Shown: one piece after another, positions 1-50,949 of the stretch
Layout: every line of letters starts with the position of its first letter
Position numbering within the stretch: the stretch's first letter is position 1
Assembly (NCBI GenBank): GCA_035294085.1
Contig: DATGLP010000012.1
Span: 1-50,949 of the forward strand
Reading direction: 5' to 3'
Source: Acidimicrobiales bacterium
GTDB lineage: Bacteria; Actinomycetota; Acidimicrobiia; Acidimicrobiales; Bog-793
Length of the DNA: 50,949 nucleotides
The notes under the pieces: generated by a model
What the model was told of the DNA's origin: nothing
The model's input: the letters and a program-made list of their open reading frames with translations, nothing else
Database searches by the model: none
Made by a program: the position numbers and the translations under genes

Positions 1-1170
<1,170 letters not shown>

Positions 1171-1499
1171 GACCAAGCCACGACGAGGTCGCGGCGTGAT
1201 CCAGAGAGCCGGCTCGGGCGATGCCCGTGCCGACTGGCAGGACGGACGTTGTCCGTCCACTGCAATGACGTGGCGACCGCGACGCCGTCTCGACGCGCGG
1301 CCTCCCGCACTAGCTTTTGGCTGTTCCTCTTCCGTTCTCAAGGAGCGACGACGGGGCACGCTTCCTCTCGGAAGGAGGTGCCACGCGCTCTGGGGACGGC
1401 TCCGCCTCTCCCGAGGCGAAGGGTCCCGCTGCGCCGCCGCCAGGCGGTCACCCGCCCCCGGCGCGTCCGGAGCGGCGGGGCCGCCCCGAGCGGAGACCT
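1171..1499 (-). other. rRNA leader region
   Basis: This stretch lies between the predicted rRNA transcription start (about 1493) and the 16S 5' end. It is GC-rich and shows no convincing protein gene on either strand. As leader RNA it should contain antitermination and RNase III processing signals. A possible boxA is listed separately; the 3' partner of any processing stem is outside the window. Confidence 0.6.
1334..1346 (-). promoter_or_regulatory. Possible boxA antitermination site in the rRNA leader
   Basis: On the minus strand the leader contains GCTCCTTGAGAAC, similar to the boxA core (GCTCTTTGAAAAC-like) recognised by NusB/NusE. It lies about 165 nt upstream of the 16S 5' end, a reasonable place for such a signal. 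The match is imperfect, so this is a candidate only. Confidence 0.35.
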
Positions 1500-1527
1500 A
1501 CCTTAGCACCTGGCCGCGCTCTGTCAA
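1500..1527 (-). promoter_or_regulatory. rRNA operon promoter
   Basis: On the minus strand a perfect -35 hexamer TTGACA (1527-1522) is followed by a 16-bp spacer and a -10 hexamer TAAGGT (1505-1500, fitting TANNNT). Transcription would start near 1493, leaving a leader of about 320 nt before the 16S gene. The position directly upstream of the rRNA and the near-consensus hexamers make this a strong housekeeping-sigma promoter. Confidence 0.78.
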
Positions 1528-1580
1528 TCCGTCGACCCGGCTCCCGCAGGCGACGCCGGGGCCGAAAGCGTCCGAAGGCG

Positions 1581-1596
1581 GGCCCCCGCGGGGGCC
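1581..1596. terminator. Hairpin terminator after the arg operon / mpg
   Basis: A perfect 16-bp palindrome (GGCCCCCGCGGGGGCC) lies about 80 bp downstream of the mpg stop and upstream of the rRNA promoter. It has no T tract, which is common for terminators in high-GC actinobacteria. It probably stops transcription from the long trp-arg-mpg unit before the rRNA promoter. Confidence 0.55.
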
Positions 1597-1674
1597 TCCC
1601 GTCGGCCTGCAGCCTCGCTCCGAGCCCTCGATCGCTCCCGCCGTCTCCCTCGTGGGTCGAGCGAGGTGCTCCTC

Positions 1675-2301
1675 TCAGGCGGGCGCCGGTCGCGACACGC
1701 ACGGCTCCCCTCGCAGCGCGAACCGCCACGGCAGCGCCGCCGACTCGCCGGCGCGCCGGGACAGCCCGACGCGCGGGCCCACGGCGATCGCCTCGGGCGG
1801 TGGCGTACCGTCGTCGAGGAGCGCGACCGGGCCGTCCGACGCGACGAGGTCTGCCCCGTCGAGGCGCCGGTCGATGCCGAGCGCCTGGCACAGCTTGGCC
1901 GGGCCCGAGCACAGGTCGTGCGCGGCGCGGGTGCTCCCGCGCCGTCGCCGCATCTCCTCGAGGCCGGCGAGCGGGGCGAGCGCCCGCAGGAGCACCGCCA
2001 TCGCCTCCCCCTCCTCGCCGCAGACGACGTTCGCGCAGAAGTGCATGCCGTAGGTGAAGTACACGTAGAGGTGCCCGGGCGGACCGAACATCGTGGCGTT
2101 GCGCGCCGTGCGTCCTCCGAAGGCGTGGCTCGCACGGTCCGCCTCGCCCCGGTACGCCTCCACCTCCACGATGCGGCCGGCGACCGCACCGTGCGCGAGG
2201 ACCTTGTTCAGCAGCTGCGGCGCCACCTCGAGCGAGTCTCGCCGGTAGAAGGAGCGATCGAGGCGCTCGCCGAGGCGGGGGTGCTCAGCGACCCCCGACA
2301 C
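1675..2301 (-). CDS. mpg: 3-methyladenine DNA glycosylase (AAG/Mpg family)
   Basis: This 208-aa protein belongs to the AAG/Mpg family, which excises alkylated purines such as 3-methyladenine during base-excision repair. Family hallmarks in order are an N-terminal LNKVLAHG segment, IVEVEAYRGEADRASHAF (containing the conserved E-AY that positions the catalytic glutamate), GRTARNATMFGPPGHLYVYF, the YGMHFCANVV segment, and a C-terminal RVGLSRRAGE segment. Length is typical. The chosen GTG start at 2301 overlaps the argH stop by 17 bases; a longer start would run further into argH. It is the last gene of the arg unit, so co-transcription with argH is likely, although the function is unrelated to arginine. 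Confidence 0.9.
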   Translation of the reverse strand: MSGVAEHPRLGERLDRSFYRRDSLEVAPQLLNKVLAHGAVAGRIVEVEAYRGEADRASHAFGGRTARNATMFGPPGHLYVYFTYGMHFCANVVCGEEGEAMAVLLRALAPLAGLEEMRRRRGSTRAAHDLCSGPAKLCQALGIDRRLDGADLVASDGPVALLDDGTPPPEAIAVGPRVGLSRRAGESAALPWRFALRGEPCVSRPAPA

Positions 2302-3667
2302 GGGACCGCTCGGCGGCGCACTGCTGCTTGAAGCGCTCGAGCTGCTCGGCCACCGCCGCGGCACCTGACCCGCCCGGGCTCGAGCGCCGCTCGATCGCGG
2401 CGCCCGGCTCGAGCAGCCTCGCTGCCGCCGGTCCGAGCACCTCGCTCGCCGCGACGAGGTCCTCGAAGGGCACGCCCTCGTCGAACGAGCGCCGGACCAG
2501 CTCGCCGACCACCCCGTGCGCCTCCCGAAAGGGCATGCCGGAGGAGACGAGCCACTCGGCGAGGTCCACGGCGGCGAGCGTCGGGTCGTCGGCAGCCCGT
2601 GCCATCGCCGCGGTGTCGAAGCGCAGCGTCGCGACGAGGCCGCGCAGGGCCGGCAGCGCCAGGCTCACCTGGTCGAGCGCGTCGAAGAGCGGCTCCTTGT
2701 CCTCCTGCAGGTCCCGGTTGTAGGCGAGCGGGAGCCCCTTCAGCGTCGCGAGGAAGCCTGCGAGGTGGCCGATGAGCCGCCCCGCCTTGCCGCGAGCGAG
2801 CTCGGCGATGTCGGGGTTCTTCTTCTGCGGCAGCATCGAGCTCCCCGTCGCCCACGCGTCGTCCAGGCGGAAGAAGCCGAACTCCTCGCTCGCGAAGATG
2901 ACGACCTCTTCGCCGAGGCGCGAGAGGTGCACGCCGAGGAGCGCGCAGGCGAAGAGCGTCTCGGCCACGAAGTCGCGGTCGGAGACCGCGTCCATGGAGT
3001 TCTCGAAGCGCCGCGCGAAGCCGAGCTCGTTCGCCGTCGCGTCCGGATCGAGCGGCAGCGACGAGCCGCCGAGGGCGCCGGCGCCGAGCGGCGAGACGTC
3101 GAGGCGGCCGCGCACCTCGGCGAGACGCGCCACGTCGCGCAGCAGCGCCCAGCCGTGGGCGAGCAGGAGGTGGGCGACGAGGACGGGCTGGGCTCGCTGG
3201 AGGTGCGTGTAGCCGGGACAGTAGGCCGCGCCGGCTTCCTCGGCGCGCTGCGCGAGCGTCTCTGCCAGGTCGAGCACGAGCGCCTCCACCTCGCCGACAC
3301 GCCGGCGCGTGTACAGGCGCAGCGCGGTCGCCACCTGGTCGTTGCGGCTCCTGCCGGTGTGCAGCTTCGCGCCGAGGGGCCCCGCGAGCTGCGTGACGCG
3401 CCGCTCGATGGCGGTGTGGACGTCCTCGTCGGCGTCGTCGAAGACGAACGAGCCCCCCTCGATCTCCGCGCGCACCGTCTCGAGCGCGGCGACGAGCGCG
3501 GCGACCTCTGCCTCCTCGAGGATGCCGGCGCGGCCGAGCCCGTGCACGTGCGCGATCGAGGCAGCCACGTCGTCAGCGGCGAGGCGCCGGTCGAACGGCA
3601 GGCTCGCGCTGAAGGCCATCATCGCCGGCGCGGGCGGCACCCCGGTCCGCTTGGCCCACAGCGTCAC
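2285..3667 (-). CDS. argH: Argininosuccinate lyase
   Basis: The enzyme splits argininosuccinate into arginine and fumarate, the last step of arginine synthesis. The 460-aa protein has the fumarase/aspartase superfamily marks: HTGRSRNDQVAT around residues 103-114, THLQRAQP at 154-161 (catalytic His155 region), and the signature GSSMLPQKKNPD at 275-286 with the catalytic serine loop. The GTG start at 3667 overlaps the argG stop as GTGA, the junction style used throughout this operon. An ATG about 16 codons further in is an alternative start. Length is normal. Confidence 0.96.
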   Translation of the reverse strand: MTLWAKRTGVPPAPAMMAFSASLPFDRRLAADDVAASIAHVHGLGRAGILEEAEVAALVAALETVRAEIEGGSFVFDDADEDVHTAIERRVTQLAGPLGAKLHTGRSRNDQVATALRLYTRRRVGEVEALVLDLAETLAQRAEEAGAAYCPGYTHLQRAQPVLVAHLLLAHGWALLRDVARLAEVRGRLDVSPLGAGALGGSSLPLDPDATANELGFARRFENSMDAVSDRDFVAETLFACALLGVHLSRLGEEVVIFASEEFGFFRLDDAWATGSSMLPQKKNPDIAELARGKAGRLIGHLAGFLATLKGLPLAYNRDLQEDKEPLFDALDQVSLALPALRGLVATLRFDTAAMARAADDPTLAAVDLAEWLVSSGMPFREAHGVVGELVRRSFDEGVPFEDLVAASEVLGPAAARLLEPGAAIERRSSPGGSGAAAVAEQLERFKQQCAAERSRVGGR

Positions 3668-4869
3668 TCGCCGTCGGCCCCCTGGTGGCTGGCCCAGGTC
3701 TGGATGCCGAGGCCGAAGATCCGCACGAACCCCTCGGCGTCTTCGTGGCGGAACGCGTCCGCTGCGTCGTAGGTCGCGAGGCGGTAGTCGTAGAGCCCGA
3801 CGTCGCTGCGTCGGCCGGTCACCGCCAGTGCGCCGCCCGGTGCGAACCGCAGTCGCACCTCGCCGGTCACGTGGCGCTGGGTCTCGGCGACGAACGCGGA
3901 GAGCGCCCGGCGCAGCGGCGAGAACCACAGACCGTCGTAGACGAGCTCGGCGAAGCGTGGCTCGAGGCGCGCCTTCTCGTGGGCGACGTCGCGCTCGAGC
4001 GTGAGCGCCTCGAGGTCGAGGTGCGCCATCGTCAGCGCGAGCGCGGCGGGACACTCGTAGACCTCGCGGCTCTTGATGCCGACGCGCCGGTTCTCGACCA
4101 TGTCGAGGCGGCCGAACCCTCTCGAGCCCGCGACACGCTCGAGCTCGCGCACGAGGGCAACGAGATCGAGGGGGCGCCCGTCGAGGGAGGTGGGGACGCC
4201 GTGCTCGAAGCCGACCACCACCTCGACCGGCTCTCGGGCCGTCTCGCGCGTGATGGCGTACACGTCCTCGGGCGGCGCCGCCCAGGGGTCCTCGATCGCG
4301 CCGCACTCGATCGCCCGGCCCCACAGGTTCTCGTCGATCGAGTAGAGCCGCTCCCTCGACGCCGCCACCGGAAGGCCGTGGCGTGCCGCGTACTCGATCT
4401 CGTCCTCACGGGTCATGCCCCAGGTCCGCACCGGCGCGAGGATCTCGAGGTCGGGCGCGAGGGCCCGTGTCCCGACCTCGAAGCGCACCTGGTCGTTGCC
4501 CTTGCCCGTGCACCCGTGCGCGACCGCGCCCGCCCCGTGGCGTCGCGCCTCGGCGACGAGGTGGCGCACGATGAGCGGCCGGCTGAGCGCCGAGACGAGC
4601 GGGTAGCGCCCCTCGTAGAGCGCATTCGCCTGGAGCGAGGGCAGGACGAAGTCCTCAGCCAGCTCCGCGCGGGCGTCGACGACGACGGCCTCGACGGCAC
4701 CCGCGGCCAGGGCGCGCTCCCGGATCGCCTCGAGGTCGGCGCCCGACTGGCCCACGTCGAGGGTGACCGCGACCACCTCGTAGCCGTGCTGCGCCCCGAG
4801 CCAGTGCACCGCCACGGAGGTATCGAGACCCCCGGAGTACGCGAGGACCACCCGCTTCGTCACCGTCAA
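3664..4869 (-). CDS. argG: Argininosuccinate synthase
   Basis: The enzyme condenses citrulline and aspartate with ATP to argininosuccinate. The 401-aa protein starts with the family's PP-loop ATP-binding segment AYSGGLDTSVA (residues 10-20) and carries GCTGKGNDQVRFE and the conserved NRRVGIKSREVYECPA region that binds citrulline/aspartate. Length matches the family. It starts 29 bases after the argR stop and couples to argH through a GTGA overlap. Confidence 0.97.
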   Translation of the reverse strand: MTVTKRVVLAYSGGLDTSVAVHWLGAQHGYEVVAVTLDVGQSGADLEAIRERALAAGAVEAVVVDARAELAEDFVLPSLQANALYEGRYPLVSALSRPLIVRHLVAEARRHGAGAVAHGCTGKGNDQVRFEVGTRALAPDLEILAPVRTWGMTREDEIEYAARHGLPVAASRERLYSIDENLWGRAIECGAIEDPWAAPPEDVYAITRETAREPVEVVVGFEHGVPTSLDGRPLDLVALVRELERVAGSRGFGRLDMVENRRVGIKSREVYECPAALALTMAHLDLEALTLERDVAHEKARLEPRFAELVYDGLWFSPLRRALSAFVAETQRHVTGEVRLRFAPGGALAVTGRRSDVGLYDYRLATYDAADAFRHEDAEGFVRIFGLGIQTWASHQGADGE

Positions 4870-4897
4870 CCCTTCCTGCCGAACGGAACCACCCGGC

Positions 4898-5371
4898 TCA
4901 GCGCCCTGCGAGCGCCGCGAGGCGCGCCGCGAGGCGCGCGCCGCCGACCTCCTCGGCGGCCACGACGAGCACGGTATCGTCGCCCGCGACGGTGCCGACG
5001 ACGCCGTCGAGGCGCGCGCGGTCGAGTGCCGACGCGACGACGTGCGCCGAGCCCGGCGGCGTGCGCACCACGACGAGGTTGGCGGACGGCGCGACCTCCA
5101 CGACCCACTCGCCGAGGACGCGCCGGACGTGATCGAGCGGCGCCACCTGGTCCTTCGGCAGCTGCGCGAGGGCGTAGACCTGCCGGCCGGCCCCGGGGAG
5201 GCGCACCTTCAGCGCGCCGAGCTCCTCGAGGTCGCGCGACACCGTCGCCTGCGTCGCCACCACCCCGTTCGCCGCGAGCAGCTCGACGAGCTGCGGCTGG
5301 CTCGTCACCTCGTGCTCGGCCAGCAGCCGAGCAATGAGGTGCTGGCGGCGGGCCTTCGGGCTCCGGGTCAC
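4898..5371 (-). CDS. argR: Arginine repressor ArgR
   Basis: This 157-aa protein is the arginine-dependent repressor of arginine genes. The N-terminal half is a winged helix with the ArgR motif around [18 protein letters not shown] and [16 protein letters not shown]. The C-terminal half is the hexamerisation and arginine-binding domain, with [13 protein letters not shown] carrying the conserved acidic pair. The GTG start at 5371 overlaps the argF stop (GTGA). Being encoded inside the operon it probably controls suggests autoregulation; candidate ARG boxes lie upstream of argC. Confidence 0.95.
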
Positions 5372-6291
5372 GTCGGCGCCCCCCGGCCGCGTCCGGCGAG
5401 GAAGGCGAGGAGGCCTCGCATCGCGTGCATGCGGTTCTCCGCCTGGAGCCAGATCCGACTGGCCGGTCCGTCGAGGACCGACGCGCTCACCTCCTCGCCG
5501 CGATGCGCCGGCAGGCAGTGCAGCACGATCGCCCCGGGCGCCGCCTCGGCGAGGACCGCCTCGTCGATGGCGTAGCCGGCGAAGGCCTCCCGCTTGGCGC
5601 CGGCGGCCGCCTCCTCGCCCATCGACACCCACACGTCGGTGTAGAGGACGTCCGCGCCACGCGCCGCCTCGGCGGCCGACGCGCAGCGAGTCACCGACCC
5701 GCCGAGACGCGCCGCCCACTCGAACGCCGAGGCGGGCAGCTCGAAGCCGGGCGGCGAGGCGATGCGGAAGGCCACCCCCGTCAGCACGCAGCCGGCGAGC
5801 AGGGAGCGAGCGACGTTGTTGCCGTCACCGACGAACGCGAGCGTCCGCCCGACGAGCGAGCCGAAGCACTGGCGGATGGTGAGCAGGTCGGCGAGGACCT
5901 GCGTGGGGTGCTCGAGGTCGGAGAGCAGGTTGACGACCGGGACCGGTGCTCCGCGTCCGTCGAGCGCGGCAGCCATCCGCTCGAGCGTGGCGTGCGACGC
6001 GACCCGGGCGCAGACGAGCCCGTGGTAGCAGCCGAGGGTGCGGGCCACGTCCTCCACCGACTCGCGGCGGTCGAAGCCCACCTCGTCTGCCCGGATGGTG
6101 ACCGGGTGGCCGCCGAGCTGGGCGACGGCCAGCTCCGAGGCGTTGCGCGTCCGCGCCGAGGGGTGCTCGAAGACGAGCGCCACCCCGGTCCCCTCGAGCA
6201 GGCGCGGGAGCCTCGCCTCGGCGAGGTCGAGGACCTCGGCCACCTCGGCGCCCGAGAGGTCCGCGAGGCGCAGGACGTGGCGCGCCCTCAC
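5368..6291 (-). CDS. argF: Ornithine carbamoyltransferase
   Basis: The enzyme makes citrulline from ornithine and carbamoyl phosphate. The 307-aa protein shows the carbamoyl-phosphate loop as [12 protein letters not shown] (residues 42-53; family consensus STRTR, here SARTR), the HPTQVLAD motif, and the ornithine-side [11 protein letters not shown] motif near the C-terminus that separates it from aspartate carbamoyltransferase. The GTG start overlaps the argD stop (GTGA). Length is normal. Confidence 0.95.
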
Positions 6292-7472
6292 GGCCGTGAC
6301 GCCTGCGGCGCGCCGACCCGCTCGAGCGCGGTGGCGAGGATGTCGAGCGCGAGGTCGCACTCGTCGGGGGAGACGATGAGCGGCGGCGCGAGGCGGATCA
6401 CGCCAGGCACCGGGCAGTTGACGAGGAGACCGAGCTCGAGCGCGGCTGCCACCGCCGCCCTGGCGTCCAGCCCCTCCGCGAGGACCGCTCCGAGGAGGAG
6501 GCCCGCGCCGCGCACGGCGCGCACCCCTGCGATGCGCGCGAGCCCGGCGGCGAGGCGCTCGCCGGCCGCCGCTGCCAGCCGGGGGGCGTCGAGGGCGACC
6601 ATCGTCTCCAAGGTGGCGCGCGCTGCCGCCATCGCGAGCGGTTGACCGCCGAAGGTCGAGCCGTGGTCGCCGGGCCGGAACGCCTGCGCGACCTCGGCGC
6701 GCGCCCAGCACGCGCCGACCGGGACGCCGTTGCCGAGCGCCTTGGCGATCGTGACGATGTCGGGGAGGATGCCGGCTTCCTGGAAGGCGAACCAGCGGCC
6801 GGTCCGGCCGAGGCCGGTCTGGATCTCGTCGATCGCGAGCAGCAGGCCGCGCTCGTCGCACAGCGCTCGCACCTCGGCGAGGAAGCCAGGAGGTGCTGGC
6901 AGCACGCCCCCCTCGCCCTGGATCACCTCGAGGAGGACCGCAGCGACTCGCGTCGGGTCCGCCGCGCGCGCCAGCGCGTCGATGTCCCCGAGCGCCACGT
7001 GGGTGAAGCCGGGCGGCAGCGGTGCGAACGGCTCGTGCTTGGCCGGCTGGCCCGTCGCATGCAAGGTGGCGAGCGTGCGGCCGTGGAACGACCCGTAGGC
7101 CGAGACGACGCCGTGGCGTCCCGGGCCCCCGAAGCGGCGCGCCAGCTTGATCGCGCACTCGTTCGCCTCCGCACCGGAGTTCGCGAAGAAGACCTTCCCC
7201 CCGGCGGGCGAGCCGTCGCCGATCAGGCGGTCGATGAGGGCAGCGACCTCCTCGGCGAGGGCGTTGCCGTAGAGGTTCGACACGTGCAGCAGCGTCCGCG
7301 CCTGCGTGCACAGCGCCTCGGCCACCGCGGGGTGCGCGTGCCCGAGCGAGGTGACGGCGATCCCCGAGATGAAGTCGAGGTAGTCCCGCCCCTGCTCGTC
7401 GACGAGGTGCGCACCCGAGCCCGAGACGAAGCGCACCGGCGCGGGTGCGTACGTGGGCATCAGGCCGCTCAT
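6288..7472 (-). CDS. argD: Acetylornithine aminotransferase
   Basis: This 394-aa class III PLP-dependent aminotransferase converts N-acetylglutamate semialdehyde to N-acetylornithine. Evidence includes the [14 protein letters not shown]-terminal segment, the PLP-contacting [12 protein letters not shown] motif, the lysine loop [14 protein letters not shown] containing the Schiff-base lysine, and the [11 protein letters not shown] segment. The start ATG at 7472 overlaps the argB stop as ATGA. The operon context fixes the assignment as ArgD rather than another class III aminotransferase. Confidence 0.94.
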
Positions 7473-8341
7473 CCCGCCACCACCATCGTCCCGATCCCCT
7501 CCTCGGTGAACAGCTCGAGCAGCGCCGCGTGCGGGACCCGACCGTCGAGGACGTGGGCGCTGCCCACGCCGGCGCGAACCGCCCGGGTGCAGGCGCGCAC
7601 CTTGGGGATCATCCCGCCCGCGACCGCGCCGGTCTCGACGAGCTCGTCGAGCGCGTCGGCGCTCAGCCTCGAGATGCGGCTGGACGGGTCTCGTACGTCG
7701 GCGAGCACGCCCGGGACGTCCGAGAGGAACAGGACCTTCTCGGCTCCGAGCGCCTCGGCGACGGCGCCCGCGACGACGTCGGCGTTGATGTTGTAGGCCT
7801 GACCGGACCGGCTCGACCCGATCGTCGCGATGACCGGGACGAGGCCGCCGGCGACGAGGCGGTCGAGGATCGTCCGGTCCACCGCGGCCACGTCGCCGAC
7901 GAAGCCGAGCGCCGGGTCGCGCTCGGACGCGGTGATGAGCCCGGCGTCCTCCCCCGACAGCCCGACGGCGAGCGGCCCGTGGCGGTTGAGGGCGTTGACG
8001 ATGTCGCGGTTCACCTTGCCGACGAGCACCATCCTCGCGATCTCGAGCGTCTCGGCGTCCGTGACGCGCTGGCCGTCACGGAAGGTTGGCTGCTTGCCGA
8101 GCCGCTCCATCAGTGCGCCGATCTGCGGGCCGCCGCCGTGCACGACCACCGGGCGCATCCCGAGGGAAGCCATGAGCACGACGTCCTGCGCGAACAGCTC
8201 GAGGGCGCTCGCGCCGCCCTCGGAGTCGCCGAGCGCGCTCCCGCCGTGCTTCACGACCACGACCTTGTCCCGGAAGCGCCGGATGTAGGGGATGGCCTCG
8301 ATGAGGACCGCGGTCACGAGCTCGGGGGCGAGCGCGCTCAC
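7469..8341 (-). CDS. argB: Acetylglutamate kinase
   Basis: The enzyme phosphorylates N-acetylglutamate, usually the feedback-controlled step. The 290-aa protein has the amino-acid-kinase fold marks: [10 protein letters not shown] near the N-terminus, [18 protein letters not shown], and [20 protein letters not shown] for substrate binding. There is an N-terminal helix ([13 protein letters not shown]) like those in arginine-sensitive hexameric kinases, so arginine feedback is plausible but not proven. The GTG start overlaps the argJ stop (GTGA). Confidence 0.95.
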
Positions 8342-9501
8342 GACGTCCTCATGTTCTCGTCGATGTAGCCGTGCCCGAGGTCGGTCGTGAGCACCGCGGC
8401 GGCCCCGGAGCCGAGCGCGAGGTCGCAGGTGATCTCGACCCGCTCGCCGCGGAGGTGGGCCGCGACCGCCTCGGCGTCGTGCGCCACGCCGATCCCGCCG
8501 CGACAGACGACCGTGCCGCCGTAGGCGACGCTGACGTGGTCGAGGTGGAAGGTGGCACCCGACGCGCCGAGCTCGCTCACGATGCGCCCCCAGTACGGGT
8601 CGGCACCGTAGAGCGAGGTCTTCACGAGCAAGCTGGAGGCGACCGCGCGCGCGGCCTGACGGGCTTCCGCGTCGCTCAGCGCCCCGACGACGCGCACCGT
8701 CGCGACGCGCGTCGTCCCCTCCGCGTCCTCGGCGAGCTGCGAGGCGAGGTCGGCGCAGGCGGCCTCGAGCGCCTCGGCGAGCTCGCCGAAGGCGGCCCGT
8801 CCGGCCTGGCCGGAGGCGAGCGCCACGACCGTGTCGTTCGTCGAGGTGCACCCGTCGACGATGAGCTCGTTGAAGGTGCGCGCCACGGCCTCGCGCAGCG
8901 CGCCCGCGAGCGCGTCGGGCTCCGCGACCGCGTCGGTCGTGAGCACGGCGAGCATCGTGGCCATGCGCGGCGCGATCATGCCGGCGCCCTTCGCCATGCC
9001 GCCGACCCGGAAGCGCGAGTGCTCGACGAGGGTCTGCTTGGGGTGCGTGTCCGTGGTCATGATGGCCTCCGCAGCGGCGCGGCCGTCCGCTGGCGTAGCC
9101 CCGAGGCGGTCGACGAGCCCCGGCACCGCCGCCTCGACGCGCTCGACCGGCAGCTGCCGCCCGATGAGCCCGGTCGAGCACACGAGGACTGCCTCGGGCG
9201 CGACGCCGAGCGCCTCGGCGACGGCCACGCAGCTCGCCTCGGCGGCGCGCTGCCCGCTCGCCCCGGTCGCCGCGTTCGCGCACCCGCTGTTGATGAGGAC
9301 CGCCGCAGCCCTCCCGCCGGTCGCGAGCAGGTGCGCTCGGCTCACGACGACAGGCGCCGCCGCCGCACGATTCGTCGTGAAGGTCGCCGCAGCGGGAACG
9401 GCTGCCTCGGCGGCGACGAGGGCGAGGTCCTTCGCGCCACCCTCCTTGATCCCGCACGCGACACCTGCGGCCCGGAACCCCTGCGGCGCGACGACGCTCA
9501 C
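8338..9501 (-). CDS. argJ: Glutamate N-acetyltransferase / ornithine acetyltransferase
   Basis: ArgJ moves acetyl from N-acetylornithine to glutamate, making the arginine pathway cyclic; some forms also use acetyl-CoA. The 387-aa precursor carries the self-cleavage motif MATMLAVLTTDA, with the expected cut between Ala181 and Thr182 to give alpha and beta chains. NSGCANAATG near residue 71 and KGAGMIAP before the cut are family-typical. It has a GTG start with a GTGA overlap on argC. Whether it is mono- or bifunctional cannot be told from sequence, and no argA is seen here. Confidence 0.95.
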   Translation of the reverse strand: MSVVAPQGFRAAGVACGIKEGGAKDLALVAAEAAVPAAATFTTNRAAAAPVVVSRAHLLATGGRAAAVLINSGCANAATGASGQRAAEASCVAVAEALGVAPEAVLVCSTGLIGRQLPVERVEAAVPGLVDRLGATPADGRAAAEAIMTTDTHPKQTLVEHSRFRVGGMAKGAGMIAPRMATMLAVLTTDAVAEPDALAGALREAVARTFNELIVDGCTSTNDTVVALASGQAGRAAFGELAEALEAACADLASQLAEDAEGTTRVATVRVVGALSDAEARQAARAVASSLLVKTSLYGADPYWGRIVSELGASGATFHLDHVSVAYGGTVVCRGGIGVAHDAEAVAAHLRGERVEITCDLALGSGAAAVLTTDLGHGYIDENMRTS

Positions 9502-10511
9502 GGCGCCATCCCGAGCGCGCTGAGCCCGAGGGTCTCGTCGAGGCCGCAGGCGAGGTTCGCCGCCTGGATCGCCTGCCCGGCACCACCTTTCACCAGGTTG
9601 TCGAGGGCTGCGAGGACGAGCACGCGGCCCGTGCGGCGGTCGTAGCGCGCGCTGAGCAGGCAGGTGTTCGCGCCGTAGGCGTCGCGCGTGGCGGGCGGGC
9701 GCTCGGCGACCTGGACGAAGGGCTCGCCGGCGTAGGAACGCTCGAGCAGCGCGAGCACCTCGTCCGTCGAGGTCGGCGCGCTCGCCGTCGCGTAGCAGGT
9801 GGCGAGGATCCCACGCGTCATCGGCGCGAGGTGCGGCGTGAAGAGCAGCTCGGCCCCGAGCACCTGCTCCATCTCGGGCGTGTGCCGATGGTTGACGAGG
9901 CCGTAGGCGCAGAAGCTCTCGTTCGCCGCGGCGTGGTGCGTGGCCGCCGTCAGCGACCGTCCGGCCCCGGAGGTGCCGCTCGCCGCGTCGACGACGATGC
10001 CGGCCCGATCGATCGCTCCGGCGCTGAGCAGGGGTGCGAGTGCGAGGCAGGCCGCGGTCGGGTAGCAGCCCGGTGCAGCGACGAGGTCGGCACCTCGCAG
10101 CGCCGGCCGGAACAGCTCGGGCAGCCCGTAGACGGCGCGCCCGAGCAGGTCGGGTGCGCCGTGGGTGAACCCGTACCAGCGCTCGTAGGCGGACGCGTCG
10201 CGCAGCCGGAAGTCGGCGCCGAGGTCGACGACGCAGCGAACCTCGCCGAGGAGCGGCGGGACGATCGCGTGCGAGCGGCCCGCCGGGACCGCGACGAAGA
10301 CGACGTCGAGGCCGACGAGGGCGGCGGGGTCGAGGGCCTCGAGGACGCGCCCGGCGTAGGCGGGCGCGAGCCCGGGGTGGAGCTCACCGAGGGGCGCTCC
10401 CGCCGAGCTGTCCGCCTGCACGGCCTCGACCTCGAAGGCGGGGTGGCCCGCCAGCAGGCGCAGCAGCTCGCCGCCGAGGTAGCCCGACGCTCCGACGACG
10501 CCAGCCTTCAT
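9498..10511 (-). CDS. argC: N-acetyl-gamma-glutamyl-phosphate reductase
   Basis: The enzyme reduces N-acetylglutamyl phosphate to the semialdehyde with NADPH. The 337-aa protein has an N-terminal Rossmann motif (GASGYLGGELLRLL, residues 7-20), LGADFRLRD, and the catalytic cysteine in APGCYPTA (Cys149). The ATG at 10511 lies exactly 6 bases after a TATGAT -10 element, so the message is probably leaderless. It is the first gene of the arg unit, 55 bp after trpA. Confidence 0.96.
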   Translation of the reverse strand: MKAGVVGASGYLGGELLRLLAGHPAFEVEAVQADSSAGAPLGELHPGLAPAYAGRVLEALDPAALVGLDVVFVAVPAGRSHAIVPPLLGEVRCVVDLGADFRLRDASAYERWYGFTHGAPDLLGRAVYGLPELFRPALRGADLVAAPGCYPTAACLALAPLLSAGAIDRAGIVVDAASGTSGAGRSLTAATHHAAANESFCAYGLVNHRHTPEMEQVLGAELLFTPHLAPMTRGILATCYATASAPTSTDEVLALLERSYAGEPFVQVAERPPATRDAYGANTCLLSARYDRRTGRVLVLAALDNLVKGGAGQAIQAANLACGLDETLGLSALGMAP

Positions 10512-10544
10512 GGAATGATCATACGCGTTTCAGCATCGATATGC
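10512..10544 (-). promoter_or_regulatory. argC promoter (leaderless) with a pair of candidate ARG boxes
   Basis: On the minus strand a -10 element TATGAT (10523-10518) is followed by 6 bases and then the argC ATG, so transcription should begin at the start codon. Two AT-rich inverted repeats overlap this region: GCATATCGATGC (10544-10533, centre 10538.5) and ATGATCAT (10522-10515, centre 10518.5). The centres are 20 bp apart, the usual spacing of paired ARG boxes bound by an ArgR hexamer. The repeats fit the ARG consensus only partly. The location in a 55-bp gap between trpA and argC, with argR in the operon, supports the reading. Confidence 0.5.
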
Positions 10545-10566
10545 GCCCGGGGGTCGATCGGCCGCC

Positions 10567-11355
10567 TCAGGCGTCCAGCGCGGCACGCAGCTCGGCGACG
10601 AACGCCGCTGCGCCCGAGGGGCCGGCCCCCTCGAGGAGGCGTCGCACGAGCGCGGAGCCGACGACGGCGCCGTCGGCCACCTCGCTGATCTCGCGCGCCT
10701 GGCCCGGCGTCGAGATGCCGACGCCGACGAGGACGGGCAGGTCCGTGCGCGCCTTGCAGCGCAGCGCCAGCTGCGCCGCCGAGCGCGCCAGCGCCTCGCG
10801 CTCGCCGGTGACGCCGAGGAGGCCGACGGCGTAGACGAAGCCGCGCGAGCGCGCGCAGATGCGTGCCAGGCGCTCGTCCGGCGTCGTCGGCGCCGCGAGC
10901 AGGACCGTGGCAACACCGGCCTCGTCCGCGACGGCAGCCCACTCGTCGATCTCGTCGACCGGCAGGTCGGGGAGGATGGCGCCGGCGACGCCCGCCTCGG
11001 CGAGGGCCTCGGCGCAGCGCCGGTAGCCCATGCGCGCCACGACGTTGGCGTAGGTCATGACGACGAGCGGCACCTCGAGCCCGGCACCGGCCAGCTCGGC
11101 GAGGATGGCGCGGGGCGTCGCCCCCGCGGCGAGGGCGAGCTCCGAGGCCCGCTGGATGACCGGGCCGTCCATCACCGGGTCCGAGAACGGGATCCCCACC
11201 TCGACGGCGTCCGCCCCGGCCGACGCGACGGCCCGCACGACCTCCAGCCAGTCCCGCCCGAGCCCGCCCGTGACGTACGGCACGAGGAGGCGCCGCCCCG
11301 CTCGCCGCCTGGCCCGCAGCGCCCCCTCGAGGCGCCCGGTGGCCACCACGCTCAC
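10567..11355 (-). CDS. trpA: Tryptophan synthase alpha chain
   Basis: TrpA cleaves indole-3-glycerol phosphate and passes indole to TrpB. The 262-aa TIM barrel shows [20 protein letters not shown] with the catalytic Glu52 and Asp63, the PDLPVDE loop, and the phosphate-binding [11 protein letters not shown] and [10 protein letters not shown] segments. The GTG start at 11355 overlaps the trpB stop (GTGA). Confidence 0.96.
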
Positions 11356-12512
11356 GAGAGCCGTTCCATGACCTGGGCGACGTCCTTGTCCCCTCGCCCC
11401 GAGAGCGTGAGGACGACGGTGGCACCGCTCGGGACCTCGCCGCTCGCCGCGGCCCGCACGAGCCAGGCGAGCGCGTGCGCCGGCTCGAGCGCGGGGATGA
11501 TGCCCTCCGTGCGCGACAGCAGCTCGAAGGCCTCGAGGACCTCGTCGTCGCCGACCGACACATAGCGGGCGCGGCCGTGGTCGCCGAGGTAGGCGTGCTC
11601 GGGACCCACCCCTGGGTAGTCGAGGCCCGCCGAGATCGAGTGCGCCTCGAGCACCTGGCCCGCGTCGTCCTGGAGGAAGCGCGACCGCATGCCGTGGACG
11701 ATCCCCGGAAGGCCGTGCTCCATCGCCGCGCCGCCGCTGGCCTCGACCCCGACGAGGGCCGCGCCCGTCTCGAGGAAGCCCGCGAAGGTCCCCGCGGCGT
11801 TCGAACCGCCGCCGACGCACGCGACGACGAGATCCGGATCGGACCCCGTGAGCGCCCGGCACTGCTGGCGCGCCTCCTCGCCGACGACGCGCTGGAACTC
11901 CCGGACCATGTAGGGGTAGGGGTGGGGGCCCACCACCGAGCCGATGCAGTAGTGGGTCGTCTCGACCGACGCGACCCAGTCCCGCAGCGCCTCGTTGATG
12001 GCGTCCTTCAGCGTCCTGCTGCCTGCCGCCACGGGGCGCACCTCTGCGCCGAGCAGGCGCATCCGGAAGGCGTTGAGCTCCTGGCGGGCGACGTCGAGCT
12101 CGCCCATGTAGATCGTGCACTCGAGGCCGAAGAGCGCGGCAGCCGTCGCCGTCGCCACACCGTGCTGGCCGGCTCCGGTCTCCGCGATGAGACGCTCCTT
12201 GCCCATGCGCCGCGCGAGCAGCGCCTGGCCGAGGACGTTGTTGATCTTGTGCGAGCCGGTGTGGGCGAGGTCCTCCCGCTTCGCGAGGACCCGCACGCCC
12301 AGCCGCTCCGAGAGCCGCCGGCACTCGGTGAGCGGCGTCGGGCGCCCCGCGTAGCGGGTGAGCAGCTCGTCGAGCTCGGCTCTGAAGCTCGGGTCCGCCC
12401 AGGCCTCGCCGAAGGCGGCGTCGAGCTCGATGCACGCTGGCACGAGCGACTCGGGGACGAAGCGTCCCCCGAACTCGCCGAAACGGCCGCGGGCGTCGGG
12501 CAGCGCGCTCAC
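11352..12512 (-). CDS. trpB: Tryptophan synthase beta chain
   Basis: TrpB joins indole and serine to tryptophan with PLP. The 386-aa protein has the family N-terminus ([13 protein letters not shown]), the PLP lysine in HTGSHKINN (Lys89), [13 protein letters not shown], the phosphate-binding [10 protein letters not shown] loop, and [16 protein letters not shown], which is typical of TrpB1. The GTG start at 12512 overlaps the trpF stop (GTGA). Confidence 0.97.
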
Positions 12513-13165
12513 CAGTCGTCCCGCCAGTCGTAGGGCCCCGCGCCGGACGGCGCGAGGCGACCGGGCTCGGCGGCGCGCGCCGCCTGGACGAAGGCGCGCA
12601 CCTTGGCCGCGTCCTTGCGGCCCGGCGCCGACTCGACGCCCGACGAGACGTCGACCCCCCAGGGGTGCACCCGCCGGATCGCCTCGCCGACGTTCTCGGC
12701 GGTGAGGCCCCCGGCGAGGATGAGGCGCCGGTGGCGCGGCGCGCCCTCGGCGAGCCGCCAGTCGAAGACCCTTCCCGACCCGGGCGACGGGGTATCGACG
12801 AGCACGGCGTGCGCCCCGTAGTCGCCGGCCTCGTCGAGCGCCGCCGAGGTCGCCGGGAAGGCCTTGATCGTGAAGGGCACGTACCGAGCCACGTGGGCGA
12901 CGTCCTCCTTCGTCTCCTGCCCGTGCAGCTGCGCGCCCTTGAGCCCGGCCTCGCCCACCACCTCGACGACGCGGCTCGCCAGCTCGTCACGGAACACGCC
13001 GATCGTGAGGACCGCCGGCGGCAGGCGCCGCACGATGTCCGCGACGGCGGCGACGCTCACCTTGCGGGGGGAGGGGGCGAAGACGAAGCCGAGGGCGTCG
13101 GCGCCCATCGCGAGGGCGAGGAGCGCGTCCTCCTCCGAGGTGATCCCGCAGATCTTCACGAACAC
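12509..13165 (-). CDS. trpF: Phosphoribosylanthranilate isomerase
   Basis: TrpF catalyses the Amadori rearrangement of phosphoribosylanthranilate. The 218-aa TIM barrel begins VFVKICGIT with the catalytic cysteine at residue 6 and continues with [24 protein letters not shown], the [12 protein letters not shown] phosphate loop and [10 protein letters not shown]. Two GTG starts are possible: 13165 (chosen; gives the usual hydrophobic residue before VKICG) and 13159, which would form a GTGA overlap with trpC. A dedicated TrpF means that HisA here need not serve both pathways. Confidence 0.94.
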
Positions 13166-13974
13166 GCGAGGACCTCCGTCGTGCCGGCGCGCCCGGCGCG
13201 CAGCGCCAGCAGCTCGCGGACCGGGTCCTCGGCCCGCACGAGGTGCTCGCCGACGAGGACGGCGTGGTAGCCGGCCGCCGCGAGGCGCTCGACGTCGCTC
13301 GGATCCCGGATGCCCGACTCGGCGACGGCGACGACGTCGGGCGGGAGGCAGCGAGCGAGGCGCAGGGCACGCGCCGTGTCGACCTGGAAGGAGCGCAGGT
13401 CCCGCTGGTTGACGCCGATCAGCTGGGCCCCGGCCCGCAGCGCGGCCGCGACCTCGCCCTCCTCGTGGACCTCGACGAGCGCGGCGAGCCCGAGGGAGGT
13501 GGCGAGGGCGAGGAGCCGGCGCAGCTCCTCTTCCGCCAGGGCAGCGACGATGAGGAGCACGGCGTCGGCTCCCATGGCTCGCGCGTCGTAGACGTCGCCG
13601 GGGGCGACGGTGAAGTCCTTGCGCAGGACCGGGAGCGCGACGGCGGCCCGGGCCCGCTGCAGGTCCTCGCGACTGCCACCGAAGTGCGGACCGTCCGTGA
13701 GCACCGACAGGCAGGCCGCCCCGCCGCGCGCGTAGGCACGCGCCAGCGCGGCCGGGTCGAGGTCCGGCGCGAGCGCTCCGGCCGAGGGCGAGCGGCGCTT
13801 CACCTCGGCGACGACCGCCACCTGCTCGGCGCGGGCCCGCTCGCGAAGCGCCGCCTCGAACGGGCGCGCCGGCGGGAGCCCCGCGACGAGGGCCTCGAGC
13901 TCGCCGTCGCGACGCGTGTCCGCCGCGGCGCGCGCCCGGTGGTAGGCCAGGATGGCGTCGAGGTAGGTGGCCAC
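13156..13974 (-). CDS. trpC: Indole-3-glycerol phosphate synthase
   Basis: TrpC closes the indole ring. The 272-aa TIM barrel carries VVAEVKRRSPSAG (catalytic Glu/Lys), the VLTDGPHFGGS loop, LRKDF with the catalytic lysine, LIGVNQRDL, and VAVAESGI. Two adjacent GTG codons could start it (13977 and 13974). The second is preferred because a TAGTCT -10 element ends exactly 6 bases before it, the spacing seen at other leaderless genes here. First gene of the trpCFBA unit, divergent from the response regulator. Confidence 0.93.
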   Translation of the reverse strand: MATYLDAILAYHRARAAADTRRDGELEALVAGLPPARPFEAALRERARAEQVAVVAEVKRRSPSAGALAPDLDPAALARAYARGGAACLSVLTDGPHFGGSREDLQRARAAVALPVLRKDFTVAPGDVYDARAMGADAVLLIVAALAEEELRRLLALATSLGLAALVEVHEEGEVAAALRAGAQLIGVNQRDLRSFQVDTARALRLARCLPPDVVAVAESGIRDPSDVERLAAAGYHAVLVGEHLVRAEDPVRELLALRAGRAGTTEVLACS

Positions 13975-13980
13975 CACCCG

Positions 13981-13986
13981 AGACTA
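13981..13986 (-). promoter_or_regulatory. -10 element for leaderless trpC
   Basis: TAGTCT (fits TANNNT) reads on the minus strand and is followed by CGGGTG and then the GTG start at 13974. No good -35 hexamer is visible. The 6-base gap between the -10 element and the start codon means that transcription would begin at or within a base of the codon. Confidence 0.45.
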
Positions 13987-14063
13987 CCTGGCCGGCGGCG
14001 GCCGCCTCGGCGCGAGCTGCCGCTTCGCGCGCTCGCGGCGCGCCCGCGCGCGACGCTAGGGGT

Positions 14064-14771
14064 ATGCCAGCAGAGGCGTCACGCCCGGGGGGTCCGCTGC
14101 GCCACGGAACCGTCGTCGTCGTGGAGGACGACCGCCACATCGCGGACCTCGTCGACCTGTACCTGCGCAACGCCGGCTTTCGCGTCCTGCTCGCCGGCGA
14201 CGCGTCGCGAGCCCTCGAGCTCATCGGCCACGAGCGGCCGTCGGCCGTCCTCGTCGACATCGGCCTTCCCGGGCCGATGGACGGCCTCGAGCTGTGCCGA
14301 GAGCTGCGCCGCACCTCCGACATCCCCGTCGTCATCATCACCGCGCGCGACGACGAGGTCGACCGGGTGCTCGGTCTCGAGCTCGGCGCCGACGACTACC
14401 TGACGAAGCCCTTCTCGCCACGCGAGCTCGTGGCGCGAGTGCGCGCCATCCTGCGGCGTGCCGAGGGCTCGATGGCCCCGCGCGGCCGGCCGCTCGCCGT
14501 GGGCGAGGTCCTCGTCGACGTCGTGCGACGCGAGGCGACCGCGCGCGGCGAGCCGGTCACCCTGACCGCTCGGGAGTTCGATCTGCTCGCGCACTTCGCC
14601 GAGCACCCCGGCGTCGTCTTCACCCGCCGCCAGCTACTCGACGCGGTGTGGGGCCTCGGCTGGTACGGGGACGAGCGCACGGTCGACGTGCACGTCCGCC
14701 AGCTGCGCCGCAAGCTCGGCGACGCCCTCCCGCTCACGACGGTGTGGGGCGTCGGCTACCGGTGCAGCTGA
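14064..14771 (+). CDS. OmpR/PhoB-family response regulator
   Basis: This 235-aa two-domain regulator has a receiver domain (residues about 16-130) with the acidic pocket EDD at 21-23, phospho-acceptor Asp65 in VLVDIGLPG, the conserved Thr in IITARDD and Lys in YLTKPFSPREL. A winged-helix DNA-binding domain follows (about 138-235), with LTAREFDLLAHFAEHPGVVFTR and DERTVDVHVRQLRRKLG. It pairs with the kinase that starts 44 bases downstream. No strong ribosome-binding site is visible: TAGGGG directly abuts the ATG. Target genes are unknown; the divergent trpC need not be one. Confidence 0.95.
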   Translation: MPAEASRPGGPLRHGTVVVVEDDRHIADLVDLYLRNAGFRVLLAGDASRALELIGHERPSAVLVDIGLPGPMDGLELCRELRRTSDIPVVIITARDDEVDRVLGLELGADDYLTKPFSPRELVARVRAILRRAEGSMAPRGRPLAVGEVLVDVVRREATARGEPVTLTAREFDLLAHFAEHPGVVFTRRQLLDAVWGLGWYGDERTVDVHVRQLRRKLGDALPLTTVWGVGYRCS

Positions 14772-14815
14772 CCCCGGCGGTCGAGCGCCGACCCGGGTGA
14801 CGGTCCTCTGCGGCG

Positions 14816-16198
14816 ATGCGCGCCCGCATCACCCTCGCCTTCGTCGCCATCCTCGCCGTGGCGCTCCTCCTCGCCGGCGCCGTGAGCCTCCTCCTCGTTC
14901 GCGCGGCCGCCCGCCGAAGCGCCGAGGCGACGGTCCTGCGCCAGGCCGAGGCGCTCGTCGCCGCGGCGAGCAGGCTGCCGACGGTCTCCAACCCGACGAG
15001 CGCGAGCGCCTTCGCCGCGCTCCTCCCCCTCCTCCACTCGATCACGGGCCTGTCCAACCCGGTCGTGCTCGTGCTCCAGCCGAGCGGGCGGTTCGTCGGG
15101 GCCCCGCCGCCCGGTCTGCCGAGCGGCCTCGACACGGTCGCGCTCGCCGCCGGCCACCCGGTCGCGGGCACCGTCGGGACCACCGCCTGGGCTGCCGCAC
15201 CGCTCGTGCGCGAGCCGCGCTCGCTCGGCGGTTCCACGATCGCCCTCTACCTCGCGAGCGCGATCAACTTCTCGTCGTCGAGCGTCTCCTACTTCCTCGT
15301 CGCCGGCGGCATCTCCCTCCTCGTCGCCGCTGGCCTCGCGGTGGCGATCAGCGCCCGCATCTCGCGCCGCGTCGTCGCCGCGGCCGGCGCGGCCGAGCGC
15401 ATCGCCGGGGGCGACCTCGCCGCACGGGTCCCCGGGGAGGGGCGCGACTACCCCGAGCTTCGGGCGCTCCGGTCGTCGATCAATACGATGGCCGCCCACC
15501 TCGAGCGCGCCCGGCGCGCCGAGCGCCAGTTCCTCCTCTCCGTCTCGCACGACCTGCGCACGCCGCTCACCTCCATCCGCGGCTACGCCGAGGCGATCGC
15601 GGAGGGCGCCGCGACGGACGCCGCCGGCGCGGCAGCGGTGATCGTCACCGAGGCTCGCCGCCTCGAGCGCCTGATCGGCGACCTGCTCGACCTGGCGCGC
15701 CTCGACGCCTCCACCTTCTCCCTCGACCTCGTCCCCCTCGACCTGGCCGAGACGGTTGCCTCCGCTGCGGAGGCGCTGCGCTACGAGTTCGACGCCGCGG
15801 GCGTCGCCCTCGACGTCGACGTGCCCGAGCTCGCCCTCGGCGTGGCGGACGAGGACCGCCTGCGCCAGGTCGTCGCCAACCTCCTCGAGAACGCCCTCAA
15901 GTTCGCGCGGGCCCGCGTCACGGTGACGCTGGCGCGCGCGCCGGGCGACGAGGTCGTCCTCAGGGTCGTCGACGACGGCCCGGGCATCGCCGCCGAGGAC
16001 CTCCCCCACGTCTTCGAGCGCCACTTCTCCTCGAGCCGCTACCCGGCGCGCGCCGCGGGCAGCGGCCTCGGCCTGACGATCGTCGCCGAGCTCACCGCGG
16101 CGATGGGCGGGACGATCGAGGTCACGTCCCCCCTCGGACCGGCGGGCGGGACGGCCATCGCGGTCACCCTCCCCGGCTGCGAGCCGGCCCGCCGGTAG
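14816..16198 (+). CDS. Sensor histidine kinase
   Basis: This 460-aa membrane kinase is the partner of the preceding regulator. Transmembrane helices lie at about residues 5-28 and 157-180, enclosing an external sensor segment of about 125 residues. A HAMP linker follows (about 180-235), then the HisKA domain with VSHDLRTPLTSIRGYAEA (phospho-His245) and a HATPase domain with NLLENALKFARA (N box), DDGPGI (G1) and GSGLGLTI (G2). The domain order is that of a complete OmpR-class kinase. The external segment matches no sensor family I recognise, so the signal is unknown. Confidence 0.95.
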   Translation: MRARITLAFVAILAVALLLAGAVSLLLVRAAARRSAEATVLRQAEALVAAASRLPTVSNPTSASAFAALLPLLHSITGLSNPVVLVLQPSGRFVGAPPPGLPSGLDTVALAAGHPVAGTVGTTAWAAAPLVREPRSLGGSTIALYLASAINFSSSSVSYFLVAGGISLLVAAGLAVAISARISRRVVAAAGAAERIAGGDLAARVPGEGRDYPELRALRSSINTMAAHLERARRAERQFLLSVSHDLRTPLTSIRGYAEAIAEGAATDAAGAAAVIVTEARRLERLIGDLLDLARLDASTFSLDLVPLDLAETVASAAEALRYEFDAAGVALDVDVPELALGVADEDRLRQVVANLLENALKFARARVTVTLARAPGDEVVLRVVDDGPGIAAEDLPHVFERHFSSSRYPARAAGSGLGLTIVAELTAAMGGTIEVTSPLGPAGGTAIAVTLPGCEPARR

Positions 16199-16216
16199 TC
16201 CGCGATCCCGCCCCCG

Positions 16217-17122
16217 CTACAGGGGGAGGTCCCGCACGCTCGCCCGGCCCACCACCGCCTCGGCGCGCACCACCTCGAGCTCGCAGGGGGTCAAGACGGC
16301 GCGCCGGAGGTAGGCGAGCCCGATCGCGCCGGCGAGCCGTGGCGAGAAGCTCGCGCTCGTGACCTCCCCGACGACGCGGCCGGCGTCGCGGAGGCCGTCT
16401 CCCGGCGCGAGCGCTCCCGCGGGCGCGCCCGGGGCCACGACGCCGACGAGGCGGCGCGCCACGTGCGCTCCCCGGGCGTCGAGGCGGGCGACGAGCTCCT
16501 GGCCCGTGTAGCAGCCCTTCGTGAAGCTGACCGCGCGCTCGACGATCCCGGTCTCGTGGGGGATGGTGTCCGGCGTGAGCTCGCGGCCCATGGCCGGCAC
16601 CCCCGCCTCGATGCGTGCGGCCTCGAAGGCCTGCGGGTCGCCTGCGAGCACCCCCGGGGGGAGCGACACCGTCTCGCCCAGGAGATCCACGCCTCGGTAG
16701 CCAGGCCAGTCGACCGCGAGGCGCGCCAGCGAGCCGGCGTGGGTCGCGACGGCGTCGGCGAGCGGGCCGCGCACCTCGACGAGCGCGAGGCGCGTCGGCC
16801 GGAGGGTCGCCTTCACGCGAACCTTGAAGCGCGCGAGGCGGTCGTGGACCGCGCCGCCGAAGCCCTCCTCCACCTCGACGACGAACCGGGACCCCTCGAG
16901 GCGGACCACCCGGACGAGCGCGTCGACCTTGCCACGCGGCGAGAGCAGGAACGACAGGAGCGACTCGCCCGTGGCGAGGCCGGACAGGTCCTGGCTGCAC
17001 TGGCCCTGCAGGTAGGAGGCCGCGTCCTCGCCCTCGACCACGACGGCGTCGCGCCCGACGAGGCGAGCTGCCGCCGCCTCGCGGATCGCGGCGTAGGTCT
17101 CCTCGAAGCCCGCCGCGCTCAG
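16217..17122 (-). CDS. ygfZ: YgfZ/GcvT-type folate-binding protein, possible CTG start
   Basis: YgfZ proteins bind tetrahydrofolate and help maintain iron-sulfur enzymes. The family signature K-G-C-Y-T-G-Q-E is present as FTKGCYTGQELVARLD, and the N-terminal half has EDAASYLQGQCSQDLSGL, the usual LQGQ-x-S-x-D segment. The conserved N-terminus needs the residues back to LSAAGFEETYAAIREA, but this frame has no ATG, GTG or TTG at the right place. A CTG at 17122 overlaps the trpE stop as CTGA, the same junction geometry used by neighbouring genes, which gives a 301-aa protein. It is the last gene of the his-trpE unit. Confidence 0.85.
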   Translation of the reverse strand: MSAAGFEETYAAIREAAAARLVGRDAVVVEGEDAASYLQGQCSQDLSGLATGESLLSFLLSPRGKVDALVRVVRLEGSRFVVEVEEGFGGAVHDRLARFKVRVKATLRPTRLALVEVRGPLADAVATHAGSLARLAVDWPGYRGVDLLGETVSLPPGVLAGDPQAFEAARIEAGVPAMGRELTPDTIPHETGIVERAVSFTKGCYTGQELVARLDARGAHVARRLVGVVAPGAPAGALAPGDGLRDAGRVVGEVTSASFSPRLAGAIGLAYLRRAVLTPCELEVVRAEAVVGRASVRDLPL

Positions 17123-18684
17123 CGCGCCACCACCCCCGCCTCGCGCCCCGCGTGCACCGTCCCCGGTCGATCGGCTGCCGCGATCCGCGTCGCCTCCGCC
17201 ACCGCGGCGAGCATCGCCGCGGCCTTGGACTGGCACTCCGCGTCCTCGGCCTTCGGGTCGCTGTCGGCGACGATCCCCGCGCCGGCCTGGACGCACGCCC
17301 GCCCGTCGGCCGCGACGACGAGGGTGCGGATGGCGATCGCGGTGTCGAGGTTGCCGGAGAAGTCGAGGTACCCCACCGTCCCGGCGTACGGCCCCCGCTT
17401 CGTCGGCTCGAGCTCGTCGATGATCTCCATCGCCCGCACCTTCGGCGCACCCGACACCGTCCCCGCCGGCAGCGTGGCGCGCAGGACGTCGATCGGTCCC
17501 TTCCCCGGCGCGAGCTCGCCGGAGACCTGGGAGGTGAGGTGCATGACGTGGCTGTAGCGCTCGAGGGTCATGAGCTCGTCGACGTGCTCGGTCCCGAAGC
17601 GCACCACCCGTCCGACGTCGTTGCGGGCCAGGTCGACGAGCATGACGTGCTCGGCCACCTCCTTCGGGTCCTCGGCGAGCTGCGCGGCGAGGAGGCGGTC
17701 CTCCGCCTCGGTCGCGCCGCGCGGTCGCGTGCCGGCGATCGGCCGTGACACGACCCGTCCGTCGAGGAGCTTGGCCATCGGCTCGGGCGACGCCCCGACG
17801 ACCGAGACGCCGCCTTGGCGGAGGAAGAACATGTACGGGCTCGGGTTGACCTGACGCAGCACCCGGTAGACCTCGAAGGGGTCGACCTCGAGGACGACGT
17901 CGAAGCGCTGCGACAGCACCACCTGGAAGGCGTCGCCCGCCCGGATGTAGGCCTTCGCGGCCTCGACGGCGCGCTCGTAGGCCTCCGAGGAGACGACCCG
18001 ACGCACGGCCTCGGGCGCGAGCCGGGCGGAGCGCTCGGGCGGGCTGACGAGCTTCGGTCGCAGCGGGCGCTCGAGGTCGGCGCGCAGCGCGGCGAGGCGC
18101 GCTCGGGCCGCCTCGTAGCCGCGGCGCAGCATCGCCTCGCTGGCGCGAGCGCGCTCGGGGAGCACGACGTTCGCGATGAGCACGGCGCGGCTGCGCCAGT
18201 GGTCGAAGGCGACCAGGTCGCCGATCACCGACACGACGGCGTCGGGGAAGCCGAGGTCGTCTCGGGGCGGCGGCCCGAGGCGCTCGATCTCGCGCACCAC
18301 GTCGTAGCCGAGGTAGCCGACGATCCCGCCGTGCAGCGGCGGGAGGCCGTCGTCGCGCGGCGATCGGTAGCGCTCGAGCAGCGCCTCGAGGCAGTCGAGG
18401 ATCCCCGAGTCGAGCGGGACGGCCGCGGGGACCTGCCCCGAGGCCACCTCGACGTGCCGACCTCGCGCGACGAGCGTGGCGAGCGGCGCGCGCCCGAGGA
18501 AGGAGAAGCGACCGAGGCGCCCCGCGTGCTCGACCGACTCGAGGAGGAAGCCCTCGCCACCGCCGACCACCTGGGCGAACGCCCCGACGGGCGTCAGCTC
18601 GTCGGCGACGAGCTCCTCGTGGACGGGGACGACGGTGTGCGCGCCGGCCTGCTCGCAGAAGCGTTCGAACCCTGAGATCGCCAT
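17119..18684 (-). CDS. trpE: Anthranilate synthase component I
   Basis: TrpE makes anthranilate from chorismate with ammonia or with a TrpG glutaminase, which is not in this window. The 521-aa protein has the N-terminal domain with LLESVEHAGRLGRFSFLG (the tryptophan-binding LLES motif, so feedback inhibition is likely) and a chorismate-binding domain with FQVVLSQRFD, PIAGTRPRGATEAED, ELMTLERYSHVMHL and GTVSGAPKVRAMEIIDELE. It lies 4 bp after hisI, within the his cluster and away from trpCFBA. Confidence 0.96.
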   Translation of the reverse strand: MAISGFERFCEQAGAHTVVPVHEELVADELTPVGAFAQVVGGGEGFLLESVEHAGRLGRFSFLGRAPLATLVARGRHVEVASGQVPAAVPLDSGILDCLEALLERYRSPRDDGLPPLHGGIVGYLGYDVVREIERLGPPPRDDLGFPDAVVSVIGDLVAFDHWRSRAVLIANVVLPERARASEAMLRRGYEAARARLAALRADLERPLRPKLVSPPERSARLAPEAVRRVVSSEAYERAVEAAKAYIRAGDAFQVVLSQRFDVVLEVDPFEVYRVLRQVNPSPYMFFLRQGGVSVVGASPEPMAKLLDGRVVSRPIAGTRPRGATEAEDRLLAAQLAEDPKEVAEHVMLVDLARNDVGRVVRFGTEHVDELMTLERYSHVMHLTSQVSGELAPGKGPIDVLRATLPAGTVSGAPKVRAMEIIDELEPTKRGPYAGTVGYLDFSGNLDTAIAIRTLVVAADGRACVQAGAGIVADSDPKAEDAECQSKAAAMLAAVAEATRIAAADRPGTVHAGREAGVVAR

Positions 18685-18688
18685 CGGA

Positions 18689-19051
18689 CTAGGCGGGCGC
18701 GAGGAAGCGGTGGAAGCAGGTCCGCTCGCCCGTGTGGCAGGCGCCCGTCCCCTCCTGGTCGACCTGCACGAGCAGCGCGTCGCCGTCGCAGTCGTAGGCG
18801 ACCGACCGTACCCGCTGGCGGTTCCCCGAGGTCTCCCCCTTGCACCACAGCGTCGAGCGCGAGCGGGACCAGAACCACGTGCGGCCGCTCTCCAGCGTGC
18901 GTCGCAGCGCCTCCTCGTTCATGTACGCCACCATGAGGACCTCGCCGGTCCCGGCCTCCTGCACGACGGCGACGACGAGGCCCGCGGCGTCGAAGCGCAC
19001 GGCGTCGAGGCCGCTCGCCGGTGCCTGCTCCTGCTGGGGGGCCTCCGTCAC
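18689..19051 (-). CDS. hisI: Phosphoribosyl-AMP cyclohydrolase
   Basis: HisI opens the adenine ring of phosphoribosyl-AMP. The 120-aa protein has [32 protein letters not shown] and [23 protein letters not shown], which contain the zinc and magnesium ligands (CDGD, the cysteine in WCKG, and the C-x6-C of [10 protein letters not shown]). It lacks the HisE pyrophosphohydrolase domain, so hisE must be elsewhere. The GTG start at 19051 overlaps the GroES-like gene's stop (GTGA). Confidence 0.95.
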
Positions 19052-19398
19052 AGGTACAGCCCCGTGCCGCCGTCCATGCGCGTGCTGGCGACGGCGTGGA
19101 TGTCCCGTTCGCGCAGGATCAGGTACTCCTCGCCCTGCACCTCGACCTCGAAGCACTCCTCGGGGTTGAAGAGCACCTTGTCACCGGGCTTGATGGACCG
19201 GACGTGCGGGCCCACCCCCGCGACGCCGGCCCAGGCGAGCCGGCGCGCCACGTGCGCGGTGGCGGGGATGAGGATGCCGGCGCGTGAGCGGCGCTCGCCC
19301 TCGCTCTGGGGCACGTGCACGAGGACGCGATCGTTCAGCATCGTGATCGCCTCCTTGGCGTCGACGCCGTCGCGCTCGCTGCGTCCCTCCGCGCTCAC
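19048..19398 (-). CDS. GroES-like (Cpn10-fold) protein inside the his operon
   Basis: This 116-aa protein resembles 10-kDa co-chaperonins: [63 protein letters not shown]. These match the strand order of GroES, including the GDxVLF-x-x-x-x-x-x-EV-x-x-x-x-EYLIL core. It has an N-terminal extension of about 23 residues and a short tail, and the mobile loop is altered ([12 protein letters not shown] in place of the usual GG-x-x-LP). No groEL is adjacent. It is locked into the operon by GTGA overlaps with hisF and hisI. True co-chaperonin activity is uncertain. Confidence 0.8.
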
Positions 19399-20186
19399 TG
19401 CCTTGACGGTACTCCCCCGCCGGCCCCTCCCGGTACGGGCTCGGCCGGGCGCACGCGCACCCCCCGCTGCGCGAGGAAGGCCTTCACCTCGCCGACCCGC
19501 AGGGTGCCGTAGTGGAACACCGAGGCCGCGAGGAGCGCGTCGGCACCCGCCGCGGCCCCCTCGGCGAAGTGCTCGAGCCGCCCCACGCCGCCCGAGGCGA
19601 CGACCGGGACGTCGACCGCGCCGCTCACCGCGGCGACGAGCTCGAGGTCGTAGCCCGCCTCCGTACCGTCCCGGTCCATCGAGGTCAGCAGGATCTCGCC
19701 AGCGCCGAGGCGACTGGCGAGCACCGCCCAGGTGGTCGCGTCGAGGCCCGTGGGTCGCCGCCCGCCGTGGGTGTACACCTCGAACCCGCCGGGGCGGCGG
19801 CGCGCGTCGATCGCGACGACGATGCACTGGGCGCCGAAGACCGCGGCGAGCTCCGAGACGAGGCGCGGCCGGGCGATGGCCGCCGAGTTGAGCGCGACCT
19901 TGTCCGCGCCGGCGCGCAGCAGGGCGGTGGCGTCCTCGAGGGAGCGCACGCCGCCGCCGACGGTGAGGGGGATGAAGACCTCGTCGGCCGTGCGCGCGAC
20001 GACGTCGACCATCGTCGAGCGCCCGTCGCTCGAGGCGGTGATGTCGAGGAAGACGAGCTCGTCCGCCCCCTCCTCGTCGTAGCGGCGAGCGAGCTCGACC
20101 GGGTCGCCCGCGTCCCGGATCCCGACGAAGTTCACGCCCTTCACGACGCGCCCGGCGTCGACGTCGAGGCAGGGCACGACCCTCAC
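19395..20186 (-). CDS. hisF: Imidazole glycerol phosphate synthase, cyclase subunit
   Basis: HisF uses ammonia from HisH to form imidazole glycerol phosphate and AICAR. The 263-aa half-barrel-repeat protein starts [20 protein letters not shown] with the catalytic Asp at residue 8, has [42 protein letters not shown] with the second catalytic Asp, [10 protein letters not shown] and VVASGGVG. The GTG at 20186 forms a GTGA overlap with hisA and gives the usual family N-terminus; another GTG three codons upstream is less likely. The C-terminal tail is about 10 residues longer than usual. Confidence 0.95.
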
Positions 20187-20923
20187 GCTCCGCACGCCGC
20201 CACCGCCTCGGCCACCGAGATCGCGCCGGTGAGGATGGCCCGCCCGACGATCGCTCCCGCCAGGCCACGCCCCCCCGCCCGCAGTGCAGCGAGGGCCTCG
20301 AGATCCGCGCGGGTCGCGATGCCGCCGGACGCGACGATCGGCAGCTCGCTCAGCGCGAGGGCGAGCCGGTAGCCCTCGAGGTCGGGGCCGCCGAGCGTGC
20401 CGTCCCGGGTGATGTCGGTCACGACCACCGCCCCGAGCGGCGCCGCGGCGAAGGCGGCGAGGGCCTCCTCGAGGGTCGTGGTCGTCGGCGTCTCCCACCC
20501 GTGCACGGCGAGCTCGCGCCGCCCGTCGCGGCGCCGGTGGTCGAGGCCGACGGCGATCCGCCCCGGCCAGCGCCGTGCGAGGTCCCAGACGAGCGCCGGG
20601 TCCTCGAGCGCGGCGCTCCCGAGCACCACCCGCCAGGCCCCGCCGCCGAGCAGCTCGGCCACGTCCCTGCGGCGACGTGCGCCGCCCGCGACCTGGACCG
20701 GCACCCCTGCCCGCGCGACGATCGCCTGCACGACCTCGCGGTTCACCGGCTCGCCGGTGCGGGCCGCGTCGAGGTCGACGACGTGCAGCGCCCGGGCGCC
20801 GGCGGCGACGAGGTCGAGCGCCCGCTCCAGCGGGTCGCCGAAGACCGTCTCGCGCGCGAACTCGCCCTGCTGCAGCCGCACCGCGCGGCCGCCGCGGATG
20901 TCGATCGCCGGCAGGCAGTCCAT
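20183..20923 (-). CDS. hisA: ProFAR isomerase
   Basis: HisA isomerises the ProFAR intermediate. The 246-aa barrel has the N-terminal [17 protein letters not shown] (catalytic Asp8), [47 protein letters not shown] with the second catalytic Asp, and [10 protein letters not shown]. Many actinobacteria have a dual-function HisA (PriA) that also replaces TrpF. A separate trpF is present here, so this copy is probably a dedicated HisA. It starts 10 bases after the hisH stop. Confidence 0.94.
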
Positions 20924-20932
20924 CGATCGCCG

Positions 20933-21553
20933 CTAGGCGCCGCACGCGGCGACGAAGGCCGCGAGGAGCGCGAGCCCGGCCCTGCCGGACTTCTCGGGGT
21001 GGAACTGGGTGCCCCACAGCATCCCGTCCTCGATCGCGGCGACGACCTCGCCGCCGTACTCGCACGTGCCCGCCACGGCCGCCGCCGCGCGTCCCTCGGG
21101 GACGGGGGCGTAGGAGTGCACGAAGTAGAACCACGGCGGCGACGCGAACGGCCGGAACATCGCGGGGGACGTCCCCGGCGCCACGACGACCTCGTTCCAC
21201 TGCATCTGGGGCAGCTTCTCGCGCCCGTCGAGCCGCCGGACGACCCCCTCGAGGAGGCCGAGGCCGGGGGTGGCCGGGCTCTCCTCGGAGCCTTCGAAGA
21301 GGAGCTGGAAGCCGACGCACACGCCGAGGAAGGGCCGTCCGGACCCGACGGCGTGCCGGACGGCCGCGTCGAGGCCGCTGCGCCGCATCGCCGCGGCGCA
21401 GGCACCGAAGTCCCCCACCCCGGGCAGGACCACGCCGGCCGCTCCCTCGACCTCCTCCGGGGTCGTGACGAGGCGCGCCGGCGCGCCGAGGTGGACGAGG
21501 GCCTTGTGGGCCGAGCGGAGGTTGCCGATGCCGTAGTCGAGCACGGCGATCAC
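20933..21553 (-). CDS. hisH: Imidazole glycerol phosphate synthase, glutaminase subunit
   Basis: HisH releases ammonia from glutamine for HisF. The 206-aa class I glutamine amidotransferase has [28 protein letters not shown], the nucleophile cysteine in [16 protein letters not shown] (Cys79), the HSYAP segment and the catalytic His-Glu pair in TQFHPEKSG. The GTG start overlaps the hisB stop (GTGA). Confidence 0.96.
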
Positions 21554-22194
21554 GGCGAGAGCACCCCCTTCGTCGACGGCACGTCCTCCCCCTCGAGGGC
21601 GACGGCGTCGCGCAGCGCCCGCGCGACCCCCTTGAAGCTCGCCTCGAGGATGTGGTGCGCGTTGCGCCCGTGGCGCAGGCCGAGGTGCAGCGTGACGCCC
21701 GCCGCCGTGACGAAGGCGCGCCAGAACTCCTCGGCGAGCTGGGGCTCGAAGCCCGGCGAGCCGAGCGGCGCGGCGTCGGGGGGGACGGGCACGTCGTAGC
21801 GGAGGTACGGCCGCCCCGACACGTCGAGCGCCACGTCGACGAGGGCCTCGTCGAGGGGCACCGAGATCGACGCGAAGCGCCGGATGCCGGCCTTCGCGCC
21901 GAGCGCGCGCCCGACGGCGGTCCCGAGGGCGATCCCGGTGTCCTCCACGCTGTGGTGGGCGTCGACCTCGAGGTCGCCACGCGCCTCGACGCGCAGGTCG
22001 AAGCCGGCGTGGCGCGCGAGCTGGCTCAGCATGTGGTCGAAGAACGGCAGACCGGTGCGGACCTCGGCGCGCCCGGAACCGTCGAGCACAACCTCGGCTC
22101 GCACCTCGGTCTCCTTCGTCGCACGCTGCTCGGACCCTCGTCGGGCCGCCTGCGCCGCGCCTCGATCCACCGCCCGGACCTCCTCCTCGCCCAC
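21550..22194 (-). CDS. hisB: Imidazoleglycerol-phosphate dehydratase
   Basis: HisB removes water from imidazoleglycerol phosphate, using two manganese ions. The 214-aa monofunctional enzyme has [35 protein letters not shown] and [24 protein letters not shown], whose histidines and glutamates bind the metals. The first 25 residues are a poorly conserved charged extension. The GTG start has a good ribosome-binding site (GGGAGG, 5 bases away) and lies 33 bp after hisC, one of the few gaps in the operon. No phosphatase domain is fused. Confidence 0.95.
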
Positions 22195-22227
22195 GTAAGC
22201 CTCCCAGATCCGCGGGGCGCGGCACGT

Positions 22228-23301
22228 TCAGGCGAGCGCGGCCGCGAGCCCCGCGAGGAACGCGTCGTTCTCGGCCGGCGTGCCGACCGTGACGCGCAGG
22301 AAGCCCGCGAGCCGGGGCCAGCTCGAGACGTCGCGCACGAGGATCGACCGGTCCACGAGGGCCTGCCAGACGCTGCGGGCGTCCCGGTCGCGCACCCGGA
22401 AGAGGATGAAGTTGGCGTCCGACGGCACCACCTCGAGCCCGAGGTCGACGAGCCTCGCGGCGAGCCTGCCGCGCTCGTCGACGAGCCGGGCGACGCGCGC
22501 GTGCATCTCCTGCTCGAAGTCGAGCGCCAGCCGGCCGGCGACCTGCTTGACGGCGTCGAGGTGGTACGGGAGGGCCACCTGCTCCAAGGCGGCCACGACC
22601 GACTCGTCGGCGAGCGCGTAGCCGAGGCGGAGCCCGGCGAGGGACCAGGTCTTCGAGAACGTGCGCACCACGACGAGGTGCGGGTTCGATGCGAGCAGGT
22701 CGACCGCCGACCAGGGCGCGAACTGACCGTAGGCCTCGTCGACGACGACGAGGCCCGGTGCCGCGGCGAGCGCCGCCTCCACGGTCGCGCGCGGCTCCAG
22801 GCGGCCGGTCGGATTGTTCGGCGAGCAGAGGAAGGTGACCGCCGGGGCCGGCTCGGCCCCGAGGACCCGGGCGAGCTCCCGCTCGGTGACGAGGAAGTCC
22901 TCCCCTCGCTCCCCCGTCGCGAGGGCGGTCCCCGTGATGCGGGCGATGTGCGAGTGCAGGGCGTAGGTCGGCTCGAAGACGGCCGCGCAGCGCCCGGCGC
23001 CCGCGTACGCGAGGAGGATCGACTGGATCACCTCGTTCGAGCCGTTGGCGCAGAAGACCTGTCCTGGCTCGAGACCGTGCGCAGCTGCCAGCCGGGCGCG
23101 CAGGGCGCGCGCGCCTCGGTCCGGGTACCGGTGGAGCTCGAGGCGCCCGAGCTCGGCCGCGAGCGCCGCGACGAAGGCTCGCGGCGGCGGCTCGGGCGCC
23201 TCGTTCGTGTTCAGGCGCACCGCCACCTCGAGCTGGGGCGAGTGGTACCCGGGCAGCAGGGCGAGGTCCGGGCGCGGAGCGCCGCGTCGGGTCTCGCTCA
23301 A
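22228..23301 (-). CDS. hisC: Histidinol-phosphate aminotransferase, TTG start
   Basis: HisC is a PLP-dependent class I/II aminotransferase that forms histidinol phosphate. The 357-aa protein has VRLNTNEAPEPPP, the NGSNEVIQ loop, CSPNNPTGRL, VVDEAYGQF, the PLP lysine in TFSKTWSLAGLRLGYA and VPSDANFILFR. The frame opens with TTG at 23301, which overlaps the hisD stop as TTGA and gives a normal N-terminus. No ATG or GTG lies nearby in frame. Confidence 0.94.
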   Translation of the reverse strand: MSETRRGAPRPDLALLPGYHSPQLEVAVRLNTNEAPEPPPRAFVAALAAELGRLELHRYPDRGARALRARLAAAHGLEPGQVFCANGSNEVIQSILLAYAGAGRCAAVFEPTYALHSHIARITGTALATGERGEDFLVTERELARVLGAEPAPAVTFLCSPNNPTGRLEPRATVEAALAAAPGLVVVDEAYGQFAPWSAVDLLASNPHLVVVRTFSKTWSLAGLRLGYALADESVVAALEQVALPYHLDAVKQVAGRLALDFEQEMHARVARLVDERGRLAARLVDLGLEVVPSDANFILFRVRDRDARSVWQALVDRSILVRDVSSWPRLAGFLRVTVGTPAENDAFLAGLAAALA

Positions 23302-24599
23302 CGAGCACCCCAGGTCGCCCTGCCCGCGCGCAGGCGGACCGACTCGGCGTGCGCGGGCAGCCCCTCGGCCGTGGCGAGCGCGGCGACGTGGCGCCACGCA
23401 CCCTCCATCCCCTCCGTCGAGACCTCGATCACGTGGGCGCGCCGCACGAAGTCCTCCACCCCGAGCGCGCTCGCGAAGCGCGCCGTCGCGAAGGTGGGCA
23501 GCACGTGGCTCGGCCCGGCGAGGTAGTCGCCGATCGAGGCCGGCGCGAGCGGGCCGAGGAAGACGGCCCCCGCGTGGCGCACGAGCGGCACGAGGGCCTC
23601 CGGGTCGGCCGTCAGCAGCTCGAGGTGCTCCGGCGCGATCGCGTTCGCCACGGCGAGCGCCTCCTCCGGGCCGTCGACGAGGACGGCGTAGCCCCCCTGG
23701 GCGAGGGTGGCGCTCGTCTCCTCGCCACGCGGCGAGGCGGCGACGAGGCGGGCGACGGCGTCGCGCACGGCTGCCGCCACCGCCGGCGACCAGGTGACGA
23801 GCCACGCCAGCCCGTCGGGACCGTGCTCTGCCTGCACGACGAGGTCGATCGCCGCGTAGTCGACCGGCGTCGATGCGTCCGCCACGACGACGACCTCCGA
23901 GGGACCGGCGAAGGCGGCGGGCACGCCGACCACCCCGCGTACCTCCCGCTGCGCGATCGAGACCCAGCGCGACCCCGGACCGACGACGACGTCGACCTTC
24001 GCGATCGACTCCGTGCCGTACGCCATCGCCCCGATGGCCTGGGCGCCGCCGACACGGTAGACCTCGTCGACGCCCGCGATCGCGGCGGCGGCGAGCAGCT
24101 CGTCCGCGACGCTGCCGTCGGGCGAGGGGGGCACGCAGCACGCGATGGCGCCCACGCCCGCGACTCTCGCCGGCACCGCGGTCATGAGCACGCTCGAGGG
24201 GTACTTCGCCCGGCCGCCCGGCGCGTAGACGCCGACGCGCTCGACGGGCAGGTCGAGCCGCCGGACCGTGATGCCGGCGCGGCGGAACGGGGGCGGCGGC
24301 GACGGCCGGTGCTCGTGGAAGGAGGCCACGGCGTCGCGCGCCGCTTCGAGCGCGAGGCGGAGGTCCGGGTCGATCCGGGACGGCGCCGCGGCGACGGCGG
24401 CGTCGTCGACGCGCAGCTCGTCGAGGCGCACGCCGTCGAAGGCGAGCGTGTACTCGCGCAGCGCGGCGTCACCGCGCGCCCGCACGCCGGCGAGGATCTC
24501 GCGCACCGCGGCCACCGGCTCCGCCCCGCCGAGGTCCGGACGCGGCAGCTCGATGGCCGATCCGGGTGGCCTGCCCCGCAGGTCCAGCGTGCGCAGCAT
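23298..24599 (-). CDS. hisD: Histidinol dehydrogenase
   Basis: HisD oxidises histidinol to histidine in two NAD-dependent steps with a bound zinc. The 433-aa protein carries the VERVGVYAPGGRAKYPSSVLM segment, GGAQAIGAMAYGTESI, and GPSEVVVVADASTPVDYAA followed by DLVVQAEHGPDG with the zinc-binding Gln/His. FVRRAHVIEVS lies near the C-terminus. First gene of the his unit; a TACGCT -10 element 7 bases upstream of the ATG suggests a leaderless or nearly leaderless message. Confidence 0.96.
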   Translation of the reverse strand: MLRTLDLRGRPPGSAIELPRPDLGGAEPVAAVREILAGVRARGDAALREYTLAFDGVRLDELRVDDAAVAAAPSRIDPDLRLALEAARDAVASFHEHRPSPPPPFRRAGITVRRLDLPVERVGVYAPGGRAKYPSSVLMTAVPARVAGVGAIACCVPPSPDGSVADELLAAAAIAGVDEVYRVGGAQAIGAMAYGTESIAKVDVVVGPGSRWVSIAQREVRGVVGVPAAFAGPSEVVVVADASTPVDYAAIDLVVQAEHGPDGLAWLVTWSPAVAAAVRDAVARLVAASPRGEETSATLAQGGYAVLVDGPEEALAVANAIAPEHLELLTADPEALVPLVRHAGAVFLGPLAPASIGDYLAGPSHVLPTFATARFASALGVEDFVRRAHVIEVSTEGMEGAWRHVAALATAEGLPAHAESVRLRAGRATWGAR

Positions 24600-24606
24600 G
24601 GCCGGC

Positions 24607-24612
24607 AGCGTA
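24607..24612 (-). promoter_or_regulatory. -10 element for hisD (his-trpE operon promoter)
   Basis: TACGCT (TANNNT) reads on the minus strand, and its last base is 7 bases before the hisD ATG. No convincing -35 hexamer is seen. The plus-strand small gene starts at 24660, so this short gap carries both promoters. Confidence 0.45.
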
Positions 24613-24659
24613 GCGAAGGCGAGCGGCGCGCCCGGCCCGAGCTCGGCAAGGATGGTGGC

Positions 24660-24851
24660 GTGGCGACCGACCGCTCCGAGCTCTCCTCCCTCGCTGCCCT
24701 CCTCGACCAGGTCACGACGAGGATCGCGGCCATCGCGCAGGACGCGGCCGGCCGCCGGGACGACAGCCTCGCGGGGGAGCTCTTCGTCATCGAGCGCTCC
24801 CTCTCGGCGGCCGGCCGCCGCCTCGAGCGCCTCGTCAGCCCGAGACGCTGA
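24660..24851 (+). CDS. Small hypothetical protein (63 aa)
   Basis: This short frame starts with GTG, preceded by AAGGA 8 bases upstream. Its sequence is predicted to be mostly helical: SSLAALLDQVTTRIAAIAQD and an SLAGELFVIERSLSAAGRRL segment with heptad-like hydrophobic spacing, ending RLVSPRR. It has no transmembrane segment or signal peptide. Its last 17 bases overlap the 3' end of nth on the other strand. I do not recognise a family. Codon composition matches real genes here, and it fills an otherwise empty divergent gap. Confidence 0.6.
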   Translation: MATDRSELSSLAALLDQVTTRIAAIAQDAAGRRDDSLAGELFVIERSLSAAGRRLERLVSPRR

Positions 24852-25533
24852 CGCGCCGGGCGGCGGGAGGGGGTCGCGGGTCGACCCGGCCGGCCGACGG
24901 GCACAGGTCCGCCAGGACGCACGCGTCGCAGCGAGGGCGCCGCGCGCTGCAGACGCGCCGGCCGTGGAGGATGAGCCGGAGGCTGAAGGCGCCCCACTGC
25001 GCCTCCGGCAGCAGGCCGCACAGGTCGGACTCGATGCGCTCGGGGTCCTCCGACGTCGTGAGCCCGAGCCGGCGTGCCAGCCTCCTGACGTGCGTGTCGA
25101 CGGGCAGGCCGGGCAGGCCGAAGGCGACCGACCGCACGACGTTGCCGGTCTTGCGCCCGACGCCCGGCAGCGTGACGAGGTCGGCGAGGTCGGTCGGCAC
25201 CTCGCCCCCGAAGCGCTCGACGAGGCCGCGCGCCATGCCGGTGAGGCTCGCCGCCTTCGCCCGGTAGAAGCCCGTCGGCCGGATGATCGCCTCGAGCGCC
25301 TCGGGCGGCGCGCCGGCGAGGTCAGCCGGCTCGGGGTAGCGAGCGAGCAGCTCGGGGAGGACTGCGTTCACCCGCTCATCCGTGCACTGCGCCGAGAGGA
25401 TCGTCGCGACGAGCAGCTCGTAGGCGTTCGCGTGGCGCAGGGCGCACAGCTGCGTCGCGCTGCCCGGGTACTCCTTCTCCAGCCGAGCGGCGATCTCGAG
25501 CGCGCGCCGCTCGAGCGAGCCGGGGGACGCCAC
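24835..25533 (-). CDS. nth: Endonuclease III
   Basis: Nth is a DNA glycosylase/AP lyase that removes oxidised pyrimidines. The protein (232 aa from this start) has the helix-hairpin-helix LPGVGRKTGNVV with the catalytic lysine, the catalytic Asp in PVDTHVRRLARRLG, and four iron-sulfur cysteines in C-x6-C-x2-C-x5-C spacing (CSARRPRCDACVLADLC). A TAGGCT -10 element ends 6 bases before the GTG at 25533, so that start is preferred over the GTG two codons upstream (25539). Confidence 0.95.
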   Translation of the reverse strand: MASPGSLERRALEIAARLEKEYPGSATQLCALRHANAYELLVATILSAQCTDERVNAVLPELLARYPEPADLAGAPPEALEAIIRPTGFYRAKAASLTGMARGLVERFGGEVPTDLADLVTLPGVGRKTGNVVRSVAFGLPGLPVDTHVRRLARRLGLTTSEDPERIESDLCGLLPEAQWGAFSLRLILHGRRVCSARRPRCDACVLADLCPSAGRVDPRPPPAARRVSVSG

Positions 25534-25539
25534 CTCCAC

Positions 25540-25545
25540 AGCCTA
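25540..25545 (-). promoter_or_regulatory. -10 element for leaderless nth
   Basis: TAGGCT reads on the minus strand and is followed by GTGGAG and then the GTG start at 25533. It faces the mshD -10 element on the plus strand, so the 41-bp divergent gap holds two compact promoters. Confidence 0.45.
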
Positions 25546-25574
25546 CGGCCGCTCGCCCACGTCGCGCTCGTGCC

Positions 25575-25580
25575 TAGCCT
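25575..25580 (+). promoter_or_regulatory. -10 element for leaderless mshD
   Basis: TAGCCT is followed by exactly 6 bases (CTTGCC) and the mshD ATG at 25587. No Shine-Dalgarno sequence is present, consistent with a leaderless message. Confidence 0.5.
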
Positions 25581-25586
25581 CTTGCC

Positions 25587-26507
25587 ATGCACCACGTCGA
25601 GGTGAAGCGCCGGATGGGCGAGGACGATCTCGCGGCGATCGCCGCCCTGGCGAACGCGGCCGAGCGGTTCGACCACCACGCCGCCCTCGGCGAGCACAAG
25701 TGGCTCGACCTCGTCCACGGCGGGCGCGAGGGCTTCGCGGGATTCGTCGCGCGCGAGCAGGACCACGGCCAGCTCGTCGGCTACGCCCAGCTCTCCCGAG
25801 GCACGGCCACCTGGGGGCTCGAGGTGGTCGTCCACCCCGCCTGGCGGGACCCGAAGGGCGAGGTCCAGCGCGCCCTCGTCGCGGAGGCGCTCGCCGAGGT
25901 CGCGCGGCAGGGGGGCGGCCACGTCCACCTGTGGGTCCCCAAGCCCACCGAGGCCGACGACCTCGTCGCGGCCGAGCTCGGGCTCGCGCGGGGCCGGGAG
26001 CTCCTCCAGCTGCGACGGCGCCTCCCCCTCGAGGGAGCCATCGCCGCGATCCCCCCCGTCGCGACCCGGCCCTTCCGGCCCGGCGTGGACGACGTCGCGT
26101 GGCTGGCGCTGAACAACCGCGCCTTTCGCGCCCACCCCGAGCAGGGTGCCTGGGACGCGTCGACCCTGGCACGCCGCATGGCCCAGCCCTGGTTCGACCC
26201 CGCCGGCTTCCTGCTGCACGAGGAGGCGGGCGAGCTCGTCGCCTTCTGCTGGACCAAGGTGCACCCGGGCGACCCCCCGGCAGGGGAGATCTACGTGATC
26301 GGCGTCGACCCCGCACACGCCGGCCGCGGCCTGGGCACCGGCGTGCTTCGCGCCGGACTCGCCCACCTCGAGGCGCTCGGCCTCCCCCAGGCGATGCTCT
26401 ACGTCGACGCCGACAACGTCGCCGCGCTCGGCCTCTACCGCCGGTTCGGGTTCCGCGTCCACCACCACGACCGGGCCTACGTCGTCGACGTGGCGCGGGG
26501 ACCGTGA
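25587..26507 (+). CDS. mshD: Mycothiol synthase (MshD)
   Basis: MshD acetylates the cysteine of Cys-GlcN-inositol, the last step of mycothiol synthesis in actinobacteria. The 306-aa protein is a double GNAT: a degenerate N-terminal half and an active C-terminal half with NNRAFRAHPEQGAWD, a family signature, then GEIYVIGVDPAHAGRGLGTG (acetyl-CoA loop) and LYVDADNVAALGLYRRFGF. Length is normal. It is followed by rlmN through a GTGA overlap. Its presence is good evidence for an actinobacterial host. Confidence 0.94.
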   Translation: MHHVEVKRRMGEDDLAAIAALANAAERFDHHAALGEHKWLDLVHGGREGFAGFVAREQDHGQLVGYAQLSRGTATWGLEVVVHPAWRDPKGEVQRALVAEALAEVARQGGGHVHLWVPKPTEADDLVAAELGLARGRELLQLRRRLPLEGAIAAIPPVATRPFRPGVDDVAWLALNNRAFRAHPEQGAWDASTLARRMAQPWFDPAGFLLHEEAGELVAFCWTKVHPGDPPAGEIYVIGVDPAHAGRGLGTGVLRAGLAHLEALGLPQAMLYVDADNVAALGLYRRFGFRVHHHDRAYVVDVARGP

Positions 26508-27601
26508 GCCGCTACGACCTCGACGAGCGGGAGCTCGCTCGCCTCCTCGACGGCGAGCCGCCCTATCGCGTCGCCCAGGTCGTCCACGGCCTGTACCGGC
26601 GACTTGCCGAGCCGGCCGAGCTCACCGACCTCCCGAAGTCGCTGCGCGCTCGCCTCGCGGCGGCACCCGAGCTCGCTCCCGCGCTGGCCGTCGTGCGCGA
26701 GGCTCGCGCCGAGGGTGGCCAGACGCTCAAGTGGCTCTTCTCGCTCGCCGACGGCGCCCGGATCGAGACGGTGCTCCTCCACGCGCCGTCGCGTTCCACG
26801 GTCTGCGTCTCGTCCCAGGCGGGCTGCGCCATGGCGTGCACCTTCTGCGCGACCGGCCAGGCCGGCTACGAGCGCCAGCTGACGGCAGGCGAGATCCTCG
26901 AGCAGATCGTCCGCGCCGCCCGAGCGGCCGCCGCGGGAGGCAGGCGCCTCGACCACGTCGTCTTCATGGGGATGGGCGAGCCGCTCGCCAACTTCGATGC
27001 CGTCTGGGACGCGACGAGCCGCGCCGTCCGGCACCTCGGCCTCAGCGCGCGCCACATCACGATCTCGACCGTGGGTGTCGTCCCGGGCATCCGACGTCTC
27101 GCCGAGGCGGCGCTGCCCGTCAACCTCGCCGTGTCCCTCCACGCCGCGAACGACGAGCTTCGCGACCGGCTCGTGCCTCTGAACCGGCGCTACCCGCTCG
27201 CCGCGCTGCGAGCTGCCTGCGAGGAGTACCTCGCTCGGCGCAGGCGGCGGATCTCCTTCGAGTGGGCGCTCATCGACGGCGTCAACGACGCTGGGGCGGA
27301 CGCCGCGCAGCTCGCGCGCCTCGCGGGGCCGCTGCGCGCCCACGTCAACCTGATCCCGTTGAACCCGACCGCCTCGGGCGCGGCCGGCGGCCTCGCCCCG
27401 AGCCCGCCCGCTCGGGTGCGGGCCTTTCGCCGCGCCCTCGAGGAACTCGGCGTCAACGCGACCATCCGGCGCACGCGCGGCCGCGAGATCGATGCGGCGT
27501 GCGGGCAGCTCGCTGCCCGCGCGCCGACGCCGCGTCGCGATGCGCCCGGCGCGCGCACGGGCGGGAGGTCACGCCCCGCTCGCACCGAAGCGTCCGGGTG
27601 A
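26504..27601 (+). CDS. rlmN: 23S rRNA (A2503-C2) / tRNA (A37-C2) methyltransferase
   Basis: RlmN is a radical SAM enzyme that adds a methyl group to C2 of adenine in 23S rRNA and some tRNAs. The 365-aa protein has the N-terminal RNA-binding region (YRVAQVVHGLYRR), the cluster motif CAMACTFC (Cys108, 112, 115), VVFMGMGEPLANFDAVW, NLAVSLHAANDELR, and the methyl-carrying cysteine near the C-terminus in EIDAACGQL. A low-complexity arginine/proline tail of about 27 residues follows. The GTG start overlaps the mshD stop (GTGA). Confidence 0.95.
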   Translation: MSRYDLDERELARLLDGEPPYRVAQVVHGLYRRLAEPAELTDLPKSLRARLAAAPELAPALAVVREARAEGGQTLKWLFSLADGARIETVLLHAPSRSTVCVSSQAGCAMACTFCATGQAGYERQLTAGEILEQIVRAARAAAAGGRRLDHVVFMGMGEPLANFDAVWDATSRAVRHLGLSARHITISTVGVVPGIRRLAEAALPVNLAVSLHAANDELRDRLVPLNRRYPLAALRAACEEYLARRRRRISFEWALIDGVNDAGADAAQLARLAGPLRAHVNLIPLNPTASGAAGGLAPSPPARVRAFRRALEELGVNATIRRTRGREIDAACGQLAARAPTPRRDAPGARTGGRSRPARTEASG

Positions 27602-27677
27602 CGCGTCACCCGGAGGCCCAGCCGAGCGCTCGTCCCTCGGGACCCGCCCGAGCCACCGACGCCGAGCGCTCTCGCCG

Positions 27678-27700
27678 GGGAGGCCGCGAGGCGGCCTCCC
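27678..27700. terminator. Bidirectional hairpin terminator
   Basis: A perfect 10-bp stem (GGGAGGCCGC / GCGGCCTCCC) with a GAG loop sits between the convergent rlmN (plus) and the small membrane-protein gene (minus). It lacks a T tract, as is usual in high-GC actinobacteria, and can serve both strands. Confidence 0.7.
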
Positions 27701-27711
27701 GTGCGCTCCGG

Positions 27712-28047
27712 TCAGGCGACCCGTCGCAGCTCGGTCCGCTCGAGCTGCTCGGCCTGGTCGTCGAACTTCCGGTGCAGCCCGAAGAAGAACCCGAGCAGCG
27801 AGTAGGCGAGCAGGGCAGCGCCGCCGAGCGCGACGCCCGTCAGCGTGACGCCGACCCACGCGTAGCGCAGGTGTGCGATGTCCCAGCCCGTCCACATGTT
27901 GAAGTTCGCGAGCCAAGCCAGGGCCACGCCCCAGCCGCCGGCGACGAACGCACGGCCCTCGCGTACCCGGCGGTAGAGGCGCTCGCCGAGCATCGTCAGG
28001 GCCATGACGCCGAAGGCGAGGAACAGGAATCCTGCGAAGAAGTGCAT
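27712..28047 (-). CDS. Small membrane protein of unknown function (111 aa)
   Basis: The protein starts MHFFAGFLFLAFGVMALTML and has three predicted membrane helices (about residues 3-18, 36-53 and 62-86, the last rich in Gly/Ala/Leu), with a charged loop RRVREGRAF and a hydrophilic tail (HRKFDDQAEQLERTELRRV). The ATG at 28047 has a strong ribosome-binding site (GGAAGGAGGG). A longer frame upstream is low-complexity and rejected. I do not recognise a family; the gene stands alone. Confidence 0.75.
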   Translation of the reverse strand: MHFFAGFLFLAFGVMALTMLGERLYRRVREGRAFVAGGWGVALAWLANFNMWTGWDIAHLRYAWVGVTLTGVALGGAALLAYSLLGFFFGLHRKFDDQAEQLERTELRRVA

Positions 28048-28261
28048 AGCCCTCCTTCCTGCAGAGCCAGTTCGTCCAACTGACCTACCTGCATGGTACC
28101 GAGCGGTTGCCGAGAACCGATCGGACGCGCCGGCCCCGCCACCGGCGTCGCGACGGTCGGCGCTGCCGACGCCCGCGCTCGCGACCGGCCAGTGCCCGCG
28201 CCGGCGCGCCGGCGCCGCTCGGGTGCTTGACCGGCACGCGCCGGTACGCGACGGTCGGGCG

Positions 28262-29053
28262 ATGCACGCCGTCCACGGCCGCGCCGCGCCACGGCGCGAG
28301 CGCTCGGCGCCCGCAGGCTGCACGGCGCCGGTCACGCCTGCCGTGCCCTACTCGGTGCGCGTCAGCCCGCGGGCCAAGCACGTGCGCCTCACCCTGAGCC
28401 CGCACGACGGCCTCACGGTCGTCCTCCCGCGAGGCGTCGATCCCACGACGGCCCCCGGGGCGATCGAGAGCCGGCTCGCCTGGCTGCGCCGAGCGCAGGC
28501 TCGCCTCGGGCTCGACGACGCCGCGCTGCGCGAGCTGCAGGTGCGCCACGAGCGGCCCACGCAGCTGGCGCTGCGCGCCCTCGGCGAGACCGTCGTGATC
28601 GAGTACGCGACCCCGTCGCACCGAGCCGCGCAGGCTCGCTGCATCGGGCACGGGCCCGGGCGCCTGCTGGTCACCGGGCGCAGCGCCGACCCGGACGCCA
28701 TCGCGGCTGCGCTGCGCCGCTACCTCGCGCGCCGCGCCCGCGCTGCGCTCGAACCCTGGCTCCGCCGGCTCGCGGCGGCACGCGACATCGCGGTGCCGGC
28801 GGTGGTCGTGCGCGCCCAGCGGACCCGGTGGGCCAGCTGCTCGGCGCGCGGGGTCATCAGCCTCAACCGCAACCTGCTCTTCCTGCCGGAACCGCTGGTC
28901 ACCTGCGTCTTGCTCCACGAGCTGTGCCACCGTCTCGAGCTCAACCACTCCCCGCGCTTCTGGCGCCTGCTCGCCGAGCAGGTGCCCGATCTCGCCGAGC
29001 GCGACGCCGAGCTCGCCACCGCCTGGAAGCTCGTCCCGCGCTGGGCGCGCTGA
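28262..29053 (+). CDS. YgjP-type metal-dependent protein (SprT/M48-like fold)
   Basis: The C-terminal half has the DUF45/YgjP pattern: QRTRWASCSARGVISLNRNLLFLP, then the zinc motif HELCHRLELNHSPRFWRLL (H-E-x-x-H with a third His six residues later). The N-terminal half (YSVRVSPRAKHVRLTLSP and so on) is the usual beta-rich region. Family members are putative metallohydrolases; YgjP of E. coli is reported to act on nucleoside phosphates. The start is uncertain: ATG 28262 gives 263 aa, while GTG 28343 gives 236 aa, nearer the usual length. Confidence 0.82.
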   Translation: MHAVHGRAAPRRERSAPAGCTAPVTPAVPYSVRVSPRAKHVRLTLSPHDGLTVVLPRGVDPTTAPGAIESRLAWLRRAQARLGLDDAALRELQVRHERPTQLALRALGETVVIEYATPSHRAAQARCIGHGPGRLLVTGRSADPDAIAAALRRYLARRARAALEPWLRRLAAARDIAVPAVVVRAQRTRWASCSARGVISLNRNLLFLPEPLVTCVLLHELCHRLELNHSPRFWRLLAEQVPDLAERDAELATAWKLVPRWAR

Positions 29054-29101
29054 CCGTGCCCCGGCGCGCGCGCCGGTGCCGGGAGCTGGCAGACTGAGGT
29101 A

Positions 29102-29464
29102 ATGGCACGTGCTCATCCGGTCGAGCGGCGGTGGTTCCCGACCGGCGCCCCCCAGACCCTCCAGATCGCCGCGGCGCTCCTCTACTGGAACGCCGCGCTC
29201 GGTCTCATCCTCGGGATCGCCGGCGGCGGCGTGGCGGAGGTCCTCCTCGTCGTCGTCGATGCCGCGGGCGCCTTCGGGATCGCCAACGCGCGCAGGTGGG
29301 GCTACTACCTGGCGCTCCTCGGCGCCGTCGTGCCGATCGTGCTCCTCGTCGCGTTCGGTGCCCTCCTGTCGAGCGGCATCCTGAGCCTCCTGTTCGAGGT
29401 GGCCCTCGTCGCCCTGCTCCTGCATCCCCAGAGCCGCTCCTACTACAAGACCTGGTTCCGCTGA
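29102..29464 (+). CDS. Small membrane protein (120 aa)
   Basis: Predicted integral membrane protein with about four helices: residues about 17-38 (LQIAAALLYWNAALGLILGI), 42-60, 68-86 and 88-108, ending in a charged HPQSRSYYKTWFR tail. A GAGG lies 3 bases before the ATG. No enzymatic motif is present. It is immediately upstream of, and probably co-transcribed with, the menaquinone methyltransferase gene. Function unknown. Confidence 0.75.
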   Translation: MARAHPVERRWFPTGAPQTLQIAAALLYWNAALGLILGIAGGGVAEVLLVVVDAAGAFGIANARRWGYYLALLGAVVPIVLLVAFGALLSSGILSLLFEVALVALLLHPQSRSYYKTWFR

Positions 29465-29475
29465 GCAAGCGAGCG

Positions 29476-30222
29476 GTGACCGATCCTCCGGCTGCCGCCT
29501 CGCCACCGGGCAACCTCCCCACCGGCGACGAGAAGGCTGCGATGGTGGCCGCGCTCTTCGACACCATCGCCCCCCGCTACGACCTCCTCAACCGCCTCAT
29601 GAGCCTCGGGATGGACAGCGGGTGGCGCCGGCGCGCACTCGACGAGCTGGGCCTCGCGCCGGGGGCGCTCGTCCTCGACCTCGCCTGCGGGACCGGCGAC
29701 CTCGCGCGCGAGCTGGCGCGCCGGCACTACCGGGCCGTCGGCGCGGACCTCTCCGCCGCGATGCTCGCCGCCGCCGGGGCCCTCGGCGTGCCGCTCGTAC
29801 GGGCGGACGCGGCGGCGCTGCCCCTGCCGACCGGCCGGTTCGACGGCGTGGTGAGCGGCTTCTCCGTGCGGAACTTCGCGGCGCTCGAGGCGGTCCTCGC
29901 CGAGGCGGCGCGCGTCCTGCGGCCGGGCGGGCGCCTCGTCCTGCTCGAGGTCGACGTGCCGCGCTCGGCGCCGCTCCGGCTCGCGCACGGCCTCTGGATG
30001 GCCTGGGTGGTGCCAGCCCTCGGCGCGCTCTTGTCCGACGCCGCCGCCTACCGCTACCTCCCCCGCTCCCTCGCCTACCTGCCTGCTCCCGAGGTCCTCG
30101 CCGCCCGCCTCGAGTCCGCCGGCTTCACGGACGTCGCCCGGCGCCGCCTGGCCGGCGGCCTCGCCCAGGTGGTACGGGCGACGCGCGCCGGTCCGGCCCT
30201 GCTCGCCGACCCACGGCCGTGA
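29476..30222 (+). CDS. menG: Demethylmenaquinone methyltransferase
   Basis: This SAM-dependent methyltransferase carries out the last step of menaquinone synthesis (UbiE/MenG family). The 248-aa protein has FDTIAPRYDLLNRLMSLGMDSGWRR, a family hallmark, the SAM loop LDLACGTGDLA, FDGVVSGFSVRNF and VLRPGGRLVLLE, plus the YRYLPRSLA segment. The GTG at 29476 is chosen; a CTG at 29461 would form a CTGA overlap with the upstream gene and add five residues. An isochorismate synthase gene follows directly. Confidence 0.92.
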   Translation: MTDPPAAASPPGNLPTGDEKAAMVAALFDTIAPRYDLLNRLMSLGMDSGWRRRALDELGLAPGALVLDLACGTGDLARELARRHYRAVGADLSAAMLAAAGALGVPLVRADAAALPLPTGRFDGVVSGFSVRNFAALEAVLAEAARVLRPGGRLVLLEVDVPRSAPLRLAHGLWMAWVVPALGALLSDAAAYRYLPRSLAYLPAPEVLAARLESAGFTDVARRRLAGGLAQVVRATRAGPALLADPRP

Positions 30223-31538
30223 GCTCGCCGGCGCGTCTCGTGCGCGGCGGCGAGCGCAGCGAGATCCCCCCCGGCGCGCTCAGGTGGTACGCGGGCGAGG
30301 TCGAGGAGGACGCGCTCGCGCCGGCCCGTGCGCACGCCTACGCGACGGGCCGGGTGCTCGAGGGCGAGTGGCTCTCGGTGCTCACCTGGGGCGAGGCGGC
30401 GCGCCTCGAGCTTCGCGCCGGCCTCGCCCGACCCGGCGCCGCACGCAGCGCCGTCGAGCTCCTCGCCGCCATCCCGGGCGCTCCCGGCGGCCTCGGCGAG
30501 CGCAGCGGCGGGCCGATCGCGCTCGGGGCGCTGCCCTTCAGCGGCGAGGCCCCGGGCGAGCTCGTCCTCCCCGCTGTCGCCCTGGTCGCGCGCGCCGGGG
30601 CGGCGCCGTTCGCGATCGTCGTCGCACCGCCGGACGCGCTCGGCGAGGCGCGTGCGCGCTTCCCCCTCGCCCCGGGCGCCGCGCCGCCCTCGGTACCGGA
30701 CGCCAACGAGGCGCCGGACGCCTTCCGTCTCGCCTCGGCTCGTCCCCACGCCGACTTCCGTCGTCGCGTCCTCGAGGCCGTCCGGGCGGTCGAAGCCGGG
30801 GAGCTCGCCAAGGTGGTTCTCGCCCGCGAGGTCGTCGTACGGGCCAACCGGCCCTTCCGCCAGGCCGCGCTCCTCGAGCGCCTCCGAGCGCTCCACCCCT
30901 CCTGCCTGGGCTTCGCCGTCGACGGCTTCGTGGGGGCGAGTCCCGAGCTGCTCTGCCGCGTCGACGGCGCGACGGTGACCTCGCAGCCCCTCGCGGGGAC
31001 GACGCCGCGAAGCGGCGACCCCGACGAGGACGCACGCCTCGCTCGGGCCCTCCGGGACTCGGCCAAGGAGCGTCGCGAGCACGCCTTCGTGGTCGAGGCC
31101 ATCGCCGCCGGCCTGGCGCCGTTCTGCCGCACGGTTCGAGCCGAGGAGCGTCCGCACCTGCTCGAGCTGCGCAACGTCGCCCACCTCGCGACGCGCGTCG
31201 AGGGCGAGCTGGCGAGCAGCCCGCGCCCGAGCGCGCTCGAGATCGCCGCCGCGCTCCACCCGACGCCCGCGGTCGGCGGCACGCCGCGCGACGCCGCGCT
31301 CGAGTACCTCGCGAAGCACGAGGACCTCGAGCGCGATCGGTTCGCCGGGCCCGTCGGCTTCGTCCAGGCGTCCGGCGACGGGGAGTTCTGGATCGGCATC
31401 CGCTCCGCGCTCGTGCGAGGCACGACGGCTCGCCTGTTCGCCGGCGTCGGCATCGTCGCCGGTTCCGACCCCGACGCCGAGCTCGCCGAGACGCAGCTCA
31501 AGCTGCAGGCGCTCCTCGCCGTCGCCGTGCGCCCCTAA
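30219..31538 (+). CDS. menF: Isochorismate synthase (menaquinone branch)
   Basis: MenF converts chorismate to isochorismate, the entry to menaquinone synthesis. The 439-aa protein has a chorismate-binding domain: LAKVVLAREVVVRA with the catalytic lysine, GFVGASPELLCRVDGATVTSQPLAGTTPR, DSAKERREHAFVVEAI, LHPTPAVGG and GFVQASGDGEFWIGIRSA. The GTG start overlaps the menG stop (GTGA). The stop codon is unusual: its T belongs to the CT core of the IS110 insertion site and its AA is the first two bases of the inserted element. Without the insertion the stop would read TAG. Confidence 0.93.
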   Translation: MSSPARLVRGGERSEIPPGALRWYAGEVEEDALAPARAHAYATGRVLEGEWLSVLTWGEAARLELRAGLARPGAARSAVELLAAIPGAPGGLGERSGGPIALGALPFSGEAPGELVLPAVALVARAGAAPFAIVVAPPDALGEARARFPLAPGAAPPSVPDANEAPDAFRLASARPHADFRRRVLEAVRAVEAGELAKVVLAREVVVRANRPFRQAALLERLRALHPSCLGFAVDGFVGASPELLCRVDGATVTSQPLAGTTPRSGDPDEDARLARALRDSAKERREHAFVVEAIAAGLAPFCRTVRAEERPHLLELRNVAHLATRVEGELASSPRPSALEIAAALHPTPAVGGTPRDAALEYLAKHEDLERDRFAGPVGFVQASGDGEFWIGIRSALVRGTTARLFAGVGIVAGSDPDAELAETQLKLQALLAVAVRP

Positions 31539-31545
31539 TGGGAGC

Positions 31546-31725
31546 GGAACGGCCTCCGGTGGGAGGCTGGTCTCCGAGCCACCTGGCGGTGAGCACTGCG
31601 TGCTCCCGAGCTTCGAGCTCTACTGCTAGAGCGTGCCCCGCCAGGCGGTGAGGAGTTGGACGGCTGGTGGGGTGTCGTGCCTCGAGCACTGATCCATTAG
31701 GTCGCCGCATCACTCCTCGGGCTCG
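31546..31725 (+). ncRNA. Predicted IS110 bridge RNA with readable donor and target guides
   Basis: The left non-coding end folds into the three modules known for IS110 bridge RNAs. A 5' stem-loop: GCCTCC/GGAGGC, 31552-31567. A target-binding loop: outer stem CCTGGCGG (31582-31589) with CCGCCAGG (31638-31645), apical hairpin GAGCT-TCG-AGCTC (31608-31620). A donor-binding loop: outer stem GAGGAGT (31650-31656) with ACTCCTC (31712-31718), apical hairpin GTGC-CTCGA-GCAC (31677-31689). Guides: left target CGTGCTCCC (31599-31607), right target CTGCTAG (31623-31629), left donor GTGGGGTGT (31667-31675), right donor CCATTAGG (31694-31701). Ends are approximate. Confidence 0.8.
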
Positions 31726-31751
31726 TCGATGGTCGAGAGAGAGGAGGAGCG

Positions 31752-32966
31752 GTGCTCTTTGTCGGAGTGGACTGGGCCGAGGACCACCACGAGTGCTGCG
31801 TGCTCGCCGAGGACGGAGCGGTGCTCGCCAAGCGCCGGGTCGCCGACAGCGTGGTCGGGATCTCGGAGCTCCACGAGCTCGTCGCCGAGCACGCTGCAGA
31901 CGAGGAGGAGATCGTGGTCGGCATCGAGACCGACCGCGGCCTGCTCGTGAACGCGCTGGTCGCTGCCGGCTATCAGCTCTATGCGATCAACCCGATGGCG
32001 GCTGCCCGCTATCGCGAGCGTCACGCCGTCTCGGGCGCGAAGTCCGACGCCGGCGATGCGAAGATGCTCGCCGACCTGGTCAGGACGGACCGCCACAACC
32101 ACCGCCCGATCGCCGGGGACTCCGAGCTCGCCGAGGCCGTGAAGCTGCTGGCGCGGGCGCACCAGTCGGCGATCTGGGGCCGCCAGCGTCAGGTGAACGC
32201 GCTCCGCAGCGCGCTGCGCGAGTACTACCCCGGTGCACTCGTCGCCTTCGGCACCGACCTGTCGAGCCGAGACGCGCTGGCGGTGCTCGAGATCGCTCCG
32301 ACCCCCGAGCTCGGACGCCAGCTGTCGCGCTCGAAGATCGCCGCAGCACTGCGCAGAGGCGGCAGGACGCGCAACCTCGAGCGTCGCGCCGCAGCGATCC
32401 AAGCGGCGCTGCGGGCCGAGCACCTCGAAGCTCCGGCGACGCTCACCATGGCCTCTGGCACGATCGCCCGCTCGGCCGTCGCCCTCATCAAGGCGTTCAA
32501 CGCTGAGATCGACGCCCTCGAGCACGCGCTGTCAGAGCATTTTGACAAGCACCCGGACGCCAAGGTCGTCCGCTCCCAGCCAGGACTCGGGACGGTCCTC
32601 GGCGCCCGGGTGCTCGGCGAGTTCGGTGATGACCGGACTCGGTTCGCCAGCGCCAAGTCTCGCAAGAACTACGCCGCCACGTCGCCGATCACCAAGGCGT
32701 CTGGCCGCAGCTTCGTCGTCCTCGCGCGCCATGCGAAGAACCGACGCCTTGCCAGCGCGTGCGACCAGTGGGCGTTCTGCGCCCTCACCCACTCGCCCGG
32801 AGCCCGCGCCTACTACGACAAGCTCCGCAGACGCGGCAAGGGCCATCGCCAAGCGCTCCGCCAGCTCGGCAATCGCCTCGTCGGCATCTTGCACCACTGC
32901 CTCGAGCACGGTGAGCTCTACGACGAGAGCCGTGCGTGGCCACCCTCCATCGCGGCGGCCGCTTGA
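31752..32966 (+). CDS. IS110-family transposase (bridge-RNA-guided recombinase)
   Basis: The 404-aa protein has an N-terminal RuvC-like DEDD domain with Asp7 (GVDWAED), Glu59 (VGIETDRG), Asp99 and Asp102 (KSDAGDAKMLADL), a central coiled region, and a C-terminal Tnp20 domain with SQPGLGTVLGARVLGEFGD and ATSPITKASGRS, where the catalytic serine of this family is expected. The GTG start has a strong ribosome-binding site (GAGGAGG, 4 bases away). The frame is intact and the length normal, so the enzyme is probably functional. The stop TGA overlaps a possible -35 hexamer for the circular form. Confidence 0.93.
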   Translation: MLFVGVDWAEDHHECCVLAEDGAVLAKRRVADSVVGISELHELVAEHAADEEEIVVGIETDRGLLVNALVAAGYQLYAINPMAAARYRERHAVSGAKSDAGDAKMLADLVRTDRHNHRPIAGDSELAEAVKLLARAHQSAIWGRQRQVNALRSALREYYPGALVAFGTDLSSRDALAVLEIAPTPELGRQLSRSKIAAALRRGGRTRNLERRAAAIQAALRAEHLEAPATLTMASGTIARSAVALIKAFNAEIDALEHALSEHFDKHPDAKVVRSQPGLGTVLGARVLGEFGDDRTRFASAKSRKNYAATSPITKASGRSFVVLARHAKNRRLASACDQWAFCALTHSPGARAYYDKLRRRGKGHRQALRQLGNRLVGILHHCLEHGELYDESRAWPPSIAAAA

Positions 32967-32989
32967 CGGCTTCGGGCCGTGGGGTGTCT
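32963..32989 (+). promoter_or_regulatory. IS110 right end: hairpin, left-donor site and half of a junction promoter
   Basis: After the transposase stop there is a small hairpin (ACGGC-TTCGG-GCCGT, 32966-32980), the left-donor sequence GTGGGGTGT (32979-32987) and the CT core. TTGACG at 32963-32968 would act as a -35 element if the element circularises: joined to the left end it gives TTGACG, 18 bp, TCTAAT. Other IS110 elements are known to make the bridge-RNA promoter this way. Confidence 0.5.
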
Positions 32990-33167
32990 AGGAGGGATTG
33001 GCGAGACTCATCGCCGCTGGTGGGCGCGCTGATCGTTTCGGTGAGTGCAAGGCGACGCTCGCCTCCCTGGCTCGCTGTGCGCACGCGCTCAGCTCAGCTG
33101 TCCGGAACCCTCCGGAGCGCTGTCCGGACTCCTCCGGATTCGGTATCCGCTTTCGGCAGGATCGCGC

Positions 33168-33230
33168 ACCGTGGTCGACCAGGCGCTCGACATCGACACG
33201 TCGAAGGAGCTGAACCGGGGAGACTTCCAA
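33168..33230 (+). pseudogene. Remnant of an IS3-family orfA (3' end)
   Basis: The plus strand encodes VVDQALDIDTSKELNRGDF, the end of an IS3-family OrfA (compare NQALDIDMLRELKQRNL in the better preserved copy at 47032-47298, minus strand). The two share a 21-base exact match. Neither the helix-turn-helix part nor orfB is present. The surrounding DNA (32990-33368) has no intact gene and appears to be transposon debris at the left edge of the island. Confidence 0.6.
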
Positions 33231-33368
33231 CCTCGGACTGTTGCAGGCCGGCTGTCCAGTTCGTCTGCAAGGAGATCGAGCTCTCTGAGCTGTGATTGCC
33301 GGAACGAGCAACTACGATTCGCGCGTGTTCTCGTACTGCGTGCAGCGTGAGTCAGGGGGTCGGCGCCT

Positions 33369-34682
33369 TTGACGGAAGTGACGCTTCGCCGGCGGTCCGG
33401 CTTCCCGCCCCTGCCATCGCCGCGGCCGGAGGGCGCGCCTGCGGCCTTTCATGTGATGGCCAAGCCCACAGGGGCAATCTGCAATCTCGACTGCAGCTAT
33501 TGCTTTTATCTCGAGAAGGAGGCGCTCTACCCCGGCGCACGCTTTCGCATGCAAGAAGACACCATGGAGGCGTACGTCCGCCAGGTACTCGAGTCCCAGA
33601 ATGGTCCGCGAGTGACGATTGCCTGGCAGGGCGGCGAGCCAACGCTGATGGGGCTTGCGTTCTTCCGCCGAATGGTCGAAACCGTCGAGCGTTACCGTCG
33701 CCCAGGGCAGCGGATTCAGCACACGTTGCAGACCAACGCTACCCTTCTCAACGAAGACTGGGCAATCTTCCTCGCCGAGCACGGATTCCTGGTCGGCGTC
33801 AGCATTGACGGTCCACCGGATCTACACGACCGCTTTCGGGTCGATAAGCGCGGCAAGCCGACTTCGAATCGTGTCCTCGCAGGCCTCTTGGCGCTTCGTC
33901 GCCACGACGTCGAATACAATGTACTCTGCACCGTGCATGCCGGCAATGTCGGTGAGCCACTGCGGGTCTATCGATACCTTCGCGATGAGTGCGGAGCGCT
34001 CGTCATCCAATTCATCCCGATCGTCGAGCACCGGCCGACGGCAGCAGACGGAAGCGCTGTGAGCGAGCGCAGCGTCTCGCCGATTGCCTGGGGGGACTTC
34101 CTGATTGCAGTCTTCGACGAGTGGGTCGGTCGTGACGTCGGCGACGTCTTCGTCCAGACATTCGATGCCATACTCGGACCTGTTCTCGGCTTACCGGCTG
34201 GGCTCTGCGTGTTTGCCGAGACCTGTGGCGCCGCCGTCGCCCTTGAGCACAACGGCGACGTCTATTCCTGTGACCACTTCGTCGACCCCAAGCACCGGCT
34301 TGGCAACCTGCACGAGACGCATCTTGTTGAACTCGTAGGCAGTGATCGTCAACGGCGCTTCGGCAGGGCTAAAAGCGACAGTCTGCCTCGGTACTGCAGG
34401 GAGTGCGAGGTTCTCTCCGCATGCTGGGGGGAGTGCCCGAAGAACCGGTTCGCGCTTTCTCCTGATGGAGAGGAGGGTCTCAACTACCTCTGTGCCGGCT
34501 ATAAGGCATTCTTTCGCCGCGTCGATGCTCCGTTGCGGACCATGGCCGACCTCATCCGCGCTGGCCGTCCCGCTTCCGATATCAAGAGGCAGATCGCTGA
34601 GGCAAAGCGCAACGATGACTGCCCGTGTGGCAGTAGGCGGAAGGCGAAGCATTGCCACCAACGCGCCTCTTCCTCGGCCTAG
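33369..34682 (+). CDS. Anaerobic-type sulfatase-maturating enzyme (radical SAM, anSME) with SEC-C tail
   Basis: anSMEs oxidise a Cys or Ser of sulfatases to the catalytic formylglycine. The 437-aa protein has FHVMAKPTGAICNLDCSYCFYLEKE with the radical SAM cysteines at 38, 42 and 45, the WQGGEPTLMGLAFF motif, LQTNATLL, GVSIDGP, and a SPASM domain (GDVYSCDHFVDP, then CRECEVLSACWGECPKNRF) that binds auxiliary clusters. A SEC-C zinc motif (CPCGSRRKAKHCH, residues 418-430) is added at the C-terminus. The start is uncertain: TTG 33369 is used, GTG 33378 is possible. Three Cys-type sulfatases nearby are the likely substrates. Confidence 0.9.
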   Translation: MTEVTLRRRSGFPPLPSPRPEGAPAAFHVMAKPTGAICNLDCSYCFYLEKEALYPGARFRMQEDTMEAYVRQVLESQNGPRVTIAWQGGEPTLMGLAFFRRMVETVERYRRPGQRIQHTLQTNATLLNEDWAIFLAEHGFLVGVSIDGPPDLHDRFRVDKRGKPTSNRVLAGLLALRRHDVEYNVLCTVHAGNVGEPLRVYRYLRDECGALVIQFIPIVEHRPTAADGSAVSERSVSPIAWGDFLIAVFDEWVGRDVGDVFVQTFDAILGPVLGLPAGLCVFAETCGAAVALEHNGDVYSCDHFVDPKHRLGNLHETHLVELVGSDRQRRFGRAKSDSLPRYCRECEVLSACWGECPKNRFALSPDGEEGLNYLCAGYKAFFRRVDAPLRTMADLIRAGRPASDIKRQIAEAKRNDDCPCGSRRKAKHCHQRASSSA

Positions 34683-34900
34683 GCCGACCAGCCGCTTCAT
34701 CACCGTGGCCAGGCGGCGACGTCTCCGTGAGCGAACCCCTACCCGGGCATCTGGCGAGCCTTAAGAAGAAGTGATACGGGGGCTTGGAGCGTGGATTAGG
34801 ACTTGAAGGTGTGGCTTAGGCTGGCGAGCACGGGCGCGCGAATGCATCTCGACAGGACATCATCGATAACAGACGAGGCTGCAGCGCTGCGTCGTGTGCT

Positions 34901-34955
34901 GTCCTGCTTCCCCCATCGTGGGGGCTCGGACTCGCGCAACGGGTGGAGCAGTTCA
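34901..34955 (-). repeat. IS3-family terminal fragment abutting the sugar kinase gene
   Basis: These 55 bases match 47283-47337 at 49 positions in the same orientation. On the minus strand the fragment begins TGAACTGCTCCACCC, an IS3-like terminus, followed by a CCCCCACGATGGGGG hairpin. The first three bases (TGA) act as the stop codon of the PfkB kinase, so an insertion probably cut the end of that gene. The rest of 34683-34900 shows no gene. Confidence 0.65.
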
Positions 34956-35891
34956 CGGGGATTCGGTCATGGGCAACGGGGGAATATTCGGGAGCGCGCC
35001 GGGATGTTCGGAGGTGAGCGAACCGGCGGCCACTGCGAAATTCAGCGCTTCGGCCATTGACGCATGAGCAGCGAGGCGGGCACTGAATGCACCTACGAAG
35101 GCGTCACCGGCACCGGTCGTGTCGACGACGAGCGTGGGCGGAGCAGGTACCTGCACGATTCCGCGGTCGGTCGCCGCTAGGGCGCCCTCGGCCCCACGAG
35201 TGATCACGACGATCGGTGGACCGAGGTCGCGCAACCGTTCGGCCACTCGGGCCGGATCGAGATCGCTGGTCGTGGGTTCACCGAGAAGTTGGAGCGCTTC
35301 GACGGCGTTGACGATCAAGACGTCGACGAGTTCGAGGAGCTCGGGGGCAAGCGGGATGTAGGGGGCGCAGTTAAGAACGCGGATGGTGTCGGGGCCAACG
35401 AGCTCTGCTGCTCGCTGAATCGCCGATAGTGGCACCTCGGTTTGCATGACGAGCAGCGTGGCGTCGATGAGGAGGGCAGCGGCCCGTTCGATGTCGCCCA
35501 CATCGAGACACTGATTGGCGCCAGGGGAGACGACGATCGCGTTCTCGCCGTCGGCGGCGACGAGCACGACAGCCGTTCCGGTTGCCTTGCCCTCTGTAGT
35601 CGCGACGAACGTCGTCCCGACGCCCTCGTTCTTGAGTTGGGCGATACGGGCAACGCCGGCGTCATCAGTGCCGACACGAGCGATGAGTTCCACCTGGGCC
35701 CCACTGCGCGCCGCGGCGACTGCCTGGTTCGCTCCCTTGCCTCCGGGATGAACGGACTGGCGCCCGCCGGTGACCGTCTCGCCCGGTGTCGGAAGGTGCG
35801 CGACCTCGACCACGTAGTCGACGTTGATCGAGCCCACGACAACGACGAGTCCTGACGTGGCTGGCGCGTCGTGACCTGCGGCTGGGTTCAA
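34953..35891 (-). CDS. PfkB-family sugar kinase (ribokinase-like)
   Basis: The 312-aa protein has ribokinase hallmarks: VVVVGSINVDYVVEVAHLPTPGE, HPGGKGANQAVAAARSG, NCAPYIPL, LIVNAVEALQLLGE and the catalytic DTTGAGDAFVGAF. It phosphorylates a sugar, most likely ribose; the nucleoside hydrolase of the same island would release ribose. The TTG start at 35891 overlaps the upstream sulfatase stop as TTGA. The C-terminus ends abruptly after GALPNIPPLPMTESP, about ten residues short of typical RbsK, where an IS3-like terminus supplies the stop codon. Probably still folded, since the missing part lies after the last conserved helix. Confidence 0.88.
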   Translation of the reverse strand: MNPAAGHDAPATSGLVVVVGSINVDYVVEVAHLPTPGETVTGGRQSVHPGGKGANQAVAAARSGAQVELIARVGTDDAGVARIAQLKNEGVGTTFVATTEGKATGTAVVLVAADGENAIVVSPGANQCLDVGDIERAAALLIDATLLVMQTEVPLSAIQRAAELVGPDTIRVLNCAPYIPLAPELLELVDVLIVNAVEALQLLGEPTTSDLDPARVAERLRDLGPPIVVITRGAEGALAATDRGIVQVPAPPTLVVDTTGAGDAFVGAFSARLAAHASMAEALNFAVAAGSLTSEHPGALPNIPPLPMTESP

Positions 35892-37474
35892 ACCGGTGCC
35901 TCGACCTGGGGCCATGGATCGCGCCGCGGCGGGAGCACGCGGTACAAGGTGGCGATGAGTTCCGCTCGAACTGTGGCCATCGCGGGGTCGTTCCAGCGAT
36001 TGTCCCACTCCCTCGGGTCCTCGCTTAGGTCGTAGAGTTCGCCCTCGGTGCCGCGATACGAGACCGTGCTCGCGTTGGCGATGGTGTATCCCGCCAGCCG
36101 GGGAGGATGGCCCGTCGGGATGCCGATTGTGCTCGGCTCGTAGACCGTGCAGGTGAACGGGTCAAGGCGGATCGTTCTCAAATGCATGCCGACGGCAGAG
36201 CTCGGGCTGTCATAGGTAATGATGATCGGACGTACGGCTGCGGTTGCCTCGGTGCAGGGCAGCGGCAGCCCCTCGATCCACGCCGGTGGCGCGGTGTCGC
36301 AAGCCGCTGCGATCGTCGCGGTCACGTCGATCAATGGCACTGACGTGGACACTACGGCCGGGGCGATACCCATTGCCGGAGCCGGTCGCCACAGCAACGG
36401 GACGCGCATCAAAGCGTCGCAATGGAAGCCGCCTTTGAAAAGCAAGCCGAACTCGCCCTGAAAGTCGCCGTGGTCTGCCGTCACGATGATGTCGGTATTC
36501 GCGCCCCAGCCGCGCCGTTCGAGTTCCTTGAGCACGGTACCGATTGCGTCGTCAATGAGCTCTACTTCGACGTCGATCGTAGCGGAGATCTCGCGCAGCT
36601 GATCTGCGGTGAGCTGGTTCGCCGCCCAGTCGCCACGACTGCACTCACCGGTGAATGTGCCTTCGAAGAAGCCGAGCCAGTGGTCGGGCTTTCGCGCCAG
36701 GATCTCCCTGCAGCGCGCAAGGTTTCCCGGGTAGTACTCGGGCAGCGGTCGCTCACGCCACGGGACACGGTGGCGTTCTTCGTCAGGCGGATCCCACGGA
36801 TGATGCGGGTCTGGGAAGCTCATCCATACGAACCACGGCTCACCGTCGGGTAGGCCCGCGAGGTACTCCACAGTCTGCTGCGCCACCCACGAGGTGTGAT
36901 AGAGCTCGGTCGGGACGGGATTGTTGACGAGATCGGGCGCGCCGGTGTCGCCTCCGAAGCCGTTGGTTGGATGGGCAGCGCGTCGGCGCAGGTTGAGGAA
37001 TCCTCCGACCCACTCGGGGTGCTCGCGCTGAAGGAAGCGACCGTAATGCCCGTCGAAGGGGCCGTGTCCGGCAAAGCTCACGGTGTCGAAGCCGCGATAC
37101 GGACCGTGCGCGTCCTCATGTGCGAGACGTTCCTCGTCGTAGCGCAGCTCGGGATCGTATGACGGTTCAAAGTGCCCCTTGCCGATCAGCGCAGTGTGGT
37201 AACCCGCAGCGTTGAGGTACGAAGCCACCGACGGCGCGTCGGTTGGAAGCGGCACCCCGACGGCCCAGGCGCCATGCGTATGAGGTAGCTGTCCCGTCAA
37301 CAAGCTCGATCGCGACGGGGTGCAGGTGACATTCGGTACGTACGCCCGCTCATAGCGCACGCCGCTTCGAGCGATGGAATCGAGGTTCGGCGTCCGAACG
37401 ACGGGATTACCGGTGCAGTGCAGGGCGTCATGCCGGAGCTGATCGGCCGTGATGAGCAGGACATTCCGCTTCAT
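35888..37474 (-). CDS. Formylglycine-type sulfatase (528 aa)
   Basis: This alkaline-phosphatase-superfamily sulfatase hydrolyses a sulfate ester. The formylglycine site is Cys51 in VTCTPSRSSLLTGQLPHTHG (C-T-P-S-R), metal-binding Asp11-Gln12 lie in LLITADQLRHDAL, and VTADHGDFQGEFGLLFKGGF provides the second metal Asp/His pair and a lysine. No signal peptide is seen, so it is probably cytosolic. It is joined to the next sulfatase upstream (37471-38892) by an ATGA overlap and to the kinase downstream by TTGA. Substrate unknown; the length and C-terminal DLSEDPREWDNRW suit a choline-sulfatase- or aryl-type enzyme. Confidence 0.9.
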   Translation of the reverse strand: MKRNVLLITADQLRHDALHCTGNPVVRTPNLDSIARSGVRYERAYVPNVTCTPSRSSLLTGQLPHTHGAWAVGVPLPTDAPSVASYLNAAGYHTALIGKGHFEPSYDPELRYDEERLAHEDAHGPYRGFDTVSFAGHGPFDGHYGRFLQREHPEWVGGFLNLRRRAAHPTNGFGGDTGAPDLVNNPVPTELYHTSWVAQQTVEYLAGLPDGEPWFVWMSFPDPHHPWDPPDEERHRVPWRERPLPEYYPGNLARCREILARKPDHWLGFFEGTFTGECSRGDWAANQLTADQLREISATIDVEVELIDDAIGTVLKELERRGWGANTDIIVTADHGDFQGEFGLLFKGGFHCDALMRVPLLWRPAPAMGIAPAVVSTSVPLIDVTATIAAACDTAPPAWIEGLPLPCTEATAAVRPIIITYDSPSSAVGMHLRTIRLDPFTCTVYEPSTIGIPTGHPPRLAGYTIANASTVSYRGTEGELYDLSEDPREWDNRWNDPAMATVRAELIATLYRVLPPRRDPWPQVEAPV

Positions 37475-38892
37475 GCTCGATCCTCGTCGGCAACGCCCTT
37501 CAAGAACCAGGGCTCGTCATACAGTGCGTACGGTCCATCGAAGCGCCACGCCTCGTCGCCGTTGTGTCGGGGTAACTCGCGGACGCGAAGGCCTGAGTGC
37601 GCAGGGTCCTCGTAGCGCTCGAAGTACTCGGCGATAGCGGACGCGAGGTGATCGCGAATCCGATCAAGCATCGGATCGTTGATGCGGTTCGTCGTCTCGC
37701 GTGGATCGACCATGAGGTCGAATAGTTCGTCGGCACCATGCCCCGCCCGCAGGATCAGCTTGTGGTTGCGGCTTCGTGCCATACGCAGATCTCCGTACTC
37801 GCCGAACGCGATATCTGGCCAGTCTGGGATTGGCTTGCCGACGAGCAAGTCGACGAAGGAGCGGCCGGGGAGGTCGACATCGGTGGGCGCTGGTAAGGCC
37901 GCGAACTCTGCCAGGGTCAGGTGGAGATCGCAGTGGCCGACGAATTCGGAACGCACCTGACCGCCGAGGATCTGACCCGGAGCATTGACGATCATCGGGA
38001 TGCGGATTGACTCTTCGAGCATGTTATAGGGATGAGTCGCGTTTCCCTTTCCCCACAACCCGTGGTGGCTAGCATTGAGGCCGTGGTCGCTGGTATAGAC
38101 GACGAGAGTGTGCTCTCGGAGCCCCTGGTCGTCGAGTTCGTCGAGGACGCGCCCGAGCTGCTCGTCAATCTCCGACACCGCTGCGTAGTACTGGGCGAGC
38201 GCCTCGCGCGGGTGCTCCCGGGTTCGATAGAGCGACTCGGAAGTAGGGCGACCGAAAGGATGAGTGACGTCGGCGGGGATGTCGTCAAACGAGCAGGAGC
38301 GGTACTGCTCGACAAGTCGTTCCGGGTGCCCGCTCCACGGGCTGTGGGTCGCGAAGTGGCCGATGAAGAGGAAGAACGGCTGCTCAGGGGGCCTACGGCG
38401 GAGGAACTCGATGGCATGATCGGTGATGGCGTGGCGTTCGAAGTACTTCGGAGGCGCTGCGCTCGGCCACGGGGAGTACATTCCCTCGGGTTCGAGTGGA
38501 GCGGACTGTGCGAACCAGTAGTCGAATCCGGGAGCGGGTCTCGACGCGTCACCGAGGTGCCACTTGCCGCTGAAGCCGGTTGCGTATCCGGCAGCGTGCA
38601 GTGAGACCGCCAAGGTGCGGTGCCCGGCAATTCCCGGGTGCTCGCCGCTCTTCACCACCGGATCGGCGAGGTAATCGTGCACGCCGTGCTGGGAGGGGAT
38701 CTTCCCTGTCCAGAACGAGGCGCGCGCCGGCGAGCACACCGGGGTGGCACAGAAGGCGTTGTCGAATCGAACCCCGGTGCGCGCGAGATAGTCGAGGGTT
38801 GGCGTACGGATCTCTCGATTGCCCGAGCATCCGAGCGCCCACTGCGCGTGGTCGTCAGTCATGACGACGACGATGTTCGGCCTCGATGCCAT
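37471..38892 (-). CDS. Formylglycine-type sulfatase (473 aa)
   Basis: The second sulfatase of the minus-strand operon. Metal-binding Asp13-Asp14 occur in VVVMTDDHAQWALG, the formylglycine cysteine is Cys53 in TPVCSPARASFWTGKIPSQHG (C-S-P-A-R), GKWHLG is present, and YTSDHGLNASHHGLWGKGN carries the second metal and substrate residues. There is no signal peptide. The ATG at 38892 has a GAGGAGGGCGG ribosome-binding site. It is the first gene of the sulfatase-sulfatase-kinase operon and is transcribed divergently from the GntR gene, with the shared control region 38893-39001. Confidence 0.92.
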   Translation of the reverse strand: MASRPNIVVVMTDDHAQWALGCSGNREIRTPTLDYLARTGVRFDNAFCATPVCSPARASFWTGKIPSQHGVHDYLADPVVKSGEHPGIAGHRTLAVSLHAAGYATGFSGKWHLGDASRPAPGFDYWFAQSAPLEPEGMYSPWPSAAPPKYFERHAITDHAIEFLRRRPPEQPFFLFIGHFATHSPWSGHPERLVEQYRSCSFDDIPADVTHPFGRPTSESLYRTREHPREALAQYYAAVSEIDEQLGRVLDELDDQGLREHTLVVYTSDHGLNASHHGLWGKGNATHPYNMLEESIRIPMIVNAPGQILGGQVRSEFVGHCDLHLTLAEFAALPAPTDVDLPGRSFVDLLVGKPIPDWPDIAFGEYGDLRMARSRNHKLILRAGHGADELFDLMVDPRETTNRINDPMLDRIRDHLASAIAEYFERYEDPAHSGLRVRELPRHNGDEAWRFDGPYALYDEPWFLKGVADEDRA

Positions 38893-38961
38893 CCGCCCTC
38901 CTCGCTGTAGGTCCAGCGAACCTTGACTCGCGCTCTCGCCAGGTGCTCTACTACCTACCCT

Positions 38962-38984
38962 AGACGTCCGAAGTCCAGACGTCC
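38962..38984. promoter_or_regulatory. Candidate GntR/HutC operator
   Basis: In the 109-bp gap between the divergent sulfatase and gntR genes the octamer AGACGTCC occurs twice (38962-38969 and 38977-38984), 15 bp apart. Between them lies GTCCAGAC (38973-38980), close to the GTCTAGAC-type site bound by HutC-class GntR regulators. A TTGACT (38923-38928) spaced 18 bp from TCTACT could be the gntR promoter, which puts the repeats just downstream of the -10, a repressing position. Confidence 0.45.
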
Positions 38985-39001
38985 AACCTCTTAGGGGAGA
39001 G

Positions 39002-39775
39002 ATGCGGGAGAGAAGCCGGCTGGCAGTCGACGTGGCCGCCGAGTTGCGCGCGCTCATCGCTCGCAACTCGAGTCCCGGTGAGCGGATCCCGGCGGAGAGC
39101 GAGCTCGCCGAACAGCTCGGCGTGAGCCGCAATACGCTGCGCGAGGCCCTCTGGCTGCTGTGGAGTGAGGGGCTGCTCGTGCGGCGCTGGGGAGTCGGTA
39201 CGTTCGTGCGCGATCGGACGCCTCCGTCGCCGTCGCAGCTGCTGGAGTTCGTACCGGTTCGGGACATGATCCGTGGGTCGGGCCGCGAACCCACGCTCAC
39301 CGTCGCAGTGGTCGAGCGTCGCCCCTGCGTTCGGGAGGCCGCGGTTGCGCTGGGCCTCCGGGAAGGCGAGGAGGCGTGGTGGCTCGACCGCACTTTCGCC
39401 GCCGACGGGGTGCCAGCGGTCACCCTGCAGGACTGGGTGCCCAGTCGCGTCAACGGTCGGGAGCTCGACCTCACCCCGTTGAAGGATGTCGACCAAGGGC
39501 TGCTGGGCCTGCTGTACGACGCGGCTCGGTGTCGAGTGGTGCGAATGGAAGCACATCTCACCGCGGAATTAGCGAGTGATGAAATGGCCGAGCGCATGCG
39601 TCAGCGCCAGCCGTTCCCGGTGATGGTTGGTGTCCAAGTGTCCTACGACGACACGGACCGGCCAGTCATCTTCTCACGCAACTACTACGCGACCGGAGTC
39701 TTCGATGTCCGAGTGTTGCGTACGGTCCATCGCTGGCAGCGCCCGTCGGTCAGTGGGGCTGGGACACCCCTATGA
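39002..39775 (+). CDS. GntR-family regulator, HutC subfamily
   Basis: The 257-aa protein has an N-terminal winged helix (residues about 5-75, with GERIPAESELAEQLGVSRNTLREAL) and a C-terminal UTRA ligand-binding domain (VRDMIRGSGREPT, LGLREGEEAWWLDRTFAADGVP, and a PVIFSRNYYATGVFDV end). It is the likely local regulator, sensing a catabolite and binding the repeats upstream of its own gene. It overlaps the following sulfatase gene as ATGA, so regulator, sulfatase and transporter are made from one message. Confidence 0.92.
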   Translation: MRERSRLAVDVAAELRALIARNSSPGERIPAESELAEQLGVSRNTLREALWLLWSEGLLVRRWGVGTFVRDRTPPSPSQLLEFVPVRDMIRGSGREPTLTVAVVERRPCVREAAVALGLREGEEAWWLDRTFAADGVPAVTLQDWVPSRVNGRELDLTPLKDVDQGLLGLLYDAARCRVVRMEAHLTAELASDEMAERMRQRQPFPVMVGVQVSYDDTDRPVIFSRNYYATGVFDVRVLRTVHRWQRPSVSGAGTPL

Positions 39776-42003
39776 ACGACCAACCGACTTTTGGCGGCGT
39801 TGTGGGCACGACGGTGGACCGGTCGACACCGTATTGGCCGGAGCCACAACGCCGCAACGGCGCACCGAATGTCGTGATCGTCGTCTTCGACGATACGGGC
39901 TGGGCCGATTTCGGATGCTTCGGCTCAGAGATCGCAACGCCCACCGTCGATCGCCTGGCGGCTAGTGGCACGAAGCTCACGAACTTTCACGTGACGCCGC
40001 TGTGCTCGCCGACGCGAGCCTGTCTGCTGACGGGCCGGAACCATCACAGCGTCGGAATGCGCTTCCTGGCGGTGGCCGACACCGGCTTCCCAAACGCTCG
40101 GGCACGACTCCCGCTCGGGGTTCCGACGCTTCCTGGGGTGCTGCGTGAGCGCGGGTATGGCACGTATCTCTCGGGCAAGTGGCACCTCGCGCCCCAGGAG
40201 GAGCTCACGCCGGCGGGACCCTTCGGGAATTGGCCGCTGGCACGCGGATTTGACCGCTTCTACGGCTTCCTGAGCGGTGCAAGCGACCAGTTCGCGCCCG
40301 AGCTGATCAGCGACAATTCTCCCGCGGTGCACCCAGGTGGAGACGACTACCACCTGAGCGCTGATCTCGTTGACCACGCCATCGGCTTTCTCAGCGACCA
40401 CGTGGCCTTTCGGCCGAACAACCCGTTCTTCCTCCAACTTGCCTTCGGCGCGACGCACGCGCCGTTCCAGGCGCCGCGGCAGTATCGTGAGCGCTACCGG
40501 GGCACCTTCGACGCGGGCTGGGAGGCCACTCGGGCCGCGCGCTTAGAGCGCCAAATAGCGCTCGGCGTGGTTCCGCCGGGTACCGAGCTGACCGAGCACG
40601 ACGCCGAGGTGCCCCGCTGGGCGGCGCTGAGCGAGGAGGAGCGCCGCCGCTCGGTGGCGTGTCAGGAGGCTTACGCCGGATACCTCGAGCACGCCGACGC
40701 AGAGCTCGGCAGGCTTGTGGACTGGCTGGAGCAGCAAGACCTGCTGGGGGAGACCATCGTCATCGTCTTCTCCGACAACGGCGCTGCCGGGGACGGTGGC
40801 AGAACAGGCGCCGCGAGTGTGATCGCGCTCTATAACAATCTCGGTCACGACCCGACCGCAAGCGCCATCCCGATCGCCGAGATCGGCTCTCGTACTGGAC
40901 CGGCACACTACGCCACAGGCTGGGCGATGGCCTCCAACACGCCATTTCGGCTCTACAAGCAGTACGTGGATCTTGGCGGGGTGCGTTCGCCGTGCATTGT
41001 GCGCTGGCCGGGCGTGACCGAGTCTCAGGCGGTCAGCCGAGCTTTTGCGCACGTGATCGACATCGCGCCGACGATCCTTGAGGCTGCGGGTTGCATGGAC
41101 AGCGACGCCGGCCGCGCGATGCATGGTCGCTCACTTCGTTCGGCGCTGTGCGGCGCGCCGCCGAGGGAGACACGGACGCAGTACTTCGAGATGCTCGGTC
41201 ACCGTGCAATCTGGCACGACGGATGGAAGGCGGTTGCTCGTCATCGGCCGGGATCGCCCTTTGAACAGGACCGCTGGCGCCTCTATGACACACGCGTCGA
41301 CTTCGCAGAGTGTCACGATCTGGCGGAGCGGGAACCGGAGCTTCTGGCGTCGCTACAACGGCGTTGGCACGAGGAGGCGTTGCGCTTCGACGTCTATCCT
41401 CTTGATGACCGTCCGCTCAGACAGATGCTGATGATGCGGGATCCCCGCCGAGCGCGGTGGCGCCGCTGCTGGCGATTTTTGCCGACCCAGAGCCACCTCT
41501 CGTTCACGAGCGGGATCTGCGGCAGCGCGCGACCCGTGCGGATCACGCTGCGCCTTGCCGACCGTCGCCCGGGCGACGATGGTGTTCTGCTCGCAAGCGG
41601 TACGTGTTATGGCGGTTACGTGCTCTACGTGCTCGACGAGGAATTGGTCTTCGAGCACGTGCTCATCGGCGAGCGCGTTACCTGCCAGGCGGCTGGCAAG
41701 CTGCCACTTGGCGAGGTGGACATCGCGATGGAGTTCCGCCCCGCCGAACCCCCCGGGGGTTCGGTCATTCTTGAGGTCTCCGGCCAACAGGTCGCCGCTC
41801 AGTACCTACCCGCCGTAGCGCGCCAACCTGCCTTCTACGGCATGGACATCGGTTGTGACCGCGCGTCGCAGATCTCAGCCGCGTACGCCGGTCGCGGCGA
41901 GTTCGCCTACCGGAGAGACGGAATCGTTGACGTCACGTTGGAATTCCTTGACGTCGATCGCGACGCCGCTGAGGTCACCGAGCAGCTGGAGCGGACCCAA
42001 TGA
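39772..42003 (+). CDS. Arylsulfatase-type formylglycine sulfatase (743 aa)
   Basis: A large AtsA-like sulfatase. Metal-binding Asp40-Asp41 lie in VVFDDTGWADFGCFG, the formylglycine cysteine is Cys78 in TPLCSPTRACLLTGRNHHSVG (C-S-P-T-R), YLSGKWHL and HAPFQAP follow, and VFSDNGAAGDGG has the Asp-Asn metal pair. Beyond about residue 570 a C-terminal region of about 170 residues rich in beta structure (FLPTQSHLSFTSG onward) resembles the extra domain of long actinobacterial arylsulfatases. No signal peptide. It overlaps gntR and the ATPase gene as ATGA at both ends. Confidence 0.92.
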   Translation: MNDQPTFGGVVGTTVDRSTPYWPEPQRRNGAPNVVIVVFDDTGWADFGCFGSEIATPTVDRLAASGTKLTNFHVTPLCSPTRACLLTGRNHHSVGMRFLAVADTGFPNARARLPLGVPTLPGVLRERGYGTYLSGKWHLAPQEELTPAGPFGNWPLARGFDRFYGFLSGASDQFAPELISDNSPAVHPGGDDYHLSADLVDHAIGFLSDHVAFRPNNPFFLQLAFGATHAPFQAPRQYRERYRGTFDAGWEATRAARLERQIALGVVPPGTELTEHDAEVPRWAALSEEERRRSVACQEAYAGYLEHADAELGRLVDWLEQQDLLGETIVIVFSDNGAAGDGGRTGAASVIALYNNLGHDPTASAIPIAEIGSRTGPAHYATGWAMASNTPFRLYKQYVDLGGVRSPCIVRWPGVTESQAVSRAFAHVIDIAPTILEAAGCMDSDAGRAMHGRSLRSALCGAPPRETRTQYFEMLGHRAIWHDGWKAVARHRPGSPFEQDRWRLYDTRVDFAECHDLAEREPELLASLQRRWHEEALRFDVYPLDDRPLRQMLMMRDPRRARWRRCWRFLPTQSHLSFTSGICGSARPVRITLRLADRRPGDDGVLLASGTCYGGYVLYVLDEELVFEHVLIGERVTCQAAGKLPLGEVDIAMEFRPAEPPGGSVILEVSGQQVAAQYLPAVARQPAFYGMDIGCDRASQISAAYAGRGEFAYRRDGIVDVTLEFLDVDRDAAEVTEQLERTQ

Positions 42004-42860
42004 GCGACAGCGGTCTGCGAGTCGACGTATGGGAGAAGGGCGTGACCAGTCACGCGCAGACCGCCTTGAATCCACCAGGATCCCGCGGCGGCCACATCGT
42101 GCTGCGCGGAGTTGACAAGGAGTTCTCCATCCGCCGCCGTCAGCGGTTCGTCGCGCTGCATGACATTGATCTCGAGATTCCCGCTGGCTCCTTCGTGTCG
42201 TTGATCGGGCCTTCGGGGTGCGGGAAATCTACATTGCTTCGCATTCTCGTCGGGCTCGAGGCGCCGACGAGGGGGTCGGTGCTCATCGACGGTGCTGCAC
42301 CGCGCGAGCTGGTGCAAGGGCACCGTGTCGGCTTCGCCTTCCAGGAGCACGCGTTGCTGCCGTGGGCGAACGTCGTAGAGAACATCGCCCTTCCCTTCCA
42401 TCTCGCCAAGCGCCCGATCGATCAGCACCGTGTCGCCGATCTCGTCGCAATGATCGGACTCAACGGCTTCGAGGGATCTCGTCCCAAGCAGTTGTCGGGA
42501 GGCATGCGTCAACGGGTCGCGCTTGCCCGGGCCCTCGCCCTTGCCCCAGACGTGCTCTTGCTGGACGAACCGTTCGGCGCACTTGACGCGATTACGAGGC
42601 GGCACCTCAACGTCGAGCTCGGTCGCATATGGGATGAAACTCGCGTCACCACGGTTCTCGTCACCCATGCGGTAGATGAGGCGGTGCTTCTGAGCAATGA
42701 GGTCGTCGTCATGAGTCGCGGTCCAGGTCGGATCCTGCGCCGGGTGCCGATCTCGCTCGATCGGCCACGCACGCGAGACATGATTGCGTCTCCGGTCTTC
42801 CAGAGGCTCCAGGTCGAACTCGAGGAAGCGCTCGACGAAGCGGAGTCAGCCGCGCGATGA
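42000..42860 (+). CDS. ABC transporter ATPase (nitrate/sulfonate/taurine type)
   Basis: The 286-aa ATP-binding subunit has Walker A GPSGCGKST (residues 70-78), the Q-loop in GFAFQEHALLPWANV, signature LSGGMRQRVALARAL (165-179), Walker B LLLDEPFGALD and the switch His in VLVTHAVDEA. The LPW-x-N-V segment is typical of the SsuB/TauB/NrtD/ThiZ group. An N-terminal stretch of about 30 residues precedes the domain. It is coupled by ATGA overlaps to the sulfatase upstream and the permease downstream. Confidence 0.95.
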   Translation: MSDSGLRVDVWEKGVTSHAQTALNPPGSRGGHIVLRGVDKEFSIRRRQRFVALHDIDLEIPAGSFVSLIGPSGCGKSTLLRILVGLEAPTRGSVLIDGAAPRELVQGHRVGFAFQEHALLPWANVVENIALPFHLAKRPIDQHRVADLVAMIGLNGFEGSRPKQLSGGMRQRVALARALALAPDVLLLDEPFGALDAITRRHLNVELGRIWDETRVTTVLVTHAVDEAVLLSNEVVVMSRGPGRILRRVPISLDRPRTRDMIASPVFQRLQVELEEALDEAESAAR

Positions 42861-43606
42861 GCACGCGTGTCTCGATGGCGCTGCAGTACGCCCTCGGAAC
42901 CGCGCTTCTGCTCGGGCTCTGGCAGATGCTTGGCGCGACCGCAGCGTTCGGCCAGACGCTTCCGTCGCTCTCCTCGGTGCTCGCCACGATCGGGAGTGCG
43001 ACCGAGCGACCGATATTGGCCCCCGCTGTGGGGGCGACTGCGCTCTCCGCGCTGGCTGGGCTCGCGATCGGGGGTGGCTGTGCCGTGGTTGCGGCAGCAT
43101 TGCGCTACAGCCTCCAATTCGCTCGAGAAGGAATCGATCGGAGCGCGGCGACGGTGCACTCGATCCCGGGGATCGGTATCGCGCCGGTGCTGACCCTGGC
43201 GCTCGGACGCGCGACGACCCCGATTGCTCTTGCCGCGCTCGCCACCTTCTTTCCTGTCTACATCACTGCATCGGCAGCGCTTGGCGCTGCGCAGAGCACC
43301 CACCAGGATCTCTTTAGCGTCCTCGGCGCCAGCAGGCTGCAACGTCTACGGCGCCTGCAGATCCCTGCCGCAGTCCCAGGGTTGCTCGACGCCCTTCGAC
43401 TCGGCGCGCCGGGCGCGGTGCTTGGAGCCGTCCTCGGCGAGTGGTTCGGCGCACCGCGCGGCCTTGGCCTCGTGATCATCAGCTCGGCCCAGAACTACCA
43501 GATCGTGCAGATGTGGGCGGCATCATTGTTAACCACGCTGCTCTCAGTATTGGCGTTCGCAGTTGCCTCGGCACTGCAATTCGCCACCAGGCGGCGGTTC
43601 CGTTGA
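42857..43606 (+). CDS. ABC transporter permease 1
   Basis: A 249-aa integral membrane subunit of the SsuC/TauC/ThiX type, with about six helices (for example LGTALLLGLWQML, VGATALSALAGLAIGGG, ALAALATFFPVYITAS). The EAA-like coupling loop is LFSVLGASRLQRLRRLQIPAAVPGLLDALRLG. It overlaps the ATPase gene by ATGA and the second permease gene by TTGA. Two different permeases in one operon suggest a heterodimeric channel, whereas SsuC-type systems usually use one. Confidence 0.93.
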   Translation: MSTRVSMALQYALGTALLLGLWQMLGATAAFGQTLPSLSSVLATIGSATERPILAPAVGATALSALAGLAIGGGCAVVAAALRYSLQFAREGIDRSAATVHSIPGIGIAPVLTLALGRATTPIALAALATFFPVYITASAALGAAQSTHQDLFSVLGASRLQRLRRLQIPAAVPGLLDALRLGAPGAVLGAVLGEWFGAPRGLGLVIISSAQNYQIVQMWAASLLTTLLSVLAFAVASALQFATRRRFR

Positions 43607-44358
43607 ATCTGGGATCGCTCGCTCTGGGCGTTCTGCGACGGTGGTGGGTGGTCGCTCTGGTCGTCGTGCTCTGGGAGGTCGTCGTGGTGGCCGGACGCGT
43701 GAACTCGGTCATCGTGCCCGGGCCGGCTCCGGTGGTTGGGGAGTTCTTCTCTCAGCCGATCTTCTACCTCGCGCCGCTCGGCGACACCCTCGCGACCGCT
43801 GCCGTGGGCCTCGTCTGTGGCGTGTGCGCCGGATACGCGATGGCGGCGTGCGGTTGGTACTTGCCGCTGCTCGGCGGGCTCCTCACGCCGCTCGCGCTGG
43901 TGCTCCGCTCGATGCCATTCGTCACGTTGGTGCCGGTACTGGCGTTGGTGCTGGGCTACGGCACGACGAGTGCCCTCGTGATCTGCTCAGTAGTCTGCTT
44001 CTTCCCGACCTACGTGCTCGTCTCGACGGGAATGCGAACGCTTCCAGGTGGTGCCGAAGCGCTCTTCGAGGTCGCGGGAGCGAGCAGGCGCGTGGCTTTC
44101 CGGCGGCTTGTGATACCGGCATCGCTCCCGTCGCTCGCAACGTCGATCCGCATCTCGGCGGCAACGTCGATCCTCGCGGCCCTCGTCGCCGAATACCTAA
44201 TGGGTACGCCCGGGCTGGCGTCGCTTCTGTATGTCGCGCTGGATGATTTGCTCGTGATCAAAGTCTGGACAATCTGTCTGGTAGTTGTAGTCGTGGCGAT
44301 TGCCGTCTTCGTAGCCACTACTCGCCTTGAGGAGTTCGTACGTACGCGTTGGCAGTAG
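43603..44358 (+). CDS. ABC transporter permease 2, TTG start
   Basis: A 251-aa permease of the same family as the preceding gene but clearly diverged. Helices include VVALVVVLWEVVVVAGRV, TAAVGLVCGVCAGYAMA and ALVICSVVCFFPTYVLVS, and the coupling loop is LFEVAGASRRVAFRRLVIPASLPSLATSIRI. The only suitable start is TTG at 43603, which overlaps the preceding stop as TTGA. Confidence 0.92.
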   Translation: MNLGSLALGVLRRWWVVALVVVLWEVVVVAGRVNSVIVPGPAPVVGEFFSQPIFYLAPLGDTLATAAVGLVCGVCAGYAMAACGWYLPLLGGLLTPLALVLRSMPFVTLVPVLALVLGYGTTSALVICSVVCFFPTYVLVSTGMRTLPGGAEALFEVAGASRRVAFRRLVIPASLPSLATSIRISAATSILAALVAEYLMGTPGLASLLYVALDDLLVIKVWTICLVVVVVAIAVFVATTRLEEFVRTRWQ

Positions 44359-44409
44359 GCGCCGCGACTGAACCGAATCATAGGTATCAAGTACTGGGGG
44401 AATGCGACC

Positions 44410-45516
44410 ATGAGTGAGATCCATCAGCGCACGTTTTCGCGGCGGTCATTTCTTGGGGGAATCGCAGTCATCGGCGGCGCGGGCCTCTTGACGAGGGCTG
44501 GGCACGGCCTTCGCCCACAAGGAGGGGAACACCGGATCGCGAGAAAGGCGGTCCCAATGACGATTGCCTTCAGCTTCCTACCCAACGTAGAGTACGCCGG
44601 TTGGATCCTTGCACAGCAGAACGGCTGGTACCGCGATTACGATCTCGATATCACCTTGGTTGGCGGCGGCCCGAACGCGCCAACGCCCGAGGCGCAGCTG
44701 ACAGCTGGGACGGCGCAGGTTGCAACCGAGGCAAATACCGTCCGCCTGTTCTCGGCGCTCGCTCAGGGTCAACCCCTCGTCATCTTCGCCCAGGACTACC
44801 AGCAGTCGCCGAACGGCCTACTGTCCCTGAGGCGTCGGCCAGTGACCACTCCGGCCGAGCTCGAGGGCGCACGGATCATCGCCTCCGCGCCGAACGCTCC
44901 GAGCATCGCCGCGCTGATGAAGATCAACCATGTGAAGAACTACACCTTTGTTCCGGGCGGTATCACCGTGGATGGGCTGCTCGCCGGCCAAGGCGATGCG
45001 CTGCTCGCCTTCGCGTATAACCAACCGCTCACCCTCGAGCTCCATTACGGGATGCGGGAAGGAAAAGACTTCTTCTTTACGCCGTTCAGTAAGCTCAATT
45101 ATGACATCCTGTCCGATGTCAGCATCACGACGCGCTCGTACCGCGACCACCACCGTGAAGCCCTCGTCAAGCTGGTCGCCGCCAATATCCGCGGGTGGAC
45201 CGAGGACATCAAGTTCCCACTGAACGGGACGAACGCCACAATGCGGGAGTTCGGCGCCAGCCAGGGCTTGAACCGCGCTCAGCAGGAGAAGGCAAACAAG
45301 ATCCAGGCCTCCTATGTGGTCTCGCGCTGGTCGCAGGCGCATGGGCTGCTGTCGCTCAACCCCGGCTACATCCAGGACAGCGTCTACCGTACGCTGCGAG
45401 CCTCGGGTATCACCAACCTGCCCGCACTCGAGCACGTGATCGACACGTCGATCGTGGCCGACGCATGGAAGCTCGTAGGGAAGGCGAACCGAGGCGTACG
45501 TGGACGCGGACGATGA
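44410..45516 (+). CDS. ABC transporter substrate-binding protein (NMT1/Thi5-like, Tat signal)
   Basis: The 368-aa binding protein has a twin-arginine signal (FSRRSFLGG, residues 9-17, then a hydrophobic stretch IAVIGGAGLL), so it is exported folded. The mature part has the NMT1/Thi5-like fold signs: FLPNVEYAGWILAQQNGWYRDYDLDITLVGGGPNAP, LTAGTAQVATE and PNGLLSLRRRPVTTPAELEGARI. This family binds sulfonates, pyrimidines, nitrate and related small molecules. It lies 51 bp after the second permease gene and overlaps the nucleoside hydrolase gene by 17 bases. The ligand is not predictable. Confidence 0.92.
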   Translation: MSEIHQRTFSRRSFLGGIAVIGGAGLLTRAGHGLRPQGGEHRIARKAVPMTIAFSFLPNVEYAGWILAQQNGWYRDYDLDITLVGGGPNAPTPEAQLTAGTAQVATEANTVRLFSALAQGQPLVIFAQDYQQSPNGLLSLRRRPVTTPAELEGARIIASAPNAPSIAALMKINHVKNYTFVPGGITVDGLLAGQGDALLAFAYNQPLTLELHYGMREGKDFFFTPFSKLNYDILSDVSITTRSYRDHHREALVKLVAANIRGWTEDIKFPLNGTNATMREFGASQGLNRAQQEKANKIQASYVVSRWSQAHGLLSLNPGYIQDSVYRTLRASGITNLPALEHVIDTSIVADAWKLVGKANRGVRGRGR

Positions 45517-46498
45517 TGCCAAGCGCACGATGATCGACGTCGTTCTGGACGTCGATACCGGTGTTGACGACGCACTGGCGCTTCTCTTGGCATGCCGCCA
45601 CCCGCTCGTAGCGCTCAAAGCCGTGACTTGCGTTGCCGGAAACGCGGCGATCGACCAGGTGGTGGCCAATACGCGAGCAGTGCTCGCAACGGCGGGGCGA
45701 CTCGAGATCCCCCTCGGCAGAGGGGCAGCGGGCCCGCTTATCGGTAATCACCGCAACGCCTCGCACTTCCATGGTAGCGACGGCCTCGGTGATCTCGGCC
45801 TGTCGGTGGCATCGGCGGCCGACGCGACCGCCCCAGCAGTCGAATTGCTGCGCAGGACGATCCTGATGGCCGAACGACCGCTCTCACTCGTTTGTCTTGG
45901 TCCGATGACCAACCTGGCGCTGCTCGTACGGCAGCATCCGGACATTGCCGCGCGTTGCGAGCGCATCATCTGCATGGCAGGCTCGCTCGGACGCGGCATG
46001 GCTACTCCAGTTGCCGAGTTCAACGTGTGGCACGATCCGGAAGCAGCGGCGATCTGCCTGTCAGCCGGCCTGCCGATCACGATGTATGGCCTGGAGGTCT
46101 TCATGGAGGTCACTGTTACCTCTGAGACGGTTGCCGATCTTCTTGAAGACCCATCACCCTCGGCGGTACTTGCCGGTCGGCTCTTGGGTTACCTCGCCGA
46201 TGCAAGCCATCGGCTCGGCGACATGGCGTCCGGCGATGACATCTGTATCGGCGATGCCGGGGCACTCTGCGCACTCATCGAGCCAGCCGGGCTGACGACC
46301 GGGCGTTATCCGGTCGAGGTCGAGCTTGCTGGCACCTGGACGCGCGGCCAGACCGTCGTAGACCGGCGACGACGCATTGGCGAAGGAGAGCTGCACGGGG
46401 GCGCGCCGCGGCACCGCAACCTTGTCGATGTGGCCGTCGCAGTCGATGCAAAGCGATATAGTGCGCTCTTTTTGGACGCGCTTCGGTCGACGAATTGA
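45500..46498 (+). CDS. Inosine-uridine-type nucleoside hydrolase
   Basis: The family splits N-ribosides into base and ribose. The 332-aa protein has the calcium-binding aspartate cluster VVLDVDTGVDDALALLLA (residues 14-31), HFHGSDGLGDLG, a LVCLGPMTNLAL segment, and FNVWHDPEAA (conserved N-x-x-x-DPEAA). GTG 45500 is chosen because GAGG lies 5 bases upstream; ATG 45530 is possible. Being last in the transporter operon, it points to a ribosylated compound as the imported substrate, with the PfkB kinase taking the sugar. Confidence 0.9.
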   Translation: MDADDDAKRTMIDVVLDVDTGVDDALALLLACRHPLVALKAVTCVAGNAAIDQVVANTRAVLATAGRLEIPLGRGAAGPLIGNHRNASHFHGSDGLGDLGLSVASAADATAPAVELLRRTILMAERPLSLVCLGPMTNLALLVRQHPDIAARCERIICMAGSLGRGMATPVAEFNVWHDPEAAAICLSAGLPITMYGLEVFMEVTVTSETVADLLEDPSPSAVLAGRLLGYLADASHRLGDMASGDDICIGDAGALCALIEPAGLTTGRYPVEVELAGTWTRGQTVVDRRRRIGEGELHGGAPRHRNLVDVAVAVDAKRYSALFLDALRSTN

Positions 46499-46871
46499 GC
46501 ACAGTGCTAGCGAGCGCGGCGGGGGTCTTCGGAGTGCTGATGGGGCTGGCGCCGCGCCGATCCTTCAGATTGTACGAATTGTCCAGCATCGGTCGTCGGT
46601 TGACGTCTCAGTATCCTACGTGGCTCTACTCGCCGCAGGCTTCGGTTTTTTTCTCGCTTACAGCGTGGCGCTGCACAACATCGTGCTGATCGTCTCGTAT
46701 TCAGTGTCGCTCGTCATTGGTTGTGCCAACTTGGTCGTAATCGCATACTTCCGTGGGCGTGCTGCACATCACTGCGTAGACCGTGCGAGACACGGGGTCG
46801 GCGGCGACCTCGGCCCACCGATCACCGAGTGCGTGAATGCGCGTCTGTCTGATCGGGCGGCTGGTCAATAG
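46495..46871 (+). pseudogene. SemiSWEET/PQ-loop sugar transporter gene, frameshifted
   Basis: The frame opens TTG (TTGA overlap with the hydrolase stop) as STVLASAAGVFGVLMGLAP and then fails. A second frame continues PILQIVRIVQHRSSVDVSVS, with two further membrane helices (YVALLAAGFGFFLAYSV; IVLIVSYSVSLVIGCANLVVI). Together they form a three-helix PQ-loop/SemiSWEET protein. The break coincides with a tandem GCGCC duplication (46549-46553 and 46554-46558); removing one copy restores a continuous frame. SemiSWEETs move sugars, which would suit the operon. It could be a recent mutation or a sequencing error. Confidence 0.7.
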
Positions 46872-47031
46872 GGAGTTGCTCGGTCAGCTCAGGACCGTGT
46901 GGGCAATCCGGCTCAAGGGAGCAGCGGCGTCGTCACGGAGCGCCCGCCGGTTGGCAGGTCGTGCGCCTCGAGCAGGGTCTCGAAGACCGGGATGTTCAAG
47001 AACTCAGCGGCCTTCCGGCGGCGGTCCCGGG
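46872..47031. other. Transposon debris without intact gene
   Basis: Between the broken SemiSWEET gene and the orfA remnant no complete gene is present. On the minus strand a short open stretch reads RDRRRKAAEFLNIPVFETLL and continues to a stop near 46917. It does not look like the expected IS3 orfB, so the mobile element was cut and joined to unrelated DNA. Confidence 0.45.
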
Positions 47032-47298
47032 CTAGAGGTTTCGCTGTTTCAGCTCTCGCAGCATGTCGATGTCGAGCGCCTGGTTGGTCACGATCTTCTT
47101 CAGGCGGACGTTCTCGCGCTCCAAGTCCTCCAGGCGCTTCGCGTCGTCGGCCAACATGGCGCCGTACTGGTTGCGCGAGCGGTACCAGGTCGACTCGGTG
47201 ATCACGAGGTCGCGACAGACGTCCTCGATCGACCGTCCCTGACCGAGCAGCTTGTCACCCTCCGCGAGCTTGCGGACATGCGGTCCTCCTTCCCCCAT
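47032..47298 (-). pseudogene. IS3-family orfA, orphaned (no orfB)
   Basis: The 88-aa frame has the IS3 OrfA pattern: KLLGQGRSIEDVCRDLVITESTWYRSRNQYG (helix-turn-helix) and LEDLERENVRLKKIV (leucine-zipper-like helix) followed by NQALDIDMLRELKQRNL. OrfB, which should follow in the -1 frame, is absent. The element's left terminus lies just upstream at about 47337. The gene therefore belongs to a truncated IS. Confidence 0.75.
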
Positions 47299-47337
47299 CT
47301 TGGGGGTTCGGACTCGCTCAGCGGGTGGATCAGTTCA
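47283..47337 (-). repeat. IS3-family left terminus, second copy
   Basis: On the minus strand the terminus starts TGAACTGATCCACCC at 47337, followed by a CCCCCAAGATGGGGG hairpin and the orfA start. It matches 34901-34955 at 49 of 55 positions in the same orientation, 12.4 kb away. It marks the right edge of the accessory island. Confidence 0.7.
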
Positions 47338-47463
47338 GCGGGACCGGATCAATGCCTACGAACTTCGTAAGTCCGGTCGGCGCGTGGCTCGCGAAGAGGA
47401 GCATTGGCAGCCTACACGCAGCGCTCAACTGGGGAACTGCCGGGCGAGGTGGCGTTCCCTCGT

Positions 47464-48249
47464 TCAGTCGTACTTCTCGGTGCGGATCTGGTCGGGGGCG
47501 AGGCCAAGATCGGCGAGGGAATCGGCTGCCATTTCTACCATGGCAGGCGGGCCGCAGAGGTAGGCGAGCCGAGGGGAGAGGTCGGCCATCACGTCGGCGA
47601 GCATCTCCTTGTCGATTCGCCGATGGTAGGTGACGCGAGTTTCCGCCGGATCTCGGGTCACCGTGTGCACGACCTTGAGCCAGCTGGTGGCCTCCTGGAT
47701 CTCGGCCAGCTCTGCCCGGTAGAGCGCGTGCTCGTAGTCCATCGCCGAGCACAGCATGGCCATCGGCACCTCGAGGCCGCGCGCCAAGTTGTAGCGGATG
47801 ATGCACATCAGCGGAACGAGGCCGCTACCGGCGCCGACGAGCAGTACCGGGCCGCCCATCTCCTCGTTCCACACGAAGCGCCCGTAGGGACCGCGCACCT
47901 CGAGCTTGTCGCCGATGGCGTAGTCCTTCACGAGTCGAGGCGACACGAGCCCGCCGGGCACCTCGCGGACGCCGATCTCGATGACGGACGAGTCCGGGTA
48001 GGGGGAGGAGGCAACCGAGTACGCCCGTTGGACGGGCCGCGGCTTGCCGGGGATAGGCATCCGCACGTTGTAGTACTGGCCCGGGAGGAAGCCGGCGTCG
48101 ACCTGCAAGCGCAGCTGGAGCGACACGGTGTCGGGCGCCTCGTCGATCAGGCCGACGACCTCCGCCTCCTGCCAAGGGATGGGAGCGCGCCGCCCAGCGG
48201 CTCCAGCGGACGGTTCGGACTCGTCGACGTCAGCGACAGCCACGGTCAC
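47464..48249 (-). CDS. FAD/NAD(P)-binding oxidoreductase (ferredoxin reductase-like)
   Basis: The 261-aa protein is of the FNR superfamily without a fused ferredoxin domain. The FAD-binding barrel has FLPGQYYNVRMP and the FAD motif RAYSVASSP (residues about 75-83). The nucleotide-binding domain has LLVGAGSGLVPLMCIIR and ends with YLCGPPAMVEMAADSL. In actinobacteria similar genes often neighbour sulfite-oxidase-type molybdoenzymes, but none is seen here. A GTG start is used. The first 25 residues are a low-complexity acidic/alanine tail. Confidence 0.88.
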   Translation of the reverse strand: MTVAVADVDESEPSAGAAGRRAPIPWQEAEVVGLIDEAPDTVSLQLRLQVDAGFLPGQYYNVRMPIPGKPRPVQRAYSVASSPYPDSSVIEIGVREVPGGLVSPRLVKDYAIGDKLEVRGPYGRFVWNEEMGGPVLLVGAGSGLVPLMCIIRYNLARGLEVPMAMLCSAMDYEHALYRAELAEIQEATSWLKVVHTVTRDPAETRVTYHRRIDKEMLADVMADLSPRLAYLCGPPAMVEMAADSLADLGLAPDQIRTEKYD

Positions 48250-49253
48250 AGTCTACGGGCCTCACATCGCTCGCGCCGGCTGGCGGAACCGGTGGAGCAT
48301 GGTGTGGTCGCGCGCCTGCCCGTCTCGAAGCTGAGCGACACGGCCTCTGACCACCCTTCGACCAGGTCGGCGCCACTGCCGGAGCGCGGCACGGACGGGC
48401 GCCGGGGCCCGGGTTGCCCTGCACGGTGCATAGCCAGGAGGGTCCGGCCTGCAGGCGCCACCCCGGTCGGGGGCCCGGTCAGCCTGGCACCGGAGGATCC
48501 GGTGGGCTCGCCCGCGCCGGGGAGGCTCGCGGGCGATCGCCAGCCGCGTGCTCCTAACGCTTGATCAGCGTGGCGCCATTCCCACACCGAGGTACTCGGG
48601 GCCGTGGCGCCTGCCGTCGATTGGACCGGTGCCCTCGCGGCTCGCGCCGCTCGCGGCGCTCAGGTTCGGCCGGGCCTCGGTTCGTCGAGCGGTCCTCGAG
48701 TGACGGGTACGTCGCGACGAACGGCTTCGGCGAGCGCAGGGACGGGTAGGCACCGGTTCGACCACGTCGTCCCCGCGGTGCGGAACGCTGATCACGAGGT
48801 GCGGGCGCGTGCGTACGGCGCTGCTGACGTGGTTCAATCTGCCAACCGGCCCGCCTCCAGCGGTCGGGCGTCGCTGCGGCATCGTCCGCTACGCGGCGCC
48901 GATGCTCGCCACGCAGTTGCGGGCTGCACCAGCCGAGTGAACACTCGGGCCAACGCCGCGGTCGAGGTGACCGGCGCCGCCAGCGCGTGAACTGCAGCGG
49001 TAGCCCAACGGTCCACGGCCGTCGAGGACTCTGCGGCGCGTTGTTCGGGGGGCCGAGGCGGTCGTGTTGCTAGGCTCGGAGCACTGCGCTTGGGGCCCTT
49101 GCGCATCGGCTCTGGCAGGCGCAGGGTACGGCTGCGGTTCGTGGCTCCCGGTCCGTCCTCAGCGTGCCGGCCTGCTCAGGTCTGCGAGGGTGTCTCGGGT
49201 CCGGCCTGGCCGGCTGGGCATCATTGCGCCGCGAGGAGAGGGAGTATCGGGCC
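48250..49253. other. About 1 kb with no recognisable gene
   Basis: Several open frames exist on both strands because of the high GC content, but none shows a domain, a normal amino-acid mix or a good ribosome-binding site. No tRNA cloverleaf or repeat was found. The stretch may be decayed sequence to the right of the island. Confidence 0.4.
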
Positions 49254-49664
49254 GTGGTCGAAGCACGGAATCCGCTGCCGATGGAGGTAGTCGTCGAAGG
49301 AATCGTCGTCCCCGGGGATCGGCGCGGGCGGCTGCTCGGATTTCCGACGGCGAACATCGTTCCGGGCGGAGACGCGGAGCTCCCGGAGGACGGGGTCTTC
49401 GCGGGCCGTGTCCAGCGTGCCGACGGGTCGTGGTACGGCGCTGCGGTCTCGATTGGGACGCGTCCGACATTCCACGGCGAGGACGCCGAGCGACTCGTCG
49501 AGGCCTTCCTGCTCGACTTTGACGGCGATCTCTACGGCGAGCGACTACGTGTGTACGTCGGCGAGCGCGTGCGCGGGCAGCAGCGCTTCGAGTCCATCGA
49601 CGCGCTCATCGCGCAGATGAAGAGGGATGTCGAGGTGATACGGCGCCTGCTGGACGACATCTAA
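49254..49664 (+). CDS. Stand-alone riboflavin kinase
   Basis: The 136-aa protein matches only the riboflavin kinase half of RibF: VVEGIVVPGDRRGRLLGFPTANI (with the flavokinase PTAN motif), GVFAGRVQRADGSWYGAAVSIGTRPTF, VEAFLLDFDGDLYGERLRV with the catalytic glutamate region, and a C-terminal RFESIDALIAQMKRDV helix. The FAD synthetase (nucleotidyltransferase) domain that normally precedes it is missing and is not found upstream. It should form FMN from riboflavin. The start is GTG 49254, preceded by GAGGAGAGGGAG; ATG 49281 is an alternative. Confidence 0.85.
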   Translation: MVEARNPLPMEVVVEGIVVPGDRRGRLLGFPTANIVPGGDAELPEDGVFAGRVQRADGSWYGAAVSIGTRPTFHGEDAERLVEAFLLDFDGDLYGERLRVYVGERVRGQQRFESIDALIAQMKRDVEVIRRLLDDI

Positions 49665-49897
49665 GGCGTGAGGGTCGTGGTGTGGCGCAGCCCCCGTCGG
49701 TGCCACGCCAGCTCCCCGCGCCGGCCAGCTTCTCCGCGAGTCGTGGCTCAGCAATCGTGCCGCTCCGTGCGCCTCGGCAGGGTGGTTCAGACATCCGCTC
49801 GTCGGGCGCGGTGGAGATCGGCAGACGCGACGCTCCGTCGTGGTAACGGTGACGTTCGACCCTGCTCGATCGGCGGGCGCGGTCCGACGATGGAGGC

Positions 49898-50806
49898 ATG
49901 AGCCTCCCCGACGTCCCTCTCGAAGGTGACAGGACGCCGAGCGGATCGAACAGGCACGAGCTCGACGCTCGACGCCCGAGAAGTGGCGCCACGAGGCGTC
50001 TGCTCGCCTCCCTCGTCGCTGCTGCTGTGGTCGGTGGGCTGAGCGGCGGTGTCGTGGCCCGTGCGATGGCGCCGAGTAGCTCGGGCACGATCGAGGGGGC
50101 ACCGACCACCGCGAGCGGGCCGCCCGGCCAGCGCGAGCCCGCGAACAGCGTCGGCAGCGTCGCGTTCCCCGATGTGCCTGCCCTGGTCAGCCGTGTGTCG
50201 ACGTCGATCGTCTCGATCGACGTCACGTCCACCACTGTCGGCTTCGCGGGTCAAACGCTGCGCGAGACTTCCGCGGGCACGGGGTTCGTCATCGCGGCAG
50301 ACGGGCTCATCGCAACGAACGCGCACGTCATCACGAATGCTCGGGCGATCACCGTCACGATGCCGGGAGGGTTGCGAGTGCCAGGGACGGTCGTCGGCGT
50401 CGACGTCGCGAACGACCTCGCTGTGCTGCGAACTGCACAGACGAAGCTCGTGCCGCTGCGGTTCGCTCGAGCCGCCGAGATGCGCGTTGGGGCGCCCGTC
50501 GTCGCGATAGGCAACGCCTTCGCTCTCGAGGGCGGCCCGACTGCCAGCTTCGGTATCATCTCGGCCGTCGATCGCACCATTACGACGCAGGACGGCAGGA
50601 CCTATACGGGACTCCTCCAGACCGACGCGGCAATCAACGCCGGCGATTCCGGTGGGCCACTCGTCGATGAGCGCGGCGAGGTTGTCGGCGTGAACACGGC
50701 AGCGCTGAGCGGCGCGGAGAGCATCGGGTTCGCGATCGCAGCGACGCGGGCATCGACCGGAGTTCCGCAGCACGTAGATACGCGGATGGGCAGAAAGGGC
50801 GCGTGA
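49898..50806 (+). CDS. HtrA-like serine protease, membrane-anchored, no PDZ domain
   Basis: The 302-aa protein has a cytoplasmic N-terminus of about 35 residues, one membrane helix (about 35-57, LLASLVAAAVVGGLSGGVVA), a Ser/Pro/Gly linker and a trypsin-like S1C protease domain (about 90-285). The catalytic triad is His143 (ATNAHVI), Asp173 (ANDLAVLR) and Ser251 (NAGDSGGPLVD). It stops right after the protease domain, without the PDZ domain common in HtrA/DegP. The ATG at 49898 has GGAGG 4 bases upstream. It probably acts outside the membrane on misfolded or signalling proteins. Confidence 0.92.
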   Translation: MSLPDVPLEGDRTPSGSNRHELDARRPRSGATRRLLASLVAAAVVGGLSGGVVARAMAPSSSGTIEGAPTTASGPPGQREPANSVGSVAFPDVPALVSRVSTSIVSIDVTSTTVGFAGQTLRETSAGTGFVIAADGLIATNAHVITNARAITVTMPGGLRVPGTVVGVDVANDLAVLRTAQTKLVPLRFARAAEMRVGAPVVAIGNAFALEGGPTASFGIISAVDRTITTQDGRTYTGLLQTDAAINAGDSGGPLVDERGEVVGVNTAALSGAESIGFAIAATRASTGVPQHVDTRMGRKGA

Positions 50807-50864
50807 GCAGGGACTTCGTCTCGCAGGCCTCGAGAGCGCGTGTTACTACGCGGCCCGGTTCGTC

Positions 50865-50949
50865 TCAGCTGGCCTCGCCGAGCTCCGGGGCGGGGGTGAA
50901 GTCGTAGAAGCGGGGCGGCTCGGCCACCTCGAGCGCCGAGAGGATGGAC
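50865..50949 (-). CDS. 3' end of an unidentified gene (partial)
   Basis: On the minus strand an open frame runs in from the right edge and ends at a TGA (50867-50865), encoding SILSALEVAEPPRFYDFTPA and PELGEAS. The composition looks like real coding sequence for this genome, and the frame would converge on the protease gene. Too short to identify. Confidence 0.4.
   Translation of the reverse strand, partial: SILSALEVAEPPRFYDFTPAPELGEAS

What the first reader, a model, noticed from the sequence alone, without database searches (positions are those of the whole stretch)
33369..34682. anSME with an added SEC-C zinc motif
The maturase ends in CPCGSRRKAKHCH, the zinc-binding SEC-C motif better known from SecA, where it contacts ribosomes and SecB. 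Formylglycine formation must act on unfolded sulfatase chains, so a motif that recruits the enzyme to ribosomes or nascent chains would be logical. Oxygen-tolerant actinobacteria commonly use the unrelated copper enzyme FGE, so a radical SAM maturase with Cys-type sulfatases is also notable.
Basis: partly seen in the sequence, partly recalled or inferred. Interest (0 to 1): 0.55.

Follow-up and report, generated by a model that had tools for sequence, protein, structure and literature searches.

The report
Sulfatase activator with SecA-like tail
The gene makes a radical enzyme that switches on sulfatases and ends in a small metal-binding tail like the one on the protein-export motor SecA; the tail turns out to be common on this enzyme in many bacteria and some archaea, so the gene itself is ordinary, but what the tail does is untested and worth testing.

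Summary
The ORF at 33369-34682 (+) is a full anaerobic sulfatase maturase (TIGR03942, 464 bits; cut-off 349) ending in a SEC-C motif (PF02810, 27.2 bits; cut-off 20.4). The tail is not a local oddity. The genome's second anSME has it too, and it is carried by 15 of 28 anSMEs from the same phylum, 16 of 29 from Planctomycetes, 17 of 26 from a methanogen phylum, but 1 of 29 from Pseudomonadota. Among 90 non-redundant tails the metal ligands are invariant and Asn-3, Lys+7 and Lys+9 are kept in 87 each, while the linker varies freely. The tail was gained or lost many times (31 changes on the tree, 19 forced by well-supported branches). The genome has no FGE and no SecB. In 12 archaeal genomes with tailed anSMEs, 14 of 15 SEC-C motifs lie on the anSME, so SecA/SecB docking cannot be the general role. 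Docking at the ribosome or nascent chain remains the best guess, by analogy with the SecA tail, but is undemonstrated. A link between the tail and cytosolic substrates vanished once phylogeny was considered. Verdict: a real, ordinary member of a widespread architecture, with an open, easily tested functional question.

The parts
33369..34682 (+). anaerobic sulfatase maturase (anSME) ORF with C-terminal SEC-C tail, TTG start, stop included
   Evidence: TIGR03942 464 bits; closest solved relatives 4k36-4k39 anSMEcpe by sequence and fold
33480..33503 (+). radical SAM motif CNLDCSYC (C38, C42, C45)
   Evidence: invariant in the 40-row alignment; aligned with anSMEcpe
34206..34493 (+). SPASM region with eight conserved Cys (C280, C286, C301, C343, C346, C352, C356, C375) and Asp302 after C301
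   Evidence: invariant; aligned Cys for Cys with 4k36
34554..34607 (+). short linker between core and SEC-C, mostly helix in the model (H402-411)
   Evidence: in the wider set linkers are variable in length and poorly conserved
34608..34664 (+). SEC-C motif RNDDCPCGSRRKAKHCHQR (CXCX8CH)
   Evidence: PF02810 over gathering score; SecA tail structures 1ozb, 1tm6, 1sx0 are the nearest solved sequences; pLDDT block mean 92 for aa 411-420 and 88 for aa 421-430
35888..37474 (-). sulfatase, Cys-type motif CTPSR, no signal peptide seen (likely substrate)
   Evidence: PF00884; N-terminus and motif
37471..38889 (-). sulfatase, Cys-type motif CSPAR, no signal peptide if it starts at MASRPN (likely substrate)
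   Evidence: PF00884; N-terminus and motif
39772..42003 (+). sulfatase, Cys-type motif CSPTR, no signal peptide seen (likely substrate)
   Evidence: PF00884

Best explanation
The protein is an ordinary three-cluster anSME: the radical SAM cluster makes a 5'-deoxyadenosyl radical that oxidises the Cys of the CxPxR motif of the neighbouring cytosolic sulfatases to formylglycine (inferred from family membership). Its SEC-C tail is a repeatedly gained and lost accessory module, shared with about half of the family members surveyed. Most likely the folded metal knuckle with its conserved lysines docks the enzyme on the large ribosomal subunit or on nascent chains, so that the sulfatase motif is oxidised before it folds. 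Shown here: the architecture, its conservation, its distribution and the absence of SecB and FGE. Inferred: the docking and its partner.
For: Full anSME signature. The motif is under stronger constraint than the enzyme: at 46% mean core identity tail motifs stay 71% identical while the linker is 10%. N-3, K+7 and K+9 are each kept in 87 of 90 tails and in 17 of 17 archaeal tails. Jamshad et al. 2019 proposed that such conserved positive residues contact the ribosome; their isolated SecA tail domain co-sedimented with ribosomes and its tail construct crosslinked near uL23 (passages). In 12 archaeal genomes SEC-C occurs almost only on anSME (14 of 15), so the partner cannot in general be SecA or SecB, and the ribosome is a partner present everywhere.
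Against: No binding data of any kind. About half of the surveyed family does without the tail, including close sister sequences (L070 with, L074 without; L081 with, L071 without), so it is dispensable. The prediction that tails go with cytosolic substrates fails: 43 of 47 tailed against 29 of 42 untailed loci have cytosolic neighbours (Fisher p 0.013) but independent pairs on the tree show nothing. In SecA itself removal of the tail domain alone raised, not lowered, ribosome affinity. The window copy has two departures from consensus (G+5 to R, G+13 to Q).
Confidence: 0.4

Rival explanations
1. The tail is a metal (iron or zinc) site that serves the enzyme itself: holding iron for cluster repair, sensing metal or oxygen, or stabilising the C-terminus.
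For: All 90 non-redundant tails keep the CXCX8C(H/C) spacing; SecA-like tails are reported to hold iron in vivo (stated in passages); the knuckle and the preceding helix are confidently predicted in this protein.
Against: Non-ligand residues (Asn-3, Lys+7, Lys+9) are almost as conserved as the ligands, which a bare metal site does not obviously need; linkers of 23 to 97 residues argue against a fixed place next to the clusters.
Confidence: 0.2
2. The tail binds the unfolded sulfatase chain or helps anSME self-association or solubility, with no role for the ribosome.
For: Tailed loci have only Cys-type sulfatases in the neighbour set (64 of 64 motifs; Ser-type 10 of 45 in untailed loci), which could mean substrate-linked use.
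Against: The Ser-type cases come from Pseudomonadota-type loci, which hardly have tails, so the link is confounded by phylogeny; the tail sequence hardly differs from that of SecA, a protein with other clients.
Confidence: 0.17
3. The tail docks anSME on SecB or mimics SecA at the export machinery.
For: Near identity to the SecA tail, whose structure 1ozb is the top match (that 1ozb is the complex with SecB is stated).
Against: No SecB in this genome; the window's sulfatases show no signal peptide; tailed anSMEs are common in methanogens (17 of 26), and archaea lack SecA (textbook knowledge, not tested).
Confidence: 0.05
4. The tail is a mobile hitchhiker with little function, acquired by domain shuffling and lost freely.
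For: At least 31 changes on the tree; garbled or degenerate tails in L017 and L114 and a frame-shifted one in L044.
Against: Strong sequence constraint in kept tails; clustering on the tree well above shuffled labels (31 against 60 changes).
Confidence: 0.1

Closest known systems
anSMEcpe (Clostridium perfringens; 4k36-4k39)
   Same: radical SAM plus SPASM fold, CX3CX2C motif, eight auxiliary-cluster Cys and the Asp after C301 all align
   Different: the alignment ends before the tail; the solved chains give no SEC-C match
SecA C-terminal metal-binding domain (1ozb, 1tm6, 1sx0)
   Same: CXCX8CH, RN before the first Cys, Lys at +7 and +9, extreme C-terminus after a linker
   Different: on a radical SAM enzyme rather than the ATPase; no SecB in the host; window copy departs at +5 and +13
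Other SEC-C-tailed TIGR03942 proteins (this survey)
   Same: identical domain order; found in Actinomycetota, Chloroflexota, Planctomycetes, Acidobacteria, Desulfobacteraceae and methanogens among others
   Different: linker length: 23-25 residues in ten near relatives of the window, median 34 (range 24-97) in the other 80
YecA and YchJ (E. coli SEC-C proteins)
   Same: SecA-like tail domain (PMC8076867 passages; YchJ chain 9l6b)
   Different: not described as radical SAM enzymes; [quoted passage not shown]

Membership tests
anaerobic sulfatase maturase (anSME, TIGR03942) | score over the curated equivalog cut-off | tested here: met
   464.3 against 349.45 bits
anaerobic sulfatase maturase (anSME, TIGR03942) | radical SAM CX3CX2C and the auxiliary-cluster Cys set with the following Asp | tested here: met
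   (functional roles of the residues recalled, not from a call)
anaerobic sulfatase maturase (anSME, TIGR03942) | sulfatases with C/S-x-P-x-R motif as substrates in the genome | tested here: met
   seven PF00884 matches in the genome, three beside the gene; Cys-type motifs
anaerobic sulfatase maturase (anSME, TIGR03942) | oxidation of Cys or Ser to formylglycine | not testable with these tools
   needs an assay
SEC-C / SecA-like metal-binding domain (PF02810) | CXCX8C(H/C) and score over gathering cut-off | tested here: met
   27.2 against 20.4 bits
SEC-C / SecA-like metal-binding domain (PF02810) | metal binding | not testable with these tools
   all ligand residues present; no measurement
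SEC-C / SecA-like metal-binding domain (PF02810) | ribosome binding as shown for the E. coli SecA tail | not testable with these tools
   only residue conservation
SecA-SecB type partnership of the SEC-C tail | a SecB in the genome | tested here: not met
   no PF02556 match in G000
FGE (SUMF1-type, PF03781) maturation system | an FGE-sulfatase family protein in the genome | tested here: not met
   0 matches in G000

The most novel reading that the evidence does not exclude
The SEC-C knuckle is a portable ribosome-docking tag that exists independently of SecA: fused to anSME it turns formylglycine formation into a co-translational step, and it does so even in archaea that have no SecA and almost no other SEC-C protein.
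Probability: 0.3. Interest if true: 0.6.

Novelty: new member of a known kind. Interest (0 to 1): 0.3.

Why it matters
When and where formylglycine is made on a sulfatase chain in prokaryotes is poorly defined (recalled). A small, separable tail present on about half of the surveyed maturases and absent from the rest, sometimes between close relatives, is a ready-made handle for testing whether maturation is co-translational. The archaeal tails give a way to study a SecA-like tail domain without SecA or SecB. It could also matter for formylglycine tags in protein engineering, where incomplete conversion is a known problem (recalled).

Tried and rejected
Tail tied to secreted or cytosolic substrates: neighbour sulfatases were classed by a hydrophobic-segment rule. 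Raw counts (89 loci) favoured cytosolic substrates for tailed enzymes, but the phylogenetically independent pairs gave no signal. Seven loci that the rule called cytosolic (L090, L091, L093, L094, L282, L297, L342) were changed by eye to signal-bearing before that count, because a signal sequence is plain in the printed N-termini; the other 10 signal-bearing rows were the rule's own. Loci without a usable sulfatase N-terminus or motif, with an open-ended anSME, with a short core or with an identical core were dropped before the count.

SecB or Sec-machinery docking was considered and put aside.

Sampling limits: the scan returned the best 80 of 166 relatives, chosen by two core peptides near the window's sequence, so its 43 of 80 is biased to near relatives. 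The phylum samples used E <= 1e-80, and 3 matches each came without a locus and were not examined. The 20 genomes overlap. The 12 archaeal genomes were chosen because their anSME is tailed. The tree is a FastTree with long branches flagged; the direction of changes (gain or loss) is not inferred. Bacteroidota were not sampled as a phylum.

Literature: no paper in the held library has SEC-C together with sulfatase and radical SAM (0 papers); the 28 papers hold either 'anaerobic sulfatase maturating' or 'SEC-C motif', none both; none of the 15 listed of 92 has SEC-C; (methionine aminopeptidase with SEC-C) and one search gave 0. This says nothing about subscription journals or domain databases, where the architecture may be listed.

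Full report
What is there. The ORF at 33369-34682 on the + strand encodes 437 residues from a TTG start. It scores 464.3 bits to TIGR03942, anaerobic sulfatase maturase, well over the curated 349.45, and shows Radical_SAM, SPASM and SEC-C in Pfam, SEC-C at residues 414-432 with 27.2 bits against a cut-off of 20.4. The radical SAM Cys triad (C38, C42, C45), the eight auxiliary-cluster Cys and the Asp after C301 are invariant in a 40-row alignment and line up with anSMEcpe, 4k36. The predicted fold (mean pLDDT 89.3) has anSMEcpe chains as its eight top hits (TM-score by target 0.83-0.89). The tail motif is nearest to the SecA tail structures 1ozb, 1tm6 and 1sx0. The model gives the tail high confidence (block means 94, 92 and 88 for residues 401-430), with a helix (402-411) leading into the knuckle; no domain-domain error was available, so I make no claim on its placement.

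The genome. The assembly G000 (2.42 Mb in 31 contigs, 95.7% complete) holds two anSMEs over cut-off. The second lies directly after a sulfatase gene and also ends in SEC-C; the two proteins are 66% identical. PF03781 (FGE) has no match and PF02556 (SecB) has none. SEC-C has four matches over cut-off: SecA on contig C26 (tail [23 protein letters not shown]), the two anSMEs, and a small protein with the motif near its N-terminus. Seven sulfatase matches exist, three of them beside the anSME. The window's sulfatases carry Cys-type motifs and no signal peptide that I could see. A haem-copper oxidase subunit I is present, so the organism probably respires oxygen, yet it has only the oxygen-independent maturase.

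How common is the tail. I took each anSME to its stop codon and asked for CxC, 6 to 9 residues, C(H/C) after the core. Result: window genome 2 of 2; scan, 43 of 80; same phylum 15 of 28; Planctomycetes 16 of 29; Pseudomonadota 1 of 29; the methanogen phylum 17 of 26. The 27 anSME loci of the 20 genomes, which overlap the scan, gave 13. In L044 an intact SEC-C lies in another frame just downstream; L017 and L114 have garbled or incomplete tails. After removing near copies there were 179 cores, 90 with a tail, and the tail needs 31 changes on a FastTree, 19 of them forced by well-supported branches, against a shuffled mean of 60. So it is clustered but often gained or lost. In the window's own clade (10 rows) nine have it.

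Is it kept by selection. In the 90 tails the spacing is always CXCX8C(H/C); Asn-3, Lys+7 and Lys+9 are kept in 87 each, Gly+3 in 86, Ser+4 in 85. For pairs of enzymes with 40-50% core identity (568 pairs) the 18-residue motif is on average 71% identical and the linker 10%; the same order holds in every identity class. Pairs are not independent, so this is a description, not a test. The window's copy is among the less typical: 13 of 18 consensus positions, with Arg for Gly at +5 and Gln for Gly at +13; the paralogue matches 15.

What could it do. In E. coli the isolated SecA tail domain co-sediments with ribosomes, modification of the metal-binding Cys disrupts this for the tail construct, crosslinks of the tail construct react with uL23 antibody, and many species keep the domain without SecB (Jamshad et al. 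2019, PMC6620043, abstract and passages). The same paper reports that disrupting that domain alone raises SecA's ribosome affinity, so its role there is regulatory as much as tethering. A review notes that other SEC-C proteins may be accessory Sec components (PMC8076867, passages). For anSME, Sec-specific partners are ruled out as a general role: this genome has no SecB, its window sulfatases look cytosolic, and the tail is common in methanogens. In 12 archaeal genomes with tailed anSMEs, 14 of 15 SEC-C matches sit on the anSME itself, by coordinates; the fifteenth (G1241) is an unrelated protein with the motif near its N-terminus. The lysines and Asn-3 are kept in 17 of 17 archaeal tails. A partner that all these cells share is the ribosome. 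That is the argument for docking; it is an inference, and a metal site that serves the enzyme itself or a substrate-binding role fits almost as well.

A test that failed. If the tail helps to catch cytosolic sulfatases before they fold, tailed enzymes should sit next to cytosolic sulfatases. In 89 loci the counts are 43 cytosolic and 4 signal-bearing for tailed, 29 and 13 for untailed (Fisher p 0.013), but among phylogenetically independent pairs substrate type almost never differs (9 pairs, about one informative). Seven signal calls were made by eye (see Tried and rejected). I treat this as no evidence. Most Planctomycete loci had no recognised neighbour sulfatase, so that group says little either way.

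Conclusion. The functional question is open, and I found nothing on it in the held library.

Noticed in passing
window 34953-46498: A PfkB (ribokinase-like) sugar kinase, three sulfatases, a GntR/UTRA regulator, an ABC transporter (ATPase, two permeases, NMT1/THI5-like binding protein) and an inosine-uridine-type nucleoside hydrolase lie together: perhaps uptake and breakdown of a sulfated nucleoside or riboside.
   Followed up: partly
window 31752-32966: An IS110-family transposase gene lies just upstream of the anSME.
   Followed up: no
L044, just after the anSME core: A methanogen anSME has an intact SEC-C coding stretch in another frame just after the core: a frameshift or an assembly error.
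   Followed up: partly
L179 (G400, an enterobacterium) and L211: G400 has five anSME matches, of which one (L179) has a SEC-C tail; L211 is the only tailed one among the 29 Pseudomonadota loci.
   Followed up: no
L006:1459-2028: A 190-aa protein of the same genome has SEC-C near its N-terminus and no Pfam match at E 0.001.
   Followed up: no
L002:2774-3844: An unscanned ORF, by eye of the enolase superfamily type, follows the second anSME, which itself follows a sulfatase gene.
   Followed up: no
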